A DNA stretch of 64,000 bases from Candidatus Poribacteria bacterium (GTDB lineage: Bacteria; Poribacteria; WGA-4E; WGA-3G), in NCBI GenBank assembly GCA_003635195.1, contig PYIY01000004.1, positions 1-64,000 of the forward strand, read 5' to 3'. The notes below the pieces were generated by a model. It ran no database searches. It had not been told where the DNA came from and saw only the letters and a list, made by a program, of their open reading frames with translations. A program made the translations under genes and the position numbers. Each line of letters begins with the position of its first letter. Position 1 is the stretch's first letter. Below are positions 1 to 64,000 of the stretch, piece after piece.

Positions 1-376
1 TGTGATTTTTCAACGGGTGCGGTTTTTACGCCTGCTACCCTAAACATGCAACGGATACCCGAAAGGGTTTCGTCAATATAGAGGCGTGTGAGGCTTTTAC
101 GTGATTGTCTCAATTGACGAGCGTTCCGACGACACATCAATCACAACCTATGCCGAACACTATAAAATTAGACGTATTCTTGTGAAAAATGTTTAGACTA
201 TTTTTATATCACACGCTTGGTTTCCGTCTACATCCCGCAAGCTAAAGCATGGGGATTTGACGGGGGGTGTTAAAAGAGGTCAAATGACGCAGCTTGAAAC
301 GAAGTGGAAAGCGGGTTTCAGAAAAAACCGTTACATTCCAGATCACTGTGCCTTAACCGCGAGGAATAATTAAAAA

Positions 377-1438
377 ATGAAACGTCTGATTTTTGAAGAT
401 ATATACAGTTGGGGGGTCTTTAGTCCAGAACGACAGATAGATTTTAACGGACATTTATGGGTGCGTCCAGATGGAAATATTCTGATAGATCCGGTACCCA
501 TGTCCGATAGCGACAAGGAACAGCTGACAGCACTCGGTGGTGTGCAGTCGATTGTACTCACAAATGCCGATCACGAGCGCGAAGCTGCTACCTTTCAAGA
601 ATGGACGGGTGCCGACGTGATTGTGCATGCAGCGGATGCCGACGCGTTGGATATTACACCGACCCGAAGGGTTCAAGACCGTGAGGCGATTGTGCCTGGC
701 TTACATGCTATCCATCTCAGCCACGGAAAAAGTCCGGGTGAGATCGCACTCTATTTTCCAGAGAAACAGACCGTCTTGTTTGGGGACCTGGTGGTCGGTG
801 AACCGATGGGTGCATTGACTTTACTTGCTGATGCTAAACTGAACGATCCGCCGAAAGCAGCACTTGAACTCCGTAAAATTTTAGCACTCCGGTTCAACAC
901 GATCCTTGTCGGTGATGGACACTCCATTTTCAAGGATGCGCGTCAATACCTTGTTGATTGCCTACAAGCACGGCGCGATATCTATATCAATCGAATCCAT
1001 ATTGATGAGATTGCGTGGCAGTATAAAAACGCGCCACCGCCTTATGATTTTGAGGACAAAGACATTGACCCACTCATCGGTGGCAAGAATTTGGGGTATC
1101 GTGTCATCCGTCTGCAACCGGGCAAGATGAGTTTCCCGATGCATTTTCATAACTTCGGTGAAGAGATGTGCTATATCATGGAAGGGAGCTGCACGCTTAA
1201 AACGCCGCGGGGCGATGTCGAAGTCAGAGAGGGGGATTTCATCGCGTTTCCGCCCGGCACAGTCGGAGCGCATAAGTTCGTGAACAACACCGATGCTCCG
1301 GTTGCGTTCCTTATTCTTGGTACAACCACGCCACACGATGTGAGTGAGTATCCAGATTCCAACAAGGTCCTGCCTTATGTCGTTGGAAAGATTTACCGTA
1401 AAGACCCAAGTCTCAGTTATTGGGATGGCGAGGTTTAG
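377..1438 (+). CDS. MBL-fold-like hydrolase fused to a C-terminal cupin domain
   Basis: ORF 353 aa; N-terminal beta-lactamase-like layout (LTNADHERE, GDLVVGE, VGDGHS) and C-terminal cupin signature PMHFHNFGEEMCYIMEG...GDFIAFPPGTVGAHKF. Confidence 0.7.
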   Translation: MKRLIFEDIYSWGVFSPERQIDFNGHLWVRPDGNILIDPVPMSDSDKEQLTALGGVQSIVLTNADHEREAATFQEWTGADVIVHAADADALDITPTRRVQDREAIVPGLHAIHLSHGKSPGEIALYFPEKQTVLFGDLVVGEPMGALTLLADAKLNDPPKAALELRKILALRFNTILVGDGHSIFKDARQYLVDCLQARRDIYINRIHIDEIAWQYKNAPPPYDFEDKDIDPLIGGKNLGYRVIRLQPGKMSFPMHFHNFGEEMCYIMEGSCTLKTPRGDVEVREGDFIAFPPGTVGAHKFVNNTDAPVAFLILGTTTPHDVSEYPDSNKVLPYVVGKIYRKDPSLSYWDGEV

Positions 1439-1465
1439 GGGACTTTAAGAAGGAATTCGTAAGTT

Positions 1466-2821
1466 CTATTTTGATCTACGCAGTCTTTGGTTCTCTTTTG
1501 CCCTTGCGTCTGCCAGTTCTGGATTGACGATCTCACGCAGGGCAATTTCCATTTTACTGCGTCTTGCTGCATATTCAGGTTTTGATGCCAAGTCATCGTT
1601 CTCCAACGGGTCAACGTTTACATTGAACAACTGCGGTTCGCTTCCGAGGTAATAACATAGTTTGTAATCTCCATCCTTGAGCATGAAACCGGCGTTAAGC
1701 ATCCCCATGTGGTGGTACTCCGAAAATACAGTCCGCGTTCCTTCGTTTGCTTCATGTCGGGCCATTTCTAACAAACTATCTCCGGGTAAATCAGATGGTA
1801 CTCCCAAACCAGCGATCTCCAGTAAAGTCGGCAAAACATCTACCAAGGAAACGTTCTGTGCCACGCGCCCGGTTTCGCCTGAAGGCAGTCGTAGCATTAA
1901 CGGTACTTTCACTGCGGGTTCGTAGAAGCACTGTTTCTGCCAGTTTCCGTGGTGTCCAGCCATTTCGCCGTGATCGCTGGCATAGATGACAACTGTATCT
2001 TCCGCCAACGGAGATGTATCAATCGCCTCAAGTATCCGTCTAATCTGGGCATCAAGAGATGAAACAAGGGCGTAATAGGCGGCTAATGCACAACGCACGG
2101 TGGCTTCAGGTGGTGGGATGTCGTTCCGCCACGCCCAACGGTGGTGTTGGATTATGGGGTGCTGGGATTCAAGCGGTTCGTTCCACGTAGCAGGTAGTTC
2201 AAGGGTGTCTGGGTCGTACAGTGAATAGAATTCCGGGGGTGCAATCAGTGGAAAGTGTGGATGCATGAATCCACAATAGAGCAGGAACGGTTTATCGTTT
2301 GGCGAAGCCGATTTTTCGCGGAGGAAATCCACTGCCAAGTCCGTGACGTTTCGGTCATATCTCGTGTGTTCATGGTCCCCCGGTCCGCATTCGGCGACGT
2401 GCGAATTGGAACCTCGACGTGCGTCCGGTGTGCGCCGTGGTGGTCTGCCGGTTGTGTGTCTCCAGCGAGGTAGATCGTCCAACAAACGCTGAGAAAAGCC
2501 GAGCAGGCGATCAGTCCCATTGAAATGCGTCCGTCCGCATAACACGGTTTCATAATCCGCCTCTGCCAAATAGTCGCCCCACGTTTGGTGCCGTCGGTCT
2601 AAGATTGCCCCTAAATCCCACGCTTCGATTTGGTGCGGATAGCGTCCGGTGAGCATGGCCAGGCGTGAAGGTGTACAGATTGGATAATTGCAATAGGCGT
2701 TGTCAAAGGTGTAACTTTGATCAGCAAGGCGATCAAGATGAGGTGTCTGGACAACTGGATGCCCGCTATTCCCCATCACAGCACCCGCGTGTTCATCTGA
2801 AAATAGAAAGACGATATTCAT
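1466..2821 (-). CDS. Sulfatase (arylsulfatase family, CTPSR active-site motif)
   Basis: MNIVFLFSDEHAGAVMGNSGHPVVQTPHLDRLA...YPICTPSRLAMLTGRYPH; ORF extends to 2953 but the homologous start is the ATG at 2821. Confidence 0.9.
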   Translation of the reverse strand: MNIVFLFSDEHAGAVMGNSGHPVVQTPHLDRLADQSYTFDNAYCNYPICTPSRLAMLTGRYPHQIEAWDLGAILDRRHQTWGDYLAEADYETVLCGRTHFNGTDRLLGFSQRLLDDLPRWRHTTGRPPRRTPDARRGSNSHVAECGPGDHEHTRYDRNVTDLAVDFLREKSASPNDKPFLLYCGFMHPHFPLIAPPEFYSLYDPDTLELPATWNEPLESQHPIIQHHRWAWRNDIPPPEATVRCALAAYYALVSSLDAQIRRILEAIDTSPLAEDTVVIYASDHGEMAGHHGNWQKQCFYEPAVKVPLMLRLPSGETGRVAQNVSLVDVLPTLLEIAGLGVPSDLPGDSLLEMARHEANEGTRTVFSEYHHMGMLNAGFMLKDGDYKLCYYLGSEPQLFNVNVDPLENDDLASKPEYAARRSKMEIALREIVNPELADARAKENQRLRRSK

Positions 2822-3395
2822 CAATTTTGGGCTGGAGCCTCTACCTCTTTTTCCGTTGGCTTGGATGCCAAAATATAGTATAATGTTACCACGTTGTTGG
2901 TAAAGAATACAACCCGTATATGCAACTATATAAGACTTACGCAAATTGAGCAAATATCAGACGTAAAAAGTAGGAATTACTGCCCTTTATAGTAAAATTT
3001 GAAAATAAATGGACACTTTAAGAAGAAGATAACCCCCTTAGAAGAAACATCCCAGCAAAAACACCGCGTTATCAGGGGGGAATAAGATTGGAATCGCTTC
3101 GATTTGATGTGTTTCATTAATTATGGGCTTTACTCTAATTGGACACTCTGCACTGGTGCGGTTCGGAAACCGTGAAGAAACACCCCAGCCAAAAACCCTA
3201 CCGGGGGTGAAAGTGTGATTTTATTTTTAGGTTTACTATAAGTTCCTGCAATGAGGTAACCTATCAACGACGAAAACTGATGGCTGATAGCCAATAATCC
3301 TGATGCCTAATAAAAATGTTGACAATCCCCTCTAAGTTAACATATCATAGCGAGAAGCACTGACCGATTGCTACCGTCGGAAAGGAGTACTGAAA

Positions 3396-4199
3396 ATGGC
3401 AAAAGCCCTCTCACTCGTGGCATACGACGATTTAGAAAACCAAGTTGAAGCATTGGAAAGGGACGGTTATGTCTATTTCCCCGGTGTGCTTGATGCTGAG
3501 GAAGTCGCCGAATTGCGAGCAACCATGGACCGATTAGAGGCGATCCCAGAGTGCTTGGATCGACACCAGACCCCTGATAATGGCGGCAAATTCCTCAACA
3601 AAATCATTAACAACTCTTTTAATCGCGATTCACTCTATCTCCAATTCCTTGATAAATCACCGATTATTGAAGTCGCCGAAGCGACGCACGGCGACGATTG
3701 TCATTGCATCGGTATGCAATCGTGGTTGACAGGTCCCGGACGTCCGGATCAGGGGTTACATACCGATTGGCTGCCAATTGCCCTACCGGCAGATGTTCGT
3801 TCCGATCCACGCGTCAAAGTTCCAATCTTCATCACCACCGCCCATTACTATCTCAACGATATGTATGAAGAACTGGGACCGACGAAATTTGTGCCGGGCA
3901 GCCATTACTCCGGATGTTCTCCAAACGGACAAACCGAGTGGAATAACCGGACAGAAGAGAGTATCTTGTGCAATGCTGGGGATGTGGTACTCTTCCGCAG
4001 TGAAGTCTGGCATCGCGGTTCTGCCAATACGACGGACGAAACCCGTTACCTTTTGCAAGTACACTATGCGCAGCGGATGATTACACAGAAATACCCACCT
4101 TATCTAAATAAGTTTCAGTTCGACGAATCCATTCTCGACCAAGCGAACCGGCGACAGAGACGGCTCCTCGGCGATCATCGACCGAGCAATTACGATTGA
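3396..4199 (+). CDS. Phytanoyl-CoA dioxygenase (PhyH) family protein, paralog 1
   Basis: HTDW (HxD) iron motif, VPGSHYSG, distal WHRGSAN; GGAAAGGAG upstream of ATG. Confidence 0.88.
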   Translation: MAKALSLVAYDDLENQVEALERDGYVYFPGVLDAEEVAELRATMDRLEAIPECLDRHQTPDNGGKFLNKIINNSFNRDSLYLQFLDKSPIIEVAEATHGDDCHCIGMQSWLTGPGRPDQGLHTDWLPIALPADVRSDPRVKVPIFITTAHYYLNDMYEELGPTKFVPGSHYSGCSPNGQTEWNNRTEESILCNAGDVVLFRSEVWHRGSANTTDETRYLLQVHYAQRMITQKYPPYLNKFQFDESILDQANRRQRRLLGDHRPSNYD

Positions 4200-4387
4200 A
4201 GGTGATACATAATTTGAGATGTGTCCTTGCCGGATTTGAGCGATTGGACAACCCGTAGTGATGCCCTTTAGAATTATGAACCGCCTTAGTTGTCGGACAC
4301 CGCTCGTCGAAGGGAACAGACGTTTGTTATATCGCCTTACGAACCAGTAGCATTTTAGTAATCACTCATCTGTAACAGGAGGGACAA

Positions 4388-6130
4388 ATGGATAACGAAG
4401 TCATGACTACTGAAGAAAATTATGCTTTTGATGTGGCAGGCTACCTACACATTCCGAATGTTCTCAGTCAAGAAGCGGTGGCGGCACTCAACGAGGCATT
4501 GGATGCAGTTGGGGAGAGCGAAACGCTGTTAGGCGGAGACAGTCTGTATCGCGAATTGTTCCGCGACCTACTAGTCCAGCCTCAATTGGTGTGGTATTTG
4601 AACCAGATCATCGGACACGGCTTTCGACTTGACCAAGCCCCTCAATTGTTAGGGCAGCATGAAGGTGAAATAGGCGCGCCACTCGTCGGCGGTGATGAAC
4701 CGAGAAATCCGTCCTTGGCATATCGTCAACAAAACGGCAGACGGAGTTGTCAAGGCGTGAAAGCGGTCTGGGTATTGGAAGATGTCGCAGAAGGGGACGG
4801 TGGCTTGGTTGTTGTTCAGGCGAGCCACAAAAGCAATGTTGAAACGCCCCACGACTTGGCAACCGGCGCGGATGATATGGGGTTGGTGGTGCAACCGGTA
4901 CTGAAAGCAGGGGATCTGTTTTTGATCGCGGTGCCTACGCTCCAAGGCGTGCGCCCGTGGAAAGATGCGCCGAAAAGGTTGCTGGCTTATTGGTATGCCG
5001 CGCGTGCAGCGGTTCAATCCAATCCGCTTGGACCTTACTCGGAAACCGAGTCTTTGCCGGGATGGGCAGACGAAGCGACACCGGCGCAAAAAGCGGTTAT
5101 GTATGTCCCCGGGTATAAGGGTTCAAGTCCACCACCTGTGATAAATACAGACGGCGAAGAAACATGGGTGGAGGAAGACGCGTCTGTCGTTCATCCATCC
5201 ATTTATACCCGCGACCCAGATTCGGGTATTGATGAGAAGGAGTTTTACTTTTGGGATCTGAATGGATATGTAGTAGTGCGTGGTCTGATGGACGAGCAGT
5301 GGCTTGCAGAAGCCAATGAGGCAGTGGATAAATTCCAAGATCGCATCGTCGTAGGCGATGAACTTGCAGGCGGATCGGTCAGCCAAGCGGGGACAGGTCG
5401 TCCGCTCTTACCGGGCTTGTTAGACCTACCAGCTCCGTATAACGTGCCATTTCGACGCATGATTGCGCACCCTGCTGTGGTGCAGCGGCTCAATTGGATG
5501 GGCGGTAGCGGCTATCGCATGGGTGGCGCGACCGTATTCTGCGCGGTTCAAGGGACCTCGGGGCACGCGCTGCACGATGGCAATGAACCGATGACGCCAT
5601 CACGCGGTTATTATTTTAAGAACGGACGCAGTTATGCTGAGACTGTCACCATTACGTGGCAATTACGCGATGTCGAGCCGGGCCTCGGCGGTTTCGCGTG
5701 TGTACCCGGGTCTCACAAGACGCAATACTCTATGCCCCGCGGGATTCGGACGTGCGATGATACGATGGGTTTAGTGGTGCAACCCGTTATGAAAGCAGGG
5801 GATGTGCTTTTCTTTATGGATGGCGGTTGCACACACGGGGCCTTGGCGTGGAAGAATCCGATCCCCAGACGTGGGGTCTTGATTAAGTATCAGTCGAAAA
5901 ATGTTAATTGGGGCGGCGGTGTGATTGATCCACAAGACCGGTGGGGCGATATGGTTGAAGATATGACTGAGGTACAATTTTCTGTCATGCGGGGGCCTGA
6001 ACGCGATGGTCGCCACCGAACCGTCCCGCGACTGGTTGTGGAAGATGGACAGGTGTCCGTTTCGTACGATCCTGAAGGGGATAGTTATGCATCAAAACAT
6101 CGACGGAAACCGGGTGAAAAACGCGGGTAA
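4388..6130 (+). CDS. Two-domain PhyH-like protein (tandem dioxygenase-fold domains)
   Basis: Repeated landmarks: VVVQASHKSNVETP...MGLVVQPVLKAGDLF and ACVPGSHKTQYSMP...MGLVVQPVMKAGDVLF. Confidence 0.8.
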   Translation: MDNEVMTTEENYAFDVAGYLHIPNVLSQEAVAALNEALDAVGESETLLGGDSLYRELFRDLLVQPQLVWYLNQIIGHGFRLDQAPQLLGQHEGEIGAPLVGGDEPRNPSLAYRQQNGRRSCQGVKAVWVLEDVAEGDGGLVVVQASHKSNVETPHDLATGADDMGLVVQPVLKAGDLFLIAVPTLQGVRPWKDAPKRLLAYWYAARAAVQSNPLGPYSETESLPGWADEATPAQKAVMYVPGYKGSSPPPVINTDGEETWVEEDASVVHPSIYTRDPDSGIDEKEFYFWDLNGYVVVRGLMDEQWLAEANEAVDKFQDRIVVGDELAGGSVSQAGTGRPLLPGLLDLPAPYNVPFRRMIAHPAVVQRLNWMGGSGYRMGGATVFCAVQGTSGHALHDGNEPMTPSRGYYFKNGRSYAETVTITWQLRDVEPGLGGFACVPGSHKTQYSMPRGIRTCDDTMGLVVQPVMKAGDVLFFMDGGCTHGALAWKNPIPRRGVLIKYQSKNVNWGGGVIDPQDRWGDMVEDMTEVQFSVMRGPERDGRHRTVPRLVVEDGQVSVSYDPEGDSYASKHRRKPGEKRG

Positions 6131-6421
6131 TGGAGGACACGCTACCACCCAATCTACAAGAAATCGGGATTGAGACCCCTTCCACAAGAGACGGAGATCG
6201 CTCTTAGAGTTTCGTTGGTAAAAACAGGTTGTTTTTGGAACCTCGCACAACCTGTAAAGCGCGGGATGTTTTATAAGATTACCCGACGGACCGCTTGGCG
6301 GACAAGTGAAACAGAACCAAAACGGTCTCTGGAGGGGACATGTCCGTTAAATCAGCGTGCGGGCTGTTTGATGTGTGTTGTATGATATGAAAACCTAATC
6401 CTCATACTCTCTTTGATACGT

Positions 6422-6631
6422 TCACTTAAACTTATCAATCAACGCTTTGAGTTCTTCAAATGTGCCGTGATAGGAGATTGTCATGCCATCAGGGAAATGG
6501 ACACCACATTTCACATGTATGGATTCACCTGTTTTGAAGTCAATTTGGGCAACGTACTGTCCGACCCTGCAAACGCGTTGAACCCTGCTGAGCTGGATCT
6601 GCTTGCCACCGAGTTGAAGTTTCATAAACAT
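6422..6631 (-). CDS. Small uncharacterised protein (69 aa), paralog of the neighbouring 6678-6953 product
   Basis: Shared core VxRVGxxVxxxxFxTGESIxVxCGVxxPDxxTISxxGTxEdLKAxI. Confidence 0.6.
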   Translation of the reverse strand: MFMKLQLGGKQIQLSRVQRVCRVGQYVAQIDFKTGESIHVKCGVHFPDGMTISYHGTFEELKALIDKFK

Positions 6632-6677
6632 CTCCTAATTTTCATCAGTTAAATAAAACATGGGAAACCAAATAGCC

Positions 6678-6953
6678 CTATTTCTCGCTGTCGTAAGCAT
6701 ACCATTTCCTTTTCTTCCTTTTCGTCGGTTTCCTGTTAGTTGACTTGTTGGCTTCAATATATTCTGCCAAGAATGCTTTTAGGTCTTCAGGAGTTCCAGC
6801 AAATGATATGGTGTTGTCTGGTATTTTTACACCACATGTCACGGTTATGGATTCTCCGGTTACGAATTCGAGTATGCAAACTCTTGGCCCGACCCGTTTG
6901 AAGTGATTCACCTCTTTAGGGTCTATCGTCTTGCGACCGAGACGGACTTTCAT
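6678..6953 (-). CDS. Small uncharacterised protein (about 91 aa), paralog of 6422-6631 product
   Basis: MKVRLGRKTIDPKEVNHFKRVGPRVCILEFVTGESITVTCGVKIPDNTISFAGTPEDLKAFLAEY; internal ATG at 6953 preferred by alignment to paralog. Confidence 0.6.
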   Translation of the reverse strand: MKVRLGRKTIDPKEVNHFKRVGPRVCILEFVTGESITVTCGVKIPDNTISFAGTPEDLKAFLAEYIEANKSTNRKPTKRKKRKWYAYDSEK

Positions 6954-6976
6954 GGCGTTCCTTTCGTAAAATGCTC

Positions 6977-7465
6977 TCATTCCTGCCATTCTGCGTATTT
7001 CTGAAGTGTACGCGTATCAATACCTAACGATGCTGCGGCTTTCTGTAGTGTTGCGTATTGCTGTATACGTTTCTGTGCAACCGCATGCAGGATTTGATTC
7101 TGATTCATATCATTTATATCAAGAAATTCCCTTTCTTCCATCGTTTTCGGTATATTGGAAGCGGGCAGGTTACGCCAAAATCTTGCTGTCTGTTTTGAGA
7201 GTTCGTGCATAATTATGCGCTGTGTCTCCCGGGATAGTTTTTTCCATTTTGCGTCCTGCGTCTCCGACGGAAGTGTTTGCCATATAGAGACAAGTGCCTG
7301 AGAGAGTTCTGAGTAGATATTAGAAAAATCTTTGGGTTCCAATTTGTTATCGGACTCTCTTGTAAATCCTTTGCCTGGATACCGATGGCAATTTAATGAA
7401 TACTGACTGTTCTGACATAATGCATTCTTAAAGGTTGATAATGAAGTTCCGTTTTTGGTAAACAC
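6977..7465 (-). CDS. Putative DNA-binding protein with C-terminal Fis-type helix-turn-helix
   Basis: C-terminus YATLQKAAASLGIDTRTLQKYAEWQE resembles Fis/NtrC-type HTH; start uncertain. Confidence 0.45.
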   Translation of the reverse strand: MFTKNGTSLSTFKNALCQNSQYSLNCHRYPGKGFTRESDNKLEPKDFSNIYSELSQALVSIWQTLPSETQDAKWKKLSRETQRIIMHELSKQTARFWRNLPASNIPKTMEEREFLDINDMNQNQILHAVAQKRIQQYATLQKAAASLGIDTRTLQKYAEWQE

Positions 7466-8665
7466 GTCTCGTTGAGGTAATTGACCAGAATATCACCTTG
7501 TGTTTTTAAATTATTCGATAGTAAAATTGAGAATTAAGTAGACCCTTTTCCTCTAACAGAAGACAGTTCATAGGAGCAAGGTTCCCTCGTCTGCCAAATC
7601 GTAGTCAACTGTTAGCCTACGGCGTGAAAGCTTGATATATCCTTCGCGCAGGTCCTTACGACCGATTGCGATCAGCTGAATGCAGTGTTAAGTTATGATA
7701 GGTCAATTTTATAAAATATTTCAAATATTATAGGATTAAAGTCTATATCTAACCTAATTATATGGTATTTTTATAGAAAACGCAAATTATATTTATAAAA
7801 ATTGCTAATTTGTTTGAAAAGTGCGTAATACTTTAGAATTTTACCCAGCTTCTTAAAAGAAAAGTCCACTTTCCAAATACCGCGGGGCTCTTTAATACAT
7901 TTACCGAAACTCATAGACCGTCAGCAAAAGTTCTCACTCTCCATTACTTCTTTCACTTCCCCAAAACGCCGATGTCAATTTTATGGGACTGTCTGCAATT
8001 TTTGCGTATTAATAACCTAAGTTGCCCCCTTTAAACAGCCTGCAGAGCCATTCACTTGTCGATTTTTTCATCATTGTCGTGGAGGCATCGCGAGCGACAA
8101 GAAACCCGCAGAAACACCCAAACAAAAACACTCGCTCCTACAATGGAGTGTTCTTAGACAGAAAATCAAAATTATTGGAGAATTGAATGCCTCTGAAACA
8201 GCCTGGCTTTTATATGGTATTTAATTTTGGATTATGCTATAATAATCATATTGAACCATTATTTTACAATTTTTAACTAAAAATATAATTGCAGTTGAAT
8301 GATTTTTTAATTTAACTCGCGTTGGTTGCTCAGATGGCAACTTGGGTTACCACTAATGGAAAAAGAAGAAAACACAAATTCGGATCTGATGTGAAATATT
8401 TATCGGATAGGTCTTCCGAAAATAGCGGCGAATCATAAAAAGTTTTATTAGGATATTGATACATTTTTATTTTAATTTAAAAAAAATATGTCTTAATCTA
8501 ACTGACGCTTAAACCCTGATGACTATTGACTTTATGTCAATTTAAAATTTGACCAAAAATAAGATTTTTGATAATATACACTCTTAACTTTGGTAGAATA
8601 GATATCCAGAATTTATCCAATTCAAGTGTAGAAAAATCACTGACTGTAGTTAGGGAGGTGTGTCA

Positions 8666-11653
8666 ATGACAACCAAGGTCTTGGAAGATATTATTGCCCG
8701 CTGTCACCGACGGCACGAGAAGCCACTTAAGCAACGGAAGACGATCTCAGCACCTCCGCTTTACAAAGGGCTTCCTTACCACTTCACGGTCTATTGCGCT
8801 CACAGATACCCTGTGATGCTTCAAGACTTGGAAGCGGCAGGCATTTCCTTTATGCCGATAGGGCAGGCTCCTGGAGCTGACCGTCCGCCGCGTCATTTTG
8901 GAGGGGAGCGGTTCTTGAAACCTCAAGAGGTGACAGACTGGGGGATCACCCAATGGCACAAGTCGTGGGGGATTCACGTGTATACAGGTATTCCCTCGGC
9001 ACACGATGGCGCGCCCTGGCATGATATCGACTTTCAATATGAAGCTATCTGTGCTGCCCCGGATGCCGTTTTTGCGTGCGTTGAAGCCCTTGTTAACGCG
9101 GTTGCGAACCCATTGTTGACGCTGTCAAAGTCTGGTGGATTGCGCTTTTCTTGCAGGATACCGGAGTACCTGCACCCGAGCACCAACCAGGCACGGTTCT
9201 ATGTCTATAAAGGGACACCGTCAACGGAGAGTCCCGACCAATACGACGCGTATTTTGAAATTTTTGGCGAGAAAGGACACAATTGCTGGGATGCGCGTTA
9301 TGAAATCCTGCTTGGAAATCTGTTAGATCCGCCAGTGATTCCTAAAGAGGTTTTCTTTGCACCGATTGATGCCCTTCGTGCTGCACTGCCCGAACCTGTT
9401 TCGCAAAATGTCCAACACAAAGAGAATATCCCCGAGGTACCATACTCTCTCGGATCGGGCAAACTTGATCTCGCCAAAGAGGCGTTTTTTAAGCGCGGGT
9501 TTTCTTATGTCAGACAAGAGGATGGATTTCACTATTGGAACCAGGGAGGTAGTGAGATTGACAACACAGAGGTAGCATTGTGGGAGAGTGAAAGTGGCGT
9601 GTGGGTACGTGCCTCTACGTCTGATACTGGGCTGCCTATGGAGGCAATGCTCATAACAGATGTTTGGAACGACACTGGCATCTTGCCGCCGACCCCTGCG
9701 ACAGGGCTGCCTATAGACGATAAGGTGATCGCCGTACGGGAAGGGAAACTTAGTCCACTATCAATAAAGCGTCCTACTCCTATATTACACAAGTCCGAAC
9801 CGCCCGAAAATACTTATGAAACACACGAAGAGATTAGTGTTCAGGTGCAGCGTGCTTTCGATAGGAATGTGCGTGTCCTTGGATTTACTGCCGAGATAGA
9901 CGCAGAGAAATACCCTGAAGTAGAATCCGTTCTGCGTACGCGTAAGGCAATCTGTTTAAAGGTACCGCGCGTTGATCTTGCGGCAGTAGCATCGCAATTT
10001 CTTCAAAGCCGAGATGTCAGATCGGTGGCACAGTGGCGGGATCAGATGCATCTCTGGAATCAGGTGAAAGATACCCCCAGTACCCGACTGTTTTCGGACC
10101 CAGAATACGCAAAAATAGCGGAACAACTTCTCGAAACGCGCGAGGGAACACAACCCCTCTGTATCATCAATACCCTCGGAGAGGATAAACTGTTTCTTAG
10201 ATGCAAATTCTCCAGAACCACACTGAAGGCGTGGGTTGCCAATTGGCAAGGCAATGCCTTAGGCAACTTTGCGATAGCTCTCCTGAATGCAGTAGACATC
10301 AAAGATAAATCCCCTGGAAACTCTATCAAACGGCTCCGAACAGTGGTTCAGACGTTTGAATGGCTGGAAGAAGAGATCATCCAACAGATGTGTCACGTCG
10401 ATGCGGCGACTGTTGAAAACATTCAGGCGTTCCCAGCGGTTTATGCGGATCCAAGTTGGACGTTTTGGCATCAACTCAAACGTTTCTTTGCACATTACAC
10501 ACGGGACGCTGATGCGCCGATGCGATGGGAGGACGAAGCCCTACAGTTCCGAGTGCCGCCGATGCTGCATCCGAGCGTCCAATACCTTTTCGTCAATACA
10601 CCAACTCTCTACGCTGAACATTTACAGCGGACATTCTTGGATGTAGAAACCGAGATCCTTCGCACGCAACCGATGGTGTGGGTTCCCGGAAACCGCGTTT
10701 TTCAGATTCGCACCGGTATCTATCCACAAGAGACAATTTTAGACCTCAGCAATACTTGGGACATTATGGCGATGTCTGAAACGGGGCAGCACATTTTTTC
10801 CAGAATTCAAGCGGAAATAGAAAGAGATCGAAATATTAAGCATGGGATTATAACCCATGTTCCGGCAATTGAACAGTTGAAGGATATCACGAAAAATGAG
10901 AATGTCTGTTTCTTGAGGAGTTTTCGAGATTTTCAAGAAGTGGAAGGATTGGAAATTGCCCTTCAAGAAGGATTAGAAATCGCCCTTCAAGAAGGACAGG
11001 TCATCTGGATGGTTGGCATGCCGGCAATGGGAGCACGCGCCCTTTTGAATCGCACGCAGATCCTGTTTGGAAACGACAAGGAGCCCCTCTCTTATGAAAT
11101 GGAACCAGAATTCTACCGTTATAAAGACGAACGCGTTCAGAGCGTCTATGAAAAAGAGATCACCCGTATATTCACAGAGATTATAAAGTTGGCACAGTTG
11201 AACCGTTTGGCACACAAGACAGTTATGTTGATTACAGGGTTGCGAATTCCTGAGATCACCGATAGACCCGAAACCCTCCTTTTTGACTGGGAAGATTTCG
11301 AGGTTGCTGGCGGGTTAGACAACCTCGCTGAGGTGGTAGCAACACGCCAACGTTTTGAGACGGAACGCGACAATCTGACACCTGAATCCAGCAGACAAGA
11401 AGTAGAACGTGTATTAGGATGTTCCCCAAGACAGGCGAACCGAGTGTTGCAAAAGCTGAGAGGTGGGAAGGCACGTGTCACTTTTCGCGAGCAAATTCTT
11501 ACACTTCTCGCCAATGGCGAGAAAACAACACCGGAACTCGCAGCGGCGATTCTGGGACACCCAAAAGCAATAAACACAGAACTCACGCGCCTTGTGGAGA
11601 TGGGTGAAATTGTAAAGGTTCGACGCGGTGTTTACAGGCTGCCAGAACCTTAG
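8666..11653 (+). CDS. Large uncharacterised protein with N-terminal primase-polymerase (AEP)-like region and C-terminal winged-helix
   Basis: ~995 aa; WHDIDF (DxD), LSKSGGLRFSC and YFEIFGEKGHN motifs in AEP order; C-terminal ILTLLANGEKTTPELAAAILGHPKAINTELTRLVEMGEIVKVRRGVYRL wHTH; AGGGAGG SD before ATG 8666 (track start GTG 8660). Confidence 0.5.
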   Translation: MTTKVLEDIIARCHRRHEKPLKQRKTISAPPLYKGLPYHFTVYCAHRYPVMLQDLEAAGISFMPIGQAPGADRPPRHFGGERFLKPQEVTDWGITQWHKSWGIHVYTGIPSAHDGAPWHDIDFQYEAICAAPDAVFACVEALVNAVANPLLTLSKSGGLRFSCRIPEYLHPSTNQARFYVYKGTPSTESPDQYDAYFEIFGEKGHNCWDARYEILLGNLLDPPVIPKEVFFAPIDALRAALPEPVSQNVQHKENIPEVPYSLGSGKLDLAKEAFFKRGFSYVRQEDGFHYWNQGGSEIDNTEVALWESESGVWVRASTSDTGLPMEAMLITDVWNDTGILPPTPATGLPIDDKVIAVREGKLSPLSIKRPTPILHKSEPPENTYETHEEISVQVQRAFDRNVRVLGFTAEIDAEKYPEVESVLRTRKAICLKVPRVDLAAVASQFLQSRDVRSVAQWRDQMHLWNQVKDTPSTRLFSDPEYAKIAEQLLETREGTQPLCIINTLGEDKLFLRCKFSRTTLKAWVANWQGNALGNFAIALLNAVDIKDKSPGNSIKRLRTVVQTFEWLEEEIIQQMCHVDAATVENIQAFPAVYADPSWTFWHQLKRFFAHYTRDADAPMRWEDEALQFRVPPMLHPSVQYLFVNTPTLYAEHLQRTFLDVETEILRTQPMVWVPGNRVFQIRTGIYPQETILDLSNTWDIMAMSETGQHIFSRIQAEIERDRNIKHGIITHVPAIEQLKDITKNENVCFLRSFRDFQEVEGLEIALQEGLEIALQEGQVIWMVGMPAMGARALLNRTQILFGNDKEPLSYEMEPEFYRYKDERVQSVYEKEITRIFTEIIKLAQLNRLAHKTVMLITGLRIPEITDRPETLLFDWEDFEVAGGLDNLAEVVATRQRFETERDNLTPESSRQEVERVLGCSPRQANRVLQKLRGGKARVTFREQILTLLANGEKTTPELAAAILGHPKAINTELTRLVEMGEIVKVRRGVYRLPEP

Positions 11654-12049
11654 AACGGCAGCATTCCGTATTATCATTCCATTCTCATTTACCGAGTCTA
11701 CATTCCTTATCTATCTATACCCCAAGTTGCCACCCCCCCTCTTTATCCCCCCTATCAGGGCGGCAAGATTACAAGTGCTTGTTATGTGAAAGCAGATCCA
11801 TTCAGTTTTAAGAAATTATAGAGTTTCCCGCCCTTTTTCAGGATCCGGTGCGGTTAGGAAACCGCATCTACCGGGCCTGGGGGGCCAAAATTGGACTAAA
11901 AAACCGAGAACTGAATGGCTTTGATGTGAAAGTTGGCCTTGATAGAATTACCGAATTATTTTATTATGATGAAAAAAAAAATAAGTAGCCCTTCGCTGGA
12001 AGGCACGCTTAGAGAATGGTAAAGGATTGGGCAGCAGGAGTTTGTCAAT

Positions 12050-13447
12050 ATGCAACTTAAACATCTCAGTCAATCAGAACTTGTAAAGAAGGTCGGAATT
12101 TGGGTAGTGTCAATCCTACTCCTATTTTTCGGGTTTTACACGAACTTATGGCATGTTGCTGAACAGCAATGGTTTGCGAATCATCAGAAAGACACCGAAG
12201 CGCATATCATGGGAAGAATGGTCAAATCTCGACAAGATGGCATCTTCTCAGCGGGTGGTCTGAATGGTTGGGGTACAGCGAAAAGGACTGATGCGGAATG
12301 GATACCTTCAACAGCACTGGGTCCCCAATATACAGCTTATCTTTACAAGCTCTCTTTTGATAAATTCTCGCCGTATATGTCCCAACCTGGCGGGCAAGGG
12401 ATGGTTTTTAGTCTATTGGATAGACTCATTCCCCTATCACCTCAAGTCAAATTATGGTCATTCTATGTGTTGACAGCACTCCTCTCGGCAATCGCATTGA
12501 CGGCGATCATAGGTTGGTTTTATGAGGCGTTTGGTGGGTGGGTCGCGATATTCGTTATAGGTTCGGCTGTGCTTTCGCAATGGTTGACGGTCTTTGGTAA
12601 AAATCTTTGGTGGAGTCTATGGGCTTTTTACTTGCCGATGATTGCTGTCATGTACTTCCTTAAACGCTACAGAGAAACATTGGACCGACAACTCATCAGG
12701 TTTGGAATTGTTATCTTTATCGCAGTTTCTATTAAGTGTTTCATCAACGGCTATGAGTACATTACAACCACACTATTAATGATGATGGCACCGTTCGTGT
12801 ATTATGTTATCCTCGATAAGTGGAACCGCCAGCAATGCGTGAAATGGACGCTTGCAGCCGGACTCGGCTCAGGCGTAGCAATATTTTTCAGTTTCATCAT
12901 GTTATGCTTCCAGATCGGTGCTGCGAAGGATGGGTTTATGGATGGGGTTGAGCATATCATCTGGTCTTTTGGAAAGCGCACGTATGGCGAGGCAGAAGAT
13001 TTTCCACCGGTATATGCTGCCAGCCTTGAAGCCGGGACAATAGGGGTTGTCATTACCTATATGAACGGTATTTTCTTTGATCTCAACAACTATTTTTCTC
13101 AATCAAATTTATCAAAATTATTGGTCTTTAACTTCCTATTGAAAGTATTGAAAGTCCGCTATTATTATCTGATCGTTCTCTTTGTTGTGATGTCTGCGCT
13201 GCTGTTTTGGCGCAGCAATAAAGAGATACTGGCGGAGCGACGACCGCACTATATTGCATTAATCTGGACAACATGGTTTTCAATGCTGGCACCGTTATCG
13301 TGGTTCGTTATCTTCAAGGCACACTCCTATATTCATACGCACATGAGTTTTCTTCTCTGGCAGATGCCTTTTACGCTCTTTGGCTTTGCCGTGTTCGGAT
13401 CTGCCGTTATAGCGTGGACGAAAAAGACTGCGTCAACGCAAGGTTAG
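12050..13447 (+). CDS. Multi-pass membrane protein of unknown function
   Basis: 465 aa with many hydrophobic segments. Confidence 0.65.
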   Translation: MQLKHLSQSELVKKVGIWVVSILLLFFGFYTNLWHVAEQQWFANHQKDTEAHIMGRMVKSRQDGIFSAGGLNGWGTAKRTDAEWIPSTALGPQYTAYLYKLSFDKFSPYMSQPGGQGMVFSLLDRLIPLSPQVKLWSFYVLTALLSAIALTAIIGWFYEAFGGWVAIFVIGSAVLSQWLTVFGKNLWWSLWAFYLPMIAVMYFLKRYRETLDRQLIRFGIVIFIAVSIKCFINGYEYITTTLLMMMAPFVYYVILDKWNRQQCVKWTLAAGLGSGVAIFFSFIMLCFQIGAAKDGFMDGVEHIIWSFGKRTYGEAEDFPPVYAASLEAGTIGVVITYMNGIFFDLNNYFSQSNLSKLLVFNFLLKVLKVRYYYLIVLFVVMSALLFWRSNKEILAERRPHYIALIWTTWFSMLAPLSWFVIFKAHSYIHTHMSFLLWQMPFTLFGFAVFGSAVIAWTKKTASTQG

Positions 13448-13536
13448 GTTGCCTTAAAGAGAAAAAAGAGCATCTTATTTGAAAGGTAAAGAACTTAATG
13501 TAACGCTAATATGGTGTGTGAGGAGATAAGTAAAGG

Positions 13537-15762
13537 ATGGCAAAACTTACATCGATTTTGGGAAGTGTGTTATTTTTCGTACATGCAACTTTTGGGCAAA
13601 CAATCGGTCAGATTTCAGGAACTGTAACTGATGAAGCAACTCAAGAACCACTTGCTGGTGTCAAAATTATTATCGTGGAAACCACGCTGGAAACAATGAC
13701 CGGTAAGAATGGTTCTTACAAGCTAATCGATGTTCCGCCTGGACAGTATGAAATCAAGACCAGTCGGATTGGATATGAATCAATATCTTTAATCACCACC
13801 GTTTCTCCCAATGAAGATACCAAACTCAATATTTCGCTAAAGGAATCAATTGTATCTTTACCCACAGTCGTTGTGTCATCCGAAAAGTTAGCTGAGAGAA
13901 CTTCTGTTAGTGATATGGCACTGACAAAACGGATGTTGCAATCCAGACATGGTCTAATGGAAGATCCCTTACGCGTCATTCAGACAATGCCAGGGGTAAC
14001 GACACCGGGCGATCTGTTTTCAGCTTCTCAAATTTACATTCGAGGAGGTGCCCCAGAGGAAAATCTTTTCTTGCTCGATTGGGTACGGGTTTACTGGCCC
14101 TGGTATTTTGGCGGGATAAAATCTATTTATAACACAGATATTGTGGAAACCACTGAACTATTGACGGGCGGTTTTCCTGCGAAATATGGTAATGCCCTTT
14201 CGTCGGTATTGAGCATAACCACCCGCGAAGGGAATCGGGAACGAATTTCTGGAGCTTTTTCCTTCGGTTTTATAAACACGCAAGGGCGCATAGAGGGCCC
14301 CCTCACATCAAAGGCATCTTATCTCGTTACCGGTCGCCGCACCTACCTTGATCTAATACTCAAGGAAAGTGCTGAGTTTCCTGTTCCATCTTTCGCCGAC
14401 TTTAACTTCAAGTTCAGTTACGAACCGGCCGCTGGACATCACATTGACGTGAATGGTTTTCTATCCAAGGAAAATGTTGACTTTATCGCTGCTGATCCGG
14501 ACCCAGGTCTACCGGATAGGATCCTAACAGATGGCAACTTAAACACCCAGAGTATTGAATGGAAGGCACTCTTCAACACTAATCTTTACTCGAGGTTGTC
14601 TTTACTTCGAGCGCAGCCGACGTACAGCGTGGGAGTTGGGAGAAACCTTAATTTTGAGATTGATGGATCAACGGTTGGCGTTCGAGAAGACTTGACCTGG
14701 GAACTTCATCCAAATCACGAGTTAAAGACCGGTTTTGAACTGATACAGACGACCTTTGAGACATCAGGGAACATCCCCTTGGACCCCTCGGAGATTGATC
14801 CAACAGATATCTCTGTCCAATTGACTTCCTACGATTTTTCACAAAACACATGGTCCGGTGGCGGCTATCTACAGGATTCATGGGAACTCCTTCCGGTGTT
14901 AACTTTAACTGGAGGAGGGCGATTTGATTATTTTTCCCTCAACGAGAAGACGGACCTGTCTCCCAGGTTCTCCATACACTATAATCTGGCTTCAAAAACT
15001 GTTCTGCAGGCAGCTTGGGGGCATTATTATCAATTTCCGAATTCGCAGGACATCACCAGAGAGCCTGAGCTTCACTCCCCACTGGCGATTCATTATATTG
15101 TCGGAATTAGCCGTAAATTTAATAATGCATTTCACGGGTGGGTTGAGGTTTACCAGAAAGACTATCAAAATTTGGTCGTGGTCAATCCTCTGGAAGATTA
15201 TTCAAACGATGGGCACGGATTTGCCAGAGGCGTTGAATTTTTCCTAGAAAAGAAAACCGGTTCACTTGTGGGTTGGCTGAGTTACGCCCTGTCGGTCGCA
15301 AAACGCAAGTGGTATTTAGACACACAAGAATATGATTTCGACTTTGATCAACGGCATCTTTTATCATTAACGCTTTCATACAATTTTCCCGAGTCTTACA
15401 CGTCGAAGTGGTATATGCCCGCTGTTATAGTATTAACATCTCGATATGCCAGTGGCCGTCCCTACACCCCTATTATTTCCGCCGAAAGGGATCTAAACGG
15501 TGGATGGGTGCCGGTCAGAGGAGAAACCAACTCCCGTCGTTTTTCATCTTTCGAGAATCTCAATTTGAGAGTGGAATGGCAATTTTCGATGAGCCGTAAA
15601 CTTCAAGGCACCTCCTTCATTGAGATATGGAATATGTCTAATCAAAGAAATGTCCTGGGATTCAGTTATCAATATAGCGTGGAATATCGCAATAATGTAA
15701 ATGCTCACCCCTATTACACAACACCATTCCTACTGGCAGGTGGTTTCGGTATTAAGTTTTAA
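13537..15762 (+). CDS. TonB-dependent receptor with N-terminal carboxypeptidase-like regulatory domain
   Basis: ISGTVTDEATQEPLAGVKIIIVETTLETMTGKNGSYKLIDVPPGQYEI; plug DPLRVIQTMPGVTTPGDLFSASQIYIRGGAPEENLFLLD; beta-barrel-like C-terminus. Confidence 0.88.
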   Translation: MAKLTSILGSVLFFVHATFGQTIGQISGTVTDEATQEPLAGVKIIIVETTLETMTGKNGSYKLIDVPPGQYEIKTSRIGYESISLITTVSPNEDTKLNISLKESIVSLPTVVVSSEKLAERTSVSDMALTKRMLQSRHGLMEDPLRVIQTMPGVTTPGDLFSASQIYIRGGAPEENLFLLDWVRVYWPWYFGGIKSIYNTDIVETTELLTGGFPAKYGNALSSVLSITTREGNRERISGAFSFGFINTQGRIEGPLTSKASYLVTGRRTYLDLILKESAEFPVPSFADFNFKFSYEPAAGHHIDVNGFLSKENVDFIAADPDPGLPDRILTDGNLNTQSIEWKALFNTNLYSRLSLLRAQPTYSVGVGRNLNFEIDGSTVGVREDLTWELHPNHELKTGFELIQTTFETSGNIPLDPSEIDPTDISVQLTSYDFSQNTWSGGGYLQDSWELLPVLTLTGGGRFDYFSLNEKTDLSPRFSIHYNLASKTVLQAAWGHYYQFPNSQDITREPELHSPLAIHYIVGISRKFNNAFHGWVEVYQKDYQNLVVVNPLEDYSNDGHGFARGVEFFLEKKTGSLVGWLSYALSVAKRKWYLDTQEYDFDFDQRHLLSLTLSYNFPESYTSKWYMPAVIVLTSRYASGRPYTPIISAERDLNGGWVPVRGETNSRRFSSFENLNLRVEWQFSMSRKLQGTSFIEIWNMSNQRNVLGFSYQYSVEYRNNVNAHPYYTTPFLLAGGFGIKF

Positions 15763-15910
15763 TAGCATCAGAACTTACACAATGAAATAGATGGATTATC
15801 CTCAATCTCGCGTGCATCTTACATCGGATTTAGGATTCAAGATTCGGGATATCGTAATAATCCAAGTATCAACCGACGAAGGAAACAGAGAAAAGTAACA
15901 TGGAGGGTGT

Positions 15911-17728
15911 ATGAACACTAATCAATTGGACAGGTGGATTGGTAGAGACCGGTTGCGTCCTGACGAAATAGAGGGTAACCGCTTCTTAAAAGCGGCGAGT
16001 CTCTTCGCGGGGACAGCGATACAATACGGGAGAGACAGATACAGCGGCAGAGATATGCCGCTCTTTGCCGATTGCCTCCATACAGAGCATTTGAAGGCAC
16101 CCAGATCTATGACCTCCCACCGCACAGGTACCGAGCCGAAACCGGCGGTCTGGAGTTTCTTCCAAAATCAGCAGAATCTGATGCGATTACTCGCCTCTTT
16201 AAGCCAGTTCACTGGGGATAGCGAGTATGTCTATGCCGCGGGAGAAGCCGCCGAATATATGTTCAACAACTACTGGTATCCAGAGAGTGGTGTTCTGCAT
16301 TGGGGTGGGCACGGCTATGTGGACTTGGTCACTGGGAATAGATACGGCATGAAAGGCGTTGTCCACGAAATAGAGGACGTGTATCCGTACTGGGAGTTGC
16401 TGAGAGCCGTGGATCCCGACCGGGGCGAGATGCTGATGAAAGGGATTTGGGAAGCAAATATCAAGGATTGGGATGCCTTACATTACAACCGACACGGTGA
16501 TTTCAAAAAGCAGGTCGATCATGCCAATACTTGGAACAGACCTTGGAACGGATACAAAGCCCCCAAGATCAGTGGCGATCTTTCGTTTATCAGTGTAGCA
16601 CTGGATCTGGCTTATGCCGCTTACAGTTTGAGCTACCAAAAACAGGAAGCAGCACCGCGGATGTGGGCGGAACGCCTTTTAAATCTGATTATAAAGCAGC
16701 GAGACCCAGAGACCGGCATCTGGCCGAATCTGGTGCATCCGCAAAGTGGCAAACGCGGGCTCAACGTATTCGGCAGACTATATCCGCAGGCGACTGAACC
16801 GAGGGTCTATGTGGGCAATCAGTTGAACCACACGATTACGCAGATGATGGGTATGCTAACAATCGTAGAAAATGCCGAAAAATATGGGCGTATCGGCGAA
16901 ATGGCACACATCAAAGCAGCGGTTGCACAACACATCATCGGTTTCTTAGATGCCTCCTACGATCCGAAAAACAATACGCTGAAAAGCATCGTTATTGATG
17001 GGACCGATCTCACGGGTTTTCGGATAAAGGGACCTTTCAGAGATACGAAGTTATACTTTGGTGCGAAAGAAGGCGGGGCATTTCTGCCGCAAAACATCAC
17101 ACCGCTCTTCACCTCCGTTTGTGCGCGTGGGTATCGGGTTTCTGAAAGCAGAAGCGAGTTCAGGGACTACCTACGCACCCTATTTAAAGCCTTTGGGATC
17201 GGAGACATCGGTGCCGATAAGAACTCCCCACCCTCGTTAAATTTTGACACAACTGCCTTGGAACCCGCTTATATCTTCGCGCTGGTGGATCTGTATCGGG
17301 TAGAGCCGAAAGCAGAATTTCTGGCGATGGCAGAACGGATAGGCGACAATTTGCTGCAAGGCAGACAAGATGCCGATAGCGGTCTTTTTACACTCGAAGA
17401 TGATTTTATCCTCCACAGCAAGGTTATGGATAAACCCGAACTACAAGAGGGACATGAAGGGAAAAGCGTGGCTGAACTTCTGCAGGACAGTCATCAAACC
17501 GCGAATCTCGATGCGATGGAGCCTCTGTCTTTGCTCAGTATCTACGCGGCACAAACCGGACAGTACAACATCATGCCCGAATGGACAGCGGGTGGACTCT
17601 ACCTCAAGGTGAGCAGCGTCGGTCATATTGTGGGCAAAGAGATTCAACTGTGGTTTGACAAGCCAGCACTCAAGCAATTTTACAAGGACAATAACATCAA
17701 CTGCACCTGGTCTATTGATGAAGACTGA
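15911..17728 (+). CDS. Six-hairpin/alpha-toroid type protein, possible pectate/polysaccharide lyase
   Basis: 605 aa; HWGGHGYVDLVTGNRYGMKGVVHEIEDVYPYWELL; fold assigned from general composition only. Confidence 0.45.
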   Translation: MNTNQLDRWIGRDRLRPDEIEGNRFLKAASLFAGTAIQYGRDRYSGRDMPLFADCLHTEHLKAPRSMTSHRTGTEPKPAVWSFFQNQQNLMRLLASLSQFTGDSEYVYAAGEAAEYMFNNYWYPESGVLHWGGHGYVDLVTGNRYGMKGVVHEIEDVYPYWELLRAVDPDRGEMLMKGIWEANIKDWDALHYNRHGDFKKQVDHANTWNRPWNGYKAPKISGDLSFISVALDLAYAAYSLSYQKQEAAPRMWAERLLNLIIKQRDPETGIWPNLVHPQSGKRGLNVFGRLYPQATEPRVYVGNQLNHTITQMMGMLTIVENAEKYGRIGEMAHIKAAVAQHIIGFLDASYDPKNNTLKSIVIDGTDLTGFRIKGPFRDTKLYFGAKEGGAFLPQNITPLFTSVCARGYRVSESRSEFRDYLRTLFKAFGIGDIGADKNSPPSLNFDTTALEPAYIFALVDLYRVEPKAEFLAMAERIGDNLLQGRQDADSGLFTLEDDFILHSKVMDKPELQEGHEGKSVAELLQDSHQTANLDAMEPLSLLSIYAAQTGQYNIMPEWTAGGLYLKVSSVGHIVGKEIQLWFDKPALKQFYKDNNINCTWSIDED

Positions 17729-17784
17729 ACCGGACAGGTTGTTGACGAAGCGGCACCATAAGTGTCAATTAATGAAAGTTATTT

Positions 17785-18195
17785 TCACTGTGAATAATCG
17801 TTCCGTTTCGCTGGATCATCCGTGAAGTATTCGACGAACTCCCATTCAAAACCGTCGGCATCAATGAAATAGATTCGTTTTCGGTAGGGATGCGGTCCAA
17901 CTTTATACCCTTCTTTATATCCGGCAGCGAGCAAGCGTTCTCTGATACCCTGAGCATCATCAACAGCAAAGCCGAGGTGGTTTACATACCTCCCCTTACG
18001 GTCACCTGTGAAGGGCTGCTTGCGGTCTGACAAGGCGATGTAAAAATCGTCAGTTCCAAGATGACACCATTTCGTTCCGTTCGCGTTATTGCCACCGCCC
18101 CTGACTCGAAAATCTGGAAAGGCGGTTGTTAGAAAATCGATCGCTTTTTCAAGATCATTCACGGTCATGTTTGCGTGTTCAAGATAACGGCTCAT
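17785..18195 (-). CDS. VOC/glyoxalase family protein
   Basis: MSRYLEHANMTVNDLEKAIDFLTTAFPDF...NHLGFAVDDAQGIRERLLAAGY...YFIDADGFEWEFVEYF. Confidence 0.85.
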   Translation of the reverse strand: MSRYLEHANMTVNDLEKAIDFLTTAFPDFRVRGGGNNANGTKWCHLGTDDFYIALSDRKQPFTGDRKGRYVNHLGFAVDDAQGIRERLLAAGYKEGYKVGPHPYRKRIYFIDADGFEWEFVEYFTDDPAKRNDYSQ

Positions 18196-18394
18196 TTCTT
18201 AATCCTCCTAGAATGTGGTAGTTGTTGTAGCATAGGCTGTTAGTCTGTGGCACCGCGTCCACAACGAACAGTAGACAGTACAAAAACCCAGACCTCATAT
18301 ACCGACATATTTTTTCATTGACAACTTCGTTGTGGTTAACATATTATAGCACTAAGCGTTGACCTATTGCTACCGTCCGAAAGGAGTACCGAAA

Positions 18395-19198
18395 ATGGCG
18401 AAAGCCCTCTCACTCGTGGCATACGACGATTTAGAAAGCCAAGTTGAAGCACTTGAAAGGGATGGGTATGTCTATTTCCCCGGTGTGCTTGATGCCGATG
18501 AGATCACTGAATTGCGGGCAATGATGGATCGATTAGAGGCAATCCCGGAGTCTCATGATCGGGACGAAACACTTGAGAATGGTGATGCTTTCCTCCATAA
18601 GCTTATCAGCAACTCGTTTAATCGCGACCGGTTGTACCTCCAATATCTCGACAGATCACCGGTTATTGAAGTCGCCGAGGCAGCGCATGGCGAGGATTGC
18701 CATTGCATCGGTATGCATTCATGGCTAACAGGACCGGGACGGCCAGATCAGGGATTACACACGGATTGGCTGCCGATCTCTTTACCGGCAGATATTCGTT
18801 CCGATCCCCGCGTCAAAATCCCAGTCTTCATCACCACTGCCCATTACTATCTCAATGATATGTATGAAGCGTTGGGACCGACGAAATTTGTGCCGGGCAG
18901 CCATTTCTCAGGGTGCTCTCCAAACGGCACAACCGAGTGGAATAATCGGGGTGAAGAGAGTATCTTATGCAATGCGGGAGATGTGGTGCTTTTCCGCAGT
19001 GAAGTCTGGCATCGTGGCTCTGCCAATACGAGTGACGAAGTCCGTTATCTTTTGCAGGTACACTATGCGCAGCGGATGATTACACAGAAATACCCGCCTT
19101 ATCTGAATAAGTTTCAGTTTGACGAATCCATCCTCGCGCAAGTGAACCCTCGACAGAGACGGCTCCTTGGCGACCACCGACCCAGTAATTATGATTGA
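18395..19198 (+). CDS. PhyH family protein, paralog 2 (recent duplicate of 3396-4199)
   Basis: 267 aa, same length and roughly 85% identical by eye to the 3396-4199 product; start at internal MAKALS. Confidence 0.88.
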   Translation: MAKALSLVAYDDLESQVEALERDGYVYFPGVLDADEITELRAMMDRLEAIPESHDRDETLENGDAFLHKLISNSFNRDRLYLQYLDRSPVIEVAEAAHGEDCHCIGMHSWLTGPGRPDQGLHTDWLPISLPADIRSDPRVKIPVFITTAHYYLNDMYEALGPTKFVPGSHFSGCSPNGTTEWNNRGEESILCNAGDVVLFRSEVWHRGSANTSDEVRYLLQVHYAQRMITQKYPPYLNKFQFDESILAQVNPRQRRLLGDHRPSNYD

Positions 19199-19495
19199 AA
19201 AGCACCTAATACATACCAATTCTGATTGATGATTTCTCTTAAAAGGGTCTAAGGTTTTTGGGCACGCCCGGTTCGGTTAGGAAACCGAACCTACCGGTCT
19301 GGAGGTATGGTGCGGTTAGGAATGCAGATCGCATTTGGGGTGTTTTTGCTTGGGTATTTCTGCGTATTGCAAACGCTAAAATCCAATGCGAAGAAAGTGT
19401 TTCTTCACGTACGCCGCAAAACCGCACTTACCGAGTCTGGGTAGACGGTGTGGTTAATACTGCGATATAAACTTTTAGAAACGATATAAGATGCC

Positions 19496-20323
19496 ATGAA
19501 TACACAAGTTACGAGCGAGCAGATTGAATCTTACCGTGAAAATGGATTTCTGGTTATTGACGACTTCCTACGAGGTTCCGAGTTGTCGTTGTGGCAGGAT
19601 GCTGTTGACGAGGCTGTCGCACAATTTATGAATCGTGATGATATGTATCACAATCAGAGCGGCGGAGACAGTTACTACAGGAACGTTTTCGTTCAATGCG
19701 TCAATTTGTGGAAGACGAGCGAGCAAATTAAACAACTGATTCTCGCCCCAGAGTTGGGTAGGATGGCGGCGGATCTCGCTGGCACTTCGGGCGTGCGGTT
19801 GTATCACGACCACGCCATGTTTAAGCAGCCGTGGGCAAATCCGACGAACTTCCATGTGGATAATCCTTATGATCCGTTCTATTCACATCAGGCAATTATG
19901 TTCTGGATAGCACTCGATGATACAACGGTTCAGAACGGGTGTTTGTATTTTCTGCCCGGCACACATAAGACGAGCGGCTTTGAGGTTGGTGGAAATCTCG
20001 GACAGGTCGGCATCGGTGAGTTGTTCCGCGAATATCCAGAGTGGGCAGAGATTGAACCGTATGCCGCTGAGATGAAAGCGGGAGCGGGTGTATTCATCAG
20101 CGGGATGGTCGCGCATGCGGCGGGACCGAATATGACGACGCATCCTCGTCGTGCGTTTGCTATGCTCTTTATGCCGGAGGATGCGACATTCAATGGTAAG
20201 AAAAGCGCGTTGCCCGATGAAGTGGTCGCGAAATTGAAGACTGGCGACGTATTGGCGGACGATGAGCATTTACCATTGGTTTTTTCATATCGAAACGATA
20301 GCACACTGTCAAATCAGTTTTAA
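19496..20323 (+). CDS. PhyH family dioxygenase
   Basis: NFHVDNPYDPF (HxD), FLPGTHKTSGFE, VAHAAGPN. Confidence 0.87.
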   Translation: MNTQVTSEQIESYRENGFLVIDDFLRGSELSLWQDAVDEAVAQFMNRDDMYHNQSGGDSYYRNVFVQCVNLWKTSEQIKQLILAPELGRMAADLAGTSGVRLYHDHAMFKQPWANPTNFHVDNPYDPFYSHQAIMFWIALDDTTVQNGCLYFLPGTHKTSGFEVGGNLGQVGIGELFREYPEWAEIEPYAAEMKAGAGVFISGMVAHAAGPNMTTHPRRAFAMLFMPEDATFNGKKSALPDEVVAKLKTGDVLADDEHLPLVFSYRNDSTLSNQF

Positions 20324-20352
20324 ATCGAAAACCAAATATCAGGAGTTTTCTC

Positions 20353-20760
20353 ATGTTGCGCGCAAATGTGAATGGAAAAAACATCGGGCTGATTTTATCA
20401 ATGGTATTATTTCTTATCGCTTGCGGTGGTGATGATGTCGATGTCGATTATCTTGGGGACTCCTATCCGCCTACTTCCTATGTGGATGTTTACTTTTCAG
20501 AAGATGGTATAACCCAAGACTATCTGGTGATAGGACATGCTACCGCAGACGGCGGTGACACAGAGGTGTTGCAAGAAACGTTAATAGAGAAGGCACGCGA
20601 GAGCGGTGCTGATGGCATCATATTTGAAGGATTCGATCGGGTAAAGACTGGAGAACAGACCATAGTCAATGACATAGGGGACGTAGAGATCGTCAACACC
20701 GACACCAAAAGCACATTACAGGTTAAAGCGATTTTTATCAAGTATAGCAAGAATCTATAA
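20353..20760 (+). CDS. Small predicted lipoprotein
   Basis: Signal peptide with lipobox-like LIACGG. Confidence 0.6.
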   Translation: MLRANVNGKNIGLILSMVLFLIACGGDDVDVDYLGDSYPPTSYVDVYFSEDGITQDYLVIGHATADGGDTEVLQETLIEKARESGADGIIFEGFDRVKTGEQTIVNDIGDVEIVNTDTKSTLQVKAIFIKYSKNL

Positions 20761-20862
20761 GGCGTTGGGGACGACAGATGGCGTGCTTGCAGAATGCGCG
20801 CTAATCTAAGAGGTGTCATAATTTTCTAACTTGTGGGTCAAGATTTCCAAAACAGATCCGAA

Positions 20863-22881
20863 ATGCCGCATACGAAATCCACCCTATCCCCATCAAAACC
20901 ACTCCCATTAGTCCGCTGGTGGTCTATAGCAATTGGACTTATTCTGATCCCAATCAATTGTTATTGGATCACCTATATTGAACTCGTCCAATATTCGGCG
21001 CAGCCTACCATCGTTTCGCTGATTTTCACGGTTGTTTTTAATGTGCTTGTGTTGATAGGATTCAACCAAATATTCAAGCGATTCCTGCCTCGGATGGTAC
21101 TATCCCAAGGCGAACTTCTGGTTATCTACGTCATGTTATCCGTCGCGTCAGCGACTGCGGGACACAGCATGATGGAGATTTTGGTCTCCACACTGGGACA
21201 CGCTTTCTGGTTCGCAACGCCAGAGAACGATTGGAAAGACCTGTTTTGGCGGTATATTCCGAGATGGCTTGCTGTGGCGGACAAGGATGTTCTTTCGGGC
21301 TACTACGAAGGCAACTCTACACTACATACAAGACAACATCTGTTGGGATGGCTAACGCCTGTGATGAATTGGTTTGCGTTTCTTTTTGCGCTGCTTTTTG
21401 TCATGGTTTGCATCAACCTTATCGTGCGGAAACCGTGGACGGAAGATGAGAAACTGGCATATCCGATTATCCAACTTCCAGCGCGAATGACGAGCGACGG
21501 TTTTTTCACGAATCGTCTGATGTGGATTGCGTTCGGACTTACGGCGGCTTTCGACATCATTAACGGCTTGCACCACATTTTTCCCGCGATACCCTCGGTG
21601 TACGAAAAAGCATATCGTTTCAGATTCACAGAGAAACCCTTCTCCGCAATGGGGTGGCTGAGATTGGGGATTTACCCTTTTGTTTTAGGCATCGGATTTC
21701 TGATTCCGTTGGATCTGTTGTTTTCGAGTTGGTTTTTCTTTTGGGTGTGGAAGGGACAACAACTCATCGGGAGCGTTGCGGGCTTAGAAGGGACAGGCTA
21801 TCCCTATATCAACTACCAGGGATTTGGTGCCTATATGGGCATTTTTCTGATTGCCGTTTGGAGAGGCAGAAAATACCTGCAGAATTTACAGGGAACAAAA
21901 GCCCACTTTCTTAATGATAATCGCACACAACCTGCAGCCCGTAACGAAGTGGAGGGGGGATCTACGGAAAGACCTGTAAATGTACAAACTCGCTTCAACG
22001 AACTGCAAGGCAGCATTAAAAAACCGATGTCGCCCCGGATCCTTCTGCTTGCCCTTGTTTCTGGTGTTGCGTTTCTGACCTTTTTCTGTTTGAGAGCGGG
22101 TATGTCGCTTTGGGCGATTCTTGTTTTCTTTGGACTCTATTTCGCCTTTTCAACGGCGGTTTCTCGCATGCGCGCCGAACTCGGATCGCCAATGCACGAC
22201 TTGCACTATACGGGCCCGGAACGGGTTATGGTTGCCGCTGTAGGGACCCGTCGGTTGGGACCGCATAATCTTTCGATGTTCTCTTTTTTCTGGTTTTTTA
22301 CGCGCACCTTCGATTCGCATCCGATGCCGCATCAACTTGAAGGCTTCAAACTTGCCTCAACGTCAGGCATCCGGAGCCGTTTTATGCTGTTTGCGATCCT
22401 TATTGCTTTGGTTGTTGGTATCCTCTCGCAATTTTGGGCACTTATATCCATCCCTTACCGGCTCGGTGCTGTCCACGAGATGTCCCACGTTCCATTGGTA
22501 TACGGGGCTGAACCGTGGCGACAGCTACAGAACTGGTTAGCGCATCCGCTTGATCCGGACTATTGGGCGTTAGGATTTACCGGAATGGGTCTCCTGTTCT
22601 CGCTTTTCCTTATGTTGATGCGGATGAAGTTTTTCTGGTTCCCTTTTCATCCGGCAGCGTATGCCACCGTGTGCGGGAGCTGGGCAGTTAACTACATCTG
22701 GTTCAGTCTGGGAATCGTATGGGTGCTGAAATTGGTTCTGCTGAAATACGGTGGGCGAAATGTGCATCGCAAAGCGATGCCGTTTTTTCTGGGGTTGATA
22801 TTGGGACAATTTACCGTCGGGAGTCTATGGACAATATTGGGCATGGTGTTTAATATACCGACTTATGGAATCTGGCCGTAG
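20863..22881 (+). CDS. Large multi-pass membrane protein, DUF6784/DUF6785-like permease
   Basis: Many TM segments; RMRAELGSPMHDLHYTGPE and FHPAAYATVCGSWAVNYIWFS; family recalled, not searched. ORF opens at 20833. Confidence 0.6.
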   Translation: MPHTKSTLSPSKPLPLVRWWSIAIGLILIPINCYWITYIELVQYSAQPTIVSLIFTVVFNVLVLIGFNQIFKRFLPRMVLSQGELLVIYVMLSVASATAGHSMMEILVSTLGHAFWFATPENDWKDLFWRYIPRWLAVADKDVLSGYYEGNSTLHTRQHLLGWLTPVMNWFAFLFALLFVMVCINLIVRKPWTEDEKLAYPIIQLPARMTSDGFFTNRLMWIAFGLTAAFDIINGLHHIFPAIPSVYEKAYRFRFTEKPFSAMGWLRLGIYPFVLGIGFLIPLDLLFSSWFFFWVWKGQQLIGSVAGLEGTGYPYINYQGFGAYMGIFLIAVWRGRKYLQNLQGTKAHFLNDNRTQPAARNEVEGGSTERPVNVQTRFNELQGSIKKPMSPRILLLALVSGVAFLTFFCLRAGMSLWAILVFFGLYFAFSTAVSRMRAELGSPMHDLHYTGPERVMVAAVGTRRLGPHNLSMFSFFWFFTRTFDSHPMPHQLEGFKLASTSGIRSRFMLFAILIALVVGILSQFWALISIPYRLGAVHEMSHVPLVYGAEPWRQLQNWLAHPLDPDYWALGFTGMGLLFSLFLMLMRMKFFWFPFHPAAYATVCGSWAVNYIWFSLGIVWVLKLVLLKYGGRNVHRKAMPFFLGLILGQFTVGSLWTILGMVFNIPTYGIWP

Positions 22882-22961
22882 TACAATGTAGTTGTATTAT
22901 CTTACAAAACTGACCAATCTTGCTGTAGTAGTGAACTGTGCGCGCAATATTGTTAACTTCA

Positions 22962-23168
22962 TAACATCAAAAACGTTAGCACGTAACGTAGTGGAGTGCG
23001 GATTTAAGGAACGCACTTGATAGCTTAGACGTGCTTAACTTCTCCGCAAGGAACATTAAAAATTCGTAACATCAAAAACGTTAGCACGTAACGTAGTGGA
23101 GTGCGGATTTAAGGAACGCACTCGATAGCTTAGACGCGCTTAACTTCTCCGCAAGGAACATTAAAAAT
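22962..23168. repeat. Tandem duplicate of a 102-bp repeat (22962-23063, 23067-23168; period 105)
   Basis: taacatcaaaaacgttagcacgtaacgtagtggagtgcggatttaaggaacgcact...ctccgcaaggaacattaaaaat twice with 2 mismatches. Confidence 0.95.
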
Positions 23169-24296
23169 ATGAAAATACAGAAAATTCAGGCGTTTCCACT
23201 TGCTTACCCGGAACCGCACTACAAAGGCATCGAACGTTACCTTACACTCGCTCGCGTAGAGAGCACCGACGGTTTTGTGGGGTGGGGGGAGTGTATCTCA
23301 CAATTCCGAGAAGCGACACTCGCAACACAGATAATTATTGAGCAGGGATTTGCCCCGTTGCTTATCGGTGAAGATGCTTTAGATGTGGAACGGCACTGGC
23401 ATAACATGCTCGACCGCATCTGGTGGTATGGTCCTGAAGGCATCGCTGCATTCGCTGTCAGTGCGGTGGATATGGCGTTATGGGACTTAAAAGGCAAGGC
23501 ACTCGATCTGCCGGTTTGCCAGCTCCTTGGTGGTCAAATACACGATAAAATTGTCGCGATGGCATCAATCATCTTTGATATGGAAGACCTGGACTGGACG
23601 CTCAACGAATTCCGGTGGTTGCGGGAGCAGAACTACCGGGTTGTGAAAGGCGGTTGGGGAATGCGCCCAGAGGCGGTATTTGGACTTGACCGTCAGCGGG
23701 ACCTTGAGGTGGTGCGTCGCGTGCGTGAAGTCATTGGAGACGAACTTGAGTTGGTCGTTGATACGCCGGGCCACCGTCGCATTTGGGATGTCCCGACAGC
23801 CATCCAACGCTTCCGGGATCTTGAACCCTATCGGCTCAAATGGATTGAGCAACCTCTACCGCCCGATAACTTTGAAGCATACGCCCAGCTGCGGTCAGCG
23901 GTTGCGACACCCATCGGTACGGGTGAGGATGAGTGGGATGTCGAAAGTTACAAACGGCTTATCCAGTCCGGCGGTGTCGATATTGTACAAATTGATCCGG
24001 GACGTTGCCATGGACTCACCGGCAGCCGGCATGTCATCAAACTGATTGAGGCGGAGAGCCTACAGTTCAGTGCACATTCATGGAGTAGTGCCTTGAATAC
24101 CGCTGCGAGTCTACACATGCTCGCGAGTTCGCCGCATGCTGATTGTACGGATTTTAAGCCTCACGAATCCCCGATGCAGCATGAATTGGTCAGCGATCCG
24201 TGGATACAAGAGGACGGTTATGTCGCTATACGCGATGTTCCGGGATTGGGGGTCACAGTGCGGGAAGATGTTGTGGCAAAATATCTGTTTGGATAG
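23169..24296 (+). CDS. Enolase superfamily (mandelate racemase/muconate lactonizing-like)
   Basis: MKIQKIQAFPLAYPEPHYKGIERYLTLARVESTDGFVGWGE...AVDMALWDLKGKALDLPVCQLLGG. Confidence 0.88.
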   Translation: MKIQKIQAFPLAYPEPHYKGIERYLTLARVESTDGFVGWGECISQFREATLATQIIIEQGFAPLLIGEDALDVERHWHNMLDRIWWYGPEGIAAFAVSAVDMALWDLKGKALDLPVCQLLGGQIHDKIVAMASIIFDMEDLDWTLNEFRWLREQNYRVVKGGWGMRPEAVFGLDRQRDLEVVRRVREVIGDELELVVDTPGHRRIWDVPTAIQRFRDLEPYRLKWIEQPLPPDNFEAYAQLRSAVATPIGTGEDEWDVESYKRLIQSGGVDIVQIDPGRCHGLTGSRHVIKLIEAESLQFSAHSWSSALNTAASLHMLASSPHADCTDFKPHESPMQHELVSDPWIQEDGYVAIRDVPGLGVTVREDVVAKYLFG

Positions 24297-24319
24297 CAGT
24301 GCAACCGTTTTCTCTATAC

Positions 24320-24874
24320 CTAACCGTTTGCGTTTTCATCGGTACAACCCATCTCGGTGATTTCCCATCCAATGCGCGGCGTATGCCTAACATACCCGTC
24401 TTCGTGAAGATGACAAAGGATTCCCCAAACCAGTGAGTTGCTTCTGGCAGTATCTCTGTAGTCAACCTTAGGTATACCAAGTCGGTGTCTGATTTCTTCA
24501 AGTTGGATAGGCCCCTCGCATCGTGCTTCTCGTAAAATATTTAGCACTGACGCTTTGAGATCGAATAGAGCCGCGTGTGCACATCGCTTGTTTGCTTCCA
24601 CGTATGACCGGAGCACGGTGTTGATCTGTGCTTCGTAGTCAACGGTACGAGCTTTGAACCACTTTAAAAGGTCGGGGTCAATGTTCATAAGATGAGAAGG
24701 AAGAGGGGCCGTTTCCCAGAAAGTTTTATCAGTGGGTTGGGCATCTTTATCATTGAGCGCGTCCTGATAAACTTCCTCATCGCTCATTGCATCGACCTTT
24801 TCCCAATCCGTTTCATCAGGAACGTGTGTGAGTTCTTCAGGCGTATATTTGACTAAAGTAGATTTGTCTTTCAT
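24320..24874 (-). CDS. brnA: BrnA-type antitoxin with extra C-terminal winged-helix-like domain
   Basis: VDAMSDEEVYQ...IDPDLLKWFKARTVDYEAQINTVLRSYVEANK RHH followed by ~85-aa extension; immediately downstream of brnT. Confidence 0.75.
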   Translation of the reverse strand: MKDKSTLVKYTPEELTHVPDETDWEKVDAMSDEEVYQDALNDKDAQPTDKTFWETAPLPSHLMNIDPDLLKWFKARTVDYEAQINTVLRSYVEANKRCAHAALFDLKASVLNILREARCEGPIQLEEIRHRLGIPKVDYRDTARSNSLVWGILCHLHEDGYVRHTPRIGWEITEMGCTDENANG

Positions 24875-25115
24875 CCTTATTTGCCTTTCTCGCTGAAATA
24901 ATGCGACGCGTGTTGCCGCGCCACGTATAAACCACATACAAGAGACGCCCCGCGCTTCGACCAAGGACGACTATTCTTTCTTCACCGTAATCATATCGAA
25001 TATCTACGCGCTCTATCCGATTGGGGTCATCAAAAACGAGTGCAGCGCGTTTGAAACTAATTCCACGTTTTTGGATACATTCCTGATTCTTGCGTTCGTC
25101 CCATTCAAATCCCAT
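24837..25115 (-). CDS. brnT: BrnT family ribonuclease toxin
   Basis: MGFEWDERKNQECIQKRGISFKRAALVFDDPNRIE...YGEERIVVLGRSAGRLLYVVYTWRGNTRRIISARKANKDERQIY. Confidence 0.9.
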   Translation of the reverse strand: MGFEWDERKNQECIQKRGISFKRAALVFDDPNRIERVDIRYDYGEERIVVLGRSAGRLLYVVYTWRGNTRRIISARKANKDERQIYFSQIYA

Positions 25116-25235
25116 TATTGCAAGTTTGAGATGTGTTTTATATACATTGAAGGTGAGTATTTCATCCCAACCCTTACAAAGGGTCCAAACCTTAGTATAG
25201 TATAACATGTGCTGCGTGAGTGATCAAGAAAAATT

Positions 25236-25338
25236 TATAGTAAAATTTAGAATTAATAGGGCACTCTGTGCCGGTTCGGTTAGGAAACCGAACCTACCGG
25301 GGATGAAAGTGTCTCTTTATTTTTGAGATTCACTATAG
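25236..25338. repeat. Short inverted-terminus repeat element with central GGTTCGGTTAGGAAACCGAACC hairpin
   Basis: tatagtaaaatttagaattaa...gccggttcggttaggaaaccgaacctaccggggatgaaagtgtc...gagattcactatag; second copy near 3128-3240. Confidence 0.75.
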
Positions 25339-26243
25339 TCGGACAAATTCGCGTTATTTTCGCTATTAGGGGTTTCGGTAAGGTACGGAACGCGCCAATC
25401 GGTCTTTGGAATATAGCATCTCCAGAATAAGATAACACACGGAATGCTAATAATGAGTGTTATCAGCCCTATCATCCATGATTCTTGAAACTCTGCGATT
25501 GTTTCGTATGCCGCAGGTGTGTCAAGGTCCATTGTAAGGGATTCTATGATCCACGCGGTTAGGTTATTTACGATATGGAGACTCATCGGAATAAAGAGCG
25601 ACTTGGTTCGGATATAGAGAATCGCCATCGCACAGGCGAAACAGAACGCGCCCAAGAAATTGGTATGCAGAAGTGCAAAGACGACTGATGAAGCGAGAAT
25701 GGCCCGTGGCACGCCCCACTTGACAGTCCATCGGGTTAGCAAAATGCCACGTGCGAAGAACTCTTCCAGCACAGGTGCGATCAACACAATCGTTAGATAG
25801 TTGATTACGTTCGCGAGGATATAGTTGTCGCCTCGCCTCCAGATCATTATTGTGGAGTCCTCAAGGTACCACGACTTGACAAATCCGGGAAAAATATAGG
25901 ATAGCGGCAAAAATAGAAGGTAGATGGATGCAATGGCGACAATAACAAATGGCACGACCCAGAGGCTATAGCGTCCTAACGTACGCCACTCGGGGAATGT
26001 GCCGAACAGTCGGTCGTAAGACAAGCCTGCCCGGGATAGTGCACCAAAGTTAAACAGAAAGAAGAACCCGTACAAAAATAAGGCGGTCAGTGCTGTTGGA
26101 AGTGGAGAACTTCTGCTGTATTTAAAGAAGATTAAGACAGTAATGATGGTGGCGATAAAAGCGAGAATGCCGCCCATTACCAGTCTCCGACCACGAAGTT
26201 CTCGACGCGTTTCAAACGGATTATCTTGCATACGGTTATTCAC
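25317..26243 (-). CDS. CPBP/CAAX-type intramembrane metalloprotease
   Basis: APVLEEFFARGILL, SSVVFALLHTNFLGAF, IPMSLHIVNN. Confidence 0.85.
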   Translation of the reverse strand: MNNRMQDNPFETRRELRGRRLVMGGILAFIATIITVLIFFKYSRSSPLPTALTALFLYGFFFLFNFGALSRAGLSYDRLFGTFPEWRTLGRYSLWVVPFVIVAIASIYLLFLPLSYIFPGFVKSWYLEDSTIMIWRRGDNYILANVINYLTIVLIAPVLEEFFARGILLTRWTVKWGVPRAILASSVVFALLHTNFLGAFCFACAMAILYIRTKSLFIPMSLHIVNNLTAWIIESLTMDLDTPAAYETIAEFQESWMIGLITLIISIPCVILFWRCYIPKTDWRVPYLTETPNSENNANLSDYSESQK

Positions 26244-26282
26244 CTTCGTTGAGTTACCAGAGATTCTGGCAATTACGGTCTG

Positions 26283-27443
26283 CTACCAGTTTGTATGCGA
26301 ACCGTCACGGCGGCGCAGATGTGGAGGTTCCGAGAACTTGAATGTCTGTGCCGTTACCAATTCTTCGTTAACTTCGACTCCCAAGCCGGGACCTTCTGGT
26401 ACCGGTATAGAGGCACCTTCGAGTTTGTGTTGGATAGGAAACAGATCTTCATCATAGTGTCCAGAATTTTCTGTCGGCGAAGTCCGGATTTCCAGCCAAG
26501 CGAAATTGGTAACAGCAGCTGCCAGATGAACCGTCGCAGCCGTGCAGATAGGCCCTAACGGGTTGTGTGGCATCAAGTCAATATAGTGCGCCTCGGCTAA
26601 GCCAGCAACCTTCATTGATTCCGTCAAACCGCCGACATTACATACATCAAGACGCGCAAAGTTGGTGATACCACGCTCCAGATAGGGAAGGAATTGCCAC
26701 TTACTGGAGAATTCCTCGCCTATAGCAAACGGTACATCCACCATCGTTCGTAGGACTTCATACGCCTCTGGGGTCTCATCCCGGATCGGCTCTTCTAAGA
26801 AATCAAGTGTGCCGGAGGGCATACGTTGACAGAAAGATGCGGCTTCTGCAACACTCAACCGATGATGGTAGTCTATGCCAAGCACAGGTTCAGGTCCGAT
26901 GGCTTCTCGAAGTGCTGTCAACCACTCCGCTGCCAGACTGATGGACTCACGTGGCTCAAAGATGTTCTCCTCGCCCAGTTTCGCGCGATGCAACACATTT
27001 GTTCGGATGACGTTCCACCCCTTCTGAAGCAATAAATTTGCGTTCGCAATCAATTCCTCAACTGTAGCCGCACCCGTCGTTGCAAAGCACGGAACAGCGT
27101 CGCGTTGTCTTCCACCGAGCAATTGATAGACGGGTACATTCAACGCCTTTCCTACAATATCGTGGAGTGCGATGTCAATCGCCGAGATTGCGCCTGTCAA
27201 TGCCCGACCGCCTTCAAAATATTGGCTTCGGTACATCTCCTGCCACAACCCACCTATTCGCATCGGGTCGCGCCCAATGAGGAATTCTCGGTAGTGCTTA
27301 ACTGCCCCAACGACTGCCAGTTCTCGACTCGACAGTCCGGATTCACCCCACCCATAAATGCCCTCATCAGTCTCCACTTTGACGATATGCTGATTCCTGT
27401 GCCCTACCCAAACAGGATAAGGTTTGATGTCAGTAATTTTCAT
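26283..27443 (-). CDS. Enolase superfamily, galactonate dehydratase-like
   Basis: MKITDIKPYPVWVGHRNQHIVKVETDEGIYGWGESG...LGIDYHHRLS...LDFLEEPI; ORF opens at 27464. Confidence 0.87.
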   Translation of the reverse strand: MKITDIKPYPVWVGHRNQHIVKVETDEGIYGWGESGLSSRELAVVGAVKHYREFLIGRDPMRIGGLWQEMYRSQYFEGGRALTGAISAIDIALHDIVGKALNVPVYQLLGGRQRDAVPCFATTGAATVEELIANANLLLQKGWNVIRTNVLHRAKLGEENIFEPRESISLAAEWLTALREAIGPEPVLGIDYHHRLSVAEAASFCQRMPSGTLDFLEEPIRDETPEAYEVLRTMVDVPFAIGEEFSSKWQFLPYLERGITNFARLDVCNVGGLTESMKVAGLAEAHYIDLMPHNPLGPICTAATVHLAAAVTNFAWLEIRTSPTENSGHYDEDLFPIQHKLEGASIPVPEGPGLGVEVNEELVTAQTFKFSEPPHLRRRDGSHTNW

Positions 27444-27625
27444 GATCCATTTTCTCCTGCGCACTTCGTTCTTGGTTTCTAATCCTTATACCAGATTGTT
27501 TGGCGTATGTCAATCGATAAGTTGAATAAGGTGCAATTTATCAAGGGATCGGAGCAGGCACAAGGCAATAGAGACCCGAAGCTCGCGCATACCTTATCGT
27601 TTGCGTCGAGGGCACTGCGGATGAC

Positions 27626-28039
27626 TTAATCCATAAAGATGCTCCAGAGCCAGAGCGTTGCCACCAGCGATATGCTCCAGCCTATTCCTGCCATCTTCAT
27701 CCGTCGGTTTTTGATGGCCCGTTTGTATGCATCGCTATAGGTGTCAACGTATTCAGGGGACTTGCCTAACAGTCGATGACTTGGAACTGTCGGGTTACTT
27801 AGGTTCGCATAGGCGACAGCGAACATCCAGCACCCTCCACCGTAAGCGAACCAACGCAAGTCTGCGTCGTGTCCCGTGTCCTGCTTGGCATCTTTTTGCG
27901 CGAGTTCGACAACCGGATTGACGGGTACGCGCGGTATTATGTTTGGTCCTTCCATCGCCCTTGCTGGAAGTATTAGTACATGGATACTAACCAGTATCGG
28001 GGTTATTATTAGTGTGGTGTATCTGAAAATGGGGTTCAT
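27626..28039 (-). CDS. Small membrane protein of unknown function
   Basis: N-terminal signal/TM and C-terminal TM; start choice inferred. Confidence 0.45.
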   Translation of the reverse strand: MNPIFRYTTLIITPILVSIHVLILPARAMEGPNIIPRVPVNPVVELAQKDAKQDTGHDADLRWFAYGGGCWMFAVAYANLSNPTVPSHRLLGKSPEYVDTYSDAYKRAIKNRRMKMAGIGWSISLVATLWLWSIFMD

Positions 28040-28151
28040 AGGTTCTCCTTTATATCTAAGAAAATCTGATTGCCTCATCCACAAGTGATTTGAGCTAATA
28101 GAATAGGTCCATTACGGAAATTATACCGAATCTTGAATGTGTATATCTATT

Positions 28152-28309
28152 CAGGATTTACGCAAATTAAGCAAATATCGGACATTGAGACGCAAAAAGC
28201 GGTAATTTTCGCCCTTTAAACCCCCTAAAGAATCAACGGTATGAAGGTTCCCTATGGGCATTCACCGCCCCTTATCAGGGGGACTTTAAGAGGGAATGCG
28301 TAAGTCCTG
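28152..28309. mobile_element. MITE-like element, 158 bp, 13-bp TIRs, 6-bp target site duplication
   Basis: caggatttacgca at 28152-28164 vs tgcgtaagtcctg at 28297-28309 (12/13 inverted match); flanks tctatt 28146-28151 and tctatt 28310-28315. Confidence 0.85.
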
Positions 28310-28552
28310 TCTATTTAATTTTGTAAAAGACGTTTACCTTCACCCAAAAAATTTGAATAGATAAGGTAGGTCAGTGTTCATCACCGACCTACATATTAAA
28401 GACACTTTTTTTCGGTAAAAAACGTGCAAAATCCGGAAAAATAAAAAAATATCGGTTTTTACAATGAAACCCACTTTAGAGAGGTTTGAGTGTATCTTGA
28501 ATCAAATGGGTGGATGTGATATAATGCCAAAAACGCAAAGGGGGACGTTCAG

Positions 28553-29395
28553 ATGGCTGAGAACCAGATTAAAGTCGCGGCATGTCAATTGCTCACCAGC
28601 GAAGATGTTTCTGCGAGTACCGCGAAAGTACTCCAGCAGATTGAGAGGTGTGCGGAGATGGAGATCCAGATTGCGGTGTTCCCAGAAGGGTGTCTATTCG
28701 GCTACTGTTGCCGGACAGATTACTGGGACCGCATCTCTCCACAGGTTTTCAAAGAGGCTGAGGTGCAGATTGCCGAGGTTGCGCGTCGGCATGCGATGGC
28801 TGTTGTTGTCGGTTCCGCGCACCATGATGGCGAGAATTGGCACAACGATTTAGCGATTTTCGATCAACAAGGGAGCCTTAAATATCGGTACGGCAAAACT
28901 TTTCTTGCAGGAGAAAAGTGGTGTATCAACAATCGTGGGAAATTGCCGATTGTGGAGCTTGCAGGTATTGAGTGTTGTTTTATCATCTGCCACGATGTGC
29001 GCTATCCAGAATTGGTGAAACTACCCGTGGCGATGGGTGCACAACTCTGCATTTTCTGTTCGTGCGAAGCGGGATTATTATCGGAATACAAGCTTTCAGC
29101 GTATCGCGCCATGCCGATTTCACGTGCGACAGAAAACGGGATTTATCTTGTGATGGCGAATACGCCTGCGAATCCTGAGGACATTCGTTCGCCAGGCTCA
29201 TCGCATGGAAACTCGAAGATTGTACATCCAGATGGTAACGTTATCACAGAGGCTGGATTTTTCGGAGATGACATCGTCTCGGCAACAATAGACCTCTCAA
29301 AGGCGACAGGTTCGCAGGCAAAACGGACTTGCAACGAAGATACAATCCTTCGAGAATGGTTCCAGCAAGGGTGTAAATTCGTTGTGAAAGTCTGA
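28553..29395 (+). CDS. Carbon-nitrogen hydrolase (nitrilase superfamily)
   Basis: VFPEGCLFGY (E), YGKTFLAGEKW (K), IICHDVRYPE (C). Confidence 0.88.
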   Translation: MAENQIKVAACQLLTSEDVSASTAKVLQQIERCAEMEIQIAVFPEGCLFGYCCRTDYWDRISPQVFKEAEVQIAEVARRHAMAVVVGSAHHDGENWHNDLAIFDQQGSLKYRYGKTFLAGEKWCINNRGKLPIVELAGIECCFIICHDVRYPELVKLPVAMGAQLCIFCSCEAGLLSEYKLSAYRAMPISRATENGIYLVMANTPANPEDIRSPGSSHGNSKIVHPDGNVITEAGFFGDDIVSATIDLSKATGSQAKRTCNEDTILREWFQQGCKFVVKV

Positions 29396-29426
29396 AACCA
29401 GCAGAACATCTAAAGGAGTTGGATTC

Positions 29427-30680
29427 ATGCTAAGTAAAACTGTTTACATCCGTGCTGCTCTGCTTGTTGACGGGCTAAGCACGTCCGCCCAAGCCGATCA
29501 GGCAATCCTTGTATCCGATGGAAGGATTGACGCTGTCGGGCATCAAGAAGAGATTGCGAAACAGACACCACCCGACGCGCAGCTTATCGACCTCGGCGAC
29601 GCTTGTCTCGCGCCGGGACTCATTGATGGACATACGCATCTGAGTCTTGCAGGCGATGGTGGGAACTACGTTCAGATGTTCTCTGAAACCGATGAGATGA
29701 TGGTGCTGACAGGTGCGATGAATCTGCAACGCCATCTCGCCGCAGGAATTACGACGATCCGCGAACACGGTGCCAGAAACAAAGTGGGATTTACACTCAA
29801 AGAAGGACTTGAACGCGGTTACATTCCCGGTCCGCGCGCCTTAGTGAGTGGACGACCGATCACTTGCACGGGTGGACACTTCCACATGTGTAACGAGACG
29901 GCAGATGGTGAGGCTGAGATGCGACGCTCGGTCCGTCGGTTGGTTCATGAAGGTGCGGATTATATCAAGATTATGGCATCAGGCGGTGGTACTGCCGGAA
30001 CGATTCCGGGACGTGCCAGTTACTCTGTCGCCGAGTTGCACGCCGCTGTCCACGAAGCGCACCACTTCCATCGACTCACAGTGGCACATTGCCGCGCGAA
30101 AGAATCGATGGTCCGCGCGGTTGAGGCAGGCATCGATTTGATGGAGCATGCCGAGTTTCTGGACCCAGATGGTGAACTCCGTTTTGACCCTAAGATTGCC
30201 GAGATGATGGCGGAATCCGGGATTTGGATTAGTCCAACCCTCCAAGCGTGGACGGGCTATCCGCGCATCGTTGAACTCCGTGCGAAACGTGATAGCGACG
30301 CGATTTCTGCTGATGAAGCAACCGAATTACAACGACTTGAGGCTCGGTCAGAAGTGCGCTTAGATGTGATGCGGCGTATGCTCGACTACGACCTTCGTGA
30401 TAGGATTGTGCCGGGTACCGATTCAGGTGTTGGTAACCTTGCATTCGGTCATCTTGATTATGATTTGCAGCTGCTGGTTCAAGTCGGATTTACGCCTGCG
30501 GAGGCACTTATCTCAGCGACTCGGATCTCCGCGGCGGCAATCGGGATGGCGGACGAAATTGGGACTATTGCCCCGGGGAAAATCGCGGATCTCGTTGCTT
30601 TTAAGGGCGATCCGACGAATGATGTAGATGCTGTTAGCCGAGTGGCAGCGGTGTTCCAAGCGGGGCAACGCGTGAAATGA
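29427..30680 (+). CDS. Metal-dependent amidohydrolase (imidazolonepropionase/prolidase-like)
   Basis: LAPGLIDGHTHLSLAG, YIKIMASGG, VAHCRAKESMVRAVEAGIDLMEHAE, VPGTDSGV, GTIAPGKIADLVAFKGDP. Confidence 0.9.
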   Translation: MLSKTVYIRAALLVDGLSTSAQADQAILVSDGRIDAVGHQEEIAKQTPPDAQLIDLGDACLAPGLIDGHTHLSLAGDGGNYVQMFSETDEMMVLTGAMNLQRHLAAGITTIREHGARNKVGFTLKEGLERGYIPGPRALVSGRPITCTGGHFHMCNETADGEAEMRRSVRRLVHEGADYIKIMASGGGTAGTIPGRASYSVAELHAAVHEAHHFHRLTVAHCRAKESMVRAVEAGIDLMEHAEFLDPDGELRFDPKIAEMMAESGIWISPTLQAWTGYPRIVELRAKRDSDAISADEATELQRLEARSEVRLDVMRRMLDYDLRDRIVPGTDSGVGNLAFGHLDYDLQLLVQVGFTPAEALISATRISAAAIGMADEIGTIAPGKIADLVAFKGDPTNDVDAVSRVAAVFQAGQRVK

Positions 30681-31153
30681 AGCACAATATGCAGTCAAAC
30701 ATTGACCCTATCATCATTCAGCAGTTGTTGACTGATGCGGAAAAAGACGGCGTGCAAAAACTGGTTGTGGGCGCGGTTATCTGTAAAAATCATAAGTTCC
30801 TGCTTCTGGAGCGGGTGCCATCTGACTTTATGGGCGGGTTTGTTGAAATTCCAAGTGGTACCGTGGAGGATGGGGAAGCCCTACTTACAGCACTTGCTCG
30901 AGAAGTCCAAGAAGAGACGGGCCTTCTCGTAACGTCAGTCCTTGAATATCTCGGATCCTTTGATTTTAGATCCAGTTCCGGCAAGAAAACGAGACATTTC
31001 AACTTTCTTGTTGAGGTCGAGGTGAGTGAGATCAAACTGAGTCCTACCGAACACCAAGCATACTATTGGGTTGCGTTGTCCGATGCAGTGTTCACAACGC
31101 TTAACATCTCAGACGCTACCAAGTCGGTTCTCAAGACTGCGGTGCAACAATAA
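30677..31153 (+). CDS. NUDIX hydrolase
   Basis: Nudix box-like GTVEDGEALLTALAREVQEETGL; ATGA overlap with upstream gene. Confidence 0.88.
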   Translation: MKHNMQSNIDPIIIQQLLTDAEKDGVQKLVVGAVICKNHKFLLLERVPSDFMGGFVEIPSGTVEDGEALLTALAREVQEETGLLVTSVLEYLGSFDFRSSSGKKTRHFNFLVEVEVSEIKLSPTEHQAYYWVALSDAVFTTLNISDATKSVLKTAVQQ

Positions 31154-31171
31154 CGCGAGTACTTGGTCAGA

Positions 31172-31924
31172 TCAAAACTCGTATATGTCCTCACGACGTT
31201 TTGCGACCTTATATCGAACGAGTGCTTGAAGGTCCTCTGGCATTTGCGCAAAGGTTTCAGGAAAAACAGGTTGATGTCCACCTTCGCGCATCAAGTTCCA
31301 CCATGCGGGATAATAAGCGATGTTCAACGCCATGCGATGTTGGTCGTCGGTTGTGTTTGCACCCTGCCCGTGCCATGTCCCACCGTGCCACAATAGCACA
31401 GAACCCTGTCGTCCGCAAACAGGTACAGGATGACTTTCTGCAATATCGGATTGCGTAGGTCTACGGCGTGCGCGATGACTAAACGGCACAACGAGCGTTG
31501 CGCCGTTCTCAACAGTAAAATCCGTTATCATCCAGATTGAATTAATCATCCACGGGGTTTCAGGTAAGCGCGCTGGTAGATCATGTGTTGAATCAGAATG
31601 GATCCCGCCCTGCGGTGCACGCGGCTTGACCCATTTCGTGCACGCCTCGCCAAGTCGGGTACTATCACCGAGAAAATGGCGGACGACTTGTAGTACCTGT
31701 GGATGTGCGATGCACTCCCAACACATCTCATCAAGGTTGATTACACCGAAAAGTGTTTGATACAATTCATCATTCGGATCTTGGAAAGCGGGACGATTCG
31801 CTGGGTCTTGATGAAGTTGGAAGTATTTCTCCGCCATCGCGTCCGCCTGTGCTGCGGGTATCGCGTCCTCAATCAGACAATAACCGAATGTTTCGAGATG
31901 CTCTATTGCGTCTTGTTGTGCCAT
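31172..31924 (-). CDS. PhyH family dioxygenase
   Basis: GGIHSDSTHD (HxD), LLWHGGTWHGQGANTT. Confidence 0.82.
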   Translation of the reverse strand: MAQQDAIEHLETFGYCLIEDAIPAAQADAMAEKYFQLHQDPANRPAFQDPNDELYQTLFGVINLDEMCWECIAHPQVLQVVRHFLGDSTRLGEACTKWVKPRAPQGGIHSDSTHDLPARLPETPWMINSIWMITDFTVENGATLVVPFSHRARRRPTQSDIAESHPVPVCGRQGSVLLWHGGTWHGQGANTTDDQHRMALNIAYYPAWWNLMREGGHQPVFPETFAQMPEDLQALVRYKVAKRREDIYEF

Positions 31925-32617
31925 TTACTGAACTCCGTTTCTTTTCTTGTTACGAAATACCAACAAGAATCTGTTTTCTTCTATTTGCTCTACCTTTTCT
32001 AAAAGCAGATGTTTCTCAATGATGTACCTGGCAAAGGCAATTGTCCAAAAGTACCATGGAGACGCGTACACACCTTTGTTAGGAATTGTACGGTTTCCTT
32101 CCATCAAACCGGTCTGGACATCGTATCGCTCCGAAAGGGATTCCTCCCCCGCTCTCTTGACCAATTCATCGTGCATAATTACAACGAAAATACCATTGTC
32201 CGATAGGATCTCTTTAAGTTGAACGGTTAAACTCTCCAGTATCTGATATGATAAGTAGCCATTATTTTGAGGGAGAAAAGCGAGATCGAAAGAATTCTCC
32301 TTGTAAGGTAGCGCAGCGATATCCCCGATGTTAAATTGACATTGACTCTTTCTTCTATGTGCTACCTTTTTGGCGTGGAGGAGTGGAATCTCCGCGCAGT
32401 CAATACCTATCGCTATCGCACCCATATCTTCCATAGCAAAAGTGAACCGTCCAGCATTGCAGCCTAAGTCTAATGTCCGCATGCCGGGTCTTATAAGTTT
32501 AGGCAGGTGGTTTTCGTATCTATTAACGGCAAATTGTGATCTTGGATTATCGGGGTCAGTCGTGGGGTGGACACCCGCAGCGTTGTAATGTGTCTGAGTG
32601 GCATCAAATATGTTCAT
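31925..32617 (-). CDS. Class I SAM-dependent methyltransferase
   Basis: GMRTLDLGCNAGRFTFAMEDMGAIAIGIDCAE...FDLAFLPQNNGY; ORF opens at 32752 but internal ATG 32617 likely. Confidence 0.82.
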   Translation of the reverse strand: MNIFDATQTHYNAAGVHPTTDPDNPRSQFAVNRYENHLPKLIRPGMRTLDLGCNAGRFTFAMEDMGAIAIGIDCAEIPLLHAKKVAHRRKSQCQFNIGDIAALPYKENSFDLAFLPQNNGYLSYQILESLTVQLKEILSDNGIFVVIMHDELVKRAGEESLSERYDVQTGLMEGNRTIPNKGVYASPWYFWTIAFARYIIEKHLLLEKVEQIEENRFLLVFRNKKRNGVQ

Positions 32618-32752
32618 GTATTTCGCTTCCTTCAAATATGGCTTGCATTGTCCGGTGCTATAGTGTAAATTAGTGGGATAAGATGTGTCAAACATTTTGC
32701 CATAATTCATCGCGTTAGACAAGAAAAAATTTACTGTGGAGGAGTTCCGCAA

Positions 32753-33817
32753 ATGCTATCAACCGAAAACATGGGTGGCGTTGTCGTCACGCCCAGCCAA
32801 TTGAGTGAGATGCAGGCGGGTGATTATATCTTACATGCTCGTGATGGTGTGCTGAACAAGGTTCCAGTGGAGAAAACCCGCATGCCTTTGGACCCACAAG
32901 CACATTATCAAGGATTAAATCTCGTTTTAACTCCCAGTAGGGTCATCTATGCAGTACAGCACACGATTTTCTCCAAGTCTACGGATAGCGGTAAAACTTG
33001 GGAACATCTCAACAGGAATCCGTCTACTTTCGGTTTCAACGGATGGCTGCTGCAAGCCAATAGGCATGGGCAGCTTATTAACGTGAGCCAACACGGCGAA
33101 GAACAACCGACCACTGTTTGGATTTCTGATGATGAGGGTGAAACGTGGGAGCAGACGAGTGAAATTGATGCCGCGCCATTTCAGAAGACTGTTGCTGGTT
33201 CAAGTTTAACCCGACTCAGTGATGGGACGCTTCTATTACCTATCAAAAGACGCGATGATCCGTTTGAGGAAGGCACGAACCCGACCTATGTTTTCGTTTC
33301 GGACGATGACGGATACACTTTTTCAAACCGCTTCTTCTTGTCAGATTACGGCAATGAGGTCAATATTGCAGAGCTGTTCCCCGGGCAGCTGCTTGGGGTT
33401 ATTCGTTACCAACCGGGACCACCGGATCAACCGCATACGAACAAAACTGTTTTCCTTGCCGATTCAGTAGACAACGGTGAAACATGGAGGGATCTACGCC
33501 AATTGACGAGTGTACATGGACAATGCCACGGTGCTGCTGTTGGGCTTTCTAATAACCGTGCTGTTGTAGCGTACGATCACCGTTATCCACGAGAACTCGG
33601 CAGTGGTCGTGCGATGGTAAGCGAGGACAACGGCAAAACTTGGTCGGATGAAGTCTACTATCTCTGTCATGGGCATGTCGCAGGCTTCCCACGGCACATT
33701 AGTTTAGATGGTGAAGAGATATTAACTTTCATCGGTTCCTGTTACGGTGATGTGAGTAAATGGGAAAACGCTACAGGCAACTCACACTTCTGCATCATCC
33801 GGTGGCGACCGGTTTAG
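32753..33817 (+). CDS. Sialidase/neuraminidase-like (BNR/Asp-box) protein
   Basis: Asp-box repeats STDSGKTWEHL, SDDEGETWEQ, SVDNGETWRDL, SEDNGKTWSDE. Confidence 0.8.
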   Translation: MLSTENMGGVVVTPSQLSEMQAGDYILHARDGVLNKVPVEKTRMPLDPQAHYQGLNLVLTPSRVIYAVQHTIFSKSTDSGKTWEHLNRNPSTFGFNGWLLQANRHGQLINVSQHGEEQPTTVWISDDEGETWEQTSEIDAAPFQKTVAGSSLTRLSDGTLLLPIKRRDDPFEEGTNPTYVFVSDDDGYTFSNRFFLSDYGNEVNIAELFPGQLLGVIRYQPGPPDQPHTNKTVFLADSVDNGETWRDLRQLTSVHGQCHGAAVGLSNNRAVVAYDHRYPRELGSGRAMVSEDNGKTWSDEVYYLCHGHVAGFPRHISLDGEEILTFIGSCYGDVSKWENATGNSHFCIIRWRPV

Positions 33818-33827
33818 GACACAGATT

Positions 33828-34952
33828 ATGAAAATCACGGGATTTGAGACGATACCCATACAAGGCCGCGCAATGGTTCTGAAAATGTTTACCGATGAAG
33901 GTTTGATCGGTTACGGTGAACCGATGAACTATGAACATTGGCGCGTTGTTGCGCAGGCTGTAGACGATATGGCGGAGTACCTTGTTGGCAAAGATCCACT
34001 ACAAATCGAAGACCATTGGCAGGCGATGTACAGATCAAGTTATAGTCGGAGTATGCCTGTATTGATCGGAGCATTAAGTGGCATTGAGATGGCAATGTGG
34101 GATGTATTCGGCAAAGTTGTCGGTCTACCCGTCTGGAAGTTGCTGGGGGGTTCGGTGCGAAATCGGATTCGCGTCTATACGGGGATAGGTGGCACAACGC
34201 CTGATGAATGTGCAGAGAGTGCGAAAAAAGCAGTCGCGGCGGGATTCCGTGCTGTGAAAATGGGTGCTTCGCTGCAGCCTGTCCGATTTGTGGATACACC
34301 GAAAACGATTGATACAATGGTAGCCCGCGTAGCATCAGTGCGCGAAGCGGTGGGCGACGAAGTAGATATTGCGGTTGATTTGCACCGGCGATTAAGCCCA
34401 ACAATGGCGATAATCCTCGTGAAAGAATTAGAACCGTTCCGACTCTTATTCGCCGAAGAGCCGTGCCATCCAGAAAACAACGAACCCCTGTTGACTTTAT
34501 CTAAGTCGACAACGGTGCCAATCGCGACCGGTGAACGGCATTTGACCCGATGGGGTTTTCGAGAGATCATTGAACGTGAGATGTGCGCCATTTTACAACC
34601 CGATATCCGACACTGCGGTGGGATATTGGAACTGAAAAAGATTTCAGGGATGGCAGAAATCCACAATATAGCAATTGCTCCGCACAACGCCGCGGGTCCT
34701 ATTGGCGTTGCGGCATCGGTCCATGTCATGGCAACTGTGCCGAACTTGCTAATCTGTGAGGGTGGACACCGGCGTGGCGAAGGACTATTCTTGACCCCTC
34801 TGGTGTTCAAAGCCGGGTTTATTGAACTGCCGACGGCTCCGGGACTTGGTGTAGATATGGATGACCCGGCTATCGAAGCGGTTCGAGATGAGACATTTCG
34901 GTTGCGTGGGATGTTCTGGCATTCAGACGACGGGGCTTTCGCTGATTTCTAA
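33828..34952 (+). CDS. Enolase superfamily (galactonate dehydratase-like)
   Basis: MKITGFETIPIQGRAMVLKMFTDEGLIGYGEP...IAVDLHRRLSPTMA...LFAEEPCHPEN. Confidence 0.87.
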   Translation: MKITGFETIPIQGRAMVLKMFTDEGLIGYGEPMNYEHWRVVAQAVDDMAEYLVGKDPLQIEDHWQAMYRSSYSRSMPVLIGALSGIEMAMWDVFGKVVGLPVWKLLGGSVRNRIRVYTGIGGTTPDECAESAKKAVAAGFRAVKMGASLQPVRFVDTPKTIDTMVARVASVREAVGDEVDIAVDLHRRLSPTMAIILVKELEPFRLLFAEEPCHPENNEPLLTLSKSTTVPIATGERHLTRWGFREIIEREMCAILQPDIRHCGGILELKKISGMAEIHNIAIAPHNAAGPIGVAASVHVMATVPNLLICEGGHRRGEGLFLTPLVFKAGFIELPTAPGLGVDMDDPAIEAVRDETFRLRGMFWHSDDGAFADF

Positions 34953-34960
34953 TTGCCTTG

Positions 34961-35239
34961 TTACGGCTTATTATCGCGATCAGTCGGACGTGTGGAGAGG
35001 TTGGTTTTCGGTGGGATGTCCCATGAGATGTATCCGCAACGGGGGCAGCACATTTCAAGTTCAACGAGATTTCTGACAGTTCCTGTTTTTTCGGGTTTCC
35101 GTCGGGTTTGACATTGCGGACATCGAACAGCCCGGAATTCATCCACATCACTCTTGCCAAAATACGCCCCTATCTTAAACAAAATAAACAACACCATCAC
35201 AATGAAGACACATACACCGCTAAAGATAAGAAAAGACAT
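34961..35239 (-). CDS. Small membrane-anchored zinc-ribbon-like protein
   Basis: N-terminal TM then CPQCQ...CCPRCG. Confidence 0.5.
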   Translation of the reverse strand: MSFLIFSGVCVFIVMVLFILFKIGAYFGKSDVDEFRAVRCPQCQTRRKPEKTGTVRNLVELEMCCPRCGYISWDIPPKTNLSTRPTDRDNKP

Positions 35240-35395
35240 TTTAAACTCGCGTCAAGCGTAAGATAGCGTTATCTGTTTAATAACGGGCTTGGTATAAGTT
35301 CCGCATTGCGCCTGCTTCGCAGTGAGAATATAATGCTGCTTGCACTCTGCAGAAATTAAACTTGCGTCAAACGTGAAAATAACTCCTACAATTCG

Positions 35396-35956
35396 TTAAT
35401 CCAACAGTATGAGCGGTTTCACTGATACTTCATGATAGGTAGTTTCTGAAACAATGTCGGCGAAGAAGGGAGCAAAAAAAGCATCAGCAGAGTTCAAAAA
35501 ATCTGGTAGATTGATGCCCATATAATTTCCCTCCATATCGTCACATTCAGCGACAACTTGCCGTAATTTATCGCGTCCAGCAGTAGAAAGCGTACGCAAC
35601 GGACGTAACATCCGCATGTGATACTTAATCAAAGACGCGGACACCTGAATTAACCCTTGAAGAAACAAGCGATACGTATCTTCTGCTTGATGCCACAATC
35701 CCTCCCACGCTTCATGTGCCTCCCACCAATAAGCAAAATTGTAGAGATCTACACCGTAAAGGTAATCCTCGTTTTGTCGCCAGAGTTTCGGGGGCAGCGG
35801 TTCGGCATCGTGTGCCTCTTCCATCCCATAACTATGTCCGAGCGGATCCCGAATCGGATGCGGTGTGACACCGGGTATATGGCGATAGGGTGGAAACGGC
35901 TTTTGTGGGCAATATCGTTGCCAATTTTCATCAAAGGGTTCGGGTTGTTTTTTAAT
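35396..35956 (-). CDS. DUF309 family protein; 5' end uncertain (no canonical start upstream of ATG 35824)
   Basis: YNFAYWWEAHEAWEGLWHQ...FLQGLIQVSASLIKYH; same frame upstream encodes PFPPYRHIPGVTPHPIRDPLGHSYG, typical of the family N-terminus, back to TAA at 35969-35971. Confidence 0.65.
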   Translation of the reverse strand: MKKQPEPFDENWQRYCPQKPFPPYRHIPGVTPHPIRDPLGHSYGMEEAHDAEPLPPKLWRQNEDYLYGVDLYNFAYWWEAHEAWEGLWHQAEDTYRLFLQGLIQVSASLIKYHMRMLRPLRTLSTAGRDKLRQVVAECDDMEGNYMGINLPDFLNSADAFFAPFFADIVSETTYHEVSVKPLILLD

Positions 35957-36200
35957 GATTCCTTGCGGTTAAACGACGGGATTTGTGCTCTGACGGTTTT
36001 CGCTTAAGGCCGCCCTCCACTTCGTTACGGGTTAACGTTTTTGATGTTTTTTAATTATTCCTTGCGGTTAAACAACGTGCATCTGAGTTATGAAGTACGT
36101 TCCTTAAACCTGAAGAAATACCCAAGCAATACGCAGAATACGCAGAAACACCCAAGCAAAAACACCCCTCCACTTCGTTAGGGGCTAACGTTTCTTCTGA
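35951..36200. repeat. Further copies of the 22962-23168 repeat family, opposite orientation, one interrupted
   Basis: ttaatgattccttgcgg...ccactтcgttacgggttaacgtttttgatg and attccttgcgg...gtacgttccttaaacc...ccacttcgttaggggctaacgttt match the reverse complement of 22962-23063. Confidence 0.75.
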
Positions 36201-36229
36201 TTAATAGTACCTATAGCCTTAGGAGTACC

Positions 36230-37609
36230 TTACACTCTGCCGACCCCGATGTAGTGGAAACCCGCAGCGCGTGCTTCTTCTGGCGAATACACGTTACGAC
36301 CATCGATAAGAACTGGTGTCTTCATCTGCTTGGCGAGTCTACGGAGTTCGAGTTTGTGATAGGGTTCCCATTCGGTGACAAGCACCAGTGCGTCCGTGTC
36401 GTATGAAAGTGCGTATACATCTTCAATGAAGAGCAATCTATTGTTATCTGTTTCGCCGTTTTCACCTAAGGCTTGGCGAGCATTTGGGATGGCAATTGGA
36501 TCGTGTGCTCGGACAATGGCGCCCTCAGCAATCAATTCTCGGATAATGTCCAGTGCGGGTGCTTCGCGAACGTCATCCGTGTTTGGCTTGAACGCAAGCC
36601 CCAAGATACCGATGGTTTTGCCTTTGAGTGTTCTTAGTGTGTTTCGTAATTTTTCAACGATCCGCTCGCGTTGACGGAAGTTAACGGTACGCGCAGCTTC
36701 CGTGATTGACATCTTGTATCCAGATTGCGCTGCAACACCTAAAAGTGCGGCCGTGTCTTTCGGATAGCAGCTGCCGCCCCAACCGAGACCTGCCCGGAGA
36801 AATAGATGTCCGATGCGCGCATCAAGCCCGATCCCGCGTGCGACTTCCGTTACGTCCGCATCGACTTCCTCACAAAGCCCCGCAATCTCGTTGATAAAAC
36901 TAATTTTAAGGGCGAGAAAGGTGTTTGCGGCGTATTTAATCATCTCGGCACTGTTTGGATCCGTAGTCATCATCGGTGGTAGATGGTAAGAGGCTGGACG
37001 TGGAAACTCGCTTGGTGGGTCAAATGTCTGTTCAAGGATCGGTTGATAGAGACGGCGTAATGTATCAACTGCTTCGTCACTGTTTGCGCCGACAACAATC
37101 CGATCCGGGTAGAACGCGCCTTGCAGTGCCAACCCCTCTTGCAAGAACTCAGGATTTGAAGCGATAGAAACGTTACCTCGGATGCCGCGTTCTGAAAAGA
37201 CGTTTTCCACAACTTCAACAACACGCTGATTTGTCCCGATTGGAACTGTAGATTTGACAACAAGCGTATAATGTCTATCCGGTAAACAGACCTGTGCAAT
37301 TTCCCTCGCTGCTTGTTCAACATGTCGTGTATCCGCTTCCCCGTTCTTCTTTGGTGGTGTTCCAACAGCAATCAGAATCAGTTCTGCTTCTGGAACAACT
37401 TCAGCCACATTTGGTGTGAAACGGATCGTATGCCAAACTTCCTCAAGAAGGTTCTGGATGCCGGGTTCATGGATAGGGCTTTTTCCGTCGTGCAAAAGCG
37501 TTAATTTGCTTTCATCTTTATCTACTGCAGCGACATCATGATTAAGATAAGATAAAACTACCGCTGTAGTCAAACCGACGTATCCTGTGCCTATGATTGC
37601 AATTTTCAT
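36230..37609 (-). CDS. UDP-glucose/GDP-mannose dehydrogenase family
   Basis: MKIAIIGTGYVGLTTAVVLSYLNHDVAAVDKDE; GLGWGGSCYPKDTAAL; TIGILGLAFKPNTDDVREAPAL. Confidence 0.93.
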   Translation of the reverse strand: MKIAIIGTGYVGLTTAVVLSYLNHDVAAVDKDESKLTLLHDGKSPIHEPGIQNLLEEVWHTIRFTPNVAEVVPEAELILIAVGTPPKKNGEADTRHVEQAAREIAQVCLPDRHYTLVVKSTVPIGTNQRVVEVVENVFSERGIRGNVSIASNPEFLQEGLALQGAFYPDRIVVGANSDEAVDTLRRLYQPILEQTFDPPSEFPRPASYHLPPMMTTDPNSAEMIKYAANTFLALKISFINEIAGLCEEVDADVTEVARGIGLDARIGHLFLRAGLGWGGSCYPKDTAALLGVAAQSGYKMSITEAARTVNFRQRERIVEKLRNTLRTLKGKTIGILGLAFKPNTDDVREAPALDIIRELIAEGAIVRAHDPIAIPNARQALGENGETDNNRLLFIEDVYALSYDTDALVLVTEWEPYHKLELRRLAKQMKTPVLIDGRNVYSPEEARAAGFHYIGVGRV

Positions 37610-37620
37610 TCTTTGCTATT

Positions 37621-37861
37621 TTAGTCTCCTTGCGTGAGTTCAGCAATTTCAAGAACTCTTTGAAGTCGTTCGGTAGTTGGATCGTAGCCATAGTTAATCT
37701 GCCGCATCAATTCAAGGGCTGCCATACGGGTCGAAGAAAGTTTTAGAATGCCAATATGCTTTATCAGCTTCATCGGCTTCTTCAAAAGAGGATAGCACAG
37801 AGAACGTCTCTTTATCTACTCTGAAAGTATCAATCGCTCGCACTGCTTTGGTACACCTCAC
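37621..37861 (-). pseudogene. Frameshifted remnant of a small conserved gene
   Basis: Frame 1 VRCTKAVRAIDTFRVDKETFSVLSSFEEADEADKAYWHSKT, then frame 2 STRMAALELMRQINYGYDPTTERLQRVLEIAELTQGD*. Confidence 0.65.
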
Positions 37862-38881
37862 TCATTGGACCGCTGGTGGTTCAACCTTCTCCAACAATCT
37901 GTTGATAATATCCAGACTTGTGATACCGTCGGCTTCTGCGTTGAAATTGGTCAAAATTCGATGTCGTAGCACAGGTGCTGCGACTGCCTTGATATCCTCA
38001 TAAGCGACGTGATAGCGTCCGTGGAGAATCGCCCGTGCTTTTGCACCGAGAACAAGATATTGCGATGCTCTCGGTCCGGCCCCCCATTGTACCCAATCCT
38101 GAATAAAATCAAGCGCATCTGCCGTAGGACGCGTCTGTCGGTTCAATTCCACGGCATAGTCTACAATTGCTTCCGCAATTGGGACTTTCCGAACGACCTG
38201 CTGTATTTGTAGGACCTCTTCACCTGTGATAATAGCTTTTATCTCTGGTTCATAAGCTGCAGTTGTCGTCATCACGATCTCTTTTTCGGCATCTTTGTCG
38301 GGGTAATCAATTGTGATATGGAACATAAACCGGTCAAGTTGTGCTTCTGGTAACGGGTAAGTCCCTTCTTGTTCGATAGGATTCTGCGTTGCTAAGACGA
38401 AAAATGGACGTTCCAATGCGTATGTTCTGCCGCCTGCTGTGACTTTGTACTCTTGCATGGCTTGTAAGAGGGCGGCTTGTGTTTTAGGTGGCGTTCGGTT
38501 GATCTCATCAGCGAGGACGATGTTCGCAAATACTGGCCCCTTGATAAAGCGGAAGGCACGTTTCCCGGCATCGCCTTCCTCAATAATATCAGTGCCGATG
38601 ATATCGGAGGGCATGAGGTCCGGTGTAAATTGGATGCGATTGAAAGGAAGTTCGAGAATCTGCGCGAATGTGCTAATTAGCAGCGTTTTCGCTAACCCTG
38701 GCACCCCCACCAACAAGCAGTGCCCCTGCGAGAAGAGTGCGATGAGGAGTTGCTCGATGACTTCGTTTTGACCGATGATTCGCTTTTTGAGTTCTGTTAA
38801 AATGTTATCTCTTGCCGTTTTTAGCGTTTCGGCGGCTTCCATAGCAGTTGCGGTTTGCGTAGTTTGTGTATGATTTTCCAT
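37862..38881 (-). CDS. MoxR-family AAA+ ATPase
   Basis: RIIGQNEVIEQLLIALFSQGHCLLVGVPGLAKT; FVLATQNPIEQEGTYPLPEAQLDRF; start at ATG 38881. Confidence 0.93.
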   Translation of the reverse strand: MENHTQTTQTATAMEAAETLKTARDNILTELKKRIIGQNEVIEQLLIALFSQGHCLLVGVPGLAKTLLISTFAQILELPFNRIQFTPDLMPSDIIGTDIIEEGDAGKRAFRFIKGPVFANIVLADEINRTPPKTQAALLQAMQEYKVTAGGRTYALERPFFVLATQNPIEQEGTYPLPEAQLDRFMFHITIDYPDKDAEKEIVMTTTAAYEPEIKAIITGEEVLQIQQVVRKVPIAEAIVDYAVELNRQTRPTADALDFIQDWVQWGAGPRASQYLVLGAKARAILHGRYHVAYEDIKAVAAPVLRHRILTNFNAEADGITSLDIINRLLEKVEPPAVQ

Positions 38882-38891
38882 ATTTTTGGGT

Positions 38892-39950
38892 TTAATCGTT
38901 TGAGACTTTCCACATTTGAAGTCCGTCGAAATCAAAGTTAACATCAATGATCCGCGCGCCTGCGTCTTCAAGTTTTTGGCGGACGCGGTGTTCGCGTGTT
39001 GGTTCACAATAAAATAGGAGGCATCCACCGCCGCCTGCGCCACATGCTTTTCCACCGGTTGCGCCATTCGTCATGGCGATTTTAAAGAGGTGATCGATCT
39101 GCTCATTTGTGACAGACGGGTGCAGCTTTTTCTGGTTATTCCAATTTTCGGTGAGAAGTTCACCGAATTCCGTCAAACGCCCTCGCATGAGTGCCGTTTT
39201 GGTTGCTTCGGCAGTGGCTTTGAGGGCTTCCAGTGCGTTTCGAACACTCGGTTCTTCGCTCTTGTATGCCTCCGTCACGTTCTGATGGATATTACCGGAA
39301 AGTCGGGGTTGCCCGGTGTAGCAGAGTACAAGGTTTTTTTCAAGTTCATAGCGAATATGGGGTGGGAATTTTAATGGCGAGGTTTTTACCTCTTCGTCTT
39401 GGAACTCCATAAAATGGATGCCGCCGAGCGCACTGGCATAATGGTCCTGTTTCCCGCCGAGTATTCCAAGTTCGTGCCGTTCAATAGTACTTGCGAGCTC
39501 GGCATATTCATAGGGGAGATAAGTTGCTTCCTTAAGCGCGCCAAGTACACCGACGAGAGCCACCCCCATTGATGCGGAAGTGCCTAATCCGCTGCCTGGG
39601 GGGGCGGTGGACTGTGTGATGAGATCAAATCCGCCAATCTGTATGGACATTCGGCGTACAGCCGCCTTTACTAAGTCAATGTTTCCGTCATATTCAAGTT
39701 GACGTATATCATCTGCTTCAATAAAGGTGTCAAAATCCGCGGAGTAGATACGAATGCTTTTATCCAAAATCCGCTGTAGTTCAACAGAGTCGTCTTGTCC
39801 TGTCTGTCGTTCACATCGGAGGGTTGCATAAGCGTATCGATTAATGGCCCCATTAACGACGAGCCCCTTTGAACGTTCGGTGAAGAGGGCAACGTCGCTC
39901 CACCCGCCAGCGAAATCAATGCGGACTGGGGCTCTCGTTCGGATTAACAT
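38892..39950 (-). CDS. GHMP kinase (sugar kinase, heptose 7-phosphate kinase-like)
   Basis: MLIRTRAPVRIDFAGGWSDV; STAPPGSGLGTSASMGVALVG; GATGGKACGAGGGGCLLFYC. Confidence 0.88.
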   Translation of the reverse strand: MLIRTRAPVRIDFAGGWSDVALFTERSKGLVVNGAINRYAYATLRCERQTGQDDSVELQRILDKSIRIYSADFDTFIEADDIRQLEYDGNIDLVKAAVRRMSIQIGGFDLITQSTAPPGSGLGTSASMGVALVGVLGALKEATYLPYEYAELASTIERHELGILGGKQDHYASALGGIHFMEFQDEEVKTSPLKFPPHIRYELEKNLVLCYTGQPRLSGNIHQNVTEAYKSEEPSVRNALEALKATAEATKTALMRGRLTEFGELLTENWNNQKKLHPSVTNEQIDHLFKIAMTNGATGGKACGAGGGGCLLFYCEPTREHRVRQKLEDAGARIIDVNFDFDGLQMWKVSND

Positions 39951-40158
39951 GACAGTCTCCTGACATCAGTTTTTAACGAACGCGCTTGCAAAGCGTGCCT
40001 GGAAGCGATGCGGACAAAAAGTTGGAAAGGGTACCTACAAGTCATGCAAGCGAAAATTGGTGCTGGTGATTGCAGGTAATAGCACCGTGTTGAAATCCGT
40101 TGCAAAGGCGGTCTCTATGGCAGAGATCTGCCGAGACTTTTACTGATGGGTTTAACAT

Positions 40159-40215
40159 GGAAAAGCCGCAGCCATCCCTCTGTGTAGAAACGAGACACAG
40201 CCTCGCGGCTTTTCC
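40159..40215 (-). terminator. Putative terminator hairpin downstream of HU gene
   Basis: ggaaaagccgc (40159-40169) / gcggcttttcc (40205-40215) perfect 11-bp arms. Confidence 0.55.
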
Positions 40216-40242
40216 AAGAAACTGAGCGAAAAACCGCTGATC

Positions 40243-40524
40243 TTAGGCGGCAGCGTCGCGAAGTTTCTTACCAGCTTTGAAAGCGGGGACGGTTTTCGCC
40301 GGAATCTCAAGCGGTGCACCAGTCTGTGGGTTGCGACCTGTGCGGGCGGGTCGTTCTTTGACTTCAAATGTTCCGAACCCGATCAGGCCGACGGAATCGC
40401 CGTTGCCCAAAGCTTCGCAAATAGTCGCAGCAAAAGCATCAACAGCGGCGTTCGCATCTCTCTTGCTGAGGCCGGTCGCATCAACGATACTGCTAACGAC
40501 ATCGTTCTTCGTTAATTTTGCCAT
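40243..40524 (-). CDS. hup: HU-family DNA-binding protein
   Basis: MAKLTKNDVVSSIVDATGLSKRDANAAVDAFAATICEALGNGDSVGLIGFGTFEVKERPARTGRNPQTGAPLEIPA. Confidence 0.95.
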   Translation of the reverse strand: MAKLTKNDVVSSIVDATGLSKRDANAAVDAFAATICEALGNGDSVGLIGFGTFEVKERPARTGRNPQTGAPLEIPAKTVPAFKAGKKLRDAAA

Positions 40525-40985
40525 GTTAAATGTTCCTCTAATTTTTGCCTGAATAAGTGAAGCTGCTTTTACCAACATGATCTGGAAACCGCGAACCCTC
40601 CGCCTCAGGCATAAAATGAATTTAACAAAAAACTAATAGTAATTATATTATACTACACAGATATAGATATGTCAAGAAAAAAATGTGACTAATGCTAAAA
40701 ATTAGTCGAAATGATTACTGCATAGGCACTGCAATTTAGCCTACACCGCTTTATCAGAAACAGACATCTCCAACAAAGGTCGCTTGACATAACACGTCTA
40801 TCTTCTTAAAATTAATACCATACGTCATAGTATTTGTCAAGTTTTTTGTTTCAAAATAGTGAATTTTTCGTTCAAATATAGAGTCTTTACCAAAATATTT
40901 GCTTTAAGGGGCGTATTTGTGGTAAAATTAAGTATTCAATTTTCCAAAGATTCTGCTTGAATAACAAATAAAGGAAATATCAGAA

Positions 40986-41984
40986 ATGCGTGAGAGTTAT
41001 CATGTAGCGGTTGTTGGTGCGACGGGTGCTGTTGGCAACACAATGTTGCAACTTCTTGAAGAACGATCGTTTCCTATCGCTTCCCTCAAACTTCTGGCAT
41101 CCCATCGCTCTGCCGGTGAGATTTTGTCCTTTAAAAATGAGCCCATAATTGTTGAGGAATTAACACACAACTCATTTGAAGATGTGGATGTGGTTTTTTC
41201 ATCAGCAGGTGCGTCTGTCAGCCGCGAATTTATCCCCACAGCTGTAGACAAAGGCGCGCTTGTCATTGACAATACCAGCGCGTTCCGGATGGATGCAGCG
41301 ACACCGCTGGTTGTCCCGGAAGTCAACATTGATGCTGCCCGCGCCCACAACGGGCTTATCGCAAACCCCAATTGCTCCACTATCCAAATGATGGTAGCAC
41401 TCAAACCGATTTATGATACCGCTGGCATCAAACGGATAGTTGTTTCTACTTATCAGAGTGTTTCTGGTAAGAGTGGGCGCGCTGTCTTGGAATTGGTCCA
41501 ACAAACAACTGAAGCACTTGAAGGTAAACCGATCACTTTGGATAAGTTTCCGCACCAGATGGCGTTCAATGTCGCATTTGATTGGCCTTTCTTAGATAGC
41601 GGCGATAATGAAGAAGAGGTCAAAATGATTAACGAGACCCGGAAGATATTGGAAGACGATACGATTGGTGTTTCGGCGACAACCGTCCGAGTTCCGGTCT
41701 TCTTTGCGCATTCTGAATCAATAAACATTGAGACGCATGAAAAACTTACAGCAGCCGAAGCGAGAGAGTGCCTCGCTGATGCTCCCGGTGTGAAACTTGT
41801 AGACGATCCGAGCAATCAGCAGTATCCGCTTGCTGTTGACGTTGCTGGTAAAGATGAAGTCTACGTGGGTAGGATTCGTGACGATGCCTCGATAGAAAAC
41901 GGTTTGAACCTCTGGGTTGTCGCGGATAATCTCCGTAAAGGTGCTGCCTTGAACGCTCTCCAGATCGCCGAAAATCTGCTATAA
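40986..41984 (+). CDS. asd: Aspartate-semialdehyde dehydrogenase
   Basis: HVAVVGATGAVGNTMLQLLEERSFP; NPNCSTIQMMVALKP; TYQSVSGKSG. Confidence 0.95.
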   Translation: MRESYHVAVVGATGAVGNTMLQLLEERSFPIASLKLLASHRSAGEILSFKNEPIIVEELTHNSFEDVDVVFSSAGASVSREFIPTAVDKGALVIDNTSAFRMDAATPLVVPEVNIDAARAHNGLIANPNCSTIQMMVALKPIYDTAGIKRIVVSTYQSVSGKSGRAVLELVQQTTEALEGKPITLDKFPHQMAFNVAFDWPFLDSGDNEEEVKMINETRKILEDDTIGVSATTVRVPVFFAHSESINIETHEKLTAAEARECLADAPGVKLVDDPSNQQYPLAVDVAGKDEVYVGRIRDDASIENGLNLWVVADNLRKGAALNALQIAENLL

Positions 41985-41999
41985 GCCTGCGAAAGTGAT

Positions 42000-43136
42000 A
42001 TGGAACTCAACCTTGCCACGCTACCGGACTACCTTCGCCAGCGACATGCAGAAATCCGTATGTTTGAACCGGAGGCAGAGTTTCGTATAGAAGAGATTGG
42101 CGATGGTAATCTCAACAATGTTTATCGCGTCTCGGATGCGGCAAGCCCTGCGCGTTCACTTGTTTTAAAACACGCACCGCCCTATATTAAGATATTAGGT
42201 CCCGATTATCCATTGTCCATCGAACGTTTGACTTTTGAGTCTCGCGCCCTTGATGTTTACAATCGGTTAGCGAGCGGCACCGTCCCTGTGCAGTACGATT
42301 TCGATGTAGATACAGCCGTCATAGCGATGGAGGACCTCCGAGACGCGCGCGTGCTACGTGATGTGCTGATCGCTGGCACAGTGGACACTGCAATCGCCGA
42401 ACAGATTGGGCGATTTATGGGGCTTGTCCATAGTCAAACCTATGTTGATAATATCGGCAATGCAGCTGCTCGGAACTATAGACAACAATTCGCGAACACC
42501 ACTATGCAAGCGATAACCGCCGATTATGTGTTCACCTTCCCGTTTACCGAACATGAGACGAACTTCTGGACACCCGGACTGGAACCCGATGTGCAACGGT
42601 TGAAAACGGACACGGATTTTTTGCGTCAAGCGGAGCAGCTCAAGCGGATTTTCTTAAGGGCACAACAAGGTGTAACCCACGGTGACCTGCATACAGGTAG
42701 TGTTCTCGTCCAAGACAACGTAGCCAAAGTTATTGATGCCGAATTTGCTTTTTACGGTCCTGTAGGATTCGACCTCGGATTGTATTGGGCGAATTACTTC
42801 TTATCCTATTTTTCGCATCAAGACACCTTGAGCGTACAATCAGCACTCAAGGCAGCAGTTGCGCAAGTGTGGGTTACTTATGCGACTGAATTCACAACGG
42901 TTGATGTTGGATTGAAAGTGCAGGTGTTAGAAAACATTTTCCAAGATGCTGTGGGGTTTGCAGGATTGGAAATGCTACGCCGCCTCATCGGTGCTGCACA
43001 TGTCAGAGATATTGAAGGTATTGTTGATCTCCCTCGAAAACTAAGTGTAGAGAGGGCAGCACTTCAATTTGGAACAACACTTGTCAAAAAGTACCAATCT
43101 TTACGAGATGTCACAGCGGTCATAGAAATGCTTTGA
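42000..43136 (+). CDS. mtnK: S-methyl-5-thioribose kinase
   Basis: IGDGNLNNVYRVSD; LVLKHAPPYIKILGPDYPLSIERLTFES; THGDLHTGSVLV. Confidence 0.85.
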   Translation: MELNLATLPDYLRQRHAEIRMFEPEAEFRIEEIGDGNLNNVYRVSDAASPARSLVLKHAPPYIKILGPDYPLSIERLTFESRALDVYNRLASGTVPVQYDFDVDTAVIAMEDLRDARVLRDVLIAGTVDTAIAEQIGRFMGLVHSQTYVDNIGNAAARNYRQQFANTTMQAITADYVFTFPFTEHETNFWTPGLEPDVQRLKTDTDFLRQAEQLKRIFLRAQQGVTHGDLHTGSVLVQDNVAKVIDAEFAFYGPVGFDLGLYWANYFLSYFSHQDTLSVQSALKAAVAQVWVTYATEFTTVDVGLKVQVLENIFQDAVGFAGLEMLRRLIGAAHVRDIEGIVDLPRKLSVERAALQFGTTLVKKYQSLRDVTAVIEML

Positions 43137-43174
43137 TATTTAGGTGCCGCGCCACCTTTTAAAACAAAAATATT

Positions 43175-44050
43175 ATGAGAGACTACTATGAAATCCTCGG
43201 TGTTGACCGGGGTGCCACACCTGAAGAAATCAAAAAAGCCTATCGCAAACTTGCTGTGCAATACCATCCGGACAAGAATCCGGGCGACAAAGCGTCAGAA
43301 GAGCGGTTCAAAGAGGCATCGAATGCGTATTCGGTGCTTTCAGATCCCGAAAAACGACGTGTCTATGATACCCGCGGGCATGCTGGTGTTCACGGTATGG
43401 GGTTTGAAGGCTACCAAAATATGGACGATATCTTCTCGCATATAAACTTAGACGATATTTTCGGGCGCGGCTTCGGTGGATTTGGTGGATTCGGTAGATT
43501 CGATGATGCATTCGGCGATGCGTTCGGGCAACGGCGCACGACTGCCCCTACCCGCGGGCGCGACATCCGTATGAACCTCAATATCTCTTTTGCGGATGCG
43601 GTGTTAGGGAGTAAGCAAGAGGTGAATGTTGAAGGGAAACGTATCACCCTTACAATTCCACCGGGTATTCAGGACGGGCAAACCTTACGGATTCGAGGAC
43701 ACGGGGAAGCCCTCGGTATAGATGCTTCTGGCGATCTATTGGTGACAGTTGCTGTACAATCGCATCCGACGTTGACTCGTGAAGGCGCGGATTTACTAAC
43801 AGATGCGACAATTTCTATGACGACGGCGGCGTTAGGGGGTTCTGTTCGGGTGCAAACGCTGACAGGCGATGTGGACCTGAAGGTTCCAGCGGGGGCGCAA
43901 CCTGGACAGCAATTACGCTTGCGGGGGCAAGGCGCGGCGGATGCTTCTGGACGGAAGGGCGATTTGCGGGTGCGTTTGGTTGTGGAAATCCCGAAATCCC
44001 TGTCACGGAAGCAACGGAATCTGTTGAAAGAACTTGATAAGACCTTATGA
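43175..44050 (+). CDS. DnaJ/CbpA-type co-chaperone
   Basis: [39 protein letters not shown] with HPD; G/F-rich linker; DnaJ C-terminal domain without zinc finger. Confidence 0.93.
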
Positions 44051-44075
44051 TGTGAAAATTTGATGATGGAGTGCA

Positions 44076-44441
44076 GTGATGGAACTGGAAAACTACTTTG
44101 ACTTTGTTCAAGAAGATGTCATCCGAATCAAGGGAAATCGCATCGGTATTGAGATTGTGTTGGAAGATTATCTGGAGGGCGCGAGTCCTGAAGAGATTCT
44201 GCTACGCTATCCGACTTTAAACCTTGAAAAAATCCACGCAACTATCCTCTATTACCTCGCAAAAAAGGAAGAGGTAGAGGTATATCTTGAACGGATAAGA
44301 CAACTTGACGAGGAAGCATGGCAGGAACAACTGCGGAATCCTTCGCCTTTCGTGGTTGAATTGCGGGAACGTTTTGCTAAGGTCTCCAAAGAATTATCTA
44401 AGCAGAAAGAAGCATCTATCAAAGCGGCGAATGTCCCATGA
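44076..44441 (+). CDS. DUF433 family protein (putative antitoxin)
   Basis: VIRIKGNRIGIEIVLEDYLEGASPEEILLRYPTLNLEKIHATILYYL. Confidence 0.8.
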   Translation: MMELENYFDFVQEDVIRIKGNRIGIEIVLEDYLEGASPEEILLRYPTLNLEKIHATILYYLAKKEEVEVYLERIRQLDEEAWQEQLRNPSPFVVELRERFAKVSKELSKQKEASIKAANVP

Positions 44442-44797
44442 GACCCCAATTTCTCCTTGATGAAAACACCGATAGAGCAATTCAACGGCAGCTCCGGCGA
44501 TTGAATTCAGAAATAGATGTGAAGTTAGTAGGAGATCCAGAAGCACCATTGCGAGGAACGTCAGATCCAGACATCTTGATGTGGATGGAACATAATGGTT
44601 ATATCTTAGTCACCAAAAACCGCGAGACAATGCCCAAGCATTTTAACGAACATCTGACTGCTGGCAGGCATGTGCCAGGGGTCCTCTGCATTCGTAAATT
44701 TGTAACAATGGGAGAGCTTATCAATATATTGTATCTAATTTGGTATGCTTCCGATGCTGAGGAATATCGCGATAGATTGGTGTTCATCCCGCTATAA
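44438..44797 (+). CDS. DUF5615 PIN-like protein (putative toxin)
   Basis: FLLDENTDRAIQRQLRR...SDPDILMWMEHNGYILVTKNRETMPKHF; ATGA overlap with DUF433 gene. Confidence 0.78.
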   Translation: MRPQFLLDENTDRAIQRQLRRLNSEIDVKLVGDPEAPLRGTSDPDILMWMEHNGYILVTKNRETMPKHFNEHLTAGRHVPGVLCIRKFVTMGELINILYLIWYASDAEEYRDRLVFIPL

Positions 44798-44843
44798 TGC
44801 TCAAGCATAATTAAACTCAAAACCGATTTTCAAAGGAGAAGTA

Positions 44844-46031
44844 ATGATCTCATTATCACAACGGAGTCAAAATGTAACGCCATCGTCCACTTTGGCGATC
44901 ACCGCGAAGATTAACGCGTTGATCGCTGATGGCGTAGATGTCGTTAAATTTGGGGCAGGTGAACCCGATTTTGATACACCCGATTATATCAAAGCCGCCG
45001 CAATCGCCGCACTCGATGCCGGTTTTACAAAGTATACCCCTGTCCCTGGCACCCCCGAACTCCGCGAGGCAATCACCGAGAAATTCAAACGGGATAACGG
45101 GTTGCGTTATCAACCCTCCGAAGTTATCGTCTCATGCGGTGCCAAGCATACTATCTATAACATCTTACAAGCTATCTGCGACCCGGGTGACGAGGTTATC
45201 TTCGCCGCGCCGTATTGGGTGAGCTATCCAGAGCAGATTAAACTTGCAGGTGCGGTGCCGCGCGTCATTGAGACGACACCGACACAGAATTTCTGCATGG
45301 CACCGGATCAGGTCGAAGCAGCGATAAGCGCAAAGACGAAAGCGATCCTCGTTAACAGTCCGAGCAATCCGACTGGTACTACCTACGACTTGGACACGCT
45401 GAAAGCGATCGCTGCGCTTGCCGTCAAACATCAGGTCTACCTCATCTCTGACGAGATTTATGAAGCACTGCTCTATGACGGTGCGACACATCAGAGTCCC
45501 GCTTCGTTCAATGAAGAAACAAAAGCGATTACCTTTGTCGTCAACGGTGTCTCTAAAGCTTATTCAATGACAGGGTGGCGGATTGGCTATACTGCCGGTC
45601 CTGAAGATGCAATCTCAGCGATGTCGCGTATCCAATCGCACAGCACCTCAAATCCGACATCCATCGCACAGAAAGCTGCTGTTGTCGCTCTCAATGAACC
45701 GCAAGATGCTGTTGAAGAGATGCGGAAAGCGTTTGAAGAACGCCGAGATGTTATCTGTCAACGTTTTGATGAGATCAACGGCGTGAGTTACGTCAAACCG
45801 CAGGGTGCGTTCTATATTTTTCCCGATTTCTCTGAACATTACGGTAGGACGATTGATGGACAAAAAATCGAGGGGTCAATGGATATTACCGATTATCTGC
45901 TCAATTCTGCAGGTGTCGGTGTTGTTCCGGGTAACGGGTTCGGTGCCGATAACCATTTGCGACTCTCCTTTGCTACCTCATTGACAGAGATTAATCGCGG
46001 ACTGGATCGAATTAAAAAGGCGTTGGCATAA
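44844..46031 (+). CDS. aspC: Class I aspartate aminotransferase
   Basis: VKFGAGEPDFDTPDYIK; NSPSNPTGTTYD; GVSKAYSMTGWRIGY. Confidence 0.93.
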   Translation: MISLSQRSQNVTPSSTLAITAKINALIADGVDVVKFGAGEPDFDTPDYIKAAAIAALDAGFTKYTPVPGTPELREAITEKFKRDNGLRYQPSEVIVSCGAKHTIYNILQAICDPGDEVIFAAPYWVSYPEQIKLAGAVPRVIETTPTQNFCMAPDQVEAAISAKTKAILVNSPSNPTGTTYDLDTLKAIAALAVKHQVYLISDEIYEALLYDGATHQSPASFNEETKAITFVVNGVSKAYSMTGWRIGYTAGPEDAISAMSRIQSHSTSNPTSIAQKAAVVALNEPQDAVEEMRKAFEERRDVICQRFDEINGVSYVKPQGAFYIFPDFSEHYGRTIDGQKIEGSMDITDYLLNSAGVGVVPGNGFGADNHLRLSFATSLTEINRGLDRIKKALA

Positions 46032-46339
46032 CGTTCCTTTTTCTTGTAGGGCGGGGTACTTGTGCCCCGCCATCGTCCGAATGCACGTCGTATTTGGGCG
46101 AGTACGCCGCAAATCGCGGATTATACGGATTACACAGATTGCGCGGATTTTAAGAGGATCTGCGTTGGTAGGAGTAATCTCCAGATCGCGACTTCTCCGC
46201 TGTAGGAGCACTCTCCAGATCGCGCCGCCCCCAACTCTGCAAATCAACCAATATTTTGACAACTTTTTTCTGATATGGTAAAATAAAATCACCGCTTACC
46301 AAAAAACATACGATTTTTAGGTTTCACTCTGTTAAGTCA

Positions 46340-46831
46340 ATGGAAATGATGATATTGAACGTGCGGGCAACGCTTTGGGGCATTTTCGGAATACTCTTTA
46401 TCCTTTCGATCACTTTTACTGCTTTTGCACAACAGGAGCAGCAGTCTGACGCTGCCCTGTCACAATCCCAATTCATGCAGATTATTGATAGGATAGACAA
46501 ATCTGAAGATAGAATGCGTAAGCATGTAGACGAGAAATTTGATGCGCTTGACAAGAAATTTGATGCGCTTGAGACAAAATTCCATGAACTTGACAAAAAG
46601 GTTGCTGTTATAAGATCGGATGTTGATAAATTATTTACGATTATAATGGCAATAGCAGGGGCAGTCGGTTTGCATCTTTTAATTTTCGTTGGTTCACACA
46701 TCTACTCTTATTGGCGCAACAAGGCCAATGTAGTCTCCAAAGTAGCCGCCGAAAGCAGAGAAGAATCTGATGAAGACATCGGACGAGGAAATTTAACCGA
46801 TAATAGACCATCCGAATCCGAATTCGCATAG
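46340..46831 (+). CDS. Coiled-coil protein with C-terminal TM segment
   Basis: Signal/TM start, heptad DEKFDALDKKFDALETKFHELDKKV, TM LFTIIMAIAGAVGLHLLIFVG. Confidence 0.55.
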   Translation: MEMMILNVRATLWGIFGILFILSITFTAFAQQEQQSDAALSQSQFMQIIDRIDKSEDRMRKHVDEKFDALDKKFDALETKFHELDKKVAVIRSDVDKLFTIIMAIAGAVGLHLLIFVGSHIYSYWRNKANVVSKVAAESREESDEDIGRGNLTDNRPSESEFA

Positions 46832-46841
46832 GAATAGTCAG

Positions 46842-47636
46842 ATGAAAAAAGATAATTCCCCTAAGAACGTCGCTAAATCTGTCAAAAACTACTTTGATAA
46901 GGCTCAAAAATTATACGAACAAAAAGATTATAGCACTGCTATATCTACGCTTGACGAGGCGATCCGTTTAGACCCTAAATATGCCCGTGCCTATAATGGC
47001 AGAGGTGCCGCAAAAAACGAAATTGGACAACACATAGAAGCGATCTCCGACTTTGACGAAGCGATCCGTTTAGACCCCAACAATACAAAAGCGTATTATA
47101 ACAGAGGTCTCGCAAAGTACAGATTAGAACAATACTTTGATGCGATCTCTGACTTTGACGAGGTTATCCGTTTAGACCCTAACCTTGCGCTCGCCTATAA
47201 TGACAGAGGTCTCGCAAAATACAAATTAGGACACCCTAAAGATGCTATCCCTGATTATGATGAAGCTATCAGGCTTGATCCGAAATTTGTAGCAGCCTAT
47301 GGTAACCGTTCTGTTGCGAAAAGCGATATAGGACAACATTTTGAAGCCATTTCCGACTTGGACATGGTCATCCGTTTAGAGCCTGAAAATAATGCCGCAT
47401 ACAATGATAGGGGAGCCGATAAAGCATGTCTTGGACACTATGATGCCGCAATTGCTGATTTTGACGCGGCTATTCGCATAAATTCCGAAGAGGCAGATGT
47501 GTACTTCAACCGTGGGCTCTGTAAAAAGAAATTAGGGCGCACAGCAGACGCAAATCAAGATTTTCAGAAAGCATTGAGTTTAGCAGAGAAAGCTGGAGAT
47601 GCGGAACTTATAACCAAAATTAAAAAGTATATATAA
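46842..47636 (+). CDS. TPR repeat protein
   Basis: Six or seven 34-aa units of type AISDFDEAIRLDPNNTKAYYNRGLAKYRLEQYFD. Confidence 0.9.
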   Translation: MKKDNSPKNVAKSVKNYFDKAQKLYEQKDYSTAISTLDEAIRLDPKYARAYNGRGAAKNEIGQHIEAISDFDEAIRLDPNNTKAYYNRGLAKYRLEQYFDAISDFDEVIRLDPNLALAYNDRGLAKYKLGHPKDAIPDYDEAIRLDPKFVAAYGNRSVAKSDIGQHFEAISDLDMVIRLEPENNAAYNDRGADKACLGHYDAAIADFDAAIRINSEEADVYFNRGLCKKKLGRTADANQDFQKALSLAEKAGDAELITKIKKYI

Positions 47637-47690
47637 TCTGCCCCATAATTCACCTGTCTTGTGGGAGGGTCAACCCCGACAACAATATCC

Positions 47691-48333
47691 ATGAACGTCA
47701 AAAACCGAACCATCTTCTCAAACGATAACCTACCCGTGCTGCGAGGCATAGACACCGAATCCATTGATCTGATCTATCTTGACCCGCCCTTCAATTCCAA
47801 TCGCAACTACGCTGCACCCATCGGCAGCGATGCAGCAGGCGCAGCTTTCAAAGATACATGGACGCTATCGGATGTAGACAACGCATGGCACGGCGAAATA
47901 GCAGACCGCGAACCTGCTTTGTATCAGGCGATACACGCAGCCGAGCTCACACACGGCAAAGGCATGAAGTCTTATCTCATTATGATGGCGGTGCGGTTGT
48001 TAGAGATGAAGCGCGTCCTCAAAAAGACTGGCAGCATATATTTGCACTGCGCCCCGACTGCAAGCCATTATTTGAAAGTTACTATGGACAGCATTTCGGA
48101 CAGCATTTTCGGAAAAAACAACTATCGGTCTGAAATCACATGGAGGCGTGCAACATCTACACAAAAAGGATCCCAGCATCGCAGTTTACGGTGGGAAACA
48201 ATGCCGATATGCTTTTGTATTATGCAGCATCTTCATCAACATCGTTATGTCCAGAAAGAGAATTAACAGAATCCGAAATCCTGAAAAAATTCAAGCACGT
48301 TGACGAGAATGGACAAATGAAGGAGATATTATC
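47691..48333 (+). pseudogene. Truncated, frameshifted site-specific DNA methyltransferase (DPPF-type)
   Basis: IDLIYLDPPFNSNRNY...MMAVRLLEMKRVLKKTGSIYLHCAPTASHYLKVTMD..IFGKNNYRSEITWRR; continuation GNNADMLLYYAASSSTSL...ESEILKKFKHVDENGQ is in the next frame; 3' end missing at sulfatase start. Confidence 0.75.
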
Positions 48334-50064
48334 GTGGCACAGCAGAGTACACCCAACCTCGTTTTTGTCATTACAGATGATCAAGGGTACGGTGATTTAG
48401 GATGCACTGGAAACCCTGTTATTAACACCCCCAATCTGGACGCGCTCGCGAATGAGAGTGTGCAGCTGCAGAACCTGCACGTCGGTCCCACTTGTTCACC
48501 GACACGTGCAGGGATTATGACGGGACATTACTGCAACTCCACAGGCGTATGGCATACCATCGGCGGACGTTCGCTCCTCCGTAGTGACGAGGTCACGATG
48601 GCAGATATCTTCCGGCGCAACGGCTATAAGACTGCTATGTTTGGTAAGTGGCACCTCGGTGATAACTATCCGTTCCGTCCACACGACAGAGGGTTTGACG
48701 AGGCACTCTACCACGGTGGTGGCGGTATCAGTCAAACGCCTGACTATTGGGGTAACGACTATTTTGACGACACCTATTTCCGCAACGGTTCCGAGCAGCC
48801 TTTTGATGGTTACTGCACCGATGTCTGGTTTCGGGAGGCAATGGCGTTTATTGAGAGACAGGCTGAAGGTAGTCAGAACAGTCCGTTTTTCTGTTATCTT
48901 TCTACCAACGCGCCTCACGGTCCGTTCCGTGTACCTGATGCTTACGGTGAAGTCTACCGCAGGAAGGGTGTGCAAGGCGAGCGTGCGAATTTCTACGGTA
49001 TGATCACCAATATTGACGACAATATGGCACGGTTGCGGCATCACCTCCGGGTCTTGGGGCTTGAGGAGAACACCCTCCTAATCTTCATGACAGATAACGG
49101 TTCCGCAATGGGATGCAATCTGGATGCGCAGCAGTTCGTCAGGGACGGTTATAATGCGGGGATGCGTGGAAAAAAAGGTTCGCCTTATGAAGGTGGGCAT
49201 CGTGTGCCACTGTTCATGCATTGGCCCGGGGGCGGCTTCACGGAAAAGCAGGAGGTGCCCGAACTCACTGCTAATATTGATTTGCTCCCGACACTGATAG
49301 ATCTCTGTGATCTCGAAGTCTCGTCAAATGTGAGTTTCCACGGTACAAGCATCGTTCCGTTGTTAAGAAACGAGGGGGAAACGTGGGAGGAACGGGTTAT
49401 CGTTACCGACTCGCAGCGCGTTGAAAATCCGATTAAATGGAAAGACAGTGCTACAATGTCGCAACGGTGGCGACTCATCAATGGGAAAGAACTCTACGAT
49501 ATCCAAGCCGACCCTGGGCAACAACACGATATTGCGGATGCACATCGAGAGGTTGTTGCTGAACTCCGTGAGCATTATGAAGCGTGGTGGAAACTGGTTT
49601 CAAAGCGTTTTGATGAGGATTGTCCGATTGTCGTTGGAACGCAAAGCGAGCCTGTTACGTGTATTACAACGCACGATTGGCACGGGGAGGCGCACGCATG
49701 GAATCAAGGGATGATTCGCCGCGGCATGGAGTGCAACGGTTATTGGGCGATTGAGATACCGGAAGATGGACAGTACAGTTTTGAGCTACGTCGGTGGCCC
49801 TACGCCGAAAACAGAGCAATAACAGATGGCATTCCGGGTGAGCATATTGATCTTTACAACGGTGGAAAGGCGTTAGGGTTAACAACAGCACAAATTCGTG
49901 TTGGGGACCAGACGGCTACACAAGCCATTTCACCGGATGCAAAGGGCGTGACGTTTACATTCGACCTCACCGCCGGTCAGACGCGGCTTCACACTGAATT
50001 CGCGGATGAAACAGGGGAATTGGCAATTGGGGCGTATTACGTGTATGCGAAACGGGTCATCTAA
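48334..50064 (+). CDS. Sulfatase (CSPTR motif)
   Basis: GTG start; LVFVITDDQGYGDLGCTGNPVINTPNLDALA...GPTCSPTRAGIMTGHY; KWHLGD. Confidence 0.9.
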   Translation: MAQQSTPNLVFVITDDQGYGDLGCTGNPVINTPNLDALANESVQLQNLHVGPTCSPTRAGIMTGHYCNSTGVWHTIGGRSLLRSDEVTMADIFRRNGYKTAMFGKWHLGDNYPFRPHDRGFDEALYHGGGGISQTPDYWGNDYFDDTYFRNGSEQPFDGYCTDVWFREAMAFIERQAEGSQNSPFFCYLSTNAPHGPFRVPDAYGEVYRRKGVQGERANFYGMITNIDDNMARLRHHLRVLGLEENTLLIFMTDNGSAMGCNLDAQQFVRDGYNAGMRGKKGSPYEGGHRVPLFMHWPGGGFTEKQEVPELTANIDLLPTLIDLCDLEVSSNVSFHGTSIVPLLRNEGETWEERVIVTDSQRVENPIKWKDSATMSQRWRLINGKELYDIQADPGQQHDIADAHREVVAELREHYEAWWKLVSKRFDEDCPIVVGTQSEPVTCITTHDWHGEAHAWNQGMIRRGMECNGYWAIEIPEDGQYSFELRRWPYAENRAITDGIPGEHIDLYNGGKALGLTTAQIRVGDQTATQAISPDAKGVTFTFDLTAGQTRLHTEFADETGELAIGAYYVYAKRVI

Positions 50065-50073
50065 GATATGGCG

Positions 50074-50562
50074 TTACTGGTAAACAGGAGAGGTTGCCAC
50101 GCGAGAGAATAAACGTTCTAATTCATTCATTGACAGACCGAGAATTATTTCAAGGTCAGTTTGCGTTAACCCAAGTTGTTGGACACCGAGGCTCTCTTCA
50201 AAGTCAGTTTGCGTTAATCCAAAATCTTTGTATCCCTGAATGATGATTTTGAGATACCATCTTGAGGGAGGTTCCGAATTGTCAGACGCTTCTTTCATCC
50301 TGTAGAACATGACGTTGTCTTGATAATATTTACCATAGTAATCAGGGTAACCTTCGTACGTATCAAGAGCGACTTCATGGTCTTCTGTAATTTCCCAGAG
50401 TCCACCGTGAACGATGCCTTCGTCCGCGGGAACAATATCGGCGTGGTAGTTAAAAACAAGGCGAAAACCCTTAAGTTCGGACTTCCTTATACGAGTGATA
50501 CCGGGACACCGTTGTTGCGTTTGAGAAACATTCATATTGGATCCATACGCAAAATATTGCAT
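50074..50562 (-). CDS. Gamma-glutamylcyclotransferase/AIG2-like protein
   Basis: MQYFAYGSNMNVSQTQQRCPGITRIRKSELKGFRLVFN...GGLWEIT..ALDTYEGYPDYY. Confidence 0.82.
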   Translation of the reverse strand: MQYFAYGSNMNVSQTQQRCPGITRIRKSELKGFRLVFNYHADIVPADEGIVHGGLWEITEDHEVALDTYEGYPDYYGKYYQDNVMFYRMKEASDNSEPPSRWYLKIIIQGYKDFGLTQTDFEESLGVQQLGLTQTDLEIILGLSMNELERLFSRVATSPVYQ

Positions 50563-50621
50563 CGGTGTCTTCCTTCTGTGAAGCGGTCCCTAAACAGCGT
50601 AAAGGGACCGCAAAATTGTTG

Positions 50622-51368
50622 CTATTGCGCCTTCAGTTTTCCCCAGAGTACAGGCAGTTTTTCCGACGGATCCACAGCGAAAGCAGTGAAAAGGATACCG
50701 TCATTCATAATGCTCTGAACCTCGTCTTCGGTGAGTCCATCGTTGAAGAGACCGACCTCGTCCATAATAGTGGCGGAGAGGAAACCTACGCCTTTGTCTG
50801 TGGCGAGCCACGCCGTTTGATCCTGGTCTTGGAGTTGGAATTTCGGTACCTTTTGAGAAACTTTCTCTTCGCCATCAACATAGATTTTACAGGTCTCTCC
50901 GTCGTAGACATTGGCGACATGATACCATGTCCCAGCCTTAACAGTCACACCGCTGGTAACATTCCAAGTATTTGTCCAACTACGGAGGATATTCGCCCCC
51001 TCTTTGTAAGGAACGTAGCGGTTGTTGCTCTGATCCCATATAGAGAAATAGTTCTGCTGCCCCCCAATGTCGGTAAAGTTTAGCCACAAGATGAAGGTCA
51101 CTTTATCTTCGATAATGCCTTTACCGAGCGGGATGGTGACGGTCCCACCCTTTTTGATTTCAAGGGCACCATCGAATTTGCCTTTTGCCCATTTCGCGTT
51201 CGTAATTGTGCCTTTACGTCCGTTTTCGGACGCGTCTTCAGCGGTATCACCTTTACCTTCGTCCAATAACCAGATGCCGACGATCCTATCCGGATCAATC
51301 TCGGCTTGGCTGTAACCAGCGATCCAACCTAACGCGAGTATCGCGCATAGAAATATTTTTAGTTTCAC
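50622..51368 (-). CDS. Secreted LamG/concanavalin A-like domain protein
   Basis: Signal peptide, IVGIWLLDEGKGDTAEDASENGRKGTI...GTWYHVANVYDGETCKIYVDGE; GTG start at 51368 with AAAGGAG upstream. Confidence 0.78.
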   Translation of the reverse strand: MKLKIFLCAILALGWIAGYSQAEIDPDRIVGIWLLDEGKGDTAEDASENGRKGTITNAKWAKGKFDGALEIKKGGTVTIPLGKGIIEDKVTFILWLNFTDIGGQQNYFSIWDQSNNRYVPYKEGANILRSWTNTWNVTSGVTVKAGTWYHVANVYDGETCKIYVDGEEKVSQKVPKFQLQDQDQTAWLATDKGVGFLSATIMDEVGLFNDGLTEDEVQSIMNDGILFTAFAVDPSEKLPVLWGKLKAQ

Positions 51369-51558
51369 GAGTTGTGCTCCTTTTTGATTGTGCACAGAAT
51401 TCCGACCATAGTTCAACACGACAATCAGAGATGTGATCGGTATATTCATCACATTAGACTTCTCAAGGGTGTTGTAAGTTTAATCTTATTTCTGCTTGTT
51501 GATTTGTCCAGATTTTAATTTGACAACGCCCCAGAATTAGGATATACTATAATTACTT

Positions 51559-51644
51559 GCCGGGATGCTGGAATTTGGTAGACAGGCTAGGTTCAGGGTC
51601 TAGTGTGCATTACGCGCGTAAGGGTTCGAGCCCCTTTCCCGGCA
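51559..51644 (+). tRNA. tRNA-Leu (anticodon CAG)
   Basis: gccggga/tcccggc acceptor, ctagg-ttcaggg-tctag anticodon arm, T arm ggttcgagccc, long variable arm. Confidence 0.88.
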
Positions 51645-51681
51645 TCTACAAATGTTATGTCGGCACGCTATCCAAGTGTGC

Positions 51682-52869
51682 CTATTCGCTTTGTTCTCTT
51701 TCTAATGTCTCGGGTACCAACCACAAGAAAATCGCTACTGCGAGATAGCCGATGCCTCCCAAGGCGAAGCCGGAATAACTCAACCCGAACACATCAGCAA
51801 TATTGCCAACAACGACCGGTCCTGCTGACCCCCCAAAATCTCCTGTGAGCCGCCATAACCCTAAGAATTCACCCGTTCCGTCTCGCGGTGCTAAGTCGGC
51901 TCCGAGTGTCATCATCGTCCCCGAAGCAACACCGTTGCCGAGTCGCATGAGGATCGCTGCAAGCAGCAGCCACGTAAATGTGCCTGTAAACGGCATCAAC
52001 ACCATGCCGGTGGCAAAGATGCAAATCCCAGGGACTGTCGCATACCTTCGACCAAACCGATCCATCATAAAACCAGCAATCGGAAACATTGACATGTCCA
52101 CGGCTGACGATATCATGACGACCGCTCGGACTTGTTGCGTTGTTAATCCGACAATGTCGTCAGCATAGAGTGGAATAATGATATGACACCCACGCCGTAG
52201 TGTTTGGACGCAGATCTGTCCTACGCCTGCTGTAGCGAGCAGTCGGGCATGTTGACGCGATACCTGGAGCAGGTGTTTCAGATAGGGAAGTTTCTTATCG
52301 GTTGTTTCACTGGGGTGGCGGTGCGTCTTTGGAATGAAAAAGAAACAGAGGCAGAGGTTAAGCATCACAATGCCAGCATAGATAAAAAAGGGCAGACGTA
52401 GATTTACCCCAAGAAAGATAGAGAGGAACTGTCCTGCGAAGGTCCCCATCCGGTTTACACCACCGAATAGGGCAATCGCTCTCCCGCGGTTCGCTATCGG
52501 AATGACATCTGTCATATAAGCGTGGCGGGCGAGCATCCACAAGGCATTCCCGATTCCGCCAACCAACTGTGCCCCGATAAGTTGGAAAAAATGCGTTGCC
52601 GCGCCCATCCCGACAGTGGACAAACCTATCATCACCAAGCCGCACAACATTGACGGTTTGCGTCCGAGTCGTTCTACCAAAATACCCGCTGGAATATTTC
52701 CAAGTACACCGACAGCAAGGACAATTGTTGTTAAGGTATAGGATAACTCAAACGATTTAACGTAAATCGAGAGTGTTGGTGAAACAATGCCTCCGCCTGT
52801 CGCCAACAAAAATGCTGGAATGTAGATAGGGAGAATCAGCGAAACTCGGCTAAATTTAGGGTTATTCAA
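51682..52869 (-). CDS. MFS transporter
   Basis: LVERLGRKPSMLCGLVMIGLS; 12 TM-like pattern; MDRFGRRYATVPG. Confidence 0.87.
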   Translation of the reverse strand: MNNPKFSRVSLILPIYIPAFLLATGGGIVSPTLSIYVKSFELSYTLTTIVLAVGVLGNIPAGILVERLGRKPSMLCGLVMIGLSTVGMGAATHFFQLIGAQLVGGIGNALWMLARHAYMTDVIPIANRGRAIALFGGVNRMGTFAGQFLSIFLGVNLRLPFFIYAGIVMLNLCLCFFFIPKTHRHPSETTDKKLPYLKHLLQVSRQHARLLATAGVGQICVQTLRRGCHIIIPLYADDIVGLTTQQVRAVVMISSAVDMSMFPIAGFMMDRFGRRYATVPGICIFATGMVLMPFTGTFTWLLLAAILMRLGNGVASGTMMTLGADLAPRDGTGEFLGLWRLTGDFGGSAGPVVVGNIADVFGLSYSGFALGGIGYLAVAIFLWLVPETLEREQSE

Positions 52870-52915
52870 TTTTAGGTGACTTTCAACACGGATAACTTTT
52901 TAGGATGCCTTATTC

Positions 52916-53461
52916 TCAAAAAACAGTGAGCAAAGCGTCCACATAGCACGTATGGGTCGCCTCATCAAACAAGATAAACTGAATCGTTGCTGGCACAGTG
53001 TTGCTCTGCAGCACAAGTTCCTTCACCGCAGTTAGCGCAACGACTGCTGCTTTCTCCGTTGGGTATCCATAGATACCGGTGCTAATAGAAGGAAAAGCGA
53101 TGCTCTGAATGTTGTTTTCTACAGCAAGTCGAAGGCTTTCCTGATAACAACTCGCCAGTAGTTCGGCTTCACCGGAATTACCGCCTTCCCATACCGGTCC
53201 AACTGTGTGAATCACATATTTCGCGTGAAGGTTGCCTCCTTGGGTAATGACCGCTTTGCCAGTAGGACAACCGCCTTCGCGTCTGCGGATCTCTGCGCAG
53301 GCTTGCTCAATTGCGTCCCCACCGGCGCGCCGTATTGCCCCATCTACCCCGCCCCCACCGATAAGTTGGTTGTTCGCTGCGTTCACGATAGCATCAACTT
53401 CGGCTTTGGTTATATCGCCTTGGATCATTTCCAAGTCTGTTTGTTTAATCTGCGTTTTCAT
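52916..53461 (-). CDS. Macro domain protein (ADP-ribose/O-acetyl-ADP-ribose hydrolase-like)
   Basis: [54 protein letters not shown]. Confidence 0.93.
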
Positions 53462-53479
53462 TGGACATCCTCCATATCG

Positions 53480-54382
53480 TTACCGATTTCTCTGAACGAA
53501 ACCTACCCTATGCAGCTCCTGTAAAATGAAAGGTTCTATAGGGGTATTGCTTTCTAATTTTGCATAGCCGATCCCTTGATCGGTGCAGAAACGTTGCAAA
53601 TTGTCACAAAACGCCTGCTGTTGATCCCGGTATTGCGCGAGGGTTTCTGCATTAATTGTGACAGCTTTCGTTTCACCTGTTTCGGCATCTTCCACCAACC
53701 AGTCTCCGCCGGTAGGTGTGTTATCCAAGTGTGCTTGCGGGTCTATCTCTTCTGGACTTATCAAATGGATTGCTGTGAGAGAGAACCCACACCCTGAGAG
53801 TAATTTGAATCCGTCGGCGTAACCGATCGGATCCAAAAAATCTGAAAGTATGACAGCCATCCCAGCGCGTCGTTGGTACATAGGAAGTTGCTTAAGACAT
53901 TCCGTGAGTCTCGTTTGTCCGGATGCTGCAATTGTGTCGAGTGCTTTTGTTAGACGTGGGAATTGTGATTTGCCTGTTGTTGGTGGTAGCGTTGGCGAGA
54001 GTCGTTCAGTACAGGTGTAGACTGCGACGCTGTCGGCGTGTGCCAAGGCGATATAGCCTAACGCTGCGGCGATCTGTTTAGCGCACATCAATTTAGTAGG
54101 CGATCCAAATTCCATGGAACGGCTATTGTCAATAAGTAGTCCAAGTGGTAAGTCTTCGTCAGTGTGGAAAAGTTTGATAAAGAGTCTATCTAACCGTGCG
54201 TAAATGTTCCAGTCGACATGTCGCAGATCATCGCCGGGTTCATAAACACGATAGTCAGCGAATTCCATACCCGTGCCGCGATTGAGGCTTCGGCGTTCGC
54301 CTCTAAATTTGCTGCGGAACGCACGCTTGGAGCGAATGTAGAAGGGGTCAAGTCGTTTCAGAAATTGTGGTGTAAGAAGCAT
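53480..54382 (-). CDS. DUF58 (vWA-like) protein
   Basis: GTGMEFADYRVYEPGDDLRHVDWNIYARLDRLFIKLFHTDEDLPLGLLIDNSRSM. Confidence 0.9.
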   Translation of the reverse strand: MLLTPQFLKRLDPFYIRSKRAFRSKFRGERRSLNRGTGMEFADYRVYEPGDDLRHVDWNIYARLDRLFIKLFHTDEDLPLGLLIDNSRSMEFGSPTKLMCAKQIAAALGYIALAHADSVAVYTCTERLSPTLPPTTGKSQFPRLTKALDTIAASGQTRLTECLKQLPMYQRRAGMAVILSDFLDPIGYADGFKLLSGCGFSLTAIHLISPEEIDPQAHLDNTPTGGDWLVEDAETGETKAVTINAETLAQYRDQQQAFCDNLQRFCTDQGIGYAKLESNTPIEPFILQELHRVGFVQRNR

Positions 54383-54643
54383 CGCTATAAGTATTTAGGA
54401 TAGTAGAGAAACGGGTGTACGAGGCACGAAAATCTCGTCTTATAATTAGGTCAGTAGTATAACACAGTTCGTTAAAAAAACACAAGAATTTTGCATATTT
54501 AATTTGACATCCGCTAAAAGATGGTGTATAATTTTAACTACCGAATCGGACGTAGAATGTCATAGGTAAGCGTCCATTACGTTCCTCGGTAAGGTCTCTG
54601 AAATTGCGGTTGTTGCCTGTAAATTGAGCGTATGTGTTCCTTT

Positions 54644-54719
<76 letters not shown>

Positions 54720-54741
54720 TCAAAATTGCCTGATAACACAA

Positions 54742-54815
<74 letters not shown>

Positions 54816-54851
54816 CTTTTCATACTGCTCACGGGGAAGAGAAGAAAATAT

Positions 54852-54925
54852 GGTGGATGTAGCTCAGGGGGTAGAGCGCTTGACTGTGGATCAAGAGGGC
54901 GTGGGTTCAAATCCCATCATCCACC
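54852..54925 (+). tRNA. tRNA-His (anticodon GTG)
   Basis: cttga-ctgtgga-tcaag arm; gtggatg/catccac acceptor with extra 5' G. Confidence 0.9.
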
Positions 54926-54932
54926 TTCATGA

Positions 54933-55005
54933 GCGTCCGTAGTTCAATGGATAGAGCAATAGTCTTCGGAACTATAAGTTGGGGGTTCGAATCCCTCCGG
55001 ACGCG
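54933..55005 (+). tRNA. tRNA-Arg (anticodon TCG)
   Basis: atagt-cttcgga-actat arm; gcgtccg/cggacgc acceptor. Confidence 0.88.
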
Positions 55006-55101
55006 TATACTTTTGGATGCCAAGTCCACGCTTTGGGTGTGCGATAGTGCTTAGCGAGTGGGTGCCGATGAATGCGCCTATGCTCAAGGCAGTCAGCAAG
55101 T

Positions 55102-55174
55102 GCGCCGTTAGCTCAATTGGCAGAGCATCTGACTCTTAATCAGGCGGTTGAAGGTTCGATTCCTTCACGGCGCA
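55102..55174 (+). tRNA. tRNA-Lys (anticodon CTT)
   Basis: ctga-ctcttaa-tcag arm; gcgccgt/acggcgc acceptor. Confidence 0.9.
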
Positions 55175-55198
55175 TTGTTAACAGAATACACCGAATTC

Positions 55199-55283
55199 GG
55201 GCGGGTGCTGGAATTGGTAGACAGGATAGACTTAGGATCTATTGGGGTTACGCCTCGTGAGGGTTCAAGTCCCTCCTCGCCCA
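55199..55283 (+). tRNA. tRNA-Leu (anticodon TAG)
   Basis: ataga-cttagga-tctat arm; gggcggg/ctcgccc acceptor; long variable arm. Confidence 0.88.
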
Positions 55284-55342
55284 TGCTCGTATTAGATATA
55301 TAAAGTATCCGGGCTTTGAATGCCTGACGTGAGGACAGACAT

Positions 55343-56647
55343 TTGAGAGTTCAAATTGAAAGGTTAGACACCACGCAAGTCCGTCTGGACATTGAGGTGC
55401 CTTCTGAAGACGTTAATGCAGCATTAAAGGAAACTTATGAGACCTTACGTACCCAAGTCTCGATTCCGGGTTTCCGAAAAGGGCGCGTGCCTGTCTCAAT
55501 CCTCAAGTCGAGATTTCCTGATTACGTCAATAGTGAAGCTGTCCGGTATCTGGTTGCCCCTGCTTACGAAGACGCTATTTATAGGGAAAAACTGAATCCA
55601 CTCTCTCAGCCGAATTTCACACCTCCCCTTGATGAATTACGGGTTCAGGAAAACGAACCGTTCACATTCTCAGCCACCGTTGATATTCGACCGAATATAA
55701 GTCTCCCACCTTATGAAGACCTTGAGACGGATAAAAATCCGGTGAATGTCCCTCGTGAAGATGTTGATGCCTATATTACACGACTACAGGCGCAGTCTGC
55801 AACTTATGAACCGCTTGACACTGAGCGTCCGGTCGAGGCGAAAGATTGTGTCCGTGTAGATTGGGAGTGCTTAATTAACGGGGAGCGGATTGAGCCTGAA
55901 TCGAGGCAAGATGTTGATATAGAACTCGGTATCGGGGCGTTAAATGAAAGACTTGAGCAGGCCCTGATTGGGATGCAGATTGGCGAAACAAAATCCGTGG
56001 ATATCGATTTTCCACAAGAACATCCGATCACAGAACTTGCAGGAAAATTGGCGAAATATGCTATCACAGTGCACGCTATTACACAAAAGCATCTCCCCGC
56101 ATTAGATGACGAGTTTGCGAAAGACCTTGGATATGAAAACTATTCACAACTTTATGGGCTGATATGGAACAATCTGGTCGAAGAAGAGACAAGTTTACAT
56201 GTTGATAAGCAGAAGGCGGAATTATTGGCTCAACTCATTGAAAAAACTGATATTGCGATTCCAGAGCCGTTAGTTGATCAATATGTGGGACAGACGCTCC
56301 AGAATGTCAAGCAACAATTAGCGAACGAACAGAGAACAGCCGAAGATGCCGGGATCAATATGGATACCTTGCCTGATGAACTGCGGCGAGATGTCATTCA
56401 ACAAACAAAGCAGTCGTGGATTTTCGATATTATCGCTGAAGCGGAGGGCATCTACGTATCCGATGATGAATTAGAATACGAAATCCGTCGCGCTGCTGAG
56501 CAACAAAATCGAGACGCTCAAAAATACGCGGACCTCTTGAAGTCAAGCAATCGACTGGAAGAACTCCGAGGGCAACTACAACACGAAAAAATTTATCAGT
56601 TCCTCATTCACCGTGCGTCCGCTAAACAGTCGCTCATAATCGCCTGA
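55343..56647 (+). CDS. tig: Trigger factor
   Basis: TTG start; EVPSEDVNAALKETYETLRTQVSIPGFRKGRVPVSILKSRF; upstream of clpP-clpX. Confidence 0.92.
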   Translation: MRVQIERLDTTQVRLDIEVPSEDVNAALKETYETLRTQVSIPGFRKGRVPVSILKSRFPDYVNSEAVRYLVAPAYEDAIYREKLNPLSQPNFTPPLDELRVQENEPFTFSATVDIRPNISLPPYEDLETDKNPVNVPREDVDAYITRLQAQSATYEPLDTERPVEAKDCVRVDWECLINGERIEPESRQDVDIELGIGALNERLEQALIGMQIGETKSVDIDFPQEHPITELAGKLAKYAITVHAITQKHLPALDDEFAKDLGYENYSQLYGLIWNNLVEEETSLHVDKQKAELLAQLIEKTDIAIPEPLVDQYVGQTLQNVKQQLANEQRTAEDAGINMDTLPDELRRDVIQQTKQSWIFDIIAEAEGIYVSDDELEYEIRRAAEQQNRDAQKYADLLKSSNRLEELRGQLQHEKIYQFLIHRASAKQSLIIA

Positions 56648-56757
56648 TAATAGTTATAAGTTAGGAGGTTAACAGTTATAAGTTAAGAGGAAGACGGATG
56701 TTCCCACCGCTTCTTAACCAACCACTTATAATTTATAACCTATAACCTTTAAAAAAC
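56648..56757. repeat. Heptamer-type iterated inverted-repeat spacer (tig-clpP)
   Basis: gttataagttaggaggttaacagttataagttaagagg ... cttcttaaccaaccacttataatttataacctataacctttaaaaaacATG. Confidence 0.8.
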
Positions 56758-57360
56758 ATGAATCTTGTACCTATCGTTGTTGAACAAACCAGTCGAGGCG
56801 AACGCTCATACGACATTTATTCTCGCTTGCTTGAAGACCGGATAATCATGATCGGAACCCCGATTGATGACGATGTTACTGCCAATATCGTAACAGCACA
56901 GATGCTTTTCCTTGAGGGGAAGGACCCGGATGCGGATATTATTCTCTACATTAATACACCCGGTGGGTCTGTTTCCGCCGGTTTGGCGATTTACGATACA
57001 ATGCAGTATATCAAAGCAGATGTGCAGACTTGGTGTTTAGGTCGAGCGTATAGTATGGGAGCGATTTTGCTTGCTGCGGGTGCTCCCGGTAAACGCTATG
57101 CGTTACCACATGCGAAAGCACTTATTCATCAACCGATGGCAACGGGGATCGGGGGTCAAGCCTCTGATATTAGCATTCATGCGAAAGAAATCCTACAAGA
57201 GCGAGATCGGCTTTATACTATTTTAGCCGAACATACCGGTCAAGATGTTGACAAGATCGCTACTGATGCTGACCGTGATTTTTACATGACGGCTGATCAA
57301 GCTCTTGGATACGGTCTTGTTGATCATGTTGTAGCACAGCGTGCCACAGAGAGAGAATAG
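56758..57360 (+). CDS. clpP: ATP-dependent Clp protease proteolytic subunit
   Basis: [49 protein letters not shown]-type motif [13 protein letters not shown]. Confidence 0.96.
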
Positions 57361-57470
57361 TTGTCGGTTGTCGGTTGTCGGTTAAGAGAACGACTTTATA
57401 TATCAAGTTTCCCTCTTAACCGACAATTGAAAGGTTTTTCGCAGAAAACCCGAACCGACAACTGATGCCC
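57361..57470. repeat. Heptamer-type iterated inverted-repeat spacer (clpP-clpX)
   Basis: ttgtcggttgtcggttgtcggttaagag ... ctcttaaccgacaa ... gaaccgacaactg. Confidence 0.85.
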
Positions 57471-57490
57471 CTTAAAAAAGGAGAACCTCT

Positions 57491-59029
57491 ATGTCACAAT
57501 CCGCCCATCGTGAAGTGTCTTGTTCTTTCTGTCAACAGGACAGTACACAAGTCCGTCTACGACTCCTTCAGGGCAGGGAAGCCAATATTTGTGTTGAATG
57601 CATTGTCCGGCTATCAGCATCCACATCGGATAGTGCTTCATGTGCATTTTGTAGGCGCGATAATACTCACGTCGAAAAACTCTTTAATGGACTTGAGGCG
57701 AATATTTGTGAGAGATGTCTTGCCGAGTGTATTGATCTCTGTAACGATATTCTTGCTCGTAAGCCAGATGGTAGTTTTGATCTATCCATGGAGGACTTTA
57801 ACAAAGCGGAGGGCCCCGAGGAACAAGACGAACTTGAAGGTGATCAAGAGGAACCTGCCCAGGCGCGCGGACACGGTATTCACCAACGTTCCGAAACCAA
57901 TGCCACAAATACAACGCCCTCGGAAAGAAAAAATGAACAGAACGCATTTGCAGAACCCCCTTCGCCTGAAGAAATTAAAGCAAAACTTGATGAATACGTA
58001 ATAGGTCAAGAACATGCCAAAAAGACATTGTCCGTTGCTGTTTACACGCACTATAAACGCTTACATCACAGCGATATGAGTGATGATGTTGAATTAGATA
58101 AAAGCAACATTTTGCTCATCGGCCCGACAGGTACAGGGAAAACGCTTCTTGCGCAAACACTTGCCAGGGTGTTAGATGTGCCTTTTGCCATCACTGATGC
58201 AACAACGTTGACGGAAGCGGGTTACGTGGGTGAGGATGTCGAGAATATTATATTGAAACTGGTTCAAGCGGCGGATGGCGATGTGGCACGTGCTGAAACC
58301 GGTATCATTTATATTGACGAAATTGACAAGATTACTCGGAAATCCGAAAATCCATCAATTACTCGCGACGTATCCGGCGAAGGCGTTCAGCAAGCATTAC
58401 TTAAGATTTTGGAAGGCACAACCGCGAATGTGCCACCGCGTGGCGGTAGGAAGCACCCTCATCAAGAGATGATTGAGGTAAATACCAAAAAGGTATTGTT
58501 TATCTGCGGTGGGACCTTTATTGGATTAGATAAAGGCATTAAGGACAGACTCGGAAAGCAGAGCATCGGTTTTGGTTCGCCTATCCAACCGAAAAGTGAG
58601 ACCAAAATTCATGAAATTCTTGCCCAAGTAACACCAAAGGACCTTATCAAATACGGATTTATCCCAGAATTGATTGGACGCCTGCCGGTTGTTACGACGC
58701 TTCATGAGTTGGATGCCCCGGCGTTGATTCGTATTCTCACGGAACCGAAGAACGCGCTCGTCAAACAATATCGGCGTCTTTTGGCGTATGAAGGTGTGCA
58801 ATTCCATGCGACTGATGAAGCATTAACGGCTATCGCAGACGAAGTTATTGAACGGGAAACGGGTGCGCGCGGGTTAAGAGCCGTTTTTGAAAAGATTATG
58901 CTTGATACCCTCTATTGTCTTCCATCACTTGACGGTGTTGAAGCATGTCATATCACCGAAGATTCTGTGCGTAATAGTGAACCGCCGGAACTCACTTACA
59001 CAAAATCTGAAGAACTTAAAACTGCTTAG
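57491..59029 (+). CDS. clpX: ClpX ATPase with two N-terminal C4 zinc-binding domains
   Basis: CSFC..CVEC and [54 protein letters not shown]. Confidence 0.95.
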
Positions 59030-59068
59030 GCACAGTTTTGTGGATGAGCCGTTTGCTACTATGAGGAA

Positions 59069-59158
59069 ATAGCCATCAGCCATCGGCTATCAGCAAAGAG
59101 GTTTTAGCGTAACCAAACACCTCTTTTACTGACTGCTGACTGCTGATAGCCATTAAAA
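59069..59158. repeat. Heptamer-type iterated inverted-repeat spacer (clpX-lon)
   Basis: agccatcagccatcggctatcagcaaagaggt ... acctcttttactgactgctgactgctgatagccattaaaaaaatATG. Confidence 0.82.
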
Positions 59159-59162
59159 AAAT

Positions 59163-61610
59163 ATGGATTCGACAGCAGCGAAAGAACATGGAACCATAAG
59201 TTTGCCTGTTATTGATTTGTCTCCGGATTTTGATAGGTATTCTCCTTTTCCGAAGACGAGGTCTTTCTTAAATGCCGCCCGTAAGATGGGGATTCGGGCA
59301 ACCCGTGCTGCCCTCCGCTCGAATAAGCGGATACTCCTTCTCCACCAAAAAGTGGAGTTGGAAGAAGGAGAAGATGTCGCCCCTGAACATCTCCACGCTA
59401 TTGGTGCTGTCGCGAATATTATTGAATCTTACGAACCTGGTGACGGTACTATCCGTATCGCTATTGCTGCAGAACAACGCGCAATTGTTCTTAGGTTTAC
59501 GAAAACGGCTGATTTTTTGCAAGCAGACGTGCAAATTATCCACGAAGAGATCGGGTTAGCAAACGCCGCTGGATCTCTTGTCAAAGATACTAAGAAGCTT
59601 TTCAATAACTACGCAAAAACGAGGCAGAAAGAGCAGGCGCGCAGTTCACAACCGCATGTTTTGACCTTGGAAGAAGTGAAGCAGCTTATTAAAGAGGAAG
59701 AAGAACCGGGATCTCTTGCAGATGTTATTGCCGGATTTCTCGACCTCACTGTGCCGGAACGCCAAAGTGTTATTGAGGAATTCAACCCCATTAAACGTTT
59801 ACAACTCATTATACAGTTTTTGAACGAGGCACTCGAGCGGAATGAACTCCGAGATGACATTCACAATCAGGTCCGGGAATCTGTCCAGAAGACGCATCGC
59901 GAATTCTATCTTCAGGAACAGATGAAGGTCATTCAGAAGGAGCTCGGCAGAGATGATATCGCCGAAGTCGATGAACTCCGAGAACAGGTGAAAAACGCCG
60001 GAATGTCCGAAGAAGCAGAGGAGAAGGCCCTTAAGGAGCTTGATCGGCTTGCCCAGATACCGCCGCAATCTGCTGAATCCGGGGTTATCCGTACTTATGT
60101 TGATTGTATACTCGCCTTACCTTGGAAGGCGAGCACGGAGCACCAACTCCAGCTTCCGGAGGCGCAACGCATACTTGATGAAGATCACTACGGGTTGGAG
60201 AAACCGAAAGAGAATGTGCTCGAATACCTTGCTGTTTTACAACTCGTGAAGCACCTTAAAGGCCCTATTATTTGCCTCGTTGGTCCGCCGGGGGTTGGGA
60301 AAACCTCGCTCGGTAAATCGATTGCCCGTGCGACTGGTAGGAAGTTTGTTAGAATGTCGCTCGGTGGTGTTCGAGATGAAGCCGAAATCCGCGGACACAG
60401 ACGTACCTATATCGGTGCTATTCCTGGACGTATCATTCAAGGCCTCCGTGATGTAAAGTCGAAAAATCCGCTCTTTTTACTTGATGAGATTGATAAACTG
60501 AGTTCGGATTTCCGAGGCGATCCTGCGTCTGCTCTCCTTGAAGTTCTTGATCCAGAACAGAATTCGACCTTCCGTGACCATTACATGGATATTGCTTTTG
60601 ATCTCTCTGATGTGATGTTCATCACGACCGCTAACACCCGTGTTACGATACCGCCTGCGCTCCAGGACCGGATGGAGATCATTGAGTTGCCGGGTTACAC
60701 CGATTTCGAGAAGCACAATATCGCTACCTTTACACCGAATGGACTTATTCCGAAGCAGCTTGAACGTCACGGGCTTTCAGATGATAATATCACCTTCACA
60801 GACGAAGCCATTTATGAGATGATACATAAGTATACCCGCGAGGCTGGGGTCCGCAACCTTGAACGCACGATCACGACCATCATGCGGAAAGTCGCCAGAG
60901 AGATCGTCACCGAAGAGACACCGGATCTGAAAATTGAAGTGACACCCACCAATTTGAGCGATTATCTCGGACCGGCTAAGTGGACGCGCACAAAAGCCGA
61001 AGAACGCGACGAGGTCGGTGTCGCTACAGGGATGGTATGGACACAGATTGGGGGGGATATCGTCTCCGTTGAAGCAACGACGATGCAGGGAGAAGGCAAA
61101 CTGAATATGACAGGGCAGCTTCAGGAAGTCATGCGTGAATCTGTCCAGACAGCTGTTGCCTATATCCGTTCGCGTGCCGAGTTTTTCGCGTTGCCTGACA
61201 AACAGTTTGAGCAGCTGGATATTCATATCCACATTCCAGAGGGCGCAGTCCCGAAAGACGGCCCCTCGGCTGGGATTACCGTTGCTACAGCGATTCTCTC
61301 TACGTTAACAGGTAAGTCTGTCCGCAAAGATATCGCTATGACTGGCGAAATTACGCTTCGCGGTAGAGTGCTGCCGATCGGCGGTTTAAAAGAAAAAGCA
61401 CTTGCCGCTTACCGAAATGGTATCTTTGACATCATCATTCCGGTGGACAACGAGAAAGATGAAGTTGACATCCCGACAGAAATTCGTGAAGGGATTCGTT
61501 TTCACAAAGTCAACGATATGATGGAGGTCCTGGAATTGGCACTGACAGAACCTGTCGTGGACCCCGAAGTCCCAGTAGAAATGTCAGTCCCTTCTCAGCC
61601 ATCTGTGTAA
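59163..61610 (+). CDS. lon: Lon protease
   Basis: [70 protein letters not shown]. Confidence 0.97.
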
Positions 61611-61611
61611 G

Positions 61612-61740
61612 ATAGTTGTCAGTTGTCAGATCGTTTTTTCTCTGGACGATAAAAAACTGTCAGCTGTCAGTTAAAGAGGGTTCTGGACTCCCTCAATATT
61701 TTTAGACAATCCGAAACGCTCTTAACCGATAACTTTAAAA
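61612..61740. repeat. Heptamer-type iterated inverted-repeat spacer (lon-S4)
   Basis: agttgtcagttgtcag ... ctgtcagctgtcagttaaagaggg ... cgctcttaaccgataactttaaaaaaaATG. Confidence 0.75.
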
Positions 61741-61743
61741 AAA

Positions 61744-62034
61744 ATGCGGTTAGATAAATTCCTGCAGGTCAGCCGTCTTGTAAAACGGCGGACGATTGCG
61801 AATACCCTCTGTAGCAAAGGCGCAGTGAGCGTCAACGGACACGTTGCGAAAGCTGGAAAGATGCTTTCTATAGGTGATGTAATTCGTATGCCTGGGTCCC
61901 CAGCGACTATTGGGGAAGGGCGCGCGGCAGGCGTTGAGGACGTGCCAGCGTCTGAATACGAGGTTGTTGAACTTCCCTCTGGGAACGTCTCGCGTGCGCG
62001 TGCTGCAACACTCTACCGTCAAGTAAACCCGTAG
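61744..62034 (+). CDS. S4-domain RNA-binding protein (Hsp15-like)
   Basis: MRLDKFLQVSRLVKRRTIANTLCSKGAVSVNGHVAKAGKMLSIGDVI. Confidence 0.87.
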   Translation: MRLDKFLQVSRLVKRRTIANTLCSKGAVSVNGHVAKAGKMLSIGDVIRMPGSPATIGEGRAAGVEDVPASEYEVVELPSGNVSRARAATLYRQVNP

Positions 62035-62089
62035 CCTCCATCTCCTGATCGAGGCATCACTTGCTTCGATTAAAGGAGAAAAAATTGCA

Positions 62090-63316
62090 ATGACTCGCGA
62101 TATCAGCCATCAGCCGTCAGTTGTCAGCCGTCAGTTAAGAGAGGGATTTGATAAATCAGATCGCCTCTTTGCTGACAGCCGAAAGCCGAAAGCCGAAAGT
62201 CATTCTAACCGAGAACCGAGTGCCAAAACGCAGCATACCACAAATAGGCCCAAGATTGGGCTAACGATGGGGGACGCAGCTGGCATCGGTCCCGAAATCA
62301 TTATCAAGGCACTTGGACACAAAAGTGTATATTCAATGTGCCAACCGATTGTCATCGGAAGTCCTGCTATCCTTCAAGATGCTTGTCAATTCATATCCGC
62401 TGGCGCGCCTGAGTTAAAATTGAATGTTATCAAGACCGCGATGCAAGCAAGTGGGACGCACGGGATAATTGATGTGCTTGATGTCTCTTCCCTATCGCCT
62501 GAAGAGATTTGCCGTGGCACCATAGATGTGCGTGCAGGTGCTGCTGCTGTCAAAGCGATTGAGGTGGCTGCACACCTCGCGATGCGTGGTGAGCTTGATG
62601 CTATCACAACTGCTCCAATATGCAAATCAGCCATAAATCGCGCAGGAATCCCCTATTCAGGGCACACAGAAATGCTTGCTGCATTTACGAATACACCTGA
62701 CGTAGTGATGATGCTCTGTACACCTGAAGCATTGACCCCGAACCCCACTTTGGAAGCCACAACGCGTAGGGGCGAGGTCACCTCACCCCTTGAAAACAAA
62801 CGCGTCGATTTTGCAGTCTCTTTTGTGACAAACCATATCGCGTTGGCTGACGTTCCGAAACATCTCTCTATTCCAAGAATCGTCAATGTTATCCAGATCA
62901 CGCAACAAGTGTTGATCCGCTGTGGTATTTCTGAACCTCGACTGGTCGTTGCGGCCCTAAACCCTCACGCGGGTGAAAATGGTATGTTCGGAGAGGAGGA
63001 AGCGCGTTTTATCCATCCAGCCGTTGCAAAGGTCCAGGCACAAAACGGTCCGATAGATGGTCCGCTCCCTGCCGATGTGCTTTTTGTCAAAGCACATCAG
63101 GGCCAGTGGCACGCTGTTATCGCTATGTATCACGATCAAGGTAACATCCCGATAAAACTTCTCGGCTTTGGGAAACTTGTAAATATCACTTTAGGCTTAC
63201 CGATAATCCGCACCAGTGTAGACCACGGCACAGCGTTTGACATAGCCGGTAAAGGTATCGCTAATGAGAGCAGCCTTGTTGCGGCACTAAACTGCGCCTC
63301 TCGACTCACGAATTAG
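62090..63316 (+). CDS. pdxA: 4-hydroxythreonine-4-phosphate dehydrogenase with a repeat-encoded N-terminal extension
   Basis: RPKIGLTMGDAAGIGPEIIIKAL; PYSGHTEMLA; AMYHDQGNIPIKLLGFGKLVNITLGLPIIRTSVDHGTAFDIAGKG. Confidence 0.94.
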   Translation: MTRDISHQPSVVSRQLREGFDKSDRLFADSRKPKAESHSNREPSAKTQHTTNRPKIGLTMGDAAGIGPEIIIKALGHKSVYSMCQPIVIGSPAILQDACQFISAGAPELKLNVIKTAMQASGTHGIIDVLDVSSLSPEEICRGTIDVRAGAAAVKAIEVAAHLAMRGELDAITTAPICKSAINRAGIPYSGHTEMLAAFTNTPDVVMMLCTPEALTPNPTLEATTRRGEVTSPLENKRVDFAVSFVTNHIALADVPKHLSIPRIVNVIQITQQVLIRCGISEPRLVVAALNPHAGENGMFGEEEARFIHPAVAKVQAQNGPIDGPLPADVLFVKAHQGQWHAVIAMYHDQGNIPIKLLGFGKLVNITLGLPIIRTSVDHGTAFDIAGKGIANESSLVAALNCASRLTN

Positions 63317-63555
63317 CCACCAGTAAGAATGACTTTCAGCAGTTGGAAACCATCAGCTTTCAGCAAAGACGCAAGCGTTCCAAAACTGCCTCACAGTGAG
63401 AGTTTTCTTTACTGATGGCTATTCCTATGGTAGATTTTAGAATTAAAGAGACATTGTAAAGCAACAAAGTTAAGAAAGTTCATCAGCAGAGCGTTCCGCT
63501 TTCGCTGCTGTCTATTTATTTTTATAGTTCACGAGAGAAAGAATCGTAAAACGCC

Positions 63556-64000
63556 ATGAAAAAGACGCTTATTTTTTTCGCCATACTCCTTGCGCTTTCT
63601 ACTGTTCCAATGCTGATTGCTGTAGGGCAGACCCAGTCAGGGTCCCTACCTGTTCGTGGGGACGAGGTGCTACCGCTTCAGATTCTTGCAATCACAGCGG
63701 ACACCCTCACAGCACGTTTCACTCTACCAGAACTTAAGATAACAACACGGGCTTCCTCTCCTGTGGACGATTCCGAAGAGGTGATAACTGATATTCGTTT
63801 TGCGGGCGCGGACCGGACGCTTGACGTAGGCAAACCGCAGCTACCTATTTACACACAACGCATTGGAATCCCTGTCGCGGGAACGCCGGTTGTTACCATT
63901 ATTCAAGCGCGTCCAGAGATGAAGACGATCGAAAATGTACGTATCACACCTGATGATCCAATTTTCCCTACTCTGGTCTCCAGCGATGCCCCGCGGGCTT
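63556..64000 (+). CDS. Partial secreted protein, gingipain (C25) propeptide-like start, runs off window
   Basis: Signal peptide MKKTLIFFAILLALSTVPMLIA, then VGKPQLPIYTQRIGIPVAGTPVVTI. Confidence 0.5.
   Translation, partial: MKKTLIFFAILLALSTVPMLIAVGQTQSGSLPVRGDEVLPLQILAITADTLTARFTLPELKITTRASSPVDDSEEVITDIRFAGADRTLDVGKPQLPIYTQRIGIPVAGTPVVTIIQARPEMKTIENVRITPDDPIFPTLVSSDAPRA

Follow-up and report, generated by a model that had tools for sequence, protein, structure and literature searches.

The window examined here is a stretch of 64,000 nucleotides from a Candidatus Poribacteria metagenome-assembled genome. Between two core genes it carries an insertion island with a long open reading frame (8660/8666-11653, plus strand), which our check of the window confirmed to be intact. 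The features discussed below are the following:

4388-6130: PhyH gene, the left core flank
6131-12031, no strand: insertion island between core genes; the flanking genes are directly adjacent in several relatives
8549-8577, plus strand: putative sigma-70-like promoter, TTGACC-17-TAATAT, by consensus match only
8666-11653, plus strand: 995-codon open reading frame, predicted degenerate Prim-Pol / XPD-like helicase protein (open frame, homologues, dN/dS, structural model)
8666-9430, plus strand: AEP/Prim-Pol domain, residues 1-255 counted from ATG 8666 (AlphaFold2 domain model, Foldseek against PDB, conservation)
9818-11269, plus strand: XPD/DinG-like SF2 helicase core, residues about 387-870 counted from GTG 8660 (Foldseek against PDB, hhalign, per-site comparison)
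10076-10081, plus strand: Fe-S junction at about residues 473/474, where long paralogs carry a 66-residue Cys-cluster segment (alignment columns 533-598)
10400-10402, plus strand: second junction at about residues 580/581, the site of a further 75-80 residues or so in long paralogs
11387-11653, plus strand: HTH (about residues 911-936) and AbiEi_4-like winged HTH (about 944-995; Pfam AbiEi_4, E 4.2e-6)
12050-13447: membrane protein gene, the right core flank, present in 38 of 38 same-genus genomes

A GGAGGT Shine-Dalgarno sequence precedes ATG 8666, making it a better start than GTG 8660. This agrees with the start given in a first-pass annotation of this DNA, whose quoted peptides were all found in the reading frame and in the order claimed. 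That annotation had also described about 1.2 kb of non-coding DNA upstream and had placed the gene in an AT-rich island. The region 7466-8665 indeed holds no ORF above 80 amino acids; the AT-rich character applies to this upstream flank (33.8% GC) but not to the ORF itself (49.4%, against 47.5% for the whole window). The putative promoter falls within the most widely shared upstream stretch, at about 8540-8590, and an Rfam search of 7000-12500 gave no match. Further upstream, a 162-codon ORF on the minus strand (6977-7465) is part of a larger family of 370-400-residue proteins with an HTH-like end; this family has 16 matches in five genomes, several of them within about 8 kb of a primase-like copy.

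The N-terminus had been guessed to be a Prim-Pol/AEP domain, with the fold around its DxD motif as the point to check. We modelled this domain alone with AlphaFold2 (pLDDT 79.9, pTM 0.81) and found the AEP fold there: ranks 1-10 of a Foldseek search against PDB are all AEPs, headed by pRN1 ORF904. As the best probability, 0.99, comes with an E-value of 5.7e-3 and no E-value lies below 0.001, the Foldseek evidence on its own is consistent with an AEP fold rather than overwhelming. The primase motif residues are the acidic triad D122, D124 and E200 and the motif II SGGLR (R162), numbered from GTG 8660. Across the family, the first Asp is present in 94 of 95 members and the Glu in 89 of 95; the second Asp position holds Asp in 41 of 95 and has been replaced by E, H, N, T, Y or V in over half of the family. 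All six members of the window clade have D122, D124 and E200 intact. These motif I-III counts rest on alignment with the closer intact relatives described below, not with the distant relative from G018.

The motif II Arg had been presented as a departure from the expected His. It is found, however, in 95 of 95 family members and in 8 of 8 aligned intact relatives; Arg is therefore ancestral and no sign of degeneration, and we rejected the idea that Arg instead of His marks a dead primase. Nor does it exclude AEP membership, since the motif II His is family-specific among AEPs, Lys or Arg having been reported for the DR0530-like family (PMC5862659). The window protein gave no match to PF08800 (BT4734-like AEP).

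For the middle of the protein, the earlier suggestion of a helicase-like C-terminal lobe has held up. The AlphaFold2 model of the whole protein (pLDDT 80.5, pTM 0.77) has two RecA-like lobes in an XPD-like topology, and with it Foldseek retrieved from PDB XPD (2vl7, E 7.7e-8; 5h8w, E 3.0e-7; 4a15), the DinG-type CasDinG (7xex, E 6.9e-5) and UvrB, with TM-scores that are low over the whole chain. The viral models that it matched include phage Prim-Pols and helicases, and a profile search of PDB by sequence with A1 gave no match.

Six full-length relatives of the same domain order occur in the same Poribacteria lineage (L285:9488-12574, L277, L287, L288, L224 and L223). They share the AEP type of the window family, with DxD, SGGxR and YLEIF.EKG-like motifs, and they retain the Zn finger, the P-loop and the Cys cluster, as well as motif VI where it was read. 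The motif series of such intact relatives is DxD, Zn CHCC, GxGK[NTS], Cys cluster, D[ED] and QAxGRxR (QAVGRAR in L285). Aligning the family profile with a profile of four intact relatives by hhalign gave a probability of 100 and E 6.6e-46 over 896 columns, which is more than a chance resemblance; homology to relatives with the full motif set likewise makes the AEP assignment firm.

Compared with these intact relatives, the window copy is without the Zn finger, and the residues of Walker A and B and of motifs III and VI are lost. Where they have GAGKN or GTGKN it reads TAEIDAEKY, in keeping with the earlier remark that no Walker A is visible, and its residues at the Walker A, Walker B and motif VI sites are E-K-Y, N-T and E..L.Q. 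Also missing, and overlooked in the first-pass annotation along with the intact relatives on mobile elements, is the whole Fe-S domain, together with the second insert, a segment of about 75-80 residues that by its position relative to XPD may belong to the arch. Because Walker A, Walker B and motif VI are lost, we read the helicase half as a descendant of the XPD/DinG-type SF2 helicases and not as a working member; judging from the missing residues, the protein would have no ATPase or unwinding activity.

Zn ligands are absent in 95 of 95 family members. The second motif VI Arg is kept in 4 of 95 and Walker A and B together in 11 of 95; just one of these 11 (L149) has the second motif VI Arg, and it is without the first. 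The Fe-S domain is absent in 26 of 95, and its cysteines are kept in essentially all of the 69 long members. Forms that are without it also lack most or all of the second segment. As these forms fall at several places in the tree and differ in their deletion junctions in the alignment, the Fe-S domain appears to have been lost more than once, although cassette exchange can mimic repeated loss.

At the C-terminus, the two DNA-binding-like segments reported earlier, one of them a winged HTH, correspond to the HTH and the AbiEi_4-like winged HTH. With a cutoff of E<=1, AbiEi_4 was recognized in 31 of 40 members; in the window protein the match covers the winged HTH only (27 residues). No conserved partner gene of an AbiE system was found, the neighbouring ORFs searched having no AbiE match. 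With PADLOC giving no match beyond this winged HTH, and with neither a constant partner gene nor a constant defence neighbour at the family loci, nothing positive points to defence.

The interval 6131-12031 represents an insertion at a core site, because its flanking genes are adjacent in relatives. The PhyH and membrane protein genes are separated by a gap of 126 bp in G032, an empty site, and lie close together in G005, G020, G025, G003 and G017; a long family form takes up this position in G013 and G006. We found no integrase and no defined ends at 6131-12031, and the family loci compared have no recombinase, transposase, integrase or conserved termini in common. Their copies share upstream homology and, downstream, only a dispersed repeat. 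A right end of the element at 11925 was considered and rejected, as 11793-11925 looks like a dispersed, MITE-like repeat: it is short, is bounded by terminal inverted repeats of 15 nt and recurs at many unrelated Poribacteria loci.

Family copies keep orthologous positions across species, and the genes that flank them are unrelated. The housekeeping setting named beforehand as a point against the first-pass reading was not what we observed. Gene cluster F1 is found at 30 of 65 loci; we rejected it as a constant partner since its members, secreted proteins rich in repeats, vary in position and seem to have been grouped by single linkage. Some family copies form tandem arrays. Arrays with four family members of 773-1164 amino acids (L062 in G028, L063 in G021) include short members without residues about 250-350 and without the Fe-S region. 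A Rep_3 gene lies near three family loci: L010, from the window genome, L197/L084 and L199. At L010, another copy of the window genome (C29) adjoins the Rep_3 initiator and, judged by eye, a gene for an RRXRR/IscB-type protein as well as cas genes of type I (L010:11225-12529 and 13713-18882).

Several of the intact relatives have mobile-element genes around them. In L272 the intact copy adjoins genes for a tyrosine integrase (PF00589) and for a Dam-type methylase, and Rep_3 initiators lie beside relatives in L220, L273 and L290, where Rep_3 adjoins, respectively, the G018 fusion (next to a DNA methylase as well), a fragmentary pair, and a related AEP protein with a seemingly different C-terminal half. 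In the G018 protein, a BT4734-like AEP (PF08800, E 6.5e-24) is joined to a helicase whose motifs are GTGKTT, Cys cluster, ILILDEVN and QAAMRLR. The intact primase-helicase of L285 stands beside a SIR2-like and NACHT gene pair (Pfam; 896-6077) and near small genes that by eye resemble a toxin-antitoxin pair. Related AEP N-domains also occur with a different helicase-like half in proteins of 1218-1284 amino acids (L278, L280, L281); this half has STGKST, DEVDF and GRRG motifs by eye, and one such protein (L290) is near Rep_3. As a separate observation, the rpoB match in the same-genus genomes G013, G025, G003 and G005 (L300-L305) is split by about 1.1-1.2 kb within one frame of 1709-2269 codons, which looks like an intein; rpoB is unsplit in G078 and G079 (1343-1355 codons).

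The gene had been called an orphan, a description that fits its neighbours, which are unrelated and include no constant partner, but not its copy number: the window genome has five more copies (C29, C99, C117, C132 and C90), six in all, and relatives have dozens. Our survey with a profile of 40 members found clear members in 32 of 38 same-genus genomes and in 16 of 18 genomes of a second genus (g20) of the same family. The profile found no clear member in two further genera of this Poribacteria family or in other families, the exceptions outside the two genera being a winged-HTH-only match in a 239-codon frame (G047) and the distant helicase relative of G018. The homologous loci that the GTDB collection yielded are all labelled Poribacteria. 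Plasmid and phage records and IMG/VR contigs, queried with the window protein, A1 or L224, yielded no homolog; the Pfam, NCBIfam, PHROGs and PADLOC libraries searched contain nothing of the family but its last ~50 residues, and the literature searched held no published description of it. The family is Poribacteria-specific, multicopy and chromosomal, and occurs in sponge-associated Poribacteria.

Nei-Gojobori estimates, made on few genes, gave dN/dS of 0.23-0.33 over many pairs, which argues that the window protein is not a decaying relic, contrary to the earlier suggestion of a replication relic in that sense. By segment, the ratio is 0.28 for the AEP domain, lowest for the C-terminal HTHs (0.205) and highest for the disarmed first RecA lobe (0.49, a ratio inflated by low dS). 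When short forms from different species are compared, dS is 0.11-0.20 in the central cassette (about residues 386-600) and about 0.24-0.75 in the outer segments; compared with syntenic long forms, the central segment is not low (0.41-0.58). Between the window genome and G078, of another genus, dS is 0.34 for the short forms and 0.67 for the one core gene compared. With the short-form cassette below both its flanks and the core gene, these values suggest horizontal exchange by recombination, and they point to recombination between species and between paralogs as the means by which the family has spread and been remodelled.

On this evidence, the window protein is likely to be a disarmed descendant of a mobile-element replication protein of plasmid/phage type that joined a Prim-Pol, a Zn finger, an XPD/DinG-type Fe-S helicase and an HTH. 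That judgement refers mainly to identity, origin and disarmed state, the last two of which have good support. The Prim-Pol acidic triad, the SGGxR motif and the C-terminal DNA-binding domains have been retained by purifying selection. The protein probably has a new use, for example interference with invading DNA, because the motor has been lost and yet the protein is selected, multicopy and exchanged between species. We propose only tentatively, and at less than even odds, that this use is interference with related mobile DNA. The HTH, winged HTH and remaining helicase scaffold would bind DNA without unwinding it; the bound protein would occupy, or abortively prime, origins or replication intermediates of related mobile elements, and would thus act as a dominant-negative or incompatibility-type interference factor, with many diversified copies covering many elements. 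The intact primase triad of the window clade is compatible, too, with a primase that works or with a terminal transferase. It is more doubtful still that the family represents a new class of anti-mobile-element factor, in which replication proteins of invaders were domesticated, stripped of their motor, diversified and exchanged as cassettes to block related elements.

A selfish gene, mainly promoting its own dispersal between loci and species with no host benefit and perhaps a residual primase role in recombination or repair, would account for the patchy presence (6 of 38 same-genus genomes without a clear member, others with many), the tandem arrays, the insertion polymorphism at the core site and the dS below core genes. 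We consider it unlikely: no recombinase, transposase or conserved termini travel along, orthologous copies are fixed in site across species, and loss of the motor would be no help to replication. It also seems improbable that the protein is a repair or damage-tolerance Prim-Pol, its AEP active in priming or filling chromosomal gaps and its dead helicase a mere DNA-binding scaffold. The complete triad of the window clade and the AEP-domain dN/dS speak for such a role, but replacement of the second Asp in so many members fits poorly with a conserved polymerase function, and the many diversified copies per genome also speak against it.

A DNA-binding regulator of transcription or plasmid copy number, in which only the C-terminal HTH and winged HTH matter, would agree with the lowest dN/dS lying in that segment and with the AbiEi_4-type winged HTH; since the ~850 residues upstream of the HTHs are under purifying selection as well, it seems quite improbable. 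Least credible is a decaying pseudogene left by integrated elements. Catalytic motifs are lost and a few copies carry stops, as such a relic might show, but frames of about 1000 codons are open in most copies across dozens of genomes, which together with the dN/dS largely refutes it.

Replicase relatives that are under selection and, as predicted here, catalytically dead offer a natural test case of hosts turning the replication proteins of invaders to new functions. Since intact and disarmed forms coexist in one lineage, the steps can be ordered: loss of the Zn finger and motif VI, then repeated loss of the Fe-S domain.

Among known systems, the Prim-Pols proper of the pRN1 ORF904 type (also NrS-1 and CAPP) resemble the window protein in the fold of the N-domain, in the order DxD, SGG, E and in the fusion to a helicase on mobile replicons; they differ in that motif II of the window protein carries Arg in place of the His usual in AEPs and that its helicase is XPD-like with a motor that is predicted to be dead. 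The long paralogs and intact relatives resemble XPD and DinG in having a Cys cluster where those enzymes have their Fe-S domain, between Walker A and B, whereas the window copy has neither this cluster nor the ATPase motifs of XPD, DinG and CasDinG. CasDinG itself has a functional motor and a vestige of the Fe-S domain, and it shows that a DinG relative can lose the Fe-S cluster (PMC10450177). The G018 fusion is homologous to the window protein in its helicase half and has a different AEP domain. A precedent for the proposed interference is the Thermus ICETh2 Prim-Pol, which is reported to be dispensable for replication of its element and to limit DNA uptake (PMC7693054). By description it is a mobile-element Prim-Pol, and its helicase is a separate gene. 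According to Kazlauskas et al., almost every bacterial AEP in the PrimPol-PV1 group belongs to an integrated mobile element (PMC5862659). In contrast to the window protein, its intact Poribacteria relatives keep the Zn finger, Walker A and B and motif VI, and some of them lie near integrase or other mobile-element genes.
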